Below, in pieces: positions 1-64,000 of a stretch of DNA of 64,000 bases (positions are counted from its first letter, which is position 1; every line of letters starts with the position of its first letter). Both the position numbers and the translations under genes were made by a program. The notes under the pieces were generated by a model. That model searched no databases. It was not told the DNA's origin and saw nothing but the letters and a program-made list of their open reading frames with translations. The stretch is from Porphyra umbilicalis (Eukaryota; Rhodophyta; Bangiophyceae; Bangiales; Bangiaceae). Location: assembly GCA_002049455.2 (NCBI GenBank), contig KV918860.1, positions 124,001 through 188,000 of the forward strand, read 5' to 3'.

Positions 1-8
1 GCTACTTG

Positions 9-230
9 GGTGGAGTGCAGAGGCGGGAGGTTGGTATGGTCGGGGTCATGCGGTGGTCGTTGCACTGTGTGGATGAGGGTGCGGACGCGAGTGGGGCTCT
101 AACCACATATGCCACAAAATCGGAAATTTTATGAAACGTGAGACTACCGAGATATCGGTACAAAATCGATAAATGAGTATTCCGGTTGGGAAAGAGCATT
201 CATCGCAATGTTCGGTAAATGCCAACCTTA
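9..230 (+). repeat. Right half of a dispersed hAT-like element
   Basis: This stretch matches about 34450-34640 in direct orientation. Shared landmarks are GGTGGAGTGCAGAGGCG near the start, TTGGTATGGTCGGGG, an AT-rich ATCGGTA/AAATCG section, and TTCGGTAAATG followed by an ACC-type end. Read from the other strand, the end at 230 begins TAAGGTTGGCAT, nearly the same as the left end of the complete copy at 33872. It is therefore the right part of the same family, cut by the window edge. No protein is encoded. Confidence 0.7.
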
Positions 231-1082
231 GTGGCCACGCCCTGACGGTCCAGAAACACAGAGCGACGGGACAGCTACGCATCGCGCGTCTGAGATGAGA
301 ACGTCCGCGAGATGCCATTGGCAACACGCCAGGTCTGACGTCATACTGTCATGTGAACTTTCACCCACCTCATCCAGCCTGATACTGTGCATTCTATTCC
401 GCGTAATTTGCAACGACTTCGGCAAATGAAGTATTATACCTTTGCGACATTAGGAATGTAACCCCCGCATCCTCATCTAAGAAAGACAGACGTTTCTAAC
501 TAAACTCCTGACGCATCAGCCGATGAAAGACGGTATGAAAAAAAAAGAAGACAACAGTGACCAACTCCGTAAGAGAGGCTCACAAATAAGAGCACTACTG
601 ATCCATGTTCTCCACAACCCAGCTTAGTACCAGTCGCCAAAAATTGGAACGTGATCGGCCGGTAGGAAAAGCATGAGCGGAAAAGTTGCGAGCCCACTCA
701 CTGGCAGAGAGCTCCTGTGCAAGTGTGCTAAAGATTTTCTCCATTTGCAGGCTCCAGCGAGGTGCCCAGAGCCCCTATTTCGAATTGTGAAATAATTCGC
801 CGGATAGTGAAGTGGCCCCCATCCTTCTCTCTCGGTCGAATTCAAATGCTGAATAACGCTACGTGCATGAAACATGGGCCTGCATCGATGGTCGACCACG
901 CGGACGCCTGCTGTTCCAAGCCAAGCGCCATCGCCCGCCCACCCCCTCCCCTTCCTTCCGTCCCTTCCTCCCGCGCGGCTCCCCTTCGCCTTCTTCCCGC
1001 CCGCCCCCCCCTAGACGTCTTTCAAACCTTGGCAGCGGCCGCCGGTGGGGGGCAGATGCCGGCAGCTTGATCGGAGAAAGCT
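231..1082. other. Intergenic, no gene seen
   Basis: AT-richer sequence with only short shadow ORFs. I see no conserved motif, RNA gene or repeat. Composition turns GC-rich from about 930 as the minisatellite approaches. Confidence 0.5.
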
Positions 1083-1495
1083 ACGCTGTGGCCGTCGCCG
1101 GCGGTCGGCAACGGCGGGGCGAGGCGGCGGCGACGGCGGGCAAGGCGGCGACGATGGGGGGGCGAAGCGGCGGCGTCGGGGGGGCGAGGCAGCGGCGACG
1201 GCGGGGAAGCGCGTCTTGGACGGGCGGGCGGGGCGGTGGCTACGGGGAGGCGAGGCGGTGGCGACGGCGGGGCGAGGCGGCGGCGACGGCGGGGAAACGC
1301 GTCTTGGACGGGCGGGCGAGGTGGTGGCGACGGGGGGCAAGGCGGCGGGGACGGTGGGGCAACACGGCTTGGACGGGCGGGCGAGGCGGTGGCGACGGGG
1401 GGCAAGGCGGCGGCGACGAAGGGCAAGGCGGCGGGGACGGCGGGGCAACGCGGCTTGGACGGGCGGGCGAGGCGGCGGTGACGGGGGGCAAGGGG
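1083..1495. repeat. GC-rich minisatellite
   Basis: Degenerate tandem units are built from GCGAGGCGGCGGCGACGGC, GGCAAGGCGGCG and CTTGGACGGGCGGGCGAGG blocks, recurring with a long period of roughly 55-70 nt. The block structure keeps several frames open on both strands and explains the long Gly/Arg and Pro/Arg ORFs here. I do not regard them as genes. Confidence 0.75.
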
Positions 1496-3402
1496 TAGTT
1501 GACGACATGGTGCCCGCCAGTCTTGGCGGAGCGTGTGGGAGCGTGTAGGAAAGGTGGTGAGGCGGGAAAGGTAGGCGGGGGGCACGTGATTTGTGGGGGG
1601 GGGTCGCTGGTCGGAGAGGAGGGCAGGTAGTGAAGTGATGGGAGGGTTGTGGTGGGCGGTGGGTGGCGGTGTATTGGCGCCTGCAAGCAATAGACGCACA
1701 TTTTCAGTTGGGCGAGGTGGCCGACTCGGTCGGAAAGCGCGGCTGGGTGGGCGCTCGTGTGCCACGAGGCGTCTGTCACAGGTGGTGCTGGGGGTGAACG
1801 GGCTAGCGCAATGGCTGCGCGGGCATCTGGCGGCCTTGGAGTGCAGGCTTGGGCGAGAATGCGCAGGCGCTCGCAGACTTCCGCCACCTGCGAGAAAGGG
1901 CGACCGGACACGCAAGTGCAAGCTTGATACCGATCGATCGACTTGATCCGTAATGTTTCGGGCATTTCGACGCTGAGAGCGCTTCGTGCGCTCAACCCAT
2001 CGATCACTGCTCTTTTCTTTCGAGCCTACGAGCGCAACTGGCACCAAAAGAAGCGTCTTCCCTAGAGCTTCCTGCAGGTGTGTTAATTCCCTGTTCGGCC
2101 ATATATCGAGGCAACAGCGTTCGTGGAGAGAAAAAGCAATGGGCAAACAAGCTGGAATCGACGATTCTGGTGATCCACTTAGGGCGTCGTTGATCCAGAA
2201 TCGCGTCAGGGGCAATACAGTACCCACACAGGACCGGAAAATGGGGGCTCAAAAGGCACTTCTCGTATGTGGCCAAGACGAACTGGGATGTCTGTGACCC
2301 ACTCTTCAAACATATAACAGAAACTATCACACAAAGAGATCTCAATATCACATACGGGAAGCATCGTAGACGAATACAGTTGTCGGAAACTCATGACAGT
2401 GTTTGGAATGTCTGATCGAAAAGATACATGTGACAGCATACGCTTGAAAGCGCGTCGTGTTCATGATACTACCACTCCCCCTCGCCACCCTCGCCAACTC
2501 CCTCGCCCCTCGCCACCTTCCCCTCCCAATGCCACCTCTCTCCCAGCGCCACCACTCCCTGCGAGCTCTAACTACCTCCGCCCTTGCCATCCCCCCCGCT
2601 CCCCTCACCCAGTCCCTGCTTCACCAGATGCTCACCGCGTCGTAGGACGTCGGCTCCAGGAACTGAGCCATCACAGAGTCATACAGTCGACTGATCATGC
2701 AAAACACATACAAGGCCAGGGACAAACACAGCGGAGAAGAGTTAGATAAAAGGGACGAAGACGAAGACCAGCTGCAGCGTCGGCTGAACTCGCAGTACAA
2801 AAGAAGCGAGTCACCACCGCACCTCACTATATACACCACAAGATACTCGCCAAAAAGCCAAGCCTTCACACGCACCGCCACTCCACGCGGTCTACAAGCA
2901 CCTCACGCAGAGCCACGCCACTGGCGTCACCAGCAAGTCACGCACGCTCTTTGCCGCAAGCCGCTCTTCCTGATGGCGAGCAACACCGTCGGCTGCACGG
3001 ATATCCGTGCATCCGGATGCGCCTCCCCGCACTGTGAACTGACAGCGACTGACAGGGACACCGCGTCACACAGGTTCTGAGAGGGGGGTCCGCCGTCCAG
3101 GGATAGCTCAAAATCAACAACCGGTGACATAGCCCCCATCACGCAGTAAAGTAGCACACCTCCTCCACGAACAGCATCAGCTGTGGCTGATCCTGTGTCT
3201 CTCACTAGCCAGTGCACTGGCGCTTGCTGTCCCAGCAGGAGCTTGAAAGACATTATTGCCCTGACCGAGCTATGTCTGCGCGACATTGGGAACAGACAAT
3301 ATGGTGCTGATCTGGCCACGAAATGTCTTCAGCCGGGCTCAAGACATAGTTGCGCAAAAAATCTGAGAATCGATCGCTCAGGATAAAGCTTCCTGTGCTG
3401 TG
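1496..3402. other. Intergenic, no gene seen
   Basis: Mixed-composition DNA. ORFs are short and unlike any family I know. No convincing splice-linked exons, RNA genes or repeats were found. Confidence 0.45.
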
Positions 3403-3464
3403 CAGCGCAGTGCACATCGTTGCTGGATCCACCACGAGCCTCGTTTCCCCCCAAATCGCTCGTA
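3403..3464 (+). repeat. 62-bp repeat, inverted partner at 7312-7374
   Basis: The reverse complement of this segment matches 7312-7374 with only a few differences. Landmarks are CGAGCGATTTGGGGG, AACGAGGCTCGTGGTGGATC and GTGCACTGCGCTG. The two copies are about 3.9 kb apart and inverted. They could be the ends of a large composite element or two copies of a short dispersed repeat. Confidence 0.7.
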
Positions 3465-6316
3465 CAAAAACTTGCTCGACCCCTCGGAAGCACCTGTACG
3501 AGGCGATTTTTTTGCAAAAACATGTTAAAACATGCATCCGTTTGCATGACTGCATTTTTCAATGACTTCTTGGATGCGCCAGAAGCCTCTATGAGAGCTG
3601 CTTCCTATGGTGTTGAGCGACATGGTGAAAATACGCATGTGCAAACGTACACATGTGCTCAAAAAGTGCGTGCGAGCGCTCCCATCCTTCCATCGAGGTG
3701 TTTTCGATTTTCTTGCACGCTTCATTAAGACACCGTGTTCGAGGGGTGCGTATCAAGTCGTACGCGGGGTCTGGAGGTGCTTGGAAAGTACCTTTTTTCC
3801 ACAGCTATCTGCCGGTCTGCCCGACTTTGTCACACTTACTGCCAGCCGCAGGAGCCCTTTCACAAACGGCGATCGGCAATGGCAGGGGAAATGAGATTTC
3901 CCATTCCACAAGTTTGACGAGTGCCAAAGAACGGTGCTTCCCGAGCGGAATACATCTTCTGACCACAGCGCGTTGATGAAATCTCGTGTCAGGTTCCAAG
4001 GTATCTGCAACAAGGCCGAACCGTATTGCTGCTCGACCCCTTTGCGTTCAGAGAGAGATCGAAAATGAGTACATAACTCCTCTTTGCCCAATCTTTAAGG
4101 AGAAGTTCACATCCTTCGAGACATATGTTGCGAGACTCGCCGCAATGATCCCTCGGAGGTCTCGGGGAAGAAGTGGAGCAAGACCCTGACGGAGGAAAGG
4201 ATGTGACACCGGCCAGCATTGAGGATACATGCCAAAGATGCATTGAAAGACACGGTCGCTTTATTGTTGCTCGGCGCGGGCACGGGTGGCAGAGCAGACA
4301 CGAAATCGATAAGAAAGCCACGGTGTGCTACAGAGTCACGCAGACATGTAGCTAACTGCACACAGCCGCAAACTCTGACAGAGCTACAGGCCACCGGACA
4401 ACAGCAAGCTCACCATGTCAGCGACTCGCGGACACCACGCATGCATGTGCGTATGACACAAGTTACTCGACTTCGATGTCAGCAACACCCATTGGTTTGC
4501 AAAGAAACAGAAGCCAAGAAAGAGGAAGCCATCGCACATATGCATGGTAAGGATACATGGGGGACGGGCGAGCGAACACGAAAAAGAAGTACGTGGTCAG
4601 TTCATCCAACCCATCCACCACCCACCCACCGCGCGCGTCACACTATCCACACTGCGCCAGTGTGGATCCCCACCCAATCGCCACCACCACTAGTCCAGCG
4701 ACTGCAAACGTCGTCCGGCCCGTCGTAGAGTGACTCCCCCCCGCCCCCGTGCGAGCTGGAGAGAATGCGTGGGATGGAGGGGATGCAGATAAGAATACGA
4801 CAGGAACGAGGGCGGTCGGCAGGAGGGTGGGCGGGGCGATCGAACAGAGGGTGGCCGGGGCTTCCGGCCAGGAGGGTGGGTGGGGCGGTCGACCAGAGGG
4901 TGGGCGGGGCGGTCCGCCAGGAGGGTGGGCCGAGCGGTCGGCCAGGAGAGCGAGCGGGGATGTTGGCAGCACTTGTGCACTTGGGCGGCAGCCAGGAGCG
5001 GGGCTGGGGGCAGCATGGCAGTCACCTGCACACATGCCGAGGGCGCGCATTGGCGCCGCCCAGCACTTCGAATTATTATTAATCGCCCCGCTATCCCCAA
5101 GCACAAGGCTTGACGTTTTCCAGCCCGCTGGTTGGCTGCCCGGTTGACCGGGGGCGCATCCTGGGTCCCCATTGGTAGCAGACTATCATGCCAACAGGTA
5201 CTGAACAAAGTCTGGCTGACACAAGCTACGACGGTGAGGCGTCCGAGCAGAGGTCTCCATGTGCCCGCAAGAATGCATACTGTGTACGCCAAGTCTGCCT
5301 TGAACTGGGTGTGAAGGGTGCCGTTTGATCGCGCAAGGAGGACCTGCCCCATGACCCTGCCAGAGCTCTGCACGGCAATGGCAGCAGCCGTCCCACTCTA
5401 GCGACACCGTTTGCGCCCCCATCCTCCCCGACCCCCTCGGCATGTATGTGCAGCCCCCCTCGCCCCCCCCCCCCCTGCCAGCAGGAGAAAGGAGTGGGAG
5501 AGGACAGGAAAGGAGGCAAGCACAAGTGTCCGTGGTTGGGCGGTGCCCGCAGCTATTGGGAGTAGACGAGTACGCACATGGGTAGGGGTGACCAGGTGGG
5601 TGGGGTAAGAAGGTCTCTGGGGGTGTCAGAAAGCCTTCTCAGACAGAGCCTTTTAGAGATCGACACAGCGACATTTGCGAGGATGGTGTCACGAGGTTTG
5701 CTGCATGGAAAAACATTTCTCTCACGACCTCTCACGGTTCGCATATATTTTAAGTTCTCCGTGACCCAATTTGACAACGTGCTGTGACCTGACTGCCCCC
5801 CCCTCCCCCCGCCCCTGCTCCCCCCCCCTCCCGCTGCCCCTGCCCCACGCTGCGCACCCCCCCCCACCGGCCCCACCGGCGCCGCCAGCCCAGGGCAGTG
5901 CAGGAAAGGAATGAGCCAGGGCTGCACCCTCGCTTGCGAGGCCACGTCCTATTTCCTCTATTCGTACGCGAGAGGGGTGCTTGCTTACCCCCGCAGGAAC
6001 AGGAGGCCGCGAGAGGGTGTCGGCTGCGGCGGCGGCCAGAGCGGGTAACGGCGGTAGAGAGGCGTCAGGCTGCGAAAACTGCCTGCTCTCATCTCACTCA
6101 CCGCCCCGGAGTCGGCGCAACCTTCCTCTGCTCGTGGGCTGCACGATAGTGTCCTTCTACGTATTTCTTGCCCTACTCGGCACAGATCTGGTACTGAGCA
6201 CCGCACCCGTTTAGTGTGTCAAGTCGCACTTGTAAGAACTTGAGCGGACTTCATCGAGCTCTTGATCACGCCCTAATCTCGTCGCCACCGCGCCACAACG
6301 AGTTTTTTCGTCGGGA
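3465..6316. other. Intergenic, no gene seen
   Basis: This holds the 4815-4950 minisatellite and C-rich runs near 5461-5476 and 5798-5872. ORFs are short or arise from repeat composition. No protein family recognised. Confidence 0.45.
4815..4950. repeat. Minisatellite, about 35-bp units
   Basis: About four imperfect units of the form GGTGGGCGGGGCGGTCGACC alternate with GGCCAGGAGGGTGGGC. The repeat produces Pro-rich ORFs on the minus strand that are not supported as genes. Confidence 0.7.
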
Positions 6317-6948
6317 TATGGTGCGTGTCCCAAAAATGAGACATCGTGGTTTTTTCTTTTTTTCTCGGCCCACTGGCCTTCTGCAACGGTCCGATGATGT
6401 AATGTGACCCTTTCGGTCCCTTTATGCTTCCAGAACAGCCCCTGACAGTGTTAGCAGAGGCAGCACATCCTGACGTGTCATGGGGGAAAGTGTCATTCAT
6501 TGCAACTTCGACAGGTGACGATCACGCGGCCCAATCAAATGCACAGATACTAGAGCAGGCATGTGCTGGCAATTTGTGCACGAAGAAAAGGGCACCACCT
6601 TACCAATAAAAACGTGAAAAAGACCCCCATGTAGCCCCCTTTGAAGAAAACACGATTTGGGACACCCCTCATCGAAGCTCCAGTTAGCACATGAGCTTTG
6701 GCGTTACAAACCTTTAACCCCAAGAACCTGAAAAAGACTGGCTCCAAGATCGGGGCTATCTGAGAGGTCCACTGAACAGGGCCCACAGGCGGGTATTAAG
6801 GAGTTGTCAGCCAAGAACGCGTCGGGAGAGGCTCTTTCCATGGAGGCCAGTCGAGAATTTTCTCGTACCCCACGCCGCCTGCCCCCGTGCAGTGATGTGT
6901 CAGTCCTTCAGAAAACGCGCATGTCTCATTTTTGGGACACGCACCATA
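6317..6948. mobile_element. 632-bp TIR element (MITE-like)
   Basis: The ends are a perfect 28-bp inverted repeat, 6317-6344 and 6921-6948, beginning TATGGTGCGTGTCCC. The outermost bases are TA on both sides, compatible with a TA target duplication as in Tc1/mariner-type elements. The interior has no transposase and no internal inverted symmetry beyond the ends. I infer a non-autonomous or decayed DNA transposon. Confidence 0.6.
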
Positions 6949-6970
6949 CGAGCAAACACTCCTAAAATTT

Positions 6971-7276
6971 AGTGTCGATTCTACCGAGTGCATCATTTGA
7001 TGCCCTGGGCATCATTTGATGCACTTTTTTGGCACCATTTTTTTCGTACTTCCCGACCTCGCACGCTCCTTTTGACAACACAAACGGACTCAGAGATGTC
7101 TTGTTACTATTTGGGGAACTCGGAGCCATTGTGCTACGGATAACAACGGGGGGTGCTCCAGACGCCAGAAAAAGGGGGGTCGAACCGTCGTTGTCTGTCC
7201 CTGTGAGAGGGTGCATCATTTGATGCACCACCGGGCATCATTTGATGCCATTTTGCGGTAGAATACAGTAGACACT
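6971..7276. mobile_element. About 305-bp palindrome-bearing element
   Basis: The left end reads TAGTGTC, a short gap, ATTCTACCG, then two copies of GCATCATTTGATGC. The right end carries the same blocks in inverse order: two GCATCATTTGATGC copies, CGGTAGAAT, GACACTA. The blocks form imperfect terminal inverted repeats with subterminal near-palindromes. There is no coding capacity. It sits just inside the inverted repeat at 7312 and next to the 632-bp element. Confidence 0.55.
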
Positions 7277-7311
7277 AGCGTGCGAGCAGGAGCCTGTCTT
7301 CAACGAGCGTT

Positions 7312-7374
7312 TACGAGCGATTTGGGGGAAAACGAGGCTCGTGGTGGATCCAGCAAACGAGGTGCACTGCGCTG
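7312..7374 (-). repeat. 63-bp inverted partner of 3403-3464
   Basis: Inverted copy of the repeat at 3403-3464, differing by a few substitutions and one inserted base. The composition changes sharply after it, into GC-rich coding-like sequence. Confidence 0.7.
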
Positions 7375-8476
7375 GTGGACTGCCATGACCCAGGCAATTC
7401 GTGTCGGCGGGCGGGCGAGCGGCGCTCCGAACGGGTCCTGCGCTTCGCCGTTGTCTCGCCGCGCACCCGCCACCCCGGCTACTGCCTGTACCATTTTCGC
7501 GCGGCCACCGAAGACGCGGCTGTGTTCCTCATGCCACGCGCGCCTCTATGCCCGCGACGGTCGCCGCTTGTGGCGCGCCATGGAGCCGAGCCGCAAGCGC
7601 AGCCGCGCTGCGTCCCCTCCGCCGCCCGCCCCCGCCCCCAAAGGTGAGGCCTCCGCGTCCATGGCAACGGCTGCCGCCTGACCGCCCCGTGGTTCCCCAC
7701 GGGCGTGCGGGGCGTCTTGCCGCCCGACCCGCCGGCCGCGGCGGCCGCCCGCGACGCGTTTCCGCGGTGGACCGCCGCGGCGTTGCGAGCGTTGACGGTG
7801 CAGGTTTTGAGGGTGGGGACCGTTGTGGAACTTTGATGGGGGGGGGACGTCCGTGGGTAGTGCCGCTCGAGACGTCCCGACGGGTATACAGCGCGAGCGC
7901 GGGTCATCGGTGGGCCTAGGATACTTGGCGCCGCCACTCCTGACGGAGCACGCTCTTGCTTTTTTGTATCACCGTTTCGCATCGTCTTACAGTAGAGATC
8001 ACCAATCAGGATGGCCTTTATGCAGCGGATCACGTCGCCTCGACTCGGATCAACTTGAATCCGAGTCTCGTAATCTGTCATGCAAAGCAAACGCCTCCAC
8101 TCGTGACCCCAACCCGCCTGCAACCGCGCAACTCCCGCGACCACTTCCCAGTGCCCGCGGCTGGTAGCGTCTGGCGGCGGCTGGCGACGGGCGGCGGTAC
8201 GCTGCGCTGGCGGGGATGGCCAAGAAACAGAAATGTGCGGCGGCGGTCGTCGCAATGCACGCGCCGTGAGGCGGCGTTTAGCGAGTAGAGCTGCAACCAC
8301 AACCGCCTGGTTATTTTCTGCCCCTGCTTATTTTCGTCAGTGGCGTCGGGGTGCCCGCTTCCTCGCCGGCCGTACACCACTCCACTCACACCATCCTCCT
8401 GCCTTCCCCCTCTGCCTTGTTTCCGTCTTTGCTTGCCGCTCCCTCGGCGCCCCCCACGCCCCTCGGCGGCAGCAGT
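7375..8476. other. GC-rich coding-like stretch, then SDR upstream region
   Basis: About 7400-7840 (+) has coding-like composition in shifting frames. One frame has a basic Arg-Lys-Arg patch after a Met at 7580; another reads as a short Pro/Ala/Leu-rich peptide ending near 7833. No single frame spans it and I recognise no family, so it may be a decayed gene. From about 7840 to 8476 is the presumed promoter and leader of the SDR gene. The SDR frame is open upstream to a Met at 8351. Confidence 0.3.
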
Positions 8477-9349
8477 ATGGCTTCCGCCGACGGTGCCAAT
8501 GGCAAGGTCGTCCTGCTGACCGGCGCCAACAGCGGCATTGGCTACGTCCTCACCCTCAAGCTGCTCGCCGCTGGCTACACCACGTACGCCACCGCCCGCT
8601 CGACGGCCAAGGCCAACGACCTCGTCGCCGACGCCAAGTCCCGCTCCCTCGCCGACCGCCTCCACATTGTAGAGATGGACGTGTCGGCCGACGCGTCGGT
8701 GGCCGACGGCGTGGCCGCGGTGCTCGCCGCCACCGACGGGGTGCTCGACGTGGTCATTTCCAACGCGGGGTATGGGAATATGGCGCCGCCCGAGGCGGCG
8801 GCGCCGGCCGACTATGCGGCCAACTTTAACACCAACGTCCTCGGCACGGTGCGGCTGGCGACGGCGACGCTGCCGACGATGCGCGCGCGTGGCGGCGGGC
8901 GGTTCATCGCGACGAGCTCCGTGGCGGGGCTCGTCGGCCTCCCCCTCTCCCCCGTGCTCGTGGCGACCAAGCACGCGCTCGAGGGGCTCATCGAGTGCCA
9001 CGCCGTGTCGTACGCGGGCACGGGCGTGCGCTTTTCCCTCGTCGAGCCGGGGCCCGTCGCGACGGCGGCGGTGGACAATGCGCACGGGCTCGACGCGGAG
9101 ATCGTGCCCGAGCTCCGCGCCGCCGCCAAGGCGTTTGGGTCGAGCTGGTGGGGGACGGCCACGCCCCAAACGGCCGACGATTGTGCCGCCTACTTTATGC
9201 GCGCCGTGACGGATGCAGACCCGGCGCTGCGGTACGTGACGTTTGCGCCAGTGATGGACCTGCTGCGCGTCAAGTATGCGGACGTGGAGGGACGCCAGGC
9301 GATGGCGGCGCTGCAGGAGCTCGTCACCGAGAGTGGTGACAAGGAGTAG
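8477..9349 (+). CDS. Short-chain dehydrogenase/reductase (SDR), catalytic Tyr replaced
   Basis: A 290-residue single-exon classical SDR, expected to bind NAD(P)H with a Rossmann fold. Visible motifs are the nucleotide-binding TGANSGIG (residues 15-22), NAG (96-98), the SSVAG serine region (147-151) and ATKHALEGL around Lys165. It resembles retinol dehydrogenase and 17-beta-hydroxysteroid dehydrogenase type 1 proteins, which share GLP followed by YxASKFALEG. Here the residue four before the catalytic Lys, normally Tyr, is Leu161 (codon CTC). The protein may therefore lack normal oxidoreductase activity. I chose the Met at 8477 because it directly precedes the fold. An in-frame Met at 8351 would add 42 Ser/Pro-rich residues, possibly a targeting peptide. 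It is convergent with the kinase gene. The substrate is unknown. Confidence 0.9.
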   Translation: MASADGANGKVVLLTGANSGIGYVLTLKLLAAGYTTYATARSTAKANDLVADAKSRSLADRLHIVEMDVSADASVADGVAAVLAATDGVLDVVISNAGYGNMAPPEAAAPADYAANFNTNVLGTVRLATATLPTMRARGGGRFIATSSVAGLVGLPLSPVLVATKHALEGLIECHAVSYAGTGVRFSLVEPGPVATAAVDNAHGLDAEIVPELRAAAKAFGSSWWGTATPQTADDCAAYFMRAVTDADPALRYVTFAPVMDLLRVKYADVEGRQAMAALQELVTESGDKE

Positions 9350-9851
9350 CTACAATATCAGTGGTATGGGTTGATTTCTTTTTGTGTTCATGTCGGGCAT
9401 CAGACAGACGTTGTAAAGTACATGCTACATTGTTTCATGTCCGTGGAGCAGCGAGCTGATTATCACACGCCAGGAAGACGGAGTGAGCGCATAGCAACGA
9501 CACGCAACCGCCAGCCGGGTGCGCGCACGCGGCCCAGGCGCCAATGGGCATGAACCGGTCACGTCCCTCTCCCAGTCATGTACAATATTAGTAGGGTCAA
9601 AGACATTCCGTCTTTTCTTACTTATCTGCTCCAAACAACACGTCAGAGACACGCGCCCAAATCCCGCCGTCTGAGCAGACCTAGACACAACCGAAAGAAA
9701 CAAGAACACCAGGCGTTCAGCCATGGTGCTACCCCCCCCCCCCCCACCCGGTGCGCGCGTGCAGGCACGCGATGGTCACGGGACAAAGGCGTCTCGCCAA
9801 CACACGGCACACACTCCCTCCTGCAACCAGGTCCCCCGCCGACAAAGCCGC
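9350..9851. other. Intergenic between convergent genes
   Basis: About 500 bp separate the 3' ends of the SDR (+) and kinase (-) genes. It presumably carries both 3' untranslated regions. Nothing else seen. Confidence 0.5.
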
Positions 9852-12844
9852 TCACGCGCGCGCGCTCTGCCTGACGCGCAGCTCAACTACCTGCCGGTAC
9901 TGGGTATGCACGCTGTCGCACAGCTTCTGGAGGTACGGATGGTCGATACGGGAGTGGTCCTCCCGCGCGCGCTTGAACACCACAGTGTTGAGGCCGACCT
10001 CGCTCTCCACGTAGCAGATGGAGGCCCACATTGGGAGCCCCCGCAATTGCCCGACCTGACACTTCATTTTGTTCTGGTTCTTCTTGAGGAAGACCGTCAC
10101 GCCCATGTCGGACAGGATGGTGCCAATGGTGCGGAGGCAATCGCGGGCGGGGAGGGCAGTTTCAAAGCTCGGCGGCTCGGCCGCGCCAGACAGGCCCAGG
10201 AGCGTCCGTACGCCCGCACGGCCACGGCGGCTGTCGTCCTGGTTGCGCATCGCCGCGGCCATGCTTTGCGTCGACGGGCCGCTGCCAATCCGGGAGGGGG
10301 GCGCAGGATGGGCCGCTGCCGCTGGCCCGCTGCTTGGCGGCATGCCGGTCGCCCCGCCTCCACCAGGGCCCTTCATACCTCCGAAGCCGCGCATGCCCCG
10401 TGCTGGCACAGACGGGGAAGGCTTGATCGATTGAGCGTCTCGACGGCGTGACCCGTCTTTGCTGCTCAGACTGTCGCGCCGCTCCCTGCCGCCGCTGCCA
10501 ACCGAGTCGGTCCTGGAGACGGCACCGTCACGGAGGAACGCGTCAGCGTCGCCACCCTTACCCGACGACGTGGCAGGAGAGCGCCGCCCAGACCGAACCG
10601 GCTGCGTCGGTCGAGACGGGGCCCCGGACACGACCGCCCCGGCCAGCGCGTTGCTCATCGTGGCCACGCCGGCGTTGGAGACCTTTGCAGGGGCCCCCTC
10701 TGCACTCCTCCGCCCCCCAGCGCTCGAAGGCGCCGGCGCGACTGGCACTTGCTCGTCGTGGAAGACGAGCTCGTCAGCCTCCCGGTCCAGGTCCGCGTCG
10801 TCGACGAGAGTGAGCTCCGGCCCATCCTTGGAGCCAAAGTTCGCTACGGGCATTGGCCGTTGTCGCCGCCGGGGTGGGGATGGGGGCCTTCCAGCCAGCC
10901 GCGTCACGGCTGTGAAATCGCCCGTCTCGTCAGACTTGGTACGGCCAAGCGGCTGGCGCGGCGGCGCACCATTCGCGCCCGACTGGCCGCCCGGCGACGA
11001 GGTCGCGCCCGGGGAGGGCACCAGCAACCTACAGTCGTCCGCACCCATTGTCTCGCTCAAAAAGTTGACATCCAACGGCGGCACCGCATCGCCAGTGTGG
11101 CGACGAGGGGACTGGGCGACCGCCAACTCCCCGCTGGATGGCCCATCGTCCTGCGCATCACCACCCTCGCTGCCCGACGCGGCGAGCGGCCCGTCAGACG
11201 ATGACGAGCGCTTCTCCTGTGGGGCGTGCTCCCCCGACCCATTGTGTCGGGCAATGATCGAAACGACCTCGGCAGTGTCAGTCGTTCCGGTCGGACGGGG
11301 CGGCTTTTTCCGCCCGCGCGGCGACCGCCGCCCGGTCCCACCCTCGTCCCGTGAGGGCCCCCCCGGCGCATCCTCATCGACGACCCGACGGGCATTCGAG
11401 GAGGGGGTAGTGGCGGGGAGAACCGACCGCGGCGGGCGGGCTTCTACCGCCTCTTCTCTACCGTCAACAGCGACGGGAGTGGAGCTGCCGCTACCGTTGG
11501 TCGACGCATCATCCAGGGAGCCCGACGACCCTGCGTCACCCCCCGCGGCTTGGCTCCGGGGTGGCCGCCGGTGTCGCCGCTTGGCCGGCTCGTAGCCGAC
11601 CAGGTACCAGGGATGCTTTTGCACCTCGTCCAGGTTCATCCGCCCCGGTGGATCCTTGACGAGCAACTTTCGTACAATGTCCGCCGCACCGTCGGGAAAG
11701 TTGGGCGGAAATTGGACGGGGGCGTGGGAAATCGCCTCGTACAACCGCCTGGGGTCGGGGTCATAGAAGGGTAGCCGCCCGGCGAGCAGCACGTAGAGAA
11801 TGACGCCGACCGACCAGGTGTCGACCAGCGCGCCGTTGTAGCCGGTGCGGGAGGAGGCTGGTGCCAAAATCTCGGGCGCGCAGTAGTTGGGACTTCCGCA
11901 CTGGGTGTGCAACAGCTGCTCCCCTTCGACGCCAGCAGCCATCTGCGACAGTCCCGACAAGCCAAAGTCGGCAATCTTCAGGTGCGACGTGCGGCTGTCC
12001 AGCAACAGGTTCTCTGGCTGCAGCGGGAGCCAGGAGACGACCGCAAACACAATTGCAGAGCAGCACAAAGCAACCGATCGGTCAGACGCTTGCCATGCGC
12101 TGCCACGCGCACTCAAGAGGCGCGGCAGAGAAAGACACCAAGCGAAACATACAAAGTAAGACGAGTACAAGAACGGCGGAACATACCTTCAAGTCGCGGT
12201 GCACCACTCCCCTGGAGTGGCAGTAGGCAACACCGGCTACGAGTTGCCGAAAGTAGTGGCGCCCCTCGTCCTCTGTCAGCGCCCCGTCCCGGTGGATCTT
12301 GGTAAACAGCTCCCCACCCTGCACAAAGTCCATGACAAGGTAGAGCCGCTGAGGGCTCGCCAGTACCTGCCGCAGCCGCACGATGTTCTCGTGGGAAAGC
12401 GCCTTCATGATGGCAATCTCTCGCCGCACGTTGGACGTCATGTGCATGCTGGCAATGGACTCCTTCTCCATGACCTTGACGGCCACTTCCTCCCCGGTCT
12501 TTTCATCGACCGCACGCTTGACCCTGAGACAGGGGACGTGCATCCAAAACACCAGCGACAGCGGGGGCAATACATACCAAGCATACGACCCAAAAGGACA
12601 CAAGTAGTTAGTATCCGAGGCGCCATAGCAACACTGGAAAGAGGGGTACAGCAGCCAAGCCGGGCGCCTCACACCGCAAACCCTCCAGCAACCGAGAGAG
12701 GGAGCAGGGGGGAGGAAAGGAGTAAAGCGGAGGCAAACAGAGCACAAGACCTCGACCGCTCAACAGAAGCCCCCCAACGTACTTGGCAAACGTGCCGGTA
12801 CCCAGTGTGTCAAACAGTAGAAAGTGCCCCACCCGCGACGCCAT
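9852..12844 (-). CDS. CIPK/SnRK-like Ser/Thr protein kinase (3 exons)
   Basis: Exons 12844-12783, 12523-12187 and 12017-9852; introns of 259 and 169 nt with GTACGT and GTATGT donors and CAG acceptors. Splicing gives 854 residues and rebuilds an unbroken kinase domain: Gly-rich loop GTGTFAKV (15-22), VAVK Lys37, HRDLKPEN (129-136), DFG (150-152), CGSPNYCAPE in the activation segment, and the domain end at HPWY. The fold is closest to plant CIPK/SnRK3, SnRK1/AMPK and BRSK kinases. Residues from about 280 to 740 are a Ser/Pro/Gly-rich, probably disordered linker. The last ~110 residues (MGVTVFLKKNQNKMKCQVGQ and following) resemble a KA1-type regulatory domain. No clear NAF motif was found, so calcium-sensor binding is not shown. 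The start Met at 12844 directly precedes the fold. Confidence 0.88.
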
Positions 12845-14298
12845 GGTGCCAGCCGCTCGGTACCCTCCCCCTACGGCCCGCACATGAAACACCCGACCGC
12901 TCAGGGGAGCAAGCCGACCGTCCGACCGCGTCGTCCGCACAAGGCCGGGTCAACCACGGCTCCTGCGCAGCAGCGACGACCCCACACGCCCCCGGTCTGT
13001 CGAGAACCGCCCACGCACCGGCGGCACCCGTTGGAGCCCCAGCCCGCAACCGACGGCGTCGCTGGTCTTTACACGGGCCGGGGCCCGCGCGTGTGTCTCG
13101 AGCAACACTGCGACAAGCAGAAGCGCACCCGCGTCGGCCCAAAGACGGGCGGCGTCCCTCACACACACCTCCCCGCCTCCTCGTCGGCCGCCGCAAGACA
13201 ATGGGGGAACTGTACGCGCCGGATCGCGAGCGGCAGCCCAAAGAGTGCACCAAGCCAGCGAGCAAAGACGGGGTACGTAGGGCGCCCGCCGACAAGGAAT
13301 ACAGCTGCCCGTGCGGCACAATGCCACGGGACAAGCGCAGGGCGAGGGAGGGCGGCGGGGCAGTCGGCACATGGAGCAGAGGAGCACCGCCGTCGCCAAC
13401 CACACGCGGCGCGTCGCACAGCGCCGGCGCGCGAACGCGTCGCTGCCACGCCACCGTCGCGGGTGGGTGACGTTGCCGGCCCTGCGGCCGCAACCATGAG
13501 GAGAAACTGGGTTGGGGGGCGGCCCGCCGCGTTGCCCCGTGCCGCCACCGCCCCCGCCCACCCACACCCTCTCTCCCCCACCGCAGCGTTGACGCGCACA
13601 ATTTGGTGGCGAATCCCCCCCCTACTCCCGCGCTCATTGGCGGGCGGTGCCCACGCGGGGCGCGTATGTCGCCGGCAACCGGGCAGCAACAGCGACGCTC
13701 GGGGTGTGCGGTCAGAGGGGCGGCTCACAGGGGGGCAGAGGCGGACACGAGAAGCCGCTCAGATAGACGACCGGTGCGGGGAGGAAATCGTGCGAGGGGG
13801 TGTGTGTCACCACCACCAGTTGACGGTGCATCCACTGTTCCAAGAGGCCCGCCGACGGGGGTGGTCCAGTGAGGGGCCCACCCTCTCTCCAAACCCACAA
13901 ATCAGGACGCGCCGAGCTGGACGGGCCGACACGCGTGCCGCCGCGGGGTCCTCTGGAATCCCCGAGCCCGACGCGCAGCCCCACGGGAGGCCCGACGTGT
14001 GCCGCCGCGGTCACACTGGTCCTGAATCTTCACTCAAACGGGCGTCACCGCCGCGCAACCCTGCAGACCACCTGGTGCCGCCCCCCTCCCTCGAGCCATT
14101 TGCCGCAAGACGAGGCACCAAACGTGCGCGGTCAACCGAGCTTGCTTTGCTGAACCCCACCGGCGAGTTGGGTCGGGGGTCTCACCTAGCGGTCTGGGCC
14201 GCCTCTCTGAGCGGTGCGCCGGGAGACAGCTGCCACCGACAGCCGAGCGGAGCCTCGACCCCAGCGGGGCCAGCACCGTCCAAAAAGCGGCCTGTGAG
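12845..14298. other. GC-rich intergenic, no gene seen
   Basis: Upstream region of the kinase gene. Long ORFs exist on both strands (for example 12824-14377 on +) but are Arg/Pro/Ala-rich, mutually overlapping and unlike any family. I treat them as composition artefacts. Confidence 0.45.
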
Positions 14299-15400
14299 TA
14301 GGGTTGCCCAATTGGTTCGCGCGGCCGAACCAGTTCATCCGATGTTTTCGGTGGCCAATAACCAGTTTTTAAACTAGTTACTGGGCCACGGCAGAGCGCC
14401 AGCCACACATGAGACTGGGGGGCTGCGGCTCGTCCCGGGCGAGGGGGATCCGCTCTCCCAGTCCAGGCCGACCCCCGCAATACACTCCTCCCCCCCCTGT
14501 CATGTTCCATTATCTCTGTCGCTCTTAGTGCCACACCTTACGAGCCTGTTGCAGTTCTACCTCCCTCCTCGCCCCCCCGCCGAACGCTCTGTCGTCGGTT
14601 GGCGCCCTGATGCTATGTGCTGCACCCACGCTGGCATTAGACTTGTCCCAGGCATCCGTCTACTGCACCGCTTGGGGTAGTGACATCTTCCCTCGTCGTC
14701 ATGTCCACCCACATGGTATGATACACGGGGAGGTGCTGGTGTGTATCTGTGAGTGATGTGTCTGTAGGTGATAATGTGGACGTCAGTCGAACTGCCAGTA
14801 TGTACGATGTTGTCTGTGTGCAGCGCGTCTGACATGTTCATCTGTCTGCTCTACGCGGAGTTCCCTTCTCTTCTGCTTCTTTATGCATGTTGTGTTTTTG
14901 GCGTGTGCAATGGTCCTCGTCGTTGCTTTTCTTTCTCAAATCTACTCGAGGCTGCTGGGTGCATGCACCTTCACTCTTCGCGCATGATTGCGTGTTGCGT
15001 ACGTAGCCGTCCCTTTCCTGTGCGGGTGTGTGCGGTATGGTTGCACGACATGTGTGCGGTGCGGTTGCACGACTTGCGCGCGGTGTGGTTATACCTCGGG
15101 TTATACATCTCGTTACACGACTCGTGTGCTGCGTGTAGTTACACGACTCGTGTGCGATGTGTGAGACGAAGACAAAAGTCGTCGGTTCGAGTCGTGCACA
15201 GGTCATCAAGTTGGGTTGTGTCCCGCACTTAAACCCAAGGAGCACAGGCAATTTCGGTCACATGACAGCAACGCTCTCATACTTGATATAACCGGTTCGA
15301 CCAATACTTTGCATCCGAAACTAGTTCGCAAGCGATGTCCGATTTTTACCCAATGTAAACCAGTTTGTACCAATTACGATAAACCAGTTGGGCAACCCTA
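14299..15400. mobile_element. hAT-like non-autonomous transposon, 1102 bp
   Basis: Left end TAGGGTTGCCCAATTGGTT at 14299; the right end is its inverse with one difference (TAGGGTTGCCCAACTGGTT read from 15400). The flanking octamers, cctgtgag (14291-14298) and tctgagag (15401-15408), match at 6 of 8 positions, like a decayed 8-bp target duplication. TA-G ends and 8-bp duplications are typical of the hAT superfamily. Subterminal AACCAGTT/AACTAG motifs recur at both ends. A short tandem block with TTRCACGACT units lies near 15045-15160. No transposase ORF is present. Confidence 0.72.
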
Positions 15401-17226
15401 TCTGAGAGCTAATAAACAGGAGCCGTCACAGCGCCGCAGGTGCCCCGCTACACGACTGGCGGCCGAGAGCGTAGCAGCTGTGCCGACCAGATGCCACCCG
15501 CGACAGCCCCCCCAAGCGCATGAGTGGTCGCCGACACCGACTTCGCGCCGCCCCACCCGAGGCGACGCGTGCGCGCCGCTGTCGTGCCGCGCGCACCGGA
15601 GGCAAGTCAAGGCAGCTCGGGTGCAGCGCCCTGCGTCAGTTGTCGTCCGTGGTCTGCTCACGTCGTGTTTCTCAGTCAAAAAGCTGGACGACAGTGAGTG
15701 CCGCGGCAGACGCCAAGCAGCCGTGAAAGACCGAACGACCAACTATCACTCATTTCTGGTGCCTTGTCAGTCATTTGGTTTGCGTAGCCCCCCTACAAGC
15801 AGACATCAATGCGTTCGAGATGAGGTGCAGCTGCTGTATTGTTAATGAAATTGGAAAGTATGAACAAATACAATGAAGAATGGTCTCACACTTTAATTTG
15901 CGAAGCTTCTGTGCTGCTGTCGGAACACGTGGCGTTTTGCCCCTGGATGGCAAACGTTGATTGGCGCGAAGGGTGGGCCGAATCTTTAAAAGTATTGGCT
16001 GTCGGCTAGATCAGGACCGCATCATGCTTGCAGCGCACGTGGCGCCTGTTGGATGGTGTGTCCAGCAGTAGGATACAGTGGGTCTTGCCAGCCAGGTTCC
16101 CTGGTTGGAGTTTGCCTCCAACATACCCCCACCGCCCCTTCACACGGTGTCTTTTTCCCCGCAGAACCCCGGGCAGGCATGTCGAGCAGATGCGCGCGTT
16201 GTTGCTGGCCTTCTCTGCCACAGGTTGTTGTAGTCGTGGCACGTTTCCGATCGACGAGTGGCCTCGCCCAAGCCATCCATGCCCACCCTGCGGAAGTCAC
16301 ACATAACAGTATCCATATGATCGCCACGTCTTGGCTTGCAAAAGCCTTGATTGCACGATCATGGCCACTATTCGATCGACCTTTTACAGCCCCTTGCACG
16401 ATCGGGACATGCTTCGGGCGGGATATGGATTGGGACCAGGGGTCTTCAAGCGTACTTTTCAAGTAGCACCCTGTAGGTGGGGTTTTGATTTCCGAGGATC
16501 TCTGAAGGTGATTGAGACTGACTGTATGTTATTCAAAGCTTTTTTTTTCTCGACCAACTCAGATTCGAAGTGCTTCTGCACATATCACTAGAACTTCCAG
16601 TAATGACATTTTAAGTGTAGTAGATTACTTTTCTAATCCCAATGTTGATAAATGAAGGGAAATGATAAAAGACAAAGATATACGTCGTCAAATGGCTTAC
16701 AAAACAACAGTCACGGACCAAAAATATGAATATTTAACCCCGGAAGTCGGTCGCCGCGCGCAACTCGAGGCGGTGGGGGGGGGCAGGGGGGCAGGCGCCC
16801 TGTGACCCCTGTGGCAGGACAGTCCTTCTGAGCCACGTAACTCTATTCGCTTTTAACGTCATCGCGACACTTCCAACGCTGACCCGCCCTCAGATCCCTG
16901 AGGACATGAATACAGTCTGTCACCTCTGAAACGGAGAGCAAGTCCCACGATCTAAGTATATGTGTGCATCACCACACCTCAGGCGTCCTCCACCTCTCCC
17001 CTGGTCTGATTCCTGCGAGTTTGGTCAAGAATCATCGCGCCCAATCGGCCTACAGTGGGGAGATTCCTCAGACGCAACAGGCCACAGGTGCGCCACAGGT
17101 GCGCCACATCGCATAGTAGGGCCGTCCCCCACATGCCGATGTGGAGTGCGCTGCAGCCGCGTTCCACATGGTCATGTGCAGCGCACTTCCGGTGCAATGA
17201 GTTCGCCGGGCACGGCGGGGCGTTCT
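15401..17226. other. Intergenic, no gene seen
   Basis: Mixed composition, including an AT-rich patch near 16600-16740. ORFs are short and unrecognised. Confidence 0.45.
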
Positions 17227-17347
17227 TCATCGCGTTGACACGCTTCTAGTGCTGTAAAGCAATACACCCTCGTCGGCCCGGAAAGTTAATCCACATGGGC
17301 TTGAAGAAAAAACCGGCCCTGATGACCACGCACAGGCCGATTTCAGA

Positions 17348-17982
17348 TTACAATGTGGGTCCACATTGCCAGCAATGGCATTTGTGTCCCACCCCCAGTG
17401 AAGCGCCACTGCGCCGGGGAAAGGGCAGGGTCCGCCCGAGGCCTCTGCGCGGCGCGGCCGTGAGCAGCGCCAGCACCTCGCGCAGCCGCAACACGTGCGC
17501 GTCGTGGCCCGCCACCGTCGCCCACGGGAGCGGGGCGGGGGGCTCGGGCTCGGGCACAGTGTCGCCCGTCTCGCCCCGCCGGCGGCGCTTGGGCGCTCCG
17601 CCCGACACTGACTGGTCGGTGCGGGCGCGCTTGGCCCCCACGGGGCGCACCGGCGAGCCGCCTGCGTCGACGGGCGGGGGAAGGGGGGGCGCACGCGGTT
17701 GGCGGCGCTCGCGGCGCTCGCCGGCGGCGCCGCCGCACGCGGGCGGGGCGGCAGCGTGTGGCGGCGCACCCCAACGAGCGACGCCACGGCATCCTGCACG
17801 GCGGCATGCGCCGCGTCCCGCGCGGGACGCCGACCACGAGACGTACCGCGCGGCGAAATCGTGCTGCAGACGGGGGGTCGACGGGCCGGCGCGGGCAAAT
17901 GACAGGGCGGCCCCGCGCGCACCCGCGCAGCCGAGCGAGCCGCGCGCGCATGCACGAGGGCGCCTCGGTGCGGCGACGACGC
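17348..17982 (-). pseudogene. Fragment with ATAD2-type AAA N-terminal motif
   Basis: An ATG at 17982 with a TATA-like GTATAAA about 40 nt upstream opens a basic, Ala/Arg-rich frame. In a different minus-strand frame (17650-17348) comes a KRARTDQ...KRRRR basic patch, then PWATVAGHDAHVLRLREVLALL. That resembles the opening of the first AAA domain of ATAD2/Yta7 proteins (DSVGG...LKEMV). The frame then ends without Walker A or Walker B. No single frame spans the region. It looks like the 5' part of a broken ATAD2-like gene, lying downstream of, not upstream of, the better-preserved piece at 18846-20084. The family call rests on one short motif. Confidence 0.35.
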
Positions 17983-18019
17983 CATCGGCGGTGATCGTAG
18001 TCGCATCGACAGGTCCGTG

Positions 18020-18026
18020 TTTATAC
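18020..18026 (-). promoter_or_regulatory. TATA-like GTATAAA
   Basis: On the minus strand CGGGTATAAACACGG lies about 40 nt before the ATG at 17982. The GC-rich flanks make the AT core stand out. It may be a surviving promoter of the broken AAA-like gene. Confidence 0.3.
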
Positions 18027-18036
18027 CCGCCGACAA

Positions 18037-18845
18037 CCGGGGGGCACCTTCTAATATTTAATCACGGATGTTTGTATCAATATTGTAGCCTCCGGATCTG
18101 GTATGTAGTGGTCCGTGATTTTCGAATATGAGAAATCATTGTGTGAAGAACTCGTACAGACATTTGCTTGGGTGCTGTTTCCAGCAGGAGAACGGAAGCG
18201 CCCCAGCGGAAACGGAAAGGACCTCCGACCCCGCAAGGCCGTCCCGAGTCCAGCCGTGATTTTCTTTTCCAGCGGGGGTGAAATTAAGCCTTTATCAGAG
18301 CCCAGTTGTGAAGCGTTGGGGTCAGACGGACATTGATACCTTTTACAGAGTCGGCCCCCCCCTTTGTACCGACGGACGGTTGTCATCCGGGGGAAGAAAG
18401 CCACCTGTTCCGACAGTACCATACAAGCTTCGCGGATGAAACAATAGAGACAGCACCCGCCGTCACCCATGTTGGACCGACGGATCCGCGGGCAGAGGGG
18501 AGACAGACGGCGGCATCAGCGTGTCCCCGTGTTGCAGCTGCGGTCCGTACGGGGAACCAGCTACCGCTGCGTCCGGCCGAGTCCCGACCACCTGCGCAAT
18601 GTCCCCCCACCGGCCGGTGCTTGCGTCTAGACACCTCGCGTGCGCTTTGCCGGCCGTCCACGAGAGCCGTCAGCGGCGCCGTCGGCGCCGCCACCACCAT
18701 CGTACGTGTCGTCATTGGCGGCACCGTCGGCTGTGCTTGCGCCGACACTCGGCGCTTCGCCGTCGAGCGGGGCGGTGGCATCCAAAAGGCAACCCCATAG
18801 GGCCGCCCCCTTCTGGACCTCCATTGACAGGAGGGCGCGGAGACT
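18037..18845. other. Intergenic between AAA-like pieces, no gene seen
   Basis: AT-richer at first (18050-18330), then GC-rich. ORFs on both strands near 18380-18960 show no recognised motif. Confidence 0.4.
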
Positions 18846-20084
18846 CTAAAACACGTGCTCCATCGCGTCGACGCTCCAATCCGCCGACTGTGTCTGCAAC
18901 GCCTCCATCCGTGCGTGTACGTCCTTCAAGGGTACTGGCAGGCGTACACCGAGCTTGACCTTCACGGCGACCTTGTCCATGCACATCTTGATGATGTGGG
19001 CACAGTAGTCGCGGCGCTGCGCATCCGTGGCGGATTCGACAGAAACGGTGGAGGGGAAAATGGCCAGCAACGCACGACGGGCGCGCCGATCCGTTGTGGC
19101 CAGAACCAACAGCGGCGTGCCGAAGGGTACGTCCCGGGGCGCCGCCTCAAAAAAGCGCAGGTCCGTCGAGTCCCCCGCCGACGGGTCGTCCACCCACAAG
19201 TCTGCGTGTGGGATGAAGAGCACGGCCGGCGCGGCGCGCGTGGCGGCGTAAATTGTCTCTGCCAGCCGCTGCTGGGGGGTGCGCGCACCAGCCCCACGTG
19301 TCAGCGACACAAAGCCCGCGTCATAGATCGGCATTGGTGTCAGCGCATGAAGAACCGCAGCTGCGACGGTGCCTTGCCGCATCCCGTCGTCTCCGTCAAT
19401 GAGCAGTCGCTGGGGCAAAATGGGAAGGCCCGCGGCCATGCCGCTGAACACAGTGTCCGCGCCGCACCCAACCGCCGCTGCGGCGCAACGCCTATTCATT
19501 GACAGGAGCCGGTGGATGGGAAAGTGGCGAGTGAGAAACCCCCGCACGTCGGTCAGCGTCGGTGTCAGCAGCGGCGACACGCGTTGGGGGAGCGGCCGCC
19601 GCAGGGGCGGCGGCGCCCCGAGCCGCGTGGACCGTTCGCGCCGGTAGAAGGTGGCCTTCCAGTCGACACGCAAGTCGACAGCGTTGTGGGCAACCTCCTC
19701 GAACGAGTCGGGCCACCCCGGAAACCGCCGCGCGAGGACGGTCGTGGCGGCGTCGTCATAGAGGCCCGCGAGCTCGGCCCCCGACCAGTCGTCGGTGTGG
19801 TCGGCGATCCAGGTTGCGTCCTCGGCGGTCATGCGCACACCCTCCGCGGCGGCCGACACGCGCATGATGGCCGCGCGGCCGGCCGCGTCGGGGAGCCCAA
19901 AGGGCAGCTCCGTACCAAACCGGCCGGGCCGACGAAACGCGCGATCGATCAGGTCGACATGTAGCATATCTTCGCCCGAAATTGGCAATTTGCCGCAGGT
20001 AGCCCCGTTGACTGGCCAAAGCCCACGTACTGTGGGAATTGGCCTGTGGCATGCTCTTTGGGGGGTTTCTTCCGCATTGTTCAT
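18846..20084 (-). pseudogene. Truncated ATAD2/Yta7-like AAA ATPase
   Basis: A 412-codon frame. From about residue 45 it matches the second half of the first AAA domain of ATAD2/Yta7: RAFRRPGRF with the arginine-finger region, LPFGLPDAAGRAAIM, then WSGAELAGLYDDAATTVLARRFPGW. A degenerate second AAA module follows: QRLLIDGDDGMRQG at the Walker A position without the canonical Lys, APAVLFIPHADLWVDD at the Walker B position, and TPLLVLATTD. The inactive second module is normal for this family. Missing are Walker A and B of the first AAA domain and the C-terminal bromodomain. The first ~44 residues are not AAA-like, and I see no upstream exon to supply the missing half. ATAD2 proteins act on chromatin and histones; this copy is probably non-functional unless exons were missed. 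Confidence 0.6.
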
Positions 20085-23000
20085 TTTTTATTGTTTGTTT
20101 GCTTGCCTGTCTTATCTGTCTGCCGGCACTCATTACGATCACTTGTGATCGGACGGTCGATCGACCAGTGCCCTCGTTTGTATTAAGTCACCATGGGTCC
20201 GGGGTCGCCGTCGTGGGGACCACCCGGCTCCCCATCGGATGCCCTACAACAAAAGGTCTTTCTTCCTCGCCGTGACGGCGATAGAACTCGCTTTATTGGT
20301 TGGCTACGGTCGGTCTCAGTACACTGGTAATTACACCAACGTTCTTAATACCACAGTGTCGGCCGCCCCCCCCGCGCGGAAGGGCGGACGGGCGGGCGAG
20401 CTGCGGTGCCATGCACTGTCTCTGCCGAGCGAGCAGCGGGCGGTGGGGGGCCCACGCGTCGCCCGCCCCGCCGCCCGCCGTCGTTTCCCGATGCCATCCG
20501 GGCGGCCTCTGCGTTAGTGGAATGGGGGGGGTGTCGCTAGGGGGGTGGACGGCACCAGGCGATGGGGCGAATGGCGACGCAGCCGCCCCTCGTGACTAGC
20601 GACGCGGCCGCAGCCGACGTTTGCGGCAGAGTGGGAGGGGTGGGGATTGCAGCGAGCCAAACGGGCGGGAATGCGCTGTGTTTGCAAAGTACAGTGGCGC
20701 TCCCGCATAGGATCGTTTGCATCGTTGCTGCTTTTCATTTTTTTTTCCTTCTTTTGGACCAAATTTCTGAGGAGGCACGCACCGAGGCTGTTCGTTGCGC
20801 ATCCGCCCTCTCTAATTGGTGGAACCTGCCCCTGAGATGCTCCAGACGGTGTTTTTGTTCCTCAAAACTTTGAACGCGCAGGAGAGGGCCAAGATTCGGG
20901 ACAGCCGAGACGCGTGGAATGTAGTGAGACCGTAGCGCGCAGTGACTAAAGTGGGAAGTCGCAAGTGCCATGACGCAGCTGCCCGCGTGATGTAGCGCGC
21001 GGGCCTGTGACGAGGACAGGGCGGCGCCGTGCGTGTGGCCCGTGCGAGGGGGTGGTGGTGTCGCGGTGACGAAAATGGCCGTGCGATGTCGCGCAGCTGA
21101 CCTCGCGGTACGTCGTGGGGGGAGAAGGCCGGAAAGTGGGGTACGCTCGGGGGGTTGTGGTGGGGTTGAGGAACCGTGGGGCTGGAGGAGGAGGGGGGGT
21201 GACGATGCCGCTGGCTTGCCGCTGGCAGTCCCCACGGCGGCGGCGGCGGCCCCTGCGCCCGCGCCCCATGCAGCAATAGGCTTGCTACTGACAAAAGGCG
21301 TAGCCACCACGGATGAGGGGACGGGAGTGGCGTGGCGCTTGCCCCGGGGGGCGGGTGAATTGCGCGGTAGCAGCGGCGGAGGCGGACGGAGGTGTGAGGC
21401 CGGGGGGCTGAGGGGGGTGAGGCTGTCGGCGAGCTGTGCGTGACTTGGGACAGTCGCTAGCACGGCGTCGTCTGGGTGGAGGGCCGGCGCGCTCCGGGGC
21501 GGACGGCTCGGGCGCGCGCACCTGCCCGTTGACGCCCGCAGGGACATGAAAGTAAAAACCAATGCAGTGCATGAATTGTATAGCCACTTGCCAAGTGAAG
21601 CGCGACGCGGCATGTTTCAATTCCAAATTCCCTGGTATTTAGTCTCGGGTACTTGACAACATGCGCATGGGGTCACACACATAACTTTTTTCTTTTCTAG
21701 TCCTCGCGCGGGAGTACTTGCGGTTTGCCCCGTGTGCACACCTTTTCGGGCGGTACGCAGTGTTTCGATCACTGCAGCGAGTCGTGTGGGTATGGTTTGG
21801 TGCGCAACATGCGTTCAACAGTTTCTGTAAAATTTCTCGTCTGTAGCATGTCAGAGGCGGTCAGACGGAAGCCATACGTCGCGTTTTGTAGGACGTCCGG
21901 GTCAGCTGCCTCAGAATGAGGGTGATGCGCTCAAACCCCCGGAAACGTCGGTCTGGTCAGACGCGTGGACTGTATTTTGTGGTCAAGTCCGGCAATGGCG
22001 CTCCACGGGACAGCCAGGGCACATTCTGTTCGAAATTTCCAGCAGACGCTCGCGACCCATCGTCCTGGAAAGAGGGCTCCCGGACGGCTGCCGGGAGCTG
22101 CCGACGGCCGCACCACAGCTGTCGTCGGGATCACCACCGCGGCGGCCGCACACGCCCGACACACCCCCCGCGCGCGCGTCGGTGCGCGACCGCTCGCGAC
22201 CAACACATCCGGCGCGCTATCGGCCGCCGTCCCGACGAGGTGGCCAGCCCCACCCACCCTCCCGCGCGCGCGAGCGGGTGTCCCCGCCGTGGCCACAGTG
22301 GCGCCCGTCCGCCTCCACGTCACCTGCACGGACCGCGGCGCCCGACGCCCCGCCCCGCCGGCGGCCGCACCGCCCATCGCGCGCGATATGGCATGGTCCA
22401 AGGCGCCGCCGCCCTCGCGCCGACGCGACGGCAGCGTTGACTGCGGCCCCACCCGCTGCGGTGCCCCCCCACTCTTTGTCCCCGCCACTGTCTGACGGGG
22501 GACGAGCTCTGCCGCCATTCGGAGCTGGGAAGGGCGCCGGAAGCGCCACTGCCGCCTCGCCTGCCGCGGCTGCCGCCGCCATCGCGCCCGTCATCGCCGC
22601 CACTGCGACGGGTGGTGGCTGCGACGGCGGCGGCGGCGGCAGTGGGCTGTGGTCCATGGCCCCACCGTCGCCGCTGCCGCCGCAAGCGGGCGTGCGCACC
22701 GCTGCCGACGCGCCGGCGGGGGACGGATGCGCGGAGTTCGACGGTGAGCTGCCTGCGGCGGCGGCGGCGGCGCCCAACTGCCGCGGCCGTGGCGACCGGG
22801 ACGGGTGCGACGGCAGGCCGGCGGCGGTGTGCACCCTCTGGAGGTGCGGGGGTATTCGTCTGCTTGTGGCTGGGGATGGGAGGCGCGGCGGTGACGGCGG
22901 CGGCGCGGGTGGCGGCGGCGGCAGTGCTTGTGTGCGGTGGCTTGTTTGCCGAGGACGCGCGGCCGCGCGAGGGGGGTGGGTCGCGTGGGCTGGTCGTCGG

Positions 23001-23328
23001 TGGCTGCTTCGCATGTTGTAAACAAGTCCAGGGTATTTCCGCAAACGTGTTTTCAGTAATGCTTCGGAACTTACACAAATAAATGGTCTTCGATCACAGC
23101 ACAACTCCAGGCCAGGGTGTTTTCGCGTACGCGCTCTTAGTACGCTCAAAAAAATACGCGCAACTATGTACGCTCCCGAAAAAAGTCGTTTGACAACCAA
23201 CCCCTGGTCGTGACACGCGCGGGTCTCGCTACGAACGCCGCGTCCTCGTCTTGCTCGCTCGCCGCCCCCCTGTCCCGAAGGCGTCTGCCCCGCTCGGCGC
23301 CGCCGCGCGGTCCCCCCCACGGCACGGC
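20085..23328. other. Gene-poor, T-tract and GC-rich stretches
   Basis: A T-rich tract sits near 20738-20757. Long overlapping ORFs at 20735-21613 (-) and 22182-23431 (both strands) are low-complexity Pro/Ala/Arg/Gly sequence caused by GCN/GGC repeats. The minus ORF ends in a charged, possibly helical stretch (FEEQKHRLEHLRGRFHQLER) but matches no family I know. No gene is called. Confidence 0.4.
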
Positions 23329-23649
23329 ATGGCGTCGACGCTGCGCGACTTGGCCGCGGCCTACTCGTCATCCTCCTCGTCCTCGTCCTCGGCGGCCGCG
23401 CGGAGTGGGGCGGCTCGCTCCCCGCTGCCACCGCCGCCGGCGGCCGCCCCCGCGGCCGGCCGCGCCCGCGCGTCGACGGCCGCCGCGTCCCCCAGCGACA
23501 CGTCGGACGAACCGCGTGGCGCAGACGGCAGCGGTGGCCACTGCGACGGTGGCGGCGGTGCCGCCCCCATCAAAATCCTGCGCGTCTCGACGACCGACGG
23601 CGCCGCCGCCACCGCCGCCGCCGCCGCCGCCACCGCCACCGCCACCGCC

Positions 23650-23681
<32 letters not shown>

Positions 23682-24525
23682 CGCCGCCAGTCCCGGCGCG
23701 GGCCTCGGCCGCTTTGGCCGCCCCGGCGGCATGGACGACCTGGTGCCGGTGCGCCCCGCCCGCGTGCCCGACCTCGCCCCCTTTGTGCGGCGCGCCGCCG
23801 CCGGCGCGGCCGCCGACGGCGCCGCGTCGGGCGGCTGCTTTGTCGCCTCTGTGCGCCACCGGCGGGCCTTTACCAACCCGTCCATCCTCGAAAAGATGGT
23901 TGCGTTTGTCGCCCTCGACGTGACCGCGTCGGCCGCCGAGGCGGCCGCCTACACCCTATCCCCGCGCGCGTTTGACGAGCGGGAGTACGCGGCGTCGCTC
24001 GTCGGCCGCCAGCGGTGGCACGCCGAGGCGGCGGCGGCGGCGGCGGCCGACGCGGAGGCTGCCGCGCGGCAAGCGGGGGGGGGGGGGGGTGAGGCGGGGG
24101 GGGGGGGGGGGGGGCCGTCGGACCGCCCCCCCGCCGTCGCTGCCGCCTTGTGGCGGGTGTGGGGGGCGTTGCCGCCGGTGCCGGCCGTGGCGCCTCGCCC
24201 CAGAGGCCTCCTGTGTGTCAATGGCTGCAGCCGGCCGCCCCCGCCGTCGCCCTGCCGTGATGTTATCCGCGGCGTTGCGACGCATGGCTCGGACGCCGGT
24301 CACTCCCGCCTGTCGACGTGGTTGTGCCCGACCGACCGGGCGGCCTCCCCCTGTGTCGTCGCGCACGTCGGCGACGCTGCCGCCATGCGGGCGCACGGCG
24401 GGAGGCGGGTGCTCGGGCCGCCCGGTGCCACCGCAGCCAAGGGGGGCAAAGACAAGGGCATGGGCGTGCCCGCCGCTTTTGCGAGTGAGCAACAAACAAA
24501 CGTCCCGACCAAAGGAAGAAGGTAG
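23329..24525 (+). CDS. HCNGP/SAP30BP-like protein
   Basis: Up to 398 residues. The start at 23329 (MASTLRDLAAAYSSSSSS) fits the family, whose members begin with a short leader and an acidic/Ser-rich LAAYSSS-type segment. An Ala/Thr tract encoded by GCC/ACC repeats follows. Residues about 136-235 carry the HCNGP domain: VPVRPARVPDLAPFVRR, FTNPSILEKMVAFVALDV (family: FRNPSIYEKLIQFCAID) and DEREYAASL. Human HCNGP (SAP30-binding protein) is a nuclear factor linked to transcriptional repression and splicing. After the domain come G homopolymers at about 24076-24117, so the frame and the true C-terminus are unsure; the last ~150 residues may be wrong. It is convergent with the ALIX gene. Confidence 0.75.
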
Positions 24526-24826
24526 ACAAGACCAGACGTGACCGTGCAAGGCCACCCCCACACATCGCACGTGTCCCCCGCCCAAGCAAGTCCCACAAAT
24601 GACTCCTGCCTGTGACTGCAAGCTACCCGTCAGAAACACAAACCACGGCCCAGTGACGATGCCAGCCGCGGGGCGCCCGCCTGTCACGCCCCCGCGCCCC
24701 CCCCCGCTAATACTGCCCGTGGGTGCGGTGGTTGCCGCGGAAGCCCCCAAAAAAGCCCCCCCCCCGACCCTGCCCCGGCGGGCGGGGCTGCCCCCCCGCC
24801 CCCCCGAGCCCTCTGATGAGCCCGCG

Positions 24827-27409
24827 TCAGACCCGCCCCCCCCCCTGCCTGGGACGACACGTAGCGGCCGACGCCGCCCCCCCCCCCCCCCCAACGCCGA
24901 GGCCGCCCATCTGCGCCGCCAGCGCCGCGTCCGCGTCCATCCCCCGCGCCGCCACCCACCCGTCAACGTCGGCGAGGAGTTTGGCGAGCACCTCCGTCTC
25001 CTTGGTGTAAAACGTGAGGCCCTGCGTCAGGAAGCCGTGGAGCTCCCGCGCCGCCGCCGCCCCGTCGGCGGCGGCCACGACGCGGGCGCGCAGGTCGGGG
25101 GTGTTGCCCCCGTCGGCGCCGCCGCCGCCGCCGCCACCGCCGCTGCCGTCGCGGTTGGCCGCAGCGGCGGCGCGGCGGAGCTCCACCACCCCCGCGTCGA
25201 GCGCCTCGGCGGCGGCGCGCGCGTCGGCCGTCAGCCGCGTCGCGTGGTCGTGCGGGCGCGCCAGCGCGGCGGCGGCGCGCGCGCGCGCCCACTCGTGGCG
25301 GGCGGGCCCGCCGGCGGGCGCGTCGGCGAGGCCGGTCGGCCGGCCGGTGGCGGCGCGGAGTTCGGCGGCTGCAACCGCGTCTTGCCCGGCCGACAGGATT
25401 GACCGCGCCGACGTGAGTTGCGGGTGGAGGCGGTCGAGGCAGCGCGACAGCGCCGCCGCGGGGTTGTCGTCCTCGTCGTGCGGCGCCCGCCCGCCGCCGC
25501 TGCCGAGGCCGCCGAGGCCCAAAAAGCCCCCGCGGTGGTGGTGGTGGTGGGGGTGGGCGCCGCCGCCGGCCGCCCCGCCGCCGGCCGCGTCCTCGTCGGC
25601 GGTCACGCGGGACAAGTCGCCGAGGTCGTCGAGGCGGGCCAGCTCGGCCCGCCGCGACGCGAGGCGGTCAACGACAAACGCGTCGCTGCGGGCGGCGGTG
25701 GCAAGCTCCCCCCGGATCCGCTCGAGGGACTCGACGTAGGGGCGGTTGAGGTCGGCCGACGCGGGGCGGCGGAGCGCGCCGCGCGAGTCGGCCTTGGCCC
25801 GCTCGTCGGCGGCCGCTTCGCTGGCGAGCGAGCGCTGGACGGTCGCCACCTGGTAGTTGACCTTTTGGGCCATGGACGAAACCTGCCGGGAGAGGTCGTC
25901 CAAGCCGCGAGCGCCGCCGGCGGCGACCGCCCACTTGACCGTGTCTAGCACCTCGGCCGGCAGGGGCGGGCCCGCCTCACCCCGCCCGCCGCCGCCGCCG
26001 CCGCCGTGGGAGCGCAGGGCCGGGGAGGACGTCGCGTCCGCAACGACCGAGTCAGCCGCCGCCAACGACGCCGACAGCTGCCCGTACGCGTCGCGCAGCC
26101 CGCGCGTGTCCGTGTCGACCATGGCCTCTGTCAAGACCGCCACCTCTGCCGCCGCCGCCGCGTCGTTGCGCGCCGCCTCGGCGCGCGCCTCGGCAGCCGC
26201 CCCGTCGGGCGCCACCCCGTACATGGTCCGCGTGTCCGCGTCGGCCCCCGCCGCCGCGCGCGCGCGCGTCGCCCCCGACAGCAGCGCCACGGTTTGCGGG
26301 TCGGCGCCGTCGGTGCCGACCGCCAGCGCGTCCACGTCGGCGGGCGCGACCGCCACCCGCGCCTCAATCGTCGGCAGCGTCGCCGACGCGGTCTGCAGGT
26401 AGATGCTGCGGTTTTCCAGGTCCGCCCGCTCCCGCCGCGCGGTGAGCGAGCCCTCCAGCGCCGCCACCCGCTGCAGCAGCGTATCCCCCACCGCCGCCCG
26501 CGGCGGCAGCCGCTCCCGCACAATCTCCCGCGCGTCGGTGAGGGCGGTGGACGCCTCCCGCAGGTGGCCCAGCTGCGCCGCCATGTCGTGCCCCGCGTCC
26601 GCCACCGCCGCCATCCGCGCGTGCGCTTCGGCGGCAAAGAGGCGGGAGGCGGCCTCGACGGGGGCGGCGAGCACCTCCCGCACGCCGAGGTCCCCCGCGA
26701 GCGCCCCCGACGCGCAGTGCGCGGCGGTGGCGTCGAGGAGCTTGACGGCGCCGGCGGCGAGCTTGGCCGCCAGCTCGTCCGACACCTTGGCCCGCGCCGC
26801 GACGCGGTAGTAGGCCATCTGCGCGTTGGCCAACATGACCGACCGCAGCGCCGCGAGGCCGTCTGACGACAAGTCGACGGTCACGTCGCCGGCGGCAATC
26901 GGCGGCGGGGCGGCGGCGAGGTGGCCGAGCAGCCCCGCCGCGACTTTGAACGCCTTGAGCGCCGCCTTGTGGCCTTCGGCCGCCGACGCACGCGCGTCGG
27001 CGGCGCCCGCGGCGGCCGTCGCGACGGCGAGGTTGACGAGCACGGCCGCCCGCTCAAAGGAGAGGAGCGCGAGGGCGACCGATCGGGTCGGCGCAAACGC
27101 GTCGGTCCACGGCAGCCGCGCCTCCACGCTCGCCGCGTGGGGGAGAAACACGTTGAGGGAGGCGATGTAGGCAGACAACACGCCCGTGCCGCCGTCGGCG
27201 AGCGTCGCGCCGGGCGCGCCGGCGAGCACCGCCGACAGCGACGCCGCCTGCGTGCGCTGCGCGTCGAGGCCACGGCACGCCGTCTCCAGCTGCCCGGGGT
27301 GGAAGGCGCCCGCGGGGAGGGCGCGGAAGAAGGCGGCGCCAATGTCGACGGGTTGGGTGGCTTTCCCCCGCGTCAGAATGTAAAAGGGGGGGGAGGAGGA
27401 GGACGCCAT
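24827..27409 (-). CDS. ALIX: ALIX/BRO1-domain ESCRT-associated protein
   Basis: 860 residues in one exon, close to the ~870 usual for ALIX. The start at 27409 (MASSSSPPFYILTRGK) directly begins the BRO1 domain, about residues 1-380: QPVDIGAAFFRAL, ERAAVLVNLAVATAA, AHARMAAVADAGHDMAAQL and similar helical segments. Then a long Ala/Asp/Arg-rich helical region, about 400-800, fits the V-shaped domain of ALIX. BRO1 domains bind ESCRT-III subunits and act in multivesicular-body sorting, membrane abscission and repair. The usual long proline-rich tail is not visible. C-runs near 24836-24846 and 24876-24892 make the C-terminus ambiguous. The same frame after the TGA runs on to a Gly/Phe-rich GFFGGFRGNHRTHGQY stop at about 24711, which could be the true end. 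Confidence 0.88.
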   Translation of the reverse strand: MASSSSPPFYILTRGKATQPVDIGAAFFRALPAGAFHPGQLETACRGLDAQRTQAASLSAVLAGAPGATLADGGTGVLSAYIASLNVFLPHAASVEARLPWTDAFAPTRSVALALLSFERAAVLVNLAVATAAAGAADARASAAEGHKAALKAFKVAAGLLGHLAAAPPPIAAGDVTVDLSSDGLAALRSVMLANAQMAYYRVAARAKVSDELAAKLAAGAVKLLDATAAHCASGALAGDLGVREVLAAPVEAASRLFAAEAHARMAAVADAGHDMAAQLGHLREASTALTDAREIVRERLPPRAAVGDTLLQRVAALEGSLTARRERADLENRSIYLQTASATLPTIEARVAVAPADVDALAVGTDGADPQTVALLSGATRARAAAGADADTRTMYGVAPDGAAAEARAEAARNDAAAAAEVAVLTEAMVDTDTRGLRDAYGQLSASLAAADSVVADATSSPALRSHGGGGGGGRGEAGPPLPAEVLDTVKWAVAAGGARGLDDLSRQVSSMAQKVNYQVATVQRSLASEAAADERAKADSRGALRRPASADLNRPYVESLERIRGELATAARSDAFVVDRLASRRAELARLDDLGDLSRVTADEDAAGGGAAGGGAHPHHHHHRGGFLGLGGLGSGGGRAPHDEDDNPAAALSRCLDRLHPQLTSARSILSAGQDAVAAAELRAATGRPTGLADAPAGGPARHEWARARAAAALARPHDHATRLTADARAAAEALDAGVVELRRAAAAANRDGSGGGGGGGGADGGNTPDLRARVVAAADGAAAARELHGFLTQGLTFYTKETEVLAKLLADVDGWVAARGMDADAALAAQMGGLGVGGGGGAASAATCRPRQGGGRV

Positions 27410-27443
27410 GGTCGCGGCCGCCGTGCGGCGGGCGCCAACCAAG

Positions 27444-27463
27444 AAAAAAAAAAAATGGTATAG
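27444..27463 (-). promoter_or_regulatory. CTATACC plus T12 tract upstream of ALIX gene
   Basis: On the minus strand CTATACC (27463-27457) is followed by twelve T (27455-27444), 35-55 nt before the ALIX ATG. Similar T-tracts occur at 35157-35187 (+) and 51139-51161 (-). It may be a core-promoter or transcript-start element, but the sequence alone does not prove this. Confidence 0.35.
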
Positions 27464-27995
27464 AAGAGAGAGGAGGGCGAGGACGGCAAGATCACAAGTC
27501 GGATAAGGGGAAGGCGAGGCGACGGCGCACCGCCGCGGGCGTCGACGAGGAGCACACACCCTGGTGAGCCGCGGTACAGAGAGGCCTGCTTTGCGAGGAC
27601 GTGGCCCTGACGGTCTGTCGGAGCGGGGGGGATCCGCTGGGGCCAGCAGGCCCACAAGCGTGCGTGCAAGCCGCTTCTTGGCTGGCGATTGGCAGGTGCA
27701 CACCGCCGAGACGCATTGCTGTGTTGCACCGACCTGTTCCTGCTTACAGCGGTGATCACCAACATGGTGCAAGTCGCTTCGCCAGCCTGTCGCCGTGTTG
27801 CTCGCTCGTACAGTGTCTGGATACAGTACAGGCGCCCCACTGTGGGCTGGGCGCCACTGTTTGACGTGAATCAGAGGAGCGCGCCTTTCATGAGCAACAA
27901 GGAGGATGCCGACCCGACCCACCGCGCACAAACAATCGACAACCACATGTGTGCCATCCACACGCACTTCACCACGGCGCCGCGGGCCGCCCCAT

Positions 27996-28517
27996 CTACG
28001 CGGTCGACTTGGCAAAAGTGATGACATACCCATTCACAGGGTCCCTCACCGTCATCTCGCGGACACCATACCACTCCGTGACGGGCTCCCGTAGCACCGG
28101 CACGGTCGACGGCAGCGCCGCCCGCGCCGCGTCCGGGTCGACGCCCCGGATGTAGACAATGGCGGTGCCTCCCAGCGGGCCGTCCGTTGGGAAGACTGAC
28201 GCCGGGTAGTGCACATGCAGCGCGGGGATCGACGCGCGGGCCTCGAGCATGAGCATTGCCGCGTCGCGGCGGAGCATGGCAAACGCCACGCCCGCCACGT
28301 CGGCCGCGTCGGCCGGCACGCGGGAGCGGTGTGCGTCCAGCAGGGCGACGGGGGTGAAGGCGAGGCTGGCGTAAAAGGCGAGTGAGGCCACCATGTCGTC
28401 GACGAGGAGCACGACCTGGATGGCTTCCGCGGTGGACATGGGGGGGGCGGGGGCGCCCGTCGCGGCGGGCGCATTGGCGGCAGCCGGGGGCGTGGTGGCG
28501 TCTGTGTCGGTGGCCAT
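27996..28517 (-). CDS. VOC/glyoxalase-fold protein
   Basis: 173 residues. After a ~28-residue Ala/Pro/Thr-rich leader, the chain shows one vicinal-oxygen-chelate unit: AIQVVLLVDDMVASLAFYASL (beta strand and helix with AFY), AFAMLRRDAAMLMLEARAS, GTAIVYIRGVDPDAARAAL, and the final VREMTVRDPVNGYVITFAK, a classic end with DPxGYxI. Such proteins include glyoxalase I, dioxygenases and bleomycin-resistance proteins and usually work as dimers with a metal. The metal ligands cannot be assigned from one short sequence, so the reaction is unknown. It lies upstream of the ALIX gene on the same strand with a 587-nt gap. Confidence 0.85.
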   Translation of the reverse strand: MATDTDATTPPAAANAPAATGAPAPPMSTAEAIQVVLLVDDMVASLAFYASLAFTPVALLDAHRSRVPADAADVAGVAFAMLRRDAAMLMLEARASIPALHVHYPASVFPTDGPLGGTAIVYIRGVDPDAARAALPSTVPVLREPVTEWYGVREMTVRDPVNGYVITFAKSTA

Positions 28518-28662
28518 GGTCTTGGATCTCCTGCGGAGCTACCACGGACAAGTCGGCAACAGTGGGCAGTGTTGTGAACAAGCAGGCGGCTGGGAGAGGG
28601 CGAAGAACGGCAGGGCTCTGGCCTTTTCGAGCACCAGGCCATCGGGGCGTGGCCGTCCCACG

Positions 28663-28670
28663 TATCTATA
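28663..28670 (-). promoter_or_regulatory. TATA-like TATAGATA upstream of VOC gene
   Basis: The minus strand reads GGCTATAGATACG, 146-153 nt before the VOC ATG at 28517. A similar spacing (143-149 nt) is seen for the FAS1-Hint gene. Confidence 0.4.
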
Positions 28671-29494
28671 GCCACTTGGCTGCCATCACCGACGCCGAGG
28701 AACACGGAGCCGAGGCCGGCCACGGGCGACCATCGAGCTGGCACCCAGGGAACAGCGAGCTGAGGCACACACTGCCATCCTGTCCGAATTTGAGTAATCT
28801 CAGATGATGGCAAATACAAATATAGTTTTTGTAGTTATGGATCAGACCTTAGATTAACTACACTGGCGATGCGGGGATCAGCGACCGATCGCTGGGATCG
28901 ATCCCCCTGCACGGCACCTCACGGCTCGCACGCCCGACCGCCGCGCAGACGCGCCCCCTTCGGCTGGTTGCGGAGTGTCCAAACGGCTCTTGGACGGCGG
29001 CGGGATGGGCCCTCGGGGCGGCATGACAAGGCCTTAAGGTGAGCCGGGGGCGCCCGCTCTCTCTCTCTTGGTGCCACCACTGCGGGCACGTCGGGGGCGA
29101 CGGCGGTCGCGCACGTGCATGGCAGAGGAATTCCGTTCCGGATCGGAAGGGGGGGGTAGAGCGTGCTCCGGCGGCGGCTGAGCTGTCTTTGACTGACGCC
29201 ACCGTGACGAGCGCCGCGACGATGTCCTGCTCAGCCGTCGGCAGGCCACGGGAGCTATTCACGGGGGGGGGGGTAGGAGAGGGACAGACGTAACGAGGCC
29301 GTGGTGACCGTTCTGAGCAGGCCCACGCCACCGATCGGCAGTTGCTCAACGGCGGTGTTTCATCCGTCGGGTGGGTGCGTTCCTTTTGTATAGGCTCCTC
29401 TAAGCAAAAAAGAATGGAAACGATTGTCCACGTCGCGAGGCGATCTATCAATCGATACGCGCCCGCTCCCTCCCCTCCATCACGGCACCGACGA
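28671..29494. other. Intergenic, no gene seen
   Basis: Separates the VOC promoter from the 3' end of the FAS1-Hint gene. Only short unrecognised ORFs. Confidence 0.45.
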
Positions 29495-31165
29495 TCAAAC
29501 GACCAGCGGCCCGCGCGGCAACAGCCCCGCCAGCCGCGACGCCTCGGTCAGGAATCCCCCCAGCCGCCCCCCCCCGACCGCGTACAACGCGCGCAGGGGC
29601 GTCAGCGCGGCGGCCGCCACGCGCGGCTCCACTGCCGTCGTGTAGGTCGACGTGACAATGCCGTCGACGAGGATCGACCCGTCGACGGTGTGCGGGTTGA
29701 AGAGCCCCGCCCCGCGCCGCGTCGCGACGCGCGCCACGACCGCCGCCGAGCCGTCGGCGCGGAGGAGCACGTCGCCCACGGCGACGGTGCTCGCCGCCGC
29801 CATCCGCCCATTGACCGACAAGTAGTGGCCGGGCGTCAAGCGCAGCGGGCGCTCGTGCGCGGCGCACGCGTCGGCGGCGGGGGCGCCGACGGTCAACTCG
29901 ACAAACGTCGACGCTGCGTCCGCGTCGGCGTGCGAAAAGGCAAATACGTCGGAGAAGCGGCCGCCACCGACGGCGACGGCGTCGCCGACGGCCAGGGCGT
30001 CCATGCGCACTGCCTCACCCGACGCGAGCGTCACCGTCGCGTCGGCGGGGAAGCAGGCCGACTCGTCGGGCGTCGGCGTGGGCGTCGGCGTGGGCGTCGC
30101 GGGCTCAATGGCAATCGGGAGCAGCACACCGTCAATGATGTGGAGGACGCCGTTGGTGGCGTTGACGTCGGTCACCGTCAGCTTGGGGTCAGCCACCGCG
30201 GGGGCAGCGTCCATCAGCATCACCCCATCAGCCGCAAGCGTCACGTAGGGGCCCGCCAGCGGCATGAAGCCACCGGCGGCGACCACGTCCGAGGCCCGCA
30301 ACTCGCCCGCCGCCACATGGTACTGGAGGATGGTCGATAGCGTTGGGATCGGGTCACCCCCGCCCAGGGTGGTCAGTTCGGCAACAATTGCTTCATAGGC
30401 TTCCGTCACGTTGGTGCCCTCAAAGCCGAGCGTCTTCGCGAGCGACACAAACGCCGCGTTGGTCGGCGCAAATACGGTGAGCGACGCAGTTGCGTTGGCT
30501 ACCACGCCGACGAGGTCCGCCGCCGTCAGCGCGGAGAGGAGAAGCGAGAAGTCGGGGTTGCCCACGACCAGCCCGGCGATGGTCGTCGGCTGTGGGGTGC
30601 CAACGCGGATCGGCAGCAGCACACCGTCGATGAGGTGGACGATGCCGTTGGTGGCGTTGATGTCGGTTTGCGTCAGCTTGGGGTCTGCCACCGCAGGGGC
30701 GGCGTCCATCAGCGTCATCCCATCACCCGCAAGCGTCACGTTGGAGCCTACCAGCGGCATGTAGCCACCGGCGGCGACCAGGTCCGTGGAACGCACTACG
30801 CCGGCGGCGACGTGGTACTGGAGGACGGCGGTGAGCGGCGGGATCGGGTCCCCGCCGTTGAGCCCAGCGAGCCCGGCTACGATTGCATCAAACGCCGCAC
30901 TCGTGTCGTTGCCCTCAAAGCCGAGCGCCTCTGCGAGCGACACGAATGCTGCGTCGGTCGGCGCAAACACCGTGAGGGAGGCGTTGGGGTCGGCGACCAC
31001 GTCGACCATATTGGCAGCGGTCAGCGCGCGCACCAGCAGCGACAGGTTGGGGTTGCCGCTTGCGATTTCGGCAATCGTCATGGCCGAGGTCGTGGCGGTC
31101 GCTGCTGCGACGGCGACGGCGGCAGTGGCCGCCGCCAGGGCTGATGCAACGCCAAAGCGGGCCAT
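29495..31165 (-). CDS. Secreted FAS1-FAS1-Hint (hedgehog-type) protein
   Basis: 556 residues. The start at 31165 begins an Ala-rich signal peptide (1 to ~27). Two fasciclin domains follow (about 28-188 and 193-352), each with LTVFAPT[DN]AAFVSLA, LQYHVAAG and a closing NGIVHLIDGVLLPI-type strand; they are close duplicates. A Thr-Pro linker (357-366) leads to a Hint domain (371-556). The domain opens with CFPADATV at Cys371, like the CFPG.ATV start of hedgehog autoprocessing domains. It has GRFSDVFAFSH, LTPGHYLSVNG (TxxH at 444-447) and NPHTVDGSILVDGIVTSTYT. Hint domains cut the chain at the Cys through a thioester. The hedgehog SCYA-type cysteine is Thr here. The ACF junction suggests the FAS1 part may be released, perhaps modified. 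Probably an extracellular adhesion protein. Confidence 0.92.
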   Translation of the reverse strand: MARFGVASALAAATAAVAVAAATATTSAMTIAEIASGNPNLSLLVRALTAANMVDVVADPNASLTVFAPTDAAFVSLAEALGFEGNDTSAAFDAIVAGLAGLNGGDPIPPLTAVLQYHVAAGVVRSTDLVAAGGYMPLVGSNVTLAGDGMTLMDAAPAVADPKLTQTDINATNGIVHLIDGVLLPIRVGTPQPTTIAGLVVGNPDFSLLLSALTAADLVGVVANATASLTVFAPTNAAFVSLAKTLGFEGTNVTEAYEAIVAELTTLGGGDPIPTLSTILQYHVAAGELRASDVVAAGGFMPLAGPYVTLAADGVMLMDAAPAVADPKLTVTDVNATNGVLHIIDGVLLPIAIEPATPTPTPTPTPDESACFPADATVTLASGEAVRMDALAVGDAVAVGGGRFSDVFAFSHADADAASTFVELTVGAPAADACAAHERPLRLTPGHYLSVNGRMAAASTVAVGDVLLRADGSAAVVARVATRRGAGLFNPHTVDGSILVDGIVTSTYTTAVEPRVAAAALTPLRALYAVGGGRLGGFLTEASRLAGLLPRGPLVV

Positions 31166-31307
31166 AGTGTGGGTGACGGAAGAAGCACCCGAAAGAGGGT
31201 GGGGGGCGAGGGGCACTTCGGGCTCGTCCGGCCGATGGCGGGCGAGGCGGACGGTGCATGCACACACCCTGCGGTCTCGACAACGACGGGGTGCGGCCAG
31301 GTGCTCC

Positions 31308-31314
31308 TATTTAT
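31308..31314 (-). promoter_or_regulatory. TATA box of FAS1-Hint gene
   Basis: The minus strand reads CTCCATAAATAGGAGC, 143-149 nt before the ATG at 31165, in an otherwise GC-rich region. Confidence 0.5.
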
Positions 31315-31811
31315 GGAGACGGCGTGCCTACAATCACCCGATCCCCGCCACAGCGACTACGTACAGGCGCGCTGATGCGCGCTGGGACCGGCGCGGTCTG
31401 CTGGCTCTGATCCAGCCCATCGGCACGGAGGGCGTGCCCGTGTGGCTCCCAGCTGCGTCACTAGCGGGACAGCAAGCACGCATCAGACGAGATTCGGGCA
31501 CACACCCACATGAGTCAACGACCCCGACAGAGGCCCTCGCTGGAGCCGGGAGGCATGCTTTTGGCCTTTGCACGTAGCCAAGCCCGCTTGACCGCCCGCC
31601 CATTCCATGCCTCTTGCAACACGACGTGTGGTCGCGGATCGATGTTGGGCAGATGCAAGCCTCGCTCTGACACCGCCCTGGGAAGGGAGGCGGTTGGCAC
31701 CACAAATCCAGACCGATGTGGCCGATCATCGCCCGCCGCCCGACGACGACCCGCCACGCACCGGCCCTGTTCGCATCGTACAATGGGCGGCTGCAACGGG
31801 CCTCATGTGTG

Positions 31812-33454
31812 TACATCGTCGGCCCGGCAGGAATCTCCATCGAGAAGGATTCTCGATGGGGCTTCGATGGGCCTTGAGAACCCCATCGAGGCATGCTTTC
31901 GATGGATCTTCGATGGACCTTCGATGACTGTACGCCGAGGAAGCCGGCTCGGAAGCTCCAGTCTCATAATTCGTTTCTCGTAACGGTCGCCAAAAAAGGC
32001 TTGTCCAATAGCGTGAGTGTTCTATGCATGAATTGAACGCTAAAACTATTTGACCAGGGTGATTGTATTGTGTACTTAAGATCGGTCGAGCGTGATTGCA
32101 ATTAGACAGAGAGAGGGCATTCCCCGACAGCACGGCACCACCTGACCCCGGCACGCCCTCCCGACCCCGGCACGCCCTCCCGATACCGTTGCCGGCGCCA
32201 CGCCACGGGGCGGGAATGCTCCACCGGCCGCTCCGTCACCGGGGTCTGCGACCACCCCCGCGCGCTTCTTCGCCCCAGCTACGCCGGCGGCAGGTTGCCA
32301 GGCGATACGGCGGCGGTGGTCGGACTGCCGTCGCCGCTACGCCGCATGGCGCCCCGTTCGTGGAAACGGTCCGCCCGTCGAGAGACCCCTACCCGCCCGA
32401 TACGCTCCCCGCGAAGACGGCCTGCGAGCCCGTTGCCGACGGCGACAGCAAAAGACGAGGGCCGGCGCGGCTGCCGACGAGGGGGCGGGCGCGCCACCGC
32501 CGCCGCCCGCCGGACCGGACAGGTGCCACAAACGGTAGCGCACAAGCACACTAACACCCGCACCCCCCTTCCCCCCCACGTCGAGCGTGTGGCGGCTGCG
32601 GTGCTATGCCGCCGCCCGGCGGGAGTCCCACCTCGACCGCGCCACCGCTGCACGGACCACCCGCACGTCGGACGGGAGAAATGCCTTGAGGGCGCGCGCC
32701 CATGCCAATGACGCGGTTGTCGGCCATGGCGTGCACCGGCGGGGAGGTGGCGGGGCACCCCGCCGCCGCACACGCCCGGCGGGGAAAGGGAAGCTCCTCC
32801 CGCCCGAGTCCTTCGCCGCCACCGACGGGGGCGGCGGCGGCCGCTCGGGTGGAGACGGTGTGGGTGGTGGGGGACACGGCGCCCCAGGGGCCGGGCCGCC
32901 CCTTAGCATGCCCGCCCGGCAGGGCCAAAGACGCGCAAGCAGAGACTGCCCGCTACAGTGTAAAACCGCGCCTTGCTGGCGGCCATCTCTTCGCGAGCGA
33001 TTCTCAGTCATCTAAGTCACGACGGTTCGCACTTGCGGCCTCGCTCGTTACCTTACAACGTAAATCAAAGACCTCGAGCAGGTAAGCTCGTCGTGGATAC
33101 CGCACCCTGCTGATGACATTCCCTGGGAATTCCAGTTCCAGTGCCTTCTACAGTAAGCAGCATAGCTGTCGGAGCCCTTATCCAAAGCGTACAGTAGCTG
33201 GACCAATCATTCGCGGAAGAGCCCGTGCACAGTGCACAATGAAACGGTGGCCGAGTCTCGAAGTGTAGTCTGTCGGAAAGAAACGCACGTGGTGTTGGGT
33301 TCTTGTCAGTGGTTGTTCTGCATCGGTCGATGCACTTCGATGGAGGCTCGGATGCACCCAAAAACGCCCATCGAATGCCGCCTTCGATGGCCGATGCAGC
33401 CCGATGCATGCTCGATGCATGCTCGATGCGATTTCCTGCCGGGCCGACGATGTA
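31812..33454. mobile_element. 1.64-kb TIR element with CATCGA subterminal arrays
   Basis: A perfect 22-bp inverted repeat (31812-31833 and 33433-33454) begins TACATCGTCGGCCCGGCAGG. Directly inside each end is an array of CATCGA/TCGATG motifs (31837-31926 and 33331-33430), the subterminal-repeat layout common in DNA transposons. Similarity may extend outwards (CTCAT and TGGGCG blocks). The interior has AT-richer flanks and a GC-rich coding-like core (about 32200-32960). A tandem pair of a ~20-bp unit (CCCCGGCACGCCCTCCCGA) lies near 32150. No transposase is visible. On the minus strand at 32736-32692 is a peptide resembling the start of dihydrofolate reductase (HAMADNRVIGMG); it leads into no full domain. 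Confidence 0.55.
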
Positions 33455-33871
33455 TGCGGAATGAGCGGCATCGCCCAACTCACAGCGTACAGTACTGTTG
33501 AGCCAACCAACGCCGATCGGTGGCCGCACACGCCCACCGACACAGACCGTGTTGAGGAGCCCGGCGCGGGACCACCCGGGCCGGCGCCGCCACCCTGGGC
33601 GAGTGTTGACGAGCCACCGTGGAGGGAACAACGTAGACAGGAAGAAAGAAAACGGCCGAGCATGGGCTCTGGTGGACCGCAGCCCCATGCAGTGCTGCAG
33701 AGGCGAGGCGCGGCACGGAGGCGCCACGGAGTGCGCTACGGAACCGTCATTCTCGGTCGGCCGACAAGCAGCCGCGCGCATGTGGTCGTTGGTCAAGCGG
33801 GTGGTCAAACGGGTGGTGGGCTGCCCCGTTGAGGCTGCGGACCACTCGAATGTTATATGTGGTCAGGGGGA

Positions 33872-34640
33872 AAGGTTGGCATATCGGTAAATTTGGTCGA
33901 TAACAGATATCGGTAAGGATCGGTACCCCAATCGATAATCGGTATGGGCCATTTGCTCAACGGACGGTACATGTCGGAATGGTACTTATTATGGTACTTA
34001 AGCTAGGGAGGAAGTCGACCGATGCCACACAACGAGCGAGGCACTGGACAAACCCACTATACTTCTGTCACCGACCAGACAGACCAGCAACCCAGACCCG
34101 AGAAGTACGATAGTGAGCGCACAAGGCACCCGTGTCTGTCTAACAGACCCTCCCGCGCCAGTCCAGGTGGCCCGCTCTGCCCGAGCAAGGGCGCCCACTG
34201 CCATCTCATGACGTGCCTGGGTATCTCCAAAAGGTAATGTGGCGGTTGCGCAATGTCCGCGCCATTAAGTTTCTTCTGCGTCATACTGTTTGCAGCAGAG
34301 TGGGCGAGCAGTTTGCTATCGCTATGTGCGCATAGATGCATGAGGAAAAAAGGGCGTGGCTTGGCATGCAAGAGAATCATTGACGGGGGGCGAAGGGACG
34401 GGTCCAAGCTAACCCAGGTCAGGCACGGTCGAGATCGTGGCGTTGGTCTGGTGGAGTGCAGAGGCGAGCAGTTGGTATGGTCGGGGCGGTGCGAACGCGA
34501 GTGGTGCGCACCTACACATCCCAAAAATTGGAGTTATGACGGAATATTAGATACCGAGCTATCAGTACGAAATCGGCGAATCGGCATACCAATCGGGAAA
34601 CGGTATCCAGAATTACAACGTTCGGTAAATGTCACCCTCA
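33872..34640. mobile_element. 0.77-kb hAT-like element, copy of the family at 1-230
   Basis: The left end reads AAGGTTGGCATATCGG; the right end read inwards is TGAGGGTGACATTTACCG, an imperfect inverted repeat. Flanks caggggga (33864-33871) and caggggcg (34641-34648) agree at 6 of 8, suggesting a worn 8-bp target duplication. Subterminal ATCGGTA motifs are frequent at both ends. The right ~190 bp match the window's first 230 bp in direct orientation. No transposase ORF is seen. Confidence 0.6.
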
Positions 34641-36686
34641 CAGGGGCGCTCGTCGTTGGCTGCAAAAGTCATCGACGTCACCGTGGAAGACACGCCACGT
34701 CCGACGTGACGTCCCTTCTCTGACCTTGCTGTGTTTTGTTGCGAGGGCCTTGCCCGGCTGCGACTGTCACTCGCCACCCCTACGTACTGTATGTGATACG
34801 CGACGCCCGCCGGGTTTGTCAGGCTTGGTCGGTCCGGCCCACTCACTTTGCAGCGGGCGGCCGCCGCCGCGTCCGCGAGTCGGGAGCATCCCCGGGGATC
34901 GCGGGCCCCCGCCGGGCGGTCTGCGGGATGGGGGCCGTCGCGACGATTCGACACTGGTCACGGTCTCGCGCAGACGCAGCGCGCCCTGCGCCGTCGTGCA
35001 CTCCCCGTCGAGGGCGTGGGCCGCAGCGGGCGTATCCTACAGTACCGCTGGCTGTCTGCCGTCACGCACCGCTTGCCTCTCCCTTGGAGCGGTGCCCTCA
35101 CGCCGAGTCGTGCGTGTCCCGGACGGCGCCCGAGGTCGGGCCGCCCTCTTGCCGTCTTTTTTTTTTTTTCTTTTTTTCTTTTTTTTTGTTCGACAGTCAG
35201 TCGCTTGCCCGCTCTCTCCTCGCGGTGCACCGGCAGATCAAACGCGCCGTGCTGCCCGGACAAGCGGCCGCCCGCACGCGCCGGCGTCGGCGCGCGCGGA
35301 TGGCGCCGCCGAGGGGGCCGGCTGCGGCGGCCGGCGGGGGCCGACGCGCGGCGGGTGCACCCCCCGCTTGGACGCGGACCGGACGCGCCCCGCCGCGCGC
35401 GCGGGTGGTTTGCCCGCCGAGCGCCCGACGGGTGGGGGCCCCCGTCGTGGCAACGCCCCCCACGCGTCGGCGCCGGACGCGGCGGTTCGCGGCGGCCCCC
35501 CCACGCCGGCGCCCCGCCGTCGCCCCGCCCGCGGCCCCGCCCGTCGCCCGTGGCCGCCACCCCCGGCGATCTCGCGGGGCGCGGCCTCCCCCACGCCCCC
35601 CCGACCCGACGGGCGCCCCGCCGCCGGCGCTGGCGGCGCCAGCCGCGCGCGCCCCCCGCCCCCACCGGCACCCACCGCCCACCGTCGCGGCCGCCACCCC
35701 ACCGCGCGCGCGCGCGGCGCGGCGGCGGTGGCCGCCGCCCCCGCCCGCAAACCGCCGCGCGCATGCCGTCGGGGCGTCGCCGCGGACCCCGCCGCCCGGG
35801 CATCCGCCCCCCGCCCTCCCCCCACCGCCCGCCGCGGCGGCGGGGTAGAGCCCCGCCCACGGGTGTCGGGGGTTCCTTCCCCCCCCCCCCCCCCCCGCGT
35901 CATGGCCGCCCCCCCCCCCCGCCCCTCCCCCCCCCCGTGCGACCGCGCCGGTGGAGCCCCCGCGCGGGCGCTGCGGGGAGCCGTGGCGTCACCCCCCCCC
36001 CCCCCCCCCCCCGCCCCCCCCCTCCCTCGGCCACCGTCGGCCGCGCCGCCCCCGTCGGCGTTGGGGGCGGTGGCGGCGGGTGCGGCGACGCGGGCGCCGC
36101 GGGGGGCGGGACCGCCGCGCGGCGGGCGCGCGGCGGCGGCACGGCGGCCGCGGCGCGGGGCGCGGTGGCGGCGGGGGGTCGCGTCGACGGCTTTTTTGGT
36201 GGACCATCACGCCCCTGCGGCGGGGAAGGGGGGGACGCGCCGGGGGGGGGGGGGGGGGCGCGTTAGCGTTTGGCTTGCGCGTCGCCCGACACGCAGGCGG
36301 AGGGGTGCGCGGGCGCGTTGCTGCAGCTGGTGATGCCGTGTCGGTCGGCGCGGGTGGCGTGCGTGTGTGTCACTACACAGCTGCTGTTGCCCTTTTTTGG
36401 TGCCCCTGCTGTTGACCTTTTTTGCTGGTGACGACGGACGAGGTCAAGCGGGGGGAGGGCAGGCGGGGTACAGACGCGGATCGTCGACCGACGCGGATCG
36501 TCGACCGAGAGTTGGTCGGTCATAGAGCAATGCGAATGTTTACGTGCATGCGGACACCGGCGCTACTCTCCCCGATGGGAAGTTCACCCCGCCCCCCGCG
36601 TCTAGCAGTGAGTGCAACACAAGAATCAAAAGGGCACACCACCAGCCGCACCCGGGACACGCGGTGCGTCCCCCACGACGACCCCC
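34641..36686. other. T-tract followed by very GC-rich, possibly coding DNA
   Basis: A pyrimidine tract (35157-35187, almost all T) precedes about 1.1 kb of very GC-rich DNA. An ATG at 35299 in good context opens an Arg/Pro/Ala-rich frame to about 35848. All three plus frames and two minus frames are open over long spans, so openness is not evidence. C homopolymers at 35879-35897 and 35989-36012 and a G run at 36242-36258 would hide any true frame. A gene is possible but not supported. Confidence 0.35.
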
Positions 36687-39600
36687 TCAGCCGTGGATGG
36701 ACAGCGGCCGGCAGCGGCAGTTGGTCAAGTCCACGTCCATCCCCAGCCGCCGGCACGTGTTGCCACGCTGCACCGGGCACATGGGCACGGGCAACAACAC
36801 GCGGCTGACGACGTGCACGACGCCGTTGAGCGCGCGCAAGTTGCCCGGCGCAATCTGCGCAATGCCCCGAATGCCCGGCGCGTTGTCGCGCAGCTGCAAC
36901 CACGGTTGGATGCGGAGGTCCGTTTGGTCCGCCGTCTTGACCGTCTTGTTCATGAGCTCGGGGGTGCGGAGCATCCCCGGCAGCAGGTGGTAGTTGAGGA
37001 TGCGCACGAGGAGGGGCAGCGGGTCCCCCCCGCCGAGCACCGTGAGGGTGTTGAGGAGGAACGCCCACGCGGCCTGCCCGTTGGCCTGGTTGGCGGGGAA
37101 GCCGAGCGCGACGGCCAGCTGCAAAAAGGCGGCGTTGGTCGGCGCAAAGACGGTCGTGCCGCCGCCGGCGTTGGCCAACGGGCCGAGCATGCCCGCCGTT
37201 TGGAGGGCGGCAAAGAAGAGGCCAAAGTCGCCGGCGCCCGCGAGCATCTGCGCGACCGTTTGGGAGCCGGGCGGCGCCAGCCCCCAGCCGGGCCGCAGCG
37301 GACCGAGCGTCGCCGGCTGCGGTGGCATGGTCGGCGGCTGCGGCATCAGGGGCGGCAGCGGCGGCTGCCCGGGCATGACCTGCCCGGGCACGACTGGCCC
37401 GGGGAGGACCTGGAAGGGCACGGCGGGCCCGGGCTGCCGCGGCGGGGGCACTTGCTGCCCCGGCGGCGGGGGCGCTTGCCCCGGCCGTGGCGGCACTTGC
37501 TGCCCCGGTCGTGGGGGCACTTGCAGCCCCGGCGGTGGCGGCACTTGCTGCCGCACGACCGTGGGGAGGCGCGCGGGGAGGCGGATCTGCCCCGGCAGCA
37601 TCGGGCCGACGGCCGGGGCGACGCGCGGGAAGATGGGCCCGCCCGGGAAGGTGGGGATGACCTGACCGGGGAACTGCTGCTGCAACTGCTGCTGCTGGAA
37701 CGCCTGCTGCTGCTGGAGCGCCTGCAGCTGCTGCGGCGTCATCTGCCCATTGTTGAAGGCGCCCACGCCGCCAAAGCCGCCAAAGCCCGGGAGGCCGCCC
37801 CACCCGCCGACGCCCCCAAAGCCCGGGACGCCGCCGGCAAAGCCCGGCGGGAGGCCGCCCCATCCACCGACGCCGCCAAAGCCCGGGACGCCGCCAAACC
37901 CACCAATGCCCCCAAAGCCCGGCGGGAAGCCGGCGCCGGTGCCGCCCCAGCCGCCAAACTGGCCGCCCCAGCCGCCGAGACCCCCAAACTGGCCGCCCAA
38001 CCCGCCGAGGCCGCCCAAGCCGAGCCCTGGAGGCAAGGGGCCAAAGCCGCCCCCAAACGGCAGGCCGAACCCGCCGCCCAACCCCAAGCCGCCGAGACCG
38101 CCAAGGCCGCCAAAGCCGCCGAGACCGCCGAGGCCGCCAAGGCCGCCAAAGCCGCCGAGACCGCCGAGGCCGCCGAGGCCGCCAAAACCGCCGAGGCCGC
38201 CGAGGCCACCACCAAGGCCGAGGCCCCCCCCGAGGCCGGGGAAGCCCAAGCCGCCCCCGAGGCCGGGGAAGCCGAGGCCGCCACCGAGGCCGCCACCGAG
38301 ACCGGGGAAGCCAAAGCCACCACCGAGGCCCCCCAGCCCCCCAAAACCGAGCCCCCCGAGGCCCCCGAGACCCCCACCGAGACCACCGAGCCCCAGACCC
38401 CCACCGAGGCCAAGGCCACCCAGCCCCAAGCCGCCCAACCCCCCCAACCCCCCTAGGCCCCCCAAGCCGAGGCCCCCGAGGCCGCCCAGACCGCCCAAAC
38501 CGCCAAGGAGTCCCAAGCCCGTCAAACCGCCGCCGAGGCCGACGCCGCCGAGGAGCGCCGGCGAGAGGGGCCCCGGAAAGGGCAACAGCACCTGCGCGGG
38601 AAAGCCCGGTATGCCGGGTGACGGGGGGGGCCGCGGGGGCGTCTGCACCTGCCCCGGCCACTGCGTCGGCGCCGGCGTCATGACCACGCCGGGCGGGCGC
38701 ACGGGGGGGACGCTCGGCGGCTGGCCGGGCACCAGCGGCGGCGGCTGGCCAGGGAGGCCCGGCACCAGCGGTGGCAGCTGCCGCTCCGTGGCTTGCAGAC
38801 GCACCCGCCGCGGCAAAAACGGGAACTGCCCCGGGAACTGCCCCGGGAACTGCCCCGGGAACTGCCCCGGGAACTGTCCCGGGAACTGCCCCGGGAACTG
38901 CCCCGGGAACTGCCCCGGGAACGGCTGCTGCGGGAACTGTCCAGGGAACGGCTGCTGCGGGAATTGCCCCGGGAGCTGCTGCTGCGGGAAGACCCCCGGC
39001 TGCTGCGGGAACTGCCCCGGGAACTGCCCCGGCAACAGCGGCTGCTGCGGGAAGACCCCCGGCTGCTGCGGGAACTGCCCCGGGAACTGCCCCGGCAGCA
39101 GCGGCTGCTGCGGGAACTGCCCCGGGAAGACGCCCGGCTGCATCGGAAGCTGCCCCGGGAAGACCCCCAGCTGCTGCGGGAACATCCCCGGCTGCGGCGG
39201 GAACATCCCCGGCAGCGTCACAACGCGGCCGCCGCGCACCGCAAACGGCAGGAGCACCCCATTGATCGTGTGGATGATGCCATTCGACGCGCGCAAGTCG
39301 GTCGTCCCAAACGTCGGGTCGGGCATCCCCGGCGCCCCGTCAATGAGCGACCGCCCGCCGCGCGCAATCATGACGGGGGGCCCCGAGAGCGGCCGAAAGC
39401 CGCCCGTCGCCGTCAACTGCGCCGCCGTCAGGGCGCCGGCGGCGACGTGGTGTTGGAGGATGGACGTGAGCAGCGGCGCGGCGTTGCCCCCCGCCTGCGC
39501 GGCGAGCACCTGGGAGATGCGCTGGAAGGCGGCCTCGGGGTTGGAGCCGATGTACCCGAGCGCGTTGCCGAGGCGCACGAACGCGGCGTTGGTCGGCGCA

Positions 39601-39791
39601 AACACCGTCAGGCGCGTCGCCGGGTTGCCAACGACGGGGAGGAGGTTGGTCGACGAGAGGGCGCGGACGAGGAGGGTAAACTCGGGGTGGTTGCGCGTCA
39701 GGTCCGCAATCGTGTTTTGGGCGCTCGCCGCCGTCGCCGAGGCGGCGGCCACGACCGCCGCCGCGAGGGCGGCGACGCGGAAGCGGACCAT
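36687..39791 (-). CDS. Secreted FAS1 / PGQF repeat / Gly-rich / FAS1 protein
   Basis: 1034 residues in one exon. A signal peptide (1 to ~24, ending ASA) precedes the first FAS1 domain (~25-185: RLTVFAPTNAAFVRL, LQHHVAAG, NGIIHTINGVLLPF). Then come Pro/Gln/Phe-rich repeats (~195-322) with FPGQ and FPQQP units, a Pro-rich spacer, and a Gly-rich block (~411-695) of GGL, GGF and later GGW units. A Gln-rich segment, another Pro/Gln stretch and a second, divergent FAS1 domain follow (~842-1003: TTVFAPTNAAFLQL, LNYHLLPG, LNGVVHVVSRVLLP). The tail has four Cys (1005-1027). FAS1 domains mediate adhesion; Gly-rich and PGQ-rich arrays are typical of elastic or silk-like structural proteins. I infer a cell-wall or matrix protein. 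The repeats keep antisense frames open. Confidence 0.9.
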   Translation of the reverse strand: MVRFRVAALAAAVVAAASATAASAQNTIADLTRNHPEFTLLVRALSSTNLLPVVGNPATRLTVFAPTNAAFVRLGNALGYIGSNPEAAFQRISQVLAAQAGGNAAPLLTSILQHHVAAGALTAAQLTATGGFRPLSGPPVMIARGGRSLIDGAPGMPDPTFGTTDLRASNGIIHTINGVLLPFAVRGGRVVTLPGMFPPQPGMFPQQLGVFPGQLPMQPGVFPGQFPQQPLLPGQFPGQFPQQPGVFPQQPLLPGQFPGQFPQQPGVFPQQQLPGQFPQQPFPGQFPQQPFPGQFPGQFPGQFPGQFPGQFPGQFPGQFPGQFPFLPRRVRLQATERQLPPLVPGLPGQPPPLVPGQPPSVPPVRPPGVVMTPAPTQWPGQVQTPPRPPPSPGIPGFPAQVLLPFPGPLSPALLGGVGLGGGLTGLGLLGGLGGLGGLGGLGLGGLGGLGGLGGLGLGGLGLGGGLGLGGLGGGLGGLGGLGFGGLGGLGGGFGFPGLGGGLGGGLGFPGLGGGLGFPGLGGGLGLGGGLGGLGGFGGLGGLGGLGGFGGLGGLGGLGGFGGLGGLGGLGLGGGFGLPFGGGFGPLPPGLGLGGLGGLGGQFGGLGGWGGQFGGWGGTGAGFPPGFGGIGGFGGVPGFGGVGGWGGLPPGFAGGVPGFGGVGGWGGLPGFGGFGGVGAFNNGQMTPQQLQALQQQQAFQQQQLQQQFPGQVIPTFPGGPIFPRVAPAVGPMLPGQIRLPARLPTVVRQQVPPPPGLQVPPRPGQQVPPRPGQAPPPPGQQVPPPRQPGPAVPFQVLPGPVVPGQVMPGQPPLPPLMPQPPTMPPQPATLGPLRPGWGLAPPGSQTVAQMLAGAGDFGLFFAALQTAGMLGPLANAGGGTTVFAPTNAAFLQLAVALGFPANQANGQAAWAFLLNTLTVLGGGDPLPLLVRILNYHLLPGMLRTPELMNKTVKTADQTDLRIQPWLQLRDNAPGIRGIAQIAPGNLRALNGVVHVVSRVLLPVPMCPVQRGNTCRRLGMDVDLTNCRCRPLSIHG
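38050..38560. repeat. Gly-repeat-coding tandem array (GCCGCC[GA]AG type)
   Basis: Nine-base-type units (CCGCCGAGG, CCGCCAAAG and variants) encode GGL/GGF on the minus strand. Variants differ mostly at third positions or by Leu/Phe swaps, consistent with selection on the Gly-rich protein. Confidence 0.8.
38820..38925. repeat. 12-bp tandem array coding PGQF
   Basis: About nine near-identical copies of CCCCGGGAACTG, giving Pro-Gly-Gln-Phe on the minus strand. The uniformity, including identical third positions, points to recent expansion. Similar but more diverged units continue to about 39130. Confidence 0.85.
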
Positions 39792-40039
39792 GGTGGCCCC
39801 GCCTCGCGTCGGGACCGGGGGGGCGGGGGGTGGGGGGGGGTGGCGACGAGCGCCCAGGGCACGGGCGGTGACGGCCAACGCCAATGCAACGGTGGGGGGG
39901 AGGAGGAGGGGGGGCGGGGGTGGGCGGGGGTGGGCGGGACGATGGCAGCCGCGCTCGAAGCGAGCGGGACCCGCGCGCTCCGAGCTGCGGTGACGCTCCC
40001 CGTCGCTGCTCCCACGCCCCGCGCACTCCCCGGGCGGCC

Positions 40040-40046
40040 CTTATAC
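40040..40046 (-). promoter_or_regulatory. TATA-like GTATAAG of the Gly-rich FAS1 gene
   Basis: The minus strand reads CGCCGTATAAGGGCC, about 250 nt before the ATG at 39791. It is the only clear TATA-like site in this GC-rich upstream region. Confidence 0.4.
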
Positions 40047-42997
40047 GGCGCCGGTCGGTGGCGGCGCGGCGGGGGCCCGCGCTCCCCCCCCCCCTCGTAC
40101 GTAGCGGGGCCCGCCAGGGGCGCCCCGCCCCGCCTAGCGCCGGCCAGCCGACGGAGCTCAGCGGGCCAAGGGGCCGCCGCACCCCCGCGCGCCGGTACGA
40201 GTGGCCGACCGGGAATCCCCATAGCGCCGCGCGCCACGCCGTGCCCGCCCACCTCACGGTCGCGGCGCCCGAGGCGGCCGTCGGGCGCGCTCGACCACAC
40301 TTGCGGCGGTGGCCAAACCCCCACCCCGCCAGTGGGCACGAGGCAAAGGGGCCATGTCGGCCGACCACCACGTCAGGCGCCCGTGCAAGCCGATCAAACG
40401 ACTTGGTCGGGGCGGGCCGCCGCCCGACCTCTGCGCCCCCCGGCCGTAACGAGAGGACGTGCGGCGTCCATCTCGCGTCCTCCCCCACACCCCCACCCGC
40501 GGGTGGGGCAACCCTCCCTCGCCCCCCCCCCCCCCCCCCCCCCCCCCCCGACCGAAACGGACGGCCACCGTCACCGCCCCCGCTTCATCGCCCCCCGCCC
40601 CGGATCGTCGTCATACGCGGCGGGACGCGGCCAGGTCGGCGCCCATGGAGCCGCGGCGCGGCCGGCGGCGGGGCGGGCCAAGCCCCCGCGCCCCCCCGCC
40701 AGCCGCCGTGATTGGCACGGCGGCGGGCGGCCACACGCGTGAATCCCAACCTCAAACGCCGACGCACCGTCCGGGGGCGCGCTCCCCGCAAGAGGCGCCC
40801 GCGGCCGCTTCCACCCTGCCCGCCCCCACCTCGGCGGCGCCCGCAGATAATGCATAAGCGGCGGCGACGCCGCTGCACCACATCTTCAAAGCGCCGGCGC
40901 GCGTCAGGAACCACAAGGCGCGTCTCTCATTCTCACATCTCGCCACAGCCGGCTCGGTCCGGGGAGCGTCTCGGTCGCGCCGTCCGGCAGGCGCAACGCC
41001 AGTTTGCCAGTGGCCAACACGCCATTGAATGGGCGGCGGCGGAAGACCGCACAGCGAAAAATCCCGACCACAGATTCAAAACGCGTCGGCGGGCGGGCCA
41101 AGCCCCCGCCCGAACCCTCCCAGATCGTCTGACAGCCACCCGAAGCGGCGCCGTCTGTTCAAGGCCAAGGTGGCCCCGCTCGCGAGACCAGAGGGGCCCC
41201 CCCGAGGCCCCCGCTGGTGTGCTGTGACTGGTAGTTCGCCAAGCGCAGAAAGAGTGGTGTGCGGGCTGGTTGTCATTGACGCTGCCTCGCGGGCCACGCG
41301 CGTGGGGCCTGCGGGTGCCCGCCAGTGACAGACGCTGGACCGTCCGTCCCCGACGTGGCTGCGTCGCACGTGCACCACGAGCGGGGGGGCGCACCTCTCG
41401 TGGGAGCCCGCTGGCCGCTTCCGCCCTGAGCCGAGCCGCGGACGCCCGCGCGGTATGCATAGGCCCCGCCGCGAATGATCTAGGACGAGGAGGGGCAGAT
41501 CAGGTGCCCCTGGCCAGTGCCCGCCACGCTTGGGTGAGGCACATGGCGACAGCTGCGACCGCTCAGGGCGCTTGATCGACCGAGCTGTTTGTGGGGGCGA
41601 CGAGGCCGGGTGCTCCACGCTCGCCGTCGGCCTCACACGGTCTTGTGCGGCTCGCAGGGCGCACCGCCAGCGGCCAAGCCGCGGGCCATGTGGGTACTTG
41701 CAGAACGAGGAGAGAGTCTCGCTTGAGCAGGATTGATCTCTCCGCTGCAGGAGCTAGGCGCGCCAGCTGTCGTGGTGAGGGCGCCAATGCGAGCACCTCT
41801 TCGCCGTCTGATGCGACGAGTGCGTCCTTGCGAGTGCTTGCTAGAGTCTGCCTTTTGGGTCAATGCCAGTGTTTCGCTCTGATCGGGGCTCCCTAGCCAA
41901 CTGAGTAGAGCACACTGGGGCTTTTGCAGGAAGTGGGCAGCTGAGCTGCAGCCCAGTGCCAGGCCCACGATGGCCGCGTATGCGTGGAACAGTGCAACTC
42001 GGAAGGTCTCGGCGGCCGACGACCGCACAGGGGGCGCACAGGGCACCAACTCTACCAGAAAGCCCGTCAGCCGTCCCAGAAAGCTCCGAGCAGGTACAAT
42101 CATCAGAGTGTGAGGCCGTGTCAGGGACTGAGCTGCTTCCGCCGTATCGTCTACAAGCGGTCCTGACCGAGTGCACCTCCGCATCTCCGTACCCATCACA
42201 CGTTTTCCTTCCCCCTTTCAATGCATACAGCAGGAGCCAACAGGCGCTACAGATGAGGCACCGTCTGCGAGATGCAACCAACCTGGGTCACGGCCCACCA
42301 GTCGAGACGGTCTGCTCGTGCGGCACATGGGGACACCTGAGAATCGCACGTCGCCCATCACTCCTTTTTTCTCGCACGGGCCAGTCACAGACCGATGCAC
42401 CGCTTCCTGCGCTTCACGGCTGTAGCTCGGCGCTGGGGCAACCCCCTGGTGAAGAGGAGTGGCGCGGTCTCACGTTGCCCCGCAGTGAGGTGGCTTGATG
42501 CTGTGTAAGTCGTACTTCGTCGCTGGTACGGTAATTTTAGAGGTGCGAGATGGACTGCCACCATCCGTGATCCGCGTGGGCGTCTCCTCAGCGATGCGAG
42601 CCGACCACCGTTCGGCTGTTCCCTGTCTTGGCGGGGATCCGACGCGACCTGGCTTTTGGACGCTGGCTTTGAACGAGGGGAGCCGGCAGCCGGTGCCTGA
42701 ACCGTTGACGCGCTCTTGGTTGTATTTTCTTGGGCGCGCTGCCCTGTCCGCGTTGCTCTCATGTCATCCACAATCAAGACCGTCGCGTTCCTCATCCCGT
42801 TTGTAGCCCGTTCCCCTGTCACCTCCCACCGCTCCGGCGGTGGTCGCCGCTGCTATCGATTCGGCCCGGCCAGCGCCATTAAGCGTATTTCCCGGCCGGC
42901 TGTCCTTAACCGCCTGCCTGTGGCCGACCTCCCCCCCACACCTCGCCCTGTCCGCCACGTCGCGTCGGCGCCCGGCACCTCGGCGGCGGCGGTGACT
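40047..42997. other. Intergenic, no gene supported
   Basis: 40050-41000 is GC-rich with a 28-base C run (40522-40549) and only low-complexity ORFs. In 41000-42900 composition is more balanced. A minus frame at 41633-42199 includes VPARSFLGRLTGFLVE, faintly like a retroelement polymerase/RNase H linker, but it is too short to assign. No gene, RNA or defined element called. Confidence 0.4.
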
Positions 42998-43671
42998 ATG
43001 GCCTCGTCCTCCCCCCCGAGGTGACGCTCGCGTTGGATGATTTTTGTGTGCGGCAGTTTGATGACCCCGAGTATGCTGGGACGCGGCTCGACTGGGACAA
43101 GGTGGACTTTGAGGCGCGGGTCAACGGTGAGTACGAGGCCCGCCTGACTGCTGCCGAAGGCGACGCTGGGGCGGTGCTTAAGGACGGGTACGCGCCCTTT
43201 TGCAAGCACCTCTTTATGAAGAACTTCATCCCGTCGGCGACGCTGACGACGCTGCCCATCACCCCCGACAACGAGCACCTGCTCCGCACCAAGTACGCGG
43301 CGCGGACGGAGAAGGAGCTCCCCGTGCTCACCCGCTTCTTTCCCCTGGCCACGGTGGAGGCGGGTGGGCAGGCCGACTGGCTGGATGTCATCCTGTACAG
43401 CCGAGAGCAGATCATCAAGGAGCGCGCGTCCCGCCCGGGCGATGAGCCAGACGGCGCGGCGGGGGAGGAGGCCATCGCCGCGTCCATGGGCGACGCACCT
43501 TGGCGCATTATCAGTGTCAAGGCGCAGGAGGTGGACACGGAGCTGCCGATGCAGCCTATCACGGTTATGCGCAACGCGCTCATTGGGGAGGGCGGCTCTG
43601 GGGTGGGCATCCAAAGGGAGGCGTATGAGGCGAGTGTGGCCTACTGGAAGGACCGGGCGGTTGTTTTGTAG
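42998..43671 (+). CDS. DUF3228 family protein (start frame broken by a C run)
   Basis: The 216-codon frame 43021-43671 matches the DUF3228 family across its length: LALDDFCVRQFDDPEYAGTR, DGYAPFCKHLFMKNF, ITPDNEHLLRTKY, ELPVLTRFFPL, ADWLDVILYSREQI, and PITVMRNALIGEGGSGVGI near the end. The function of DUF3228 is unknown. The frame has no ATG at its start; the first usable codon is a GTG and the frame is open upstream only to a stop at 42907. An ATG in good context at 42998 (MASSSPP) is out of frame by one base across the C run 43011-43017. One extra C there would join it to PEVTLALDDF. Either the run is miscounted or the first exon lies upstream. The next gene follows 408 nt downstream on the same strand. 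Confidence 0.82.
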
Positions 43672-44079
43672 GGATTGGCTTGGTTGTGGTCTGTGTGTAC
43701 CACACGATAACAAAGGTGGTGTGTTCCGTTGTAAAGGTTGCGTTGACGACCTCGAACTGGACGGGTCTGCCACTCGCACCAGCAAGAAACCGTACGGTGT
43801 TCGGTCACAACGAGTGCAGCTTTCATCCCCGGTAGCGTCGTGTCCAGACATTTCCTGTACATTTTGTCATGAGACTGGGTGACTCGTGGAAGCAGCCAAT
43901 CACGACGCTTGCAAAATCCTGTGCAGGTGTGATCCGTATCTCTGGCTAGGTTTGCAGCTGCAGCCAGTCAATGACCCGTGTCAACTCGACCGCCAACGCT
44001 GGCAGCTCGCTCGACGCCGTCCCCCATATCGGTTTGCTCCTACACGCCTGCGACGCAGGCCAACATCCTGCGCAGCACC

Positions 44080-45044
44080 ATGGACGACGAGGTGACCCCC
44101 GTACGTGCTACGGCAGGTGAAGACACGCCCCTGTTGCCAGCGGTTGCCACTAACGGTGGCTCATCCAAGAAGAAGACAGGGTCGCGGGATGCGACCGACC
44201 CCCCCACGTTCAAGGATGACGAGTACGTTGGCGTGGATGGCTGTGCATTGTGTCGTTGGCGATGCTATTTGACGGGCTTCTTTGTGCGGCTGTCTGAGTG
44301 TGAGGGCTTTTCTGGTGTTTGGGGTGTTCTCATCCTCAACCATTCTGACATTCTGTCTTTCTTGGCACTGCTTCTCGACCACAACCCTATATATTTTGTG
44401 TCTGTGCACTCTGCTCGCTGTATGGACCGACACTCTCTTCTCATGGACTTGCAGCATTAAGACTGCAATGGCCAACGAACGGACCTTCTTCAAGTGGCTA
44501 TTTTTTGGCTTCCACATTGGCGCGGTATGTTTGACATTCACTGTTGTACTGTGTTCTCATAGTTACCTTGTCCCACCCGGCCAAGCGACGCGTGGTGTCG
44601 TCTTGGTTTCCAGGAGGATGAGGCACTGGTCTCATCTCTGTGGGCCTCGTAATGTTGCTGACGTGCCCCACGGAAGCCGTGTGGCTTATGCATGTTCGCC
44701 ACGTCCCCCTTGTGTCGCCATTTTCATCCTCCCATGTTTTCCCTTGTGTGCTGGTTTCGGATGCGCAGATGGGTACCTTCATCCTTACGTTCTTTTCCCC
44801 GGCGGCGCCGGGCCGCGTAACTATGGTCCTCTTTACATGGGCCGTCGCGTTCTTTTTTATTTTTTATGGGCTCGCTCGATACTACACCCGCAGGACGGCC
44901 ATCCGCAATGGGCTGCGGGACCCCGCGGACTGGGAGGACGCGGCGGCGCCCGCGCTGATGGCCGGTGCGCTCCTTCTCGTCGTTGGCAGCATTGTCGTGT
45001 ACGCGTTTGTGACCGACCAAGTGCCAACCAAGCATCCCAAGTAG
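44080..45044 (+). CDS. VTC1: VTC1-like DUF202 membrane protein (3 exons)
   Basis: Exons 44080-44222, 44455-44524 and 44769-45044; introns of 232 and 244 nt with donors GTACGT and GTATGT and AG acceptors. Splicing yields 162 residues and restores the family core KTAMANERTFFKWLFFGFHIGA (VTC1: ANERTFLSWL) followed by MGTFILTFF. There are three membrane segments, about residues 59-81 (WLFFGFHIGAMGTFILTFF), 90-112 (TMVLFTWAVAFFFIFYGLARYY) and 132-155. The pattern NERTFxxWL, YxxRxxAIR and three helices is that of VTC1, the small membrane subunit of the vacuolar transporter chaperone that makes polyphosphate in fungi and protists. There is no SPX or catalytic VTC4 domain. The ~45-residue N-terminus is Thr/Lys-rich with a PLLPA motif that may direct sorting. 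Confidence 0.85.
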
Positions 45045-47202
45045 TGCTGTACATCGATTTTGGGCCGGGCTGCCTTTTCGACCTACGACGCTCCGCTTTG
45101 CTGGCTGCGGAGCCCCTGCGTCGCGGACGGCAAGCGGTCCCCGACCTGGGGCGCACCTTGCAGGATCTGATTGCATCGGTGCCTTGCGTCTTGTACCTTC
45201 GTGCGCCGGATGCGTGCTGACACCACCGTGTCCTGTGCTGCCGCACGATAACACGCTGGCTTTAGGACTATGCCAGCGCGAAGCCTGTCGCGACGTGACA
45301 GAATTGACCAAGCCAAGCTTGCATGTGCGTGGCTGGTCCCAGGGAGAATCAACCGGCATTCAACTTGTCATTATCGTCGTGCTGTGCATTGCAGACCGCG
45401 TTACGCTGTAAAATGCAACGCTGGGTCCATACCGTTTCTATATGGCCGCTTTCCGTGACACGTGCAGTGTCCCATCGCGTTGTGCTTACGACCTCTGCGA
45501 CGAAAATCCAGCGCGTTGCTTCGCGACGGCTGTCCGGGGCGCTGCAAGCGCTGCGTCTGTCTCTGCCTCTGGAGTTTGATTGTCAGCAGCAACCCCGTTT
45601 GCCGACAAAGTGGCGCTGGCCAGGGTGCTGACCGATGATGCCAGGGACGCCCTAGCGGCGATCGAGGTGGACGGCTGCCGCACCGCTGACCACTTCGTGT
45701 TTCGCTCGGCGATGCGCTCGCGTGGACGACCGTGATCCCAGCGACTTGCGTAGCGCTGATGTGGACGACGAGCGCCGCCCAAGGCTGCGCCTGTTGCCCC
45801 TCCAACATTAACATGAGTCCATGGCGGCGTAATACCGTACATGCGCGTGAAGGAACTGCAAACAACACGCAAGCTCCCACCGATGGGATTTGTACGTGAC
45901 CGCATCGGTGCCGCGCGAGCTGCGGGTGAGCGGCATGGCTAGCTGTCGGTTTTTGAGTAGCGCCATCGAGCGGTTGTTGCTCGGCAGTGCATGCACTGCC
46001 TGCATGCAGACGATGGAAAGAGATTCTCGGATCAGCGCGTCGGGCTTGCTCACACCAAGTTAAGGAGCCCCTTTTCTGGACTTCTTGCTTTCTCGAGCTC
46101 TGATTGGTCAGACTGTCAAAAGTGAGGGTTTGCATGACGTGTCTTCTGTAGTTTGCACACTTATTGGGAGCTCGGGGACGTGTCTCAGTCGACCATGGGA
46201 TTTTATGGTCGAAGTGGAGGCCCTTCGAATGAACTCGACCTGTTGGCCGTGTGCCCGATCCGCATTCAGGCCACACTTTTTGCCCCATGTCGGAATCACC
46301 TTGTCTCGGTAGCCGTTTTCTTCCGCTGCCACACCGCCCCTCCCTCGTGCGTACTCTTCGGGGACGGCGCTGACCGCACAACAGTGTCAGAGTAGTTCTT
46401 GGTCAGTATTCTCAGTGCTGATCAGTAGCACTGCGCAGGAATACGCATGTGAGTGCTCGTAGAGCTCCTTCCTGCCGCACAAGCACCCGTGTACGAACCC
46501 AGGAAAACGCCGGTGGCTGTGGCGAGAAAACAAGCGAAAAAAAAAGGGTTGAGAAGTAGGTTGGATTGCTCTCCGTGAGCTCCTCTATCTCGTAGGCTTG
46601 ACGGGTGTGAAAGAACTGTCTGCTGGTTTGTTGCTTTTTTGCCATACAGGTGAGGCGCGATTTCGACTGGGTACGCACATGCGAAGTGCCGCTCAAGCTG
46701 TTGTGGGGAGGTGTTGCAGCACCTCTCACGTTCGACGAGGATCGGTGTTTTTAGCGTGGCTGCTGTTTTGAGCGCACGTGTCAGAACGTGTCACGACCCA
46801 GAAGTCCGCCCTTAACTAAAGGTGTGTGCTGCACATTACATAATATCTGGTGCGGCACTGCTGTGCGCGGTGATTGGCTTGTTGGAAACTACGAGTGCTT
46901 CTGGGACGGATGAATCTCTGCTTGGTTGCTGTTGCCGAGGCGAGCGGCGAGCTTTTCACGTGTCCTGTGTGAATCGGGCCACGCGTTCAGCAGGTGCAGT
47001 ACAGTACCGTATCGCGGTCATCTCTCCCTTGCTGTATCGTCTCTTGCCTACCGTTTCCCCGCTTGCCGCCCTCGTGTAGCTCCCCCTTCCTATCCCCATT
47101 TGACTTGCTCCGGTGGCCAGCGGCACACCGCTTTTCCGTCGTGGAGCTCCCTGTCCAGCCGTTGCCAGCTCCCCACATGGCCGTGGTGTGGGCGTCATAA
47201 CC
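45045..47202. other. Intergenic, no gene supported
   Basis: Balanced composition with broken ORFs in several minus frames (45400-46380), none with a recognised domain. An A9 run occurs at about 46535. It may contain old degraded sequence. Confidence 0.4.
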
Positions 47203-47970
47203 ATGAACGCTTCAGTACTGGGCCTACCGAGCCTGCCCCTCCCCCCCATGAACTACATCGAGGTGTTCCACTCGAAAGAGTCGTGGCGCATCTGCACTAT
47301 CTCCTACTCGGCCGACGGTCGCCCGTGGGTGCCCTTCAACCGCTTTTGCCTCATCGACGCGTCGGCGGTGCGCCCCGGCTTTCGCGTCTTCCGTATCCGC
47401 GCGTCGACGCTCAGCTTCCGGCTCTCCAATGGACGGGGCACGGGGGACTCGGCCAACGACTCGGCGTACGTGGCCCCATCGCCTGGTCGCTACGTGGCCG
47501 ACAATGGGCTCACGCGCGTCGGCGAGGCGGACGTTGGCGCCTGCCTGGCCGCCGAGCGTTCCGCCGCTGGGGAGGCCCACACGTGGATCGAGCTGGCGGT
47601 CCGCCCCGACGCCAAGTGGCCCCAGGCATGGGCGACCGTCGCCGTGGACGGCGGCGAGTGGTCGGCGCTGCCGGGCTTGCGGTTGCGGGAGCGCCTCGTC
47701 GGTGGGGAGCGATGGTGTTGGACGCGCGTCCGTGGCACCCGCGCCGAGTTTGCGCTCCACGACGGGGGGGAGGAGTGGGATAACGCGGATGGGAGCAACT
47801 ATGTGGTCGGCTGGCCGGGCAAGTGGATCGTCGCCAGCGGTCAGTGCCAATACGCGGGGCCGTCGGACGCGGACGTGGCGGCCATTGCGGCTGCCAAACA
47901 GGGGGACGAGATGGAGCGGGCAGAGGGGTCGACAGGGGTGAATGCTGAGCGGGCGACGGCGACGACATGA
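47203..47970 (+). CDS. Tandem CBM25/53-like starch-binding protein
   Basis: 255 residues, start at 47203 (AACCATGAACG). Two carbohydrate-binding-module-like repeats: about 17-105 (EVFHSKESWRICTISYSADGRPW, ending PGRYVADNG) and 106-220 (EAHTWIELAVRPD..W...WATVAVDGG, then FALHDGGEEWDNADGSNY and PGKWIVASG). The WDNxxGxNY and PGK[WY]xVxxG endings are typical of CBM25/CBM53 starch-binding modules, found in bacterial amylases and in plant and algal starch synthases. The first repeat keeps the framework but has lost WDN (GTGDSANDSAYV). There is no catalytic domain and no obvious signal peptide, so I infer a non-enzymatic alpha-glucan-binding protein, plausibly on cytosolic floridean starch if this is a red alga. 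Confidence 0.75.
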   Translation: MNASVLGLPSLPLPPMNYIEVFHSKESWRICTISYSADGRPWVPFNRFCLIDASAVRPGFRVFRIRASTLSFRLSNGRGTGDSANDSAYVAPSPGRYVADNGLTRVGEADVGACLAAERSAAGEAHTWIELAVRPDAKWPQAWATVAVDGGEWSALPGLRLRERLVGGERWCWTRVRGTRAEFALHDGGEEWDNADGSNYVVGWPGKWIVASGQCQYAGPSDADVAAIAAAKQGDEMERAEGSTGVNAERATATT

Positions 47971-48413
47971 GGGATACTACTGCAACCTTGGGGGGCGCGC
48001 GCGCGGGCGCAAGAAGTAGAGGCTCCAGGAGCTCGACGTGTTTCTTTGGTCGGGGACGCGGGTATCGCTAGGGGATACCTTCTGTACTTTTTCCTTGTCA
48101 CTTGCTGTTTCAGTGTGTGCGTGGGTGTGAAGCGAGTTGAGGACATGACGTGGCCTGTTTTTTTGTCTAGTGACCTGCCTGTGTCCACCATCACGAAAAT
48201 CGTGTCTCCGTTCTGGCGTAGCGGATGGCAACCATTAGCATAGCACGTGACACCAACTTCTTATTGTGTCATCGAACACTATACAAGGGAACACTGCTGA
48301 CCGTGGGGAGAGCAGTATATGTACACTCAAGCGCGGGGGCCTCACCCCGTCGCGACGACGAATCAGCAACAGCAGCAGCAGCATCCGCAGCATCGACGTC
48401 GGGAAGGCTCCGC

Positions 48414-50441
48414 CTAACTCCGCGCCAACACACAGGAAAAGAGTTTGTGCACGCCCGTCCCGTTCTTTGCAATGTCCTGAATGTTGGCGGCTGTGCCCGC
48501 CAGCAGAAAGGCGGCCGCAATGACCAAAACCCCCACGTCTGCCGACAGCAGCAGCGTTGACGAGAAGCGACCGCGGATGATGGCGCAGTGGCCCTGGGGG
48601 TCCACCCCCTTCATCGCATGGCGCTCGTCGTCGACTGGGTCGCCGACCGTGTTGCCGGCTGAGCCCAAGCCCAGCGCCGTCCGCCAGCCGCGCCACCTGA
48701 AGTCGGTGCGCCCCCACGCCAGCGCCGACGGCCACGCGAGGGACGTTTGGCTTGCAATCAACGCCGCCGCGAGGCCGCACAAGTCATCGAAGCTTGGAAT
48801 CGCAAGGTCCAAAGCCACAATCGCCACCACCGTCAGGGCCGACCAGAGGGCCCACCACAAAACGGCCGGGGGAGTCCAGTCCGTCGTCGGCGCGACCTGA
48901 AATGTCGGCTCCTGGTCACATGCACGGGGGGGCAGCGCGCCGAGGCGGCCCGTGCTCGGGCGAGAGGGCGTGCCCCCCGTCGGCGCCACGCGCGCCGCCT
49001 CCTCCGCATTAGCCGTCGCCGCAATGGTCCCGCCAGCCATCGCCCCCGAGGCAGGTACCGTCGGGGGCCCATACTTGAGGCGGTGTAAGAAGCGCTGCAG
49101 CACCGGCTGCAGGTGTCTTTGGACGACCCGAATAAACACCGTGCCGTCAACAACCATCTCAGACGTCACGTGCAGAATGACGAGCGAGTGGATCATGATT
49201 GCGGTGCTCCGGGACGTGGCGGGCGACAGTGACAAGGACAACGGGGACGTCAGCCAGTCGGCCGCGCCGACGGTTGCGTACACGACCGCGCCGACGACAA
49301 TATAGAAAAGGAAGAGGACGGCCTGCGAGGCGTATAGGGCCTTCGGGAAATCCGCAGGCTCCACCATTTCGCCAACGAGCCTGGAAGCAAGGAAAGGGAG
49401 AGAGAGGCGGGACACGCAGAGTGCAGAAGAGGGCGGAGACAGGCTAGGCGACCATGGCAGAGCGAGTTCTGTTAGTCAAACGCTCAAAGAAAAAGAATGT
49501 CAAAGAAGTGGCGACTCGCGTTCACGTACACAACGCCTGGGCAGCAGCAACAGTATCCGTCTCGCAAAGCCACTCGAAAAAAACCTCCTCAACAAAACGT
49601 ACTCCAGAAAAACGGCGTGGCCCGCAAACGCAAACAGGAGGTCCATAAGCGCGACGACCGCCCCGCCGCCCTCGGCGCCCCGCACGCCGCCAAACCACAA
49701 GCTCGTATCCCCGGGGGCGCGGGCGCCGCCGAGCACATCCGCCCGCAACACGCCAATGACCATCACGGTCGGCACGACGGCACTCACCACGGCGACACCG
49801 CCGAGCACCCCAATGGCCGGCATACTCCGCGCCTGCAACGCAATCCACGCAACGACGCCAACCACGCCGACCCAGACGGCGCCACAAATTGATGGGAAGA
49901 GCGCCCGCCACGACGCTTGGGCGACTTGCAGGCTGCCCGCGACAAACAGGAAGAGCAGCGCGTGCACACAAAACGCCGCATACGCCCGACCCGTCGGGCC
50001 GAGGTGAGCATGGAAGAGCCCGGCGTACGACGAGACGCCTGGTAGCCGCAGGCTAAACAACCGGATGCCCGAGTAGGTCGTCAACGCGAAGAGCGCGACG
50101 ATGGCGGTCGTGGCGGGGATCCACCCCAGCTGCGTGTACGCGTGCGGCACCGTCAGGAGACCGGTGCCGAGGAGGTCGCCCGTGAGGATGAGCGCGAGGA
50201 CCTGCCAGTTGACCTTGCCCTCTGTGCGGCGGGCGGCCGCCGCCACGGCGGTGGCCTCGGCCTTGGGGTCGAGCGCCGGCAAGGTTGGGTCGACTGCCGG
50301 CGCAAAGTCAGAGGACGGGGGCACCGAGGAAGAAAAGGATGGCTGTCCGCGCGGCGGCACGTCGACCACCACGTGCGAGTCATCAGGAGCCGGGAAGGTC
50401 ACGACACCGGGCTCTATAGACGGCGGTCCGTCGACTGCCAT
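48414..50441 (-). CDS. AAAP-family amino acid/auxin permease (2 exons)
   Basis: Exons 50441-49603 and 49380-48414; one 222-nt intron with GTACGT donor and CCAG acceptor. The spliced 601 residues restore HAVFLELVGEMVEPADFPKALYASQ, a hallmark of the amino acid/auxin permease family where helix 6 meets helix 7. The ~85-residue N-terminus is hydrophilic. Helix 1 follows at NWQVLALILTGDLLGTGLLTVPHAYTQLGW, with the GTGLL[TA]xP motif of the first unwound helix. About ten more hydrophobic segments are visible. A ~70-residue hydrophilic loop sits in the second exon (GGTIAATANAEEAARVAPTGG to TFQVAP), larger than usual. The substrate is unknown; proton-coupled amino acid transport is typical. It is convergent with the CBM gene. 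Confidence 0.85.
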
Positions 50442-52234
50442 CCTGGTGTAGGCGTGCGTTGTGGACGCCGTGGTAGCCGTACGGGGGCGGCGAGACGCCG
50501 CACTCCGCCGAGGGGGGGTCAGCAACAACAGTCGACGACCGAGAAGGTGGTGGAGGTGGCCACAGTGACGGTCGTCGCGACGGCGGCGGCCGCGGCGGCG
50601 GCACACCCGTCAACCGCGCACCGACCGACGCGGGCGGACGCGACCGGCGCCGCCCGCAGTGCCGCCCGCCCGCCACGCGCGCCCCGACTCCGTGCCCACG
50701 AAAGGTGACGGCCCCACCCCCCCCCCGTCGAGCACAACGGAGCCGAAAGAAGAGACTGGGAACCAACCGGGAACGGGCAGGTGCGCGAGTGACGACCCCA
50801 CGGCGAGGGGCACGCGCGCTGCGTGCCGGCGACAAAACGGCCGGCGGCCCGTCCCCCGTGCGGCAGCACGCGCGGGCGCGGGTGTCAAGCGCCGACCGAA
50901 AACGCCCGCCCGCCGTCGCTCCTCGGCGGTGGCGCCCTCGCGCCGCCGCCGAATTCCCCCGACCCCGACCGGGACCCCGACCACGACCGCCGTCGACAGG
51001 GCAGCCGGGCGGAAAAGCTGCGCGCCACGCGGCGCCCGTCGTCTGCAGTGGGGCACTCGCATGAGCGGCCCCCGCGCCGCCGGCCGGCACGCACGAGAGC
51101 GCGCGTGCGTGTCGCGGGGCAGGGCGAGTACAATTGACAAAAAAAAAAAAAAGAAAAAAAACGCTTCCACCCTCGCGCAGCGGATGGGCGCGCGTAACGC
51201 TGCCGCTGCGCTGCCGGCTGCGCGCCGCAGCGTGGCGCCGCCCCGCCATTGCCACCGCGGCGGGACGAGGCCGGGCGGCACACCAGCGCCAGTAGAGCAT
51301 CGCCAGACAGCGCCACGGCAGCTGCAGTGGCGTCCGCGGCGCAGCGCGTCTGCCGCGCAGCAGCGCGCCGTGCACTCGCGGCGGCCGCGGGGTGGGCGGG
51401 TGGCGGGGGGGTGCAGCACGAAGCGAAGAGTGCAGGTGCGACGCACGGTCAAGGTGGGAATTGGAGCTCGATGCGATTCGAACGACTCATCAACGTTCCT
51501 GACTTTGGCTTCAGTCGACTGAGGTTGAGTTTGCGAAAATACTCCGGTTATGCGAAGAATGAAAAACTGCATTCACGACATGAAAGAGAGCGCAGAGCGC
51601 CAGGGGCAGCCCGGAGCTTGTGCCATGACCAGAGCGCAAGACAACTCAGAAGAGAGATACCTGAACCTACTCAGTTGTACTATGAATGCACAATATCATT
51701 CTCTTTATTCCACTCCTTTCTTGCTCACACTAACGTATGGCCGTCAGCACAGCCAGCATGCCACTCATCCCGTTGCACGACATCCTCGAGTATCTGAAAA
51801 CCACCGCGAACCCATACGAACTTCCGCCTGACGTAAGGCGCACACCCGCGTACGAGTTCATCCGCAGGACTACTTCGAGCGTCACGCTGCGTGCATAGGC
51901 AACAGTCCAATTCAGAAAAAGGTTCCTTTTTCGGGACAACCCCAACAATGATGAAGGCATGATGGCCACTAATCGGCTTTGAAGGAGGAGTCACATGAAA
52001 ACCACTTAAATATGTTAATTGGTTTGATCGGTCAAATTACTTGTCAAGTATGCGCACTTTTGGTTTTGGCCGGCGTGACTGGGATTGTCGAGAAGTTTAA
52101 CCTATTTACCATGACGAGTGACGTCGACGACACCTCGCCGTCGTTGCCGCCGGCTTGTTCTTCGTCAAACGTGAACGCGTCGCTCACGCGTGGCCGCTGC
52201 CGCGTTTGTCCCCCATCTACCCACCTCATCCACC
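50442..52234. other. Upstream region with T-tract, no gene seen
   Basis: 50442-51130 is GC-rich; its minus-strand ORFs are low complexity and may be the leader of the permease transcript. A tract of 14 A, G, 8 A (51139-51161) reads as T-rich on the minus strand. From about 51450 composition is AT-richer; no domain found. Confidence 0.4.
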
Positions 52235-52716
52235 ATGATTATTCCTGTGCGGTGCTTCACCTGTGGCAAGGTCATTGGTACGACACGCGATTAATCTCTT
52301 TTCTGCTTTGGGCTCTGCATCTGTCTTGTACGGTGCCTGGAGCAGCCGCGGAGTGTTGAGGTGTTTGCTGCCGCAGTCCATTCGAGCGATAGTGCAGGCA
52401 GCTTGTGGTTGTCCGTGGCATGTACTTCTTCTTTTCTGATGTTCGCCTGCTTTCCGAGAATGCAATCGATGTTCTCTTGCAGACGACTGACATGCATGTG
52501 CCATGCGTGTCTCCTCTTGTCGGTGTGCACCTACCATCTGTGTTCTGGCTTGTTTCTCTGGGTTCAGGCAACAAACACCAGGCGTACTTGGAGCTCCTCA
52601 AGAACGACTACAGTGAGGGTGACGCGCTGGACACGCTGGGTCTGAAGCGCTACTGTTGCCGCCGAATGCTGCTCGCTCATGTGGACCTCATCGAGAAGCT
52701 GCTGAACTACAAGTAA
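52235..52716 (+). CDS. RPB10: RNA polymerase subunit RPB10/RPABC5 (2 exons)
   Basis: Exons 52235-52277 and 52568-52716 with a 290-nt intron (GTACGA donor, CAG acceptor). Splicing gives 63 residues: [14 protein letters not shown] joins [20 protein letters not shown], followed by [32 protein letters not shown]10 is the smallest shared subunit of RNA polymerases I, II and III. The CFTCG and CC pairs (Cys7, Cys10 and the adjacent CysCys near 44-45) form its zinc site; all are present. Length agrees with the 64-71 usual for the family. The first exon is only 43 nt, too short to be found as an ORF alone. It is convergent with the DUF1995 gene 320 nt away. Confidence 0.96.
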
Positions 52717-53035
52717 GGTGCTTGGACTGCTGTACAGCGTGTTGGCTTTGCAACCACGTGGCGGTCGGCTGGGCGGTGGTACGGCTGGCTGGGTGTGCGC
52801 GCCTTGCTATTTTCCCACCTTGATGGTGCTGCTCTTCTTTTGTGATGTACAACGCTCCGTTTTCGTTCTGTGCTTCCCCGCTCACATGTTCTCTTTGCCA
52901 ACTACATTGCCGCCACGCGGTGTGTGCCACCATGTGCGGAAATTGGCTCTCCCTTTGGGACCAGGGGTGCCCGACACCGCACCTCGGCCACTTGCCAGAG
53001 CAAGTGCCCATCACCATGACGCCCCCGTCGGCCCC

Positions 53036-54100
53036 CTACCCCTTCATATACACCTTCAAGAAGCGGCTCAGGCGGGCGGCAAACCCTCCCTCCGGACGCC
53101 CACCCTCCCCACCCTCCACCTCGTTGAATATGTCAATGATGTCGTCGCTGGACGGCCGCTCGTCCCGCTCTGCGAGCAGCTCAAAGCCGCCGTCCCCACC
53201 CGGCGCGTCCTGCCACACCGTCCACGGCCCCGGGGCGGCGCGGAGCAACACCCCCCAATCGTACGTGCGGAGGCAGTAGGCGGTGTCAAAGCGGCGCATC
53301 ACCCGCTCCCGCAGCTGTCGCGCATTGAGGCTGAGGCCCGTGACGCCCATGTCAACCACATCCGGGTTGACGATGATAAAGGGGAGCGGGTCGGCCTCGC
53401 GGTCGAGCGCGCCCGCCACCAGCCGCTCCATGCCCGCAACCTCAGACGCGCGGGGGCACACGAGCACCACCGCCGCGGTAGTTGGCGTGATGGCCGAAGC
53501 CTCCAACCCCGTGACGGTGAACCACGCGTCGGGGCCCCAGTCGCGCGACGCGAGCGCCGCCGCGCCCGCGTCGGGGAGGACGACGAGGACGGCTTTTGGG
53601 TCCCACGGGGTGGACGACGCACCGCCTGTGGCGACGGCCGCCAACTCCCCCTCCATCGCGTCGACGAGCATGCGGGTGATTGGCAAGGAGTTTTTTAGCA
53701 TCGTGTAGGTGCTGTCCCCGGCGGTGGTATCGAGCTCGACAAACAGCCGCGTGGTGCCGGCGCGGAGGGCTGCGCAACACGAAGCCGCCGCCTGCGCGAC
53801 CGACGCCGATAGGGAAGGGGGAATGGGCGGCACTTCGCCAGAGGCGACGGCGGCGACGGGGTCAACCGCCGCCGCCGCCGCGCTGCCGGCGGCGGCGGCC
53901 GAGGAGGAGGCGGCGGCTGCAGCTTCCAAGCCCGCCGCTGTCGTCAAAACCGGTTCTTTGTCATCAGCAGAGGGAGACGCAGCCATACGCAGCGCCCGAT
54001 GGAGGGGGGCGACTCCATGGACGGGTTGCCGGGCGAACGTTACGGCGCCGCGGCGACGAGGCGCCGATACCGGCGACCCGGCGAGCGGGAGGAAAGCCAT
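53036..54100 (-). CDS. DUF1995 plastid-type protein
   Basis: 354 residues. The start at 54100 has a strong context (CACACCATGGC); another in-frame Met lies four codons upstream at 54112. The N-terminal ~100 residues are rich in Ala, Ser and Arg with few acids early on, consistent with a plastid transit peptide and linker. The conserved part starts near residue 115 with TTRLFVELDTTAGDSTYT, then LKNSLPITRML, VLVVLPDAGAAALASRDW, and a C-terminal LRTYDWGVLLRAAPGPWTVW. These are features of DUF1995 proteins of algae, plants and cyanobacteria. Plant members include LPA3, which aids photosystem II assembly; no enzyme function is established. The DAGAAALAxRDW motif is fully kept. Confidence 0.82.
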   Translation of the reverse strand: MAFLPLAGSPVSAPRRRGAVTFARQPVHGVAPLHRALRMAASPSADDKEPVLTTAAGLEAAAAASSSAAAAGSAAAAAVDPVAAVASGEVPPIPPSLSASVAQAAASCCAALRAGTTRLFVELDTTAGDSTYTMLKNSLPITRMLVDAMEGELAAVATGGASSTPWDPKAVLVVLPDAGAAALASRDWGPDAWFTVTGLEASAITPTTAAVVLVCPRASEVAGMERLVAGALDREADPLPFIIVNPDVVDMGVTGLSLNARQLRERVMRRFDTAYCLRTYDWGVLLRAAPGPWTVWQDAPGGDGGFELLAERDERPSSDDIIDIFNEVEGGEGGRPEGGFAARLSRFLKVYMKG

Positions 54101-55171
54101 GGTGTGCAGCAACGGTGGTCAAACAGGAATGCTAGGAACAGTGAAACAACTCGCCGATGTGACACGGGGAGGGGGGGTTGGGTCCAGGGGGCCACGTGAT
54201 TGGGATGACGGCGGTGCTGGTCGTGGAGCGGGAAGACGACGCTCCCGGAAGACCAAGTGGAAGGGACCTGCCACCCTGGCCAGATTGGTGGCCAGAGCCT
54301 TCAGCGTGTACTTTGGGATCTCCTCAGACATGATCCGTGTAGTGCGGATTTGGATAGGGAACTCCTGTATTAAAGCCACGTGGCTGTCGTCTTGCTGTTC
54401 ACCGACAAAGGGCACCGACGCCAGCTTTGGCACGGGGCTGCTCGGCTCAGTTGCCCCTCGCAAGCCTGTCGAATGAAGCGGTGCGCACCCAATCAGGCAA
54501 TGAAAGAAGGCAGACGAACGCTGCACCGCAGCATGCATTACTCAGGCGTGGCAAACGATGCGCTGGACGGTGTCCCGTCCCAGTGCACACAAAGTCGCTC
54601 CATCGAGCGGCGGCGGTTGTCGCGAGACGCGGCGCCGCCGCGTCCGGTCGCCGGCCGGCCGTGGCGCAGCCGCTTTGCCCGTACGGCGGGCGCGACGGCC
54701 ACGGCGCCGGCGGCCGTCCGTGGCGGCGACTCCGTGCGACGCGGCCGCCGCCGCCGCGGCGACGGCGGCAACGGCGGCGACGGTGGCAGCGGCGACAGCG
54801 GCGGCACCCGCAGCGCCGCTGCGGACCGGGTGGCGTGTGGGGGGTGACGGCGGCTGGCCGCCGCGTGCCTGCACGTCGGGGGGCGGCGCCGACGAAGCGC
54901 CACCGGCGTGTGGCCGGTGCCGCACACTGCTGTCTTTCGGGCCGTGAACCCGCTTCCGCACGCCGTCCACCAACGACCCGAGCACGTTCCTCTCGTGCGC
55001 GTGCGGTGGTCGGCGTATCCGCTCTTGCTGCTCACACGCAAAATGCGCCGTCCCTATTTGATATGTACACAGCCCCTAATGCACTTGCCCAATCCACGCA
55101 CGACACACGCACAATGGTCGAGTGCAGCTTCCTCCTCCGTCAAACAAGCAGAGCACGACATATCTCTCCAA
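54101..55171. other. Intergenic, possible missed exon
   Basis: A minus frame at about 54985-54900 reads NVLGSLVDGVRKRVHGPKDSS and is preceded by an AG at about 55048, so it could be an exon. The rest becomes Ala/Arg repeats. I cannot place it in a family and do not call a gene. Confidence 0.3.
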
Positions 55172-56311
55172 TCATGCCGCGTGCGCGGCACGATCCCACA
55201 CCTGCGATGCTTCCTCCATCAGCGACGCCAACCGGATGCCGCCCTCGCCCACCCCTCCCTGGCGGCCGCTGTCAAGCGGCTGGCGCCCGGCGTCGCGGTC
55301 GCGGACGAGCAGATCCCGCCCCCCGTCGCCCACCACCGACCCGTAGCCGCCGCTCTTGAGCTTGAGCAGCAGCTGCAGGTGGCTGACGACGCCGTTGAGC
55401 GACCGAACCTTCTCTTGCAGCGAGTCGATCGTCGCGTCCTTGTTCGCGAGCGTGGAGGACAGGTTTTCAAAGCGCGCCTTCTTGCGCAGCCGGCTCCGCT
55501 CCGCTGCGGAGCGGTTGAGAACCACGCGCAGCGCCTTGCGCTCCGTCTCGTTCATGGAGAAGGGGGTGACGGCCGCGGCAGCGGCCGCCGCTGCCGCCGC
55601 CGCGTCCCCGTCGGCGCCGCCGTCAGAAGCGGCGTTCTCGAGGCCGGTCGGCACCTTGGGGTAGGCCGTGCACGACTCTGCGTGCCGGCGGCGACGCATG
55701 TCACCAACCAGTTGACGGGCAATGGTGCGGATAAGGAGGGGGCTCCCGTCCTCGGTTGTGACGGCGACCATCTTGGGGTGGGCGCGAATAAACTCAATAA
55801 GCGCGTCGACACCGAGCTCCCCAGCGCCGCACTCGCAGCGATAGGGCTCCTCCTTGTCCTCGGGGGCGCCGGCGTCGACCATCATCTGCTGCCGCCGCGG
55901 AGGCGAATCCACCGCCGCGGGCGCCGACGACCGCGGGTTGCGCGACGGCCACGCCCCGGCGGGCGCCAGCCGCTGCTCACCGACCACGACCTTGTGGTTG
56001 TTGCCCGAGGCCCCGAGCGACGGAACCGCCCGGCGGGGCCGGGGTGTGCCTTCCGTCGACGTGGAGTGGGTCGAATAGCCGCTGTCCTGATCTGTCTCAC
56101 GCCGGCAGCCGTCGGGCGCCTCTTGGGGGTGCGACACAGCGTAGTAGCGGCTCGCCAGGGGTGGCAGCGACGGGGGCACGGCGCTGATCGACGGGCGAGG
56201 GGAGCACGAGAGGAAGGCCGACGCGGACAGATCAAAGAGGTCCTCGTCGGTGCCGACCGCCGACATCCACTGGGGCAGGTGATCCGCCGTTTCGTTGAAG
56301 CTGCGCTTCAT
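55172..56311 (-). CDS. bZIP transcription factor
   Basis: 379 residues from the Met at 56311 (MKRSFNETAD). Residues about 255-319 form a bZIP domain. The basic part is RKALRVVLNRSAAERSRLRKK with the invariant N-x7-R (NRSAAERSR). Then comes a leucine-zipper-like helix with Leu or other hydrophobics every seven residues (LSSTLANKDATIDSLQEKV, SLNGVVSHLQLLLK). Upstream, residues about 140-195 hold a compact segment (YRCECGAGELGVDALIEFIRAHPKMVAV) ending in a basic RRRR patch; I do not recognise it. The N-terminal third is Ser/Pro-rich, as in activation regions. A Met at 56476 in the same frame would add 55 Arg-rich residues but lies in the presumed leader. It should bind DNA as a dimer; the target site is unknown. 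Confidence 0.88.
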   Translation of the reverse strand: MKRSFNETADHLPQWMSAVGTDEDLFDLSASAFLSCSPRPSISAVPPSLPPLASRYYAVSHPQEAPDGCRRETDQDSGYSTHSTSTEGTPRPRRAVPSLGASGNNHKVVVGEQRLAPAGAWPSRNPRSSAPAAVDSPPRRQQMMVDAGAPEDKEEPYRCECGAGELGVDALIEFIRAHPKMVAVTTEDGSPLLIRTIARQLVGDMRRRRHAESCTAYPKVPTGLENAASDGGADGDAAAAAAAAAAAVTPFSMNETERKALRVVLNRSAAERSRLRKKARFENLSSTLANKDATIDSLQEKVRSLNGVVSHLQLLLKLKSGGYGSVVGDGGRDLLVRDRDAGRQPLDSGRQGGVGEGGIRLASLMEEASQVWDRAAHAA

Positions 56312-56532
56312 GGTGGCGTCCGAGATGGAGTGGAGGGAGAGGTGGAAAACTTTCTTGACGAAGAAGGTTGGTCGACGACGCCGACGGGGAAGAAGGCGGA
56401 CGAGATCTCGGGAGCAAGGTGCCTGGTAACGTGCGTGAGTGGACCCGAGAGAGAGGAGGCTGGAGACTCTGGCCAAGCTCCGTACCGCACACTGGTACAG
56501 AGATACCCACCTTGCCGCCGTCCGACCCTCGG

Positions 56533-56539
56533 ATTATAT
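56533..56539 (-). promoter_or_regulatory. TATA-like ACATATAATCC upstream of bZIP gene
   Basis: The minus strand reads GGACATATAATCCGAGG, 222-228 nt before the ATG at 56311, in GC-rich surroundings. Confidence 0.4.
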
Positions 56540-58964
56540 GTCCGAGTGGGCGGCGGTAATGCCGGCAGCGCGCGTGGGCGGATCGCGTGCGACCCCGTGG
56601 GAGCTGCCCCTGTGACCGCGGGCGCGCAACGCGGCGATCCCCGTCTGACGGGCGCGGCAAGGCGGCGCACGCGTCTGGCCAGGACTTGCGCACGCCCCAG
56701 CTAGGGGATCCACATAAGCAAAGTGGCGGCCGACATAACCCTGTGACCCACTCTGGCTGTCGGTGCAGCCTCGAGTCAGCCGCGCCTTTGCGCGCCCGAG
56801 GGCCTGCACGACAGGCGATTGGGGGTCAATTCGTTGTCGGATCGGACGAGGCGCTGGCACGAAGATGCATGACCGCTATCAGGAGGAGCGAGTTCATCTC
56901 TCTTCTTTTGAAAAGTGGACCAGACGTTGATCGCCCCATCGTGAGGCAACGAGGAGCAACCGTCCTTCCACTGACCACGACGCCAGGCACGTGGCGGTGG
57001 GGGTGCCCATTGGCCACTCATGACTTCCGAAAATCAGGTCCAGATCCATACAGGAGTGGAGCTTGGCTATGTTCCCTGCTGTCAGCACCCGCCAGGAGTG
57101 CGTCATCCCTGGGGCACCGAGTTGGCAACAACCCCACCAAAGAAACGGAGACGGCCCGATCAGCGAAAATCAGGCGAGGTCCAGCAGGGACGAGCCCCGC
57201 CTGGAGGCTACGTACAGGAAGGCGCTCGCACGTCGCGCGGGAGGAGGCTGGCTGGTTGCCGGTCTGTGTGGGGCCGATGCGGGTGGGACGTCCGGACATG
57301 TGAGACGTGGTCGGCCCAACAATCCAAACAGTCGGGGGTGCACACGGGTCCTACTGTACAGTAGCCAGCACGCTACGGACCTTCTCCGACGGTCGGTTCA
57401 CCATGGAGGGAAATCCCGGAGACTAGATAATAATGTCAGTTTCTCATTGGCAGATGGTTGCTGTCAGCACCGCGCCGGTCATGGCGCACAGCCACTCGTC
57501 TTCGAGCCACCTCGAGCGGGTAATCGTAGACTGTTCACTAGAAGGCGATGGCTAGTGTGGTAGCTTCGCTTTGGCTAATGTCAGTTTCTCATTGGCCATC
57601 GGTCCTCGTCGGTCGATAAAGCCGACGCTTTTCCCATTGGATGTATGGCGAGATTATGGCCCCCTGCCACAACCTCTGTCGGGGGCAACAGGGGCCACGG
57701 CTGTTGACTCGCCTGCGCCGACTCGGACCCCACACAGCTCCCACGTGGATCTGCCGCTACAGACGACGAGTCGCCCGGTTGGCAATCGTTGTTGGCAATG
57801 GGGCGTGGCAGGCGCCGAGGCTCCGCGCGCCTCACCGTCGAAATCACACCGGACCTGCAGGAGGGGTTGTGGGAGCCCCCGCCCCGCCCACCCGCCTGTG
57901 CGACTCGCCTGTCTTGCTGGTTGGCGTCCCCGCCTCACGAGGCGGCGTCTGCTGCTTGCCCCCTTTTTCTCGCATGGCATCCGGCTGGCGGCTGCGCGTG
58001 GCGCCGTGTGTCATTTCAACGCCCTGGCACACCTGGGAGGGGCGGACCACTCACCGACAGATGCAAACATGCTGTTTCTTTGGTATACAGTAGAGTGTGG
58101 ACGCGAGGGGTGCGGCACTGCCCGGGCGCGAGGTAATTGCGGGGCGGCTCATTCTGCCCCAGAGTCGCCCCCGTTTACTCCACCATACGACGTAGGGTGT
58201 TGTCTCCTCCGCAGACGGTGGGTTTCACGAAGCGGCAACCGTGCGTTGGCACCAGCGGTCATGGTCCTAGCACCCGAGCGGAATGCGGTTCGTCCGCCCC
58301 CGCCGCCGCGCAAGGCCCGACCAGCCGCAACGGGCCCACTCGTCGCCCTGCCTCGTGGTGCCTCCCTCCACATCACAGCGGGGCTGCGCTCCCGCCCTCG
58401 CCGCGGCGCCCGCGGTCCGCGTGCTGAACGTCGGTGGTGTCCAACGGGATTGTTCGATCCCTATTGGCGCATTGCTGGGGGCGTCAAAGCACGCCCCTGA
58501 GTGGTGCGCGTCGCCCGTGCCGCCCTCGGCGGGGTGGGCGCAGCACCGTCACCGTCGGCCCGGTGCCCGCCGGGCCTCTTGTTCGGGCTATTCGCGGCTA
58601 CACCTCGACAAGGGCACATCTGGCTTGAGGCACCGTCTTGAATCTCTTGCACCATCCGCCTCGTCCAGCCCCTGCTGGCACCCGTTTCTTTCCCGCCCCG
58701 GCTCTGCCCGACACGTTGTTGGCCGTCGGACCCATTGGTTTGGGTGGCCTGCAGCTCCCGACAGCCCCACCGCCAGTGCCCGTCCCCATCCGTACAAGCA
58801 GACGAGCGTGCGCGGCACGGTCGTTGGTGCCGACCGTGCCGCACACGCTCCAGTGCACGCCGTCCCGCTCACACCCGTCCGCAAGCCGCTCCTGGGACGG
58901 CGCACCGTAGGAGGACGCCCCCGCCCGTCCAACCAGCCGCTGACATCCCAGCCGCGGCCTCGAC
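56540..58964. other. Intergenic, no gene seen
   Basis: Balanced composition. Contains a 21-bp direct repeat (57431-57451 and 57576-57596, TAATGTCAGTTTCTCATTGG). ORFs at 57571-58500 (+) and elsewhere show no recognised domain. Confidence 0.4.
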
Positions 58965-59514
58965 TCACATAGCAGGGCTCCAACAAAGCAAGCGCGATAC
59001 GGACCACCGTCTTTCGCAGTACACACACGGCGACGACCGTTGGACCCCCCCCCCCCCCCGCCTAGGCGCCCACGCCGCCCCCCCCCCCCCCCGCTCCCAC
59101 CGCACGACCGCCGGGTCGCGGCCGACGCCGACCTCGACAAACGCCGCCGCGCGGAGCAGACACGCGTCACAACGACCGCACGGGCGCCCCCCCGCCCCCG
59201 GGTCGTAACACGAGTGCGTCGCCGCATAGTCGACGCCCAAGCCCAAGCCGACGCGCACAATGTCCGCCTTGGACAGGTGCAGCAGCGGCGCCTCAATGGC
59301 GACGGGTGGCCCCCCCGACACGGCCGCCTTGGTCGCGAGCGCCGCCAGCGGGCGCCACGCGTCAAAGTATTCCGGGCGGCAGTCGGGGTACCCCGAGTAA
59401 TCCACCGCGTTGGCGCCAATGACAATGGACGACGCGCGGGACACTTCGGCGAGGCCGAGCGCGTAGGCGAGGAAGATGGTGTTGCGCGCGGGGACGTAGG
59501 TGTTGGGGATGGCG

Positions 59515-59555
<41 letters not shown>

Positions 59556-59902
59556 GCCGGCGGCGGCGGCCACGTCCCGGTCCTTGGGCACGACCAGGTC
59601 TGGGAGGTCCCCCGGCGGCACCCCCACCGCCGCGGCGGTGGCCCCCACCCCCCCGCCGGGGTGCGGAGGAGGGAGGACCCCCCAAAGGCCCCCAAATCAA
59701 TGGTCGCCACCCGGTGGTCCTCCACGCCGGGGGAGGCGGCCGCGAGCGCCGCCGCCGCCGTCAACTCGTGCCGGTGCTTTTGGCCGTAATCAAAGGCGAG
59801 CGTGCGGACGGCGGCGCCCGACGCGAGCGTCATGGCGAGGGCGGTGGCCGAGTCGAGGCCGCCCGAGAGGAGGACGACCGCTCGACGGACGGGGGCGGCC
59901 AT
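58965..59902 (-). CDS. queC: QueC, 7-cyano-7-deazaguanine (preQ0) synthase, frame slip in a G run
   Basis: QueC makes preQ0 from carboxy-deazaguanine and ammonia with ATP, a step of queuosine synthesis. From the Met at 59902: RRAVVLLSGGLDSATAL (PP-loop ATPase motif), FDYGQKHRHE and ATIDLGAFGGSSLL. In the next frame, after the C run 59648-59654 (G on the coding strand), come IPNTYVPARNTIFLAYALG, NAVDYSGYPDCRPEYFDAW, APLLHLSKADIV and the zinc site SCYDPGAGGRPCGRCDACLLRA with four Cys. One more base in that seven-base run would join both parts, so this is probably one intact gene with a miscounted run, or a recent frameshift. A Gly tract (about 59517-59560) interrupts the middle. The frame is open above 59902 and could add a targeting peptide. 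The C-terminus beyond VEVGVGRDPAVVRWE is uncertain because of C runs. Confidence 0.8.
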
Positions 59903-60645
59903 GGCGCGGGGGGGGGGAAGGGGGAGGAGGGGGGCGGGGGGGGGGGGGGGGAGGGGCGTTCCCCGTGAGTGGCACAAGAGGCCACGGGCGGTGGCGGCAC
60001 GCAGGGGAGGAAAAAAAAGGGGGACGCCCGCGCACGAGGGTGCCGCAACCATGGAAGGGGGGGGAGGCAGGCGACTGGCAGCTGACAAGGCGGCCGCCAG
60101 ACAGCCCACCGGTGGCGAGAGGCCAGCGGCAGCGGCAAAGACGGAGCGCACAGGCAGCGCGGCGCGGCGCGCACACGTCGGGGCGACGGCGGCGGCGCCC
60201 GGGCCGGAAAAAGGCGGCCGGCCGCGCGCGGGCGCCCCGCCGCGGTGGATCACGCCCGCGCTGGCGGGGCCCCGCGGGGCCCCGCCGCCGGCGACGCGCG
60301 GCGCGCCGCACCGGAAGCAGGGCGGCGCTGTCCTGTAAGCCCGCCACGGATCCCCCCCGTCGCGCCGGCCGCCGCCGCTCGCGCGGCCGCGCCCCCGATC
60401 CGGCGCGCGCCCCCCCCCCGCCCCGCTGCTGCTGGCGTGGCGCCCCGGCGGGTTGCCGTTCCCCGCCCGCTGTTGGTGTGCTCTTGCACCCCTCCCCCCC
60501 CCCCCCCCCCCCTAGCTAGGCCCCCGCTCCCCTGCGCTACCCCGTTTCACCCGGTCGGCCGCTGCGCCTCGCGGCGTGCGGCGGGTGCGGGTCCCCGCAA
60601 CGGCCCGCCCGCCGCGCCGCCGGCGGTGACCCCCGCCGCCCCGCC
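59903..60645. other. Divergent intergenic region
   Basis: About 740 bp between queC (-) and the Ser-rich gene (+). G runs at 59938-59951, an A8 run at 60011-60018 (T on the queC strand) and a C run at 60493-60512. Possibly a shared regulatory region. Confidence 0.4.
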
Positions 60646-61863
60646 ATGGCCAAGCGGCGCACGCACGCGTCCGCCGCTGCCCCCACCGGCGCCACCGCCA
60701 AGCGGTCCAAAACCGCCAAGGCGACCGCACCCCCCGCGGCGCCGGCCAAGGCGGCCAAGGCGGCCAAGGCGGCCAAGGCGGCCAAGGCGGCGGCGGCTGC
60801 GGCCACGCCCGCCGCCCCGCCGCCGCCGCGGTCGCGGCGGACCATTGCGGCGCCCGCCGATAGCTCCTCCTCCTCCTCCTCCTCCTCCTCCTCTTCCTCC
60901 TCCTCCTCCTCCTCCTCCTCTTCCTCCTCCTCCTCCTCCTCCTCCTCCTCTTCTGCCGCCTCGTCTGGGGCGGCTGCCCCCGCTGCCGCCGCCTCGGTGC
61001 GCGCGGCGCCGGCCGGCGGTGCTGCCGCCGCCGCCGCTGCCGCCGTTGCCGCAGCTGCCGCCGCGTTTGCGGCTGGGGCGGTGGCGCTGACGCCCCCGGC
61101 AGCGTCGTCGGCCACCGACGGCTCTGCGTCGTCCGCATCCGAGGCGCCACCGCCAGTGGGTGCTGCGGCGGCGCCGGCGGTGGTCATTAAGAAAGAGGGT
61201 AAAAAGGGCAAGCGGGGCGACGCCGCCGCGCTGCCGGCGGCGGTGCCAGTGCCGGCGGCGGTGGTCGGGAAGGACAAGAAGAAAAATGTGGGTAAGAAGG
61301 CGGCCGCGCCGTCGAGGCCACCTCCCACGTCCTCGAGCTCTTCCCCCTCCTCCTCTTCTTCTTCTTCCTCCTCCTCCTCCTCTTCATCCTCATCTTCTTC
61401 TTCCTCCTCCTCCTCCTCCTCCTCCTCCTCCTCCTCCTCCTCGGCCCCCGCGACCGCCCCCGCCAAGCACGGGGCCAACCCCAGCGACAGCTCGAGCAGC
61501 TCCTGCTCGAGTTCCACCTCGAGCTCCTCGGCGCGCCCGTCGACGAGCAGCCCGTCGTCGAGCTCCGCTGCCGCCTCGGCGCCCGCGCCGGCGGGTGTGC
61601 ACCCAAGCGACAGCGACAGCGCGGTGGCGTCGAGCTCCTCCTCTTCCTCCTCCTCCTCCTCGTCCTCCTCCTCCTCGTCCTCCTCTTCGTCCTCCTCCTC
61701 GTCGTCGAGCTCGTCTTCCCCCTCGCCGACCGGCTCGCCGTCGGCGCCCGCCGCCGCACCGTCGCCGACGGCCGACGCGGCCATGGCCGTCGAAGCGGCG
61801 CCGCTGCACCGCGAGTCCTTTTTTGGCGAGCCGGTCGGCGCCAAGCGCCGCCGCCGCTCTGAC

Positions 61864-61898
<35 letters not shown>

Positions 61899-62106
61899 GA
61901 CGCCGCTGCCGACGGGGCGGCGGGCGGCTGCCGCCGCCGCCGCCGCCGCCGCTGCCGCCGCGTCGCCCGCGGCGGCGGCGGGGCGGTCGCGCAAGCGCGC
62001 GGCCGTCGACCGCGGCGGCGACCGCCCGGAAGCCGCCCCGCCGGTCGTGGCGCGGGCGCTGCCGGGCGGGCGGCGCAAAAAGGGTACCGGCGGGCGCCGC
62101 CGGTGA
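60646..62106 (+). CDS. Ser/Ala/Lys-rich low-complexity nuclear-type protein
   Basis: 486 residues; ATG in good context (CCGCCATGGCC). It opens with a basic stretch (MAKRRTHASAAAP, KRSKTAK) and KAA repeats. Long poly-Ser blocks (about residues 73-103, 225-265, 325-365) alternate with short basic patches (KKEGKKGKRGD, KDKKKNVGKK) and Ala tracts; it ends ESFFGEPVGAKRRRR and a basic RKKGTGGRRR tail. Alternating Ser blocks and Lys patches recall Nopp140/NOLC1 and SRP40 nucleolar proteins, but their conserved C-terminal domain is not evident, so the relation is only by style. Plus-strand coding is favoured over the antisense poly-Glu frame because the triplets vary (TCC, TCT, TCA, TCG) while always keeping Ser; read antisense, the same changes alter residues. 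Confidence 0.6.
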
Positions 62107-62664
62107 GGGGGCGCACCGGGGTGGGGGGGGGGGGGGGGAGGGGGGGGGGGGGCGCCGACCCCGCCGCCTGCTGCACGTGGAGGGGGGTGGAGCAGGGGGC
62201 ACGCGCGACCGCCCGACGGCGGCGGCGGGGCGGCGGGCGGTGGGCGCGCGCCGGCGGGTGGCGGCCGTCGTCGGGCTGGTGGGGGGGTGGACGCGGGCGG
62301 CGGCGGGACCGCCGTGGCGCGGTCGTGCCGGCTCTCCCGTGCCAGTGGTGGGGGTGCCGCTCGTGTGTGCGCGCGCCGGCGGGTGTGCCGTGCGGGCGGG
62401 CCTCGTGCCGCCGCTTGTGTTTTGTCAATCACGTCGGTCGCACCGCCCCCGTGGGGTGCGCATGGGCGCCCCTGCGGGCGCGCGCGCCGCGCCGACGCAC
62501 TGCAAAGCGGGCGCCCCCCTTGCCACTGCGCGCGCCGCAGCGGGCGGCAGCACCCACCGGGTGAGACAGAAAAAAAAAGTCAAGGCTTGTGCTTGACAAG
62601 GAAAGGGATTACAGAGCATGGGATTGGAGTCAAGCAGAACAAAAGGGCACCCAAACATCAAGAG
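62107..62664. other. Convergent intergenic region
   Basis: G homopolymers at about 62119-62152, then GC-rich DNA becoming less so from 62570. Nothing recognised. Confidence 0.45.
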
Positions 62665-64000
62665 TCACGCGCAGTCAGCCCACCCCACACACGCACACGC
62701 CGTCAAGCCTCGCCCCCCAGCGCCCCGCGGCGGCACCCCAGCCACCGGGGGCGCCCCCCCCACACCCCCCCCCCAGCCCCTAGGCGCGCACCAGCCCGAG
62801 CGCCCGCGCCAGCCGGCGGCGGCGCCCCGGCGCCACCGGCGCCTCTGCCGGCGCCGCGCCCGGCGCCGCGGCGCCCGCGGCGCCACCCCCAGCGGCAGCG
62901 GCTGTGGCAGTGGCGGCAGGAGGCGCCCCTGCCCCCCTCCCCCCCCCCCCCCCCCCCCCCCCCCACCCTCCCCCCCCCCCCGCGCCGACCGCCACCGCCG
63001 CCGCAGCAGCGTCTCGCTCTCCGAGTAGGAGAGGTACTCATCGACGTACATGGCCACCTCCCGCGACGGGGGCGGGCGGTCGGCGAGCGCGCCGCCGCCG
63101 ACCGTCCCCGACGCGGGCTTGGCCCACGCGTGCACCCCCGCCGAGCCGGCGGCAACGCCAACGCACGAGGGGGGCCCGTCGACGGGCGACGCGCGCCGCG
63201 CGGCGCCGCGCCAGTGGCGGTGCGAGGCGCCGACGCGGCCGCCGCCGCCGGCACCGCCGCCGGCCGCGACGCTGCCGCTCACCGCCCACGCGCCGCTGAC
63301 GGCAGAGGCGCCGCTGAGCACCGAGCCGCCGCTAAACGCCGAGGCGCCACTGAGTACCGAGCCGCCGCTCAGCGCCGACGCGCCGCAGGCGGCGGCTTCC
63401 CCCCCCTCTGCCCCCGTGCCGGCGACGGGCAGGACGCCGCTGACCGCCGAGCCGCCGCTAAAGGTGGACGTTGCCGACGGCTCCCGCCAGCCCGACACGG
63501 GCTGCGGGATGGGGGCGGTCGACAGGCCGCCGCCGCCGCCGCCGCCGTCGACGCCGTCGCGGCGCAGGGGCGGCGCCCGACCCGTGGACGGCGCCGCCAT
63601 CCCCCCCGCCGACGGCTCGGTGCAGTGCGACATGGACGACGCGGGCGAGCCGCCGCCACTGCCCGACGACGACGAGCCGCCCGAGCTGCCACGCCGGCGC
63701 GGCGGCAGCGCGGCCGTCGACAGCTCCGACGGGGCGTCAGACGCCGACGCCGGGATGGCGACCCCCCCCCCGCGGGCAGCGGTGCCCGCCGCCACCGCCG
63801 CCGCCGCCGCCGCCGCGGCCGACGGGCCGCCGCCGCACCCGCCGCCACGACCGGCACCGCGCCACCCGATCCCCCCCATGGACCGAAAGCTCGCCTCGTC
63901 CTCGTCAACCACCTCCGTCACGCCGTCCCCCCCCCCCAGTCCACGTCGTCGCCCGACGGCGGGCGGACGCCCGCCGCCGCGTCGCGCAGCGCGCGCCGGT
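62665..64000 (-). CDS. Unrecognised Gly/Ser/Ala-rich protein, 5' end beyond window
   Basis: The frame stays open to the right edge, so the N-terminus is missing. The first visible part is acidic (TEVVDEDEASFRSMGG). A Ser/Gly/Ala-rich middle has about ten variants of LSGASA[FV]SGGSV in a row (63250-63400). A more ordered-looking stretch, SREVAMYVDEYLSYSESETLLRRRWRSA, spans about 63065-62985. Beyond it, C runs (62939-62962 and 62970-62981) leave the frame and the stop at 62665 uncertain. I do not recognise the family. The acidic start and the Tyr/Ser/Glu segment suggest a regulatory, partly disordered protein, but that is only an impression. Confidence 0.5.
   Translation of the reverse strand, partial: PARAARRGGGRPPAVGRRRGLGGGDGVTEVVDEDEASFRSMGGIGWRGAGRGGGCGGGPSAAAAAAAAVAAGTAARGGGVAIPASASDAPSELSTAALPPRRRGSSGGSSSSGSGGGSPASSMSHCTEPSAGGMAAPSTGRAPPLRRDGVDGGGGGGGLSTAPIPQPVSGWREPSATSTFSGGSAVSGVLPVAGTGAEGGEAAACGASALSGGSVLSGASAFSGGSVLSGASAVSGAWAVSGSVAAGGGAGGGGRVGASHRHWRGAARRASPVDGPPSCVGVAAGSAGVHAWAKPASGTVGGGALADRPPPSREVAMYVDEYLSYSESETLLRRRWRSARGGGEGGGGGGGGGGGGQGRLLPPLPQPLPLGVAPRAPRRRARRRQRRRWRRGAAAGWRGRSGWCAPRGWGGGVGGAPPVAGVPPRGAGGRGLTACACVGWADCA

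Follow-up and report, generated by a model that had tools for sequence, protein, structure and literature searches.

Two FAS1 domains joined to a hedgehog-type Hint module in a red alga, with a possible role in C-terminal lipid anchoring

What does a hedgehog-type autoprocessing module do at the end of an adhesion protein of a red alga? Intramolecular transfer of cholesterol to a protein is described as having been seen only in hedgehog proteins (PMC7242414), and the function of Hog proteins outside animals is described as unknown (PMC13353863). The question is raised by a gene of the 64,000-nucleotide stretch of DNA analysed here (hereafter the window), which encodes a protein that begins with a hydrophobic stretch, continues with two FAS1 domains and a Thr-Pro linker, and ends in a Hint module (Table 1). 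The features that the first-pass annotation had described in this segment were recovered in a frame of the minus strand, the strand not having been given there; a plus-strand reading was discarded, frame 1 having two stops and no such protein.

Table 1. Window coordinates of the FAS1-Hint gene, its parts and a comparison gene.
Feature	Position	Strand	Basis
Whole FAS1-Hint gene (556 aa, single open frame)	29495..31165	minus	ATG at 31165, stop at 29495-29497
Signal-peptide-like, Ala/Val-rich N-terminus, residues ~1-28	31082..31165	minus	sequence and crude hydropathy scan
FAS1 domain 1, residues 40-185	30611..31048	minus	Pfam Fasciclin
FAS1 domain 2	30116..30556	minus	Pfam Fasciclin; 68% identity with FAS1 domain 1
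Thr-Pro linker EPATPTPTPTPTPDESA, residues 354-370, ending in Ala370	30056..30106	minus	sequence
Cys371, Cys1 of the Hint module, expected site of the N-S acyl shift	30053..30055	minus	alignments
Hint module, residues 369-530	29576..30061	minus	Pfam match
His412, in the position of the general base of fly Hh, Asp303 (D46)	29930..29932	minus	phmmer and hhalign
Thr444-Pro-Gly-His447, TxxH motif	29825..29836	minus	hhalign
Thr507, in the position of the SCYA Cys of animals (C400/C143)	29645..29647	minus	family alignment
Residues 513-556, a short stretch following the Hint core, with motif-K-like VAxxxLxPLR; putative region for adduct recognition	29498..29629	minus	hhalign, tail start opposite fly SLAHWGLAPMRLL
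Hint-free FAS1 gene nearby, for comparison; two FAS1 domains and a Cys-rich tail	36687..39791	minus	Pfam and sequence

Both the FAS1-Hint architecture of this gene and the size of the Hint family to which it belongs are firmly established. As the earlier reading had predicted for a profile search, Pfam recognises Fasciclin (PF02469; E 3.2e-36, 124.7 bits against a gathering score of 22, in two stretches reaching 64.2 and 63.3 bits singly) and Hint (PF01079; E 1.2e-19, 71.2 bits against a cut-off of 29.7); these are the only two families above the cut-off, and the Hedge signalling domain of hedgehog proper is absent from the Pfam matches of the protein. The two FAS1 domains had been called near-duplicates, in keeping with the extent of their identity, which was computed over 159 codons. 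The nearest solved relatives are mainly TGFBIp and periostin for the FAS1 part and the hedgehog Hint for the C-terminus. All eight N-glycosylation sequons fall in the FAS1 part and there are two cysteines only, Cys371 and Cys434; the motifs CFPADATV, LTPGH and DGSILVDGIVTS reported earlier are all present, with Cys1 being residue 371. For the signal peptide assigned in the same annotation, a crude hydropathy scan shows a hydrophobic, Ala/Val-rich, signal-peptide-like start. Structure prediction from the single sequence reached a low mean pLDDT of 33.6, and the GC content of the window ranges from 58 to 79% in 4-kb steps.

A paralogue of the same architecture is found at C145:130538-132283, being 70% identical to the window gene in the FAS1 part (dN 0.20, dS 0.65) and 77% identical in the Hint part (dN 0.16, dS 0.44). 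The existence of this copy, together with dN values of 0.16-0.20 against dS values of 0.44-0.65, argues that the window gene is real. Compared with its two nearest paralogues, the window Hint part shows purifying selection (dN 0.12-0.16, dS 0.44-0.51). At a distance of about 46 kb, the contig of the window carries a sister gene with FAS1 alone (C100:200774-201928; 77% identity over residues 1-193). This sister and the comparison gene of Table 1 share a Cys-rich end (CxxxxxxxCRR...CRC) in place of the Hint module, which points to alternative C-termini within that FAS1 family. Near the FAS1-Hint gene, the window also encodes a BRO1/ALIX-type ESCRT-associated protein (24830-28033, minus strand); further away, in a minus-strand frame at 58598-60253, a 74-residue stretch matches QueC of the 7-deazaguanine/queuosine pathway on this nuclear-type contig, the remainder of the frame being without QueC match.

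The Hint module is widespread in the genome that includes the window (83.8 Mb, 665 contigs). At E <= 0.01 the search retrieved 81 rows, merging into 78 distinct loci, which is a lower bound, as is the number of 16 FAS1 domains counted in the same genome. Hint cores were read for all 78 loci, 27 of them in long stretches (the window gene, 20 and 6 others) and 51 in short ones, the core being split between two frames in five. Cys1 is a Cys in all 70 loci with this stretch aligned (eight are not covered) and the His of the TxxH motif is present in 77 of 77, the T position being occupied by Thr in 29 and by Ser in 48. At the place of D46, the general base of hedgehog, every one of the 77 readable loci has His (one locus is not covered). 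The pattern of Cys1, D46-place His and TxxH is still uniform when the family is reduced to 57 clusters at 70% identity and to 32 at 50%, with this His in 57/57, 47/47 and 32/32 clusters at 70%, 60% and 50% identity, respectively. The SCYA place is more variable, Cys occurring in 5 of 76 loci and Thr in 39, and the residue before Cys1, which is Ala in the window protein, is Gly in none of 70 loci; a Gly-Cys junction precedes the Hint of Hh (PMC9163320). Two residues past the SCYA place, Thr509 (window 29639-29641) is invariant in 75 of 75 loci; the same column has Ala in fly and Sonic hedgehog.

The assignment of His412 to the D46 place was obtained by two routes. In phmmer alignments it faces the D of both 1AT0 and 6TD6 and the H of 6TYY, and hhalign of a 15-row profile against the fly sequence puts it on D46 in the same register, with 98.9% probability and with the TxxH motif and the first motif of the tail also aligned. 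The phmmer scores of the window protein are 25.5 bits for 6TYY, 25.4 for 6TD6 and 20.9 for 1AT0; given that 6TD6, whose chain is longer and has Asp, scores about as well as 6TYY, the edge of the latter proves little. In the fly protein D303/D46 activates the sterol, and the D303A mutant retains DTT cleavage and loses full cholesteroylation (PMC9163320). The engineered D303H variant (6TYY) keeps cholesterol transfer, its structure being within 0.4 Å and its pKa and catalytic efficiency retained, and tolerates a wider range of sterols, with activity increased >200-fold on coprostanol and >300-fold on epicoprostanol (PMC9163320). Therefore, with His everywhere at the D46 place and an engineered His known to keep cholesterol transfer, a sterol acceptor stays open. 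The first-pass annotation had missed the change from Asp46 to His and had argued from the Thr in place of the SCYA Cys that the nucleophile may be something other than a sterol. The substitution itself is there, but it is not decisive, since few loci have Cys at this place and its replacement in red algae was reported in 2008 (PMC2362128). Furthermore, Cys1 and the downstream Cys are able to pair in a disulfide, which hints at a function in folding (PMC8529194). Since it is D303/D46 that activates the sterol and D303H keeps the transfer, while the disulfide of the SCYA Cys hints at folding, the argument away from a sterol is unsound; as judged from these alignments, the D46-to-His swap would tell more about the acceptor than the SCYA Cys-to-Thr change.

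From the architecture, the selection acting on it, the catalytic residues, the uniform His and the size of the family we infer the following course of cleavage, acceptor choice, anchoring and replacement of GPI. The gene would encode a secreted two-FAS1 adhesion or matrix protein whose precursor ends in a Hog-type domain, consisting of Hint plus a short adduct-recognition tail. In the secretory pathway Cys371 would attack the carbonyl of Ala370 in an N-S acyl shift, and self-cleavage before Cys371 is likely; the earlier proposal of a FAS1 ectodomain attached to a hedgehog-type autoprocessing domain outside animals is borne out to the extent that Cys1 and the T/S-x-x-H motif are intact. His412, where hedgehog has its general base, would then activate a small alcohol taking over the thioester; this alcohol would most likely be a sterol of the membrane, chiefly cholesterol in red algae. 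The FAS1 part and its Thr-Pro stalk would thus be left with Ala370 as new C-terminus and an ester-linked lipid on it, and be held at the cell surface, the lipid occupying the position of the GPI anchor of plant fasciclin-like proteins and the Hint part being discarded. The same Hint module may serve tens of other secreted proteins of the alga. Taken as a whole, from the cut before Cys371 through esterification to a small alcohol, most probably a sterol, to a lipid anchor replacing GPI, we give this explanation an even chance of being right.

The tail after the Hint core bears directly on the nature of the acceptor. It comprises about 44 residues, and its start aligns by hhalign with the first SRR helix of hedgehog. 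The Pro matching SHH P379 is found in 59 of 73 loci and the Arg matching SHH R381, a residue needed in cells (PMC7242414), in 58 of 73. On the other hand, the place of SHH H374 is taken by Ala in the window protein (His in 23 of 74 loci), that of F377 by Leu, and the HWY motif of the second SHH helix is not seen in the sequence of the tail. The SRR of SHH has 100 residues and SHH is functional without the loop between the two helices, Y435 in the HWY motif being needed (PMC7242414). Therefore, with a short tail, no HWY, Ala at the H374 place and Leu at the F377 place, a sterol site has the standing of a candidate; the acceptor is likely to be small and hydrophobic, with a sterol as the candidate.

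The same short tail, devoid of HWY, would also suit a simpler autoprocessing in which water opens the Hint thioester and a soluble FAS1 part is released to the matrix, the tail then acting as a folding or targeting element. The FAS1 genes without Hint in this alga fit such a release, as their sequences show no other obvious anchor, which indicates that FAS1 proteins do not need one. However, hydrolysis leaves the retention of the motif-K-like Pro and Arg in most loci without a reason, as it does the base position, which is never lost in the family and is not required for thiol-driven cleavage, as seen with fly D303A; we regard it as rather unlikely.

The esterification of the FAS1 part to a sterol has to be viewed in the context of the lipids available to the alga. 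FAS1 proteins of plants commonly carry a GPI anchor, a role in which the Hog module may stand in here. By its sequence, the C-terminus of the window protein is the Hint tail. Plant FAS1 proteins have been called membrane-anchored (PMC13353863) and AGPs can be GPI-anchored (PMC3797821), and a 2013 survey described GPI-anchor synthesis as 'apparently missing in the Rhodophyta', PIG-A being absent from the red-algal genomes analysed there (PMC3797821). In the genome studied here, none of four GPI families (PIG-A, PIG-M, Gaa1 and peptidase C13) was matched, against six of the seven other families searched; the controls were prokaryotic genomes, three of the four families being matched in one or two of them and Gaa1 in none. 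Profile searches found the cyclase N-domain and ERG4/ERG24 reductases, and no match to the cyclase C-domain (PF13243) in the genome; a search that misses the C-half of the cyclase while finding its N-half can miss genes, so the GPI negatives are weak. Cholesterol is the main sterol of red seaweeds (PMC5104453, PMC10817344), and the annotated sterol pathways of red algae are incomplete (PMC10817344). Three Patched-family loci are present in the genome. They were set aside as exporters of sterol-modified proteins, since proteins of this family occur in many eukaryotes for other reasons.

Expression data from Cyanidiophyceae address whether the module would act at a membrane or at the wall. There, FAS1 proteins are expressed chiefly in the diploid cells, which have a wall, and 8 of 10 Hog genes in one species have their main expression in haploid cells, which lack one (PMC13353863). 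The two parts therefore do not go together in these algae, and FAS1 expression lends the pairing of FAS1 and Hog no support; the Hog pattern suits a role at the membrane better than one at the wall. This pattern weighs against a second alternative, namely covalent attachment to the cell wall, in which a hydroxyl of a wall polysaccharide or of a matrix partner takes the thioester and Hint becomes a built-in cross-linking enzyme. Such a role would agree with the association of FAS1 proteins with walled cells in Cyanidiophyceae, with the wider acceptor range of D303H, with the diversity of heads that carry the module, some of them having repeats or acidic stalks, and with the invariant Thr509; yet Pfam found no polysaccharide-binding part in the module, and we consider wall attachment improbable.

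A Hint module that has lost its activity, leaving the protein uncleaved, is very unlikely. Some of the 78 loci do look broken or split, as with the cores in two frames and the unaligned Cys1 stretches counted above, but the window gene keeps all catalytic positions and its Hint part is under purifying selection. Intein-type protein splicing, suggested by the Hint fold common to inteins (PMC9163320), has a negligible probability and is ruled out by anatomy, as the frame ends at residue 556, some 44 residues past the core, leaving hardly any C-extein, and Pfam Hom_end_hint reaches only E 0.18.

FAS1 and Hint are joined in two genes of the genome, the window gene and its C145 paralogue. An all-against-all comparison of the parts before Cys1 in the 27 long loci, two of which were left out for want of a readable head, gave clusters of 6, 5, 3, 3, 2 and 2 plus four singles, one of the clusters of two being FAS1. 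Pfam was run on 20 of the 26 long loci other than the window gene: the cluster of five is DOMON-like, with DOMON itself matched in one member (C159) at E 3.4e-5, below cut-off, and C21 (L045:1764-4250) carries an imelysin M75 domain in two stretches (E 4.2e-30) in one frame with Hint. The nearest relative of the window Hint (82%) belongs to C260, whose head is from the DOMON-like cluster. Unrelated heads thus carry near-identical Hint tails. In a Hint tree of 75 of the 78 loci (rows <120 residues left out) the Hints of the window gene, C260 and C145 group with support 100/98, and that of C145 pairs with the DOMON-like C260 Hint (99/80); the FAS1 tree comprised 13 of the 16 domains, without C222 and two of the five C493 domains. 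Constraining the two FAS1-Hint genes together was not rejected (p-AU 0.18), so our claim is limited to at least one exchange of heads among the three genes; a single origin of both FAS1-Hint genes, against which the 99/80 pairing speaks, was not retained, yet it is compatible with that p-AU.

Several loci illustrate how the family is arranged in the assembly. Seven Hint loci (L073, L078, L080, L085, L086, L092 and L095) lie within 20 kb at C243:31984-51783, a local expansion; in L080, L092 and L095 the Cys1 stretch falls outside the aligned part. Near-identical Hint cores occur across contigs, with L061 on C4 matching L062 and L068 on C257, and L039 on C327 matching L040 on C41; these are recent copies or assembly duplicates, so that 78 counts loci and not necessarily genes. 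At L030:2768-5284 (C573) the Hint frame continues without a stop into a thymidylate kinase domain, probably two adjoining genes in one frame.

As to the host, phycobilisome genes are present on contig C665 (185 kb) of the same genome, and the best PDB match of their phycocyanin beta chain is 6kgx, from the red alga Porphyridium; we take the genome to be red algal, which would fit Bangiales. A bacterial or viral origin of the FAS1-Hint fusion was dismissed, scans of viral contigs, bacterial and archaeal genome contigs and phages having returned no Hint relative. With the whole protein as query, 98 plasmid records gave a match; in no record did a single place cover 80% of the query, and among the best 10 of the 98 the matches lie within residues 37-353 only, in the FAS1 part. 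Since scans of this kind detect only close relatives, more distant kin of the Hint module may exist.

The window protein resembles several known systems without coinciding with any of them. With animal hedgehog Hog (Hint plus SRR; 1AT0, 6TD6 and 7E2I) it shares a C-terminal Hint in a secreted protein, Cys1, TxxH and a motif-K-like start of the tail, and differs in having FAS1 instead of Hedge, His for D46, Thr for C143, Ala instead of Gly before Cys1 and a short tail without HWY. The His at the general-base place likens all 77 readable copies to the engineered fly D303H (D46H, 6TYY), which is a laboratory mutation in an animal domain, whereas here it is the natural state of a whole family. In plant fasciclin-like arabinogalactan proteins, too, FAS1 domains sit at the cell surface and the C-terminus provides for anchoring, by a GPI signal in their case and putatively by Hint in ours. 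Red-algal Hog proteins that are not Hh were already known from Chondrus, Griffithsia, Porphyra and Gracilaria, with motifs J and K present and Ser, Thr or Asp taking the place of the Cys in motif J; fasciclin is not mentioned in that report, and a blast search there, using an upstream region conserved in two Porphyra sequences, had no hit elsewhere (PMC2362128). The choanoflagellate Hoglet and Glomus GIN1 are likewise fusions of an N-terminal domain to Hog outside animals, their N-terminal domains being different (PMC2362128). Closest in layout are the Kelch-Hint genes of Cyanidiales, multi-copy and with another domain followed by a Thr/Pro/Ala-rich linker and Hint; they carry Kelch in place of FAS1 and are subtelomeric, the K, T and H domain genes adding up to around 12-24 copies (PMC9812998). 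Lipid modification has been mentioned in print as a possibility for Hog proteins (PMC9812998, PMC13353863). In the open-licence papers searched, we found no FAS1 or fasciclin domain with a Hint domain; the uniform His and the connection to GPI stand in none of the texts seen, and the His may show in the alignments of the 2008 report.

What sets this locus apart is a FAS1 cargo, of a well-understood type that often has a GPI anchor in plants, tied to a Hog domain present in dozens of copies, in a mainly-cholesterol lineage reported to be without GPI, and with a catalytic His at D46 already characterised as a working swap. It is tempting to speculate, as a tentative and rather doubtful generalisation, that red algae lost GPI and came to use Hog for general C-terminal lipid anchoring, the approximately 78 loci of this genome with their natural His base providing for the esterification of many secreted proteins, FAS1 adhesion proteins included, to cholesterol or to a wider set of sterols. 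If true, proteins would be ligated to sterols beyond the animal kingdom, and on the scale of a proteome. Protein lipidation work would also gain a His-type transfer domain of natural origin, and the role of Hog domains outside animals becomes testable by a single expression experiment.
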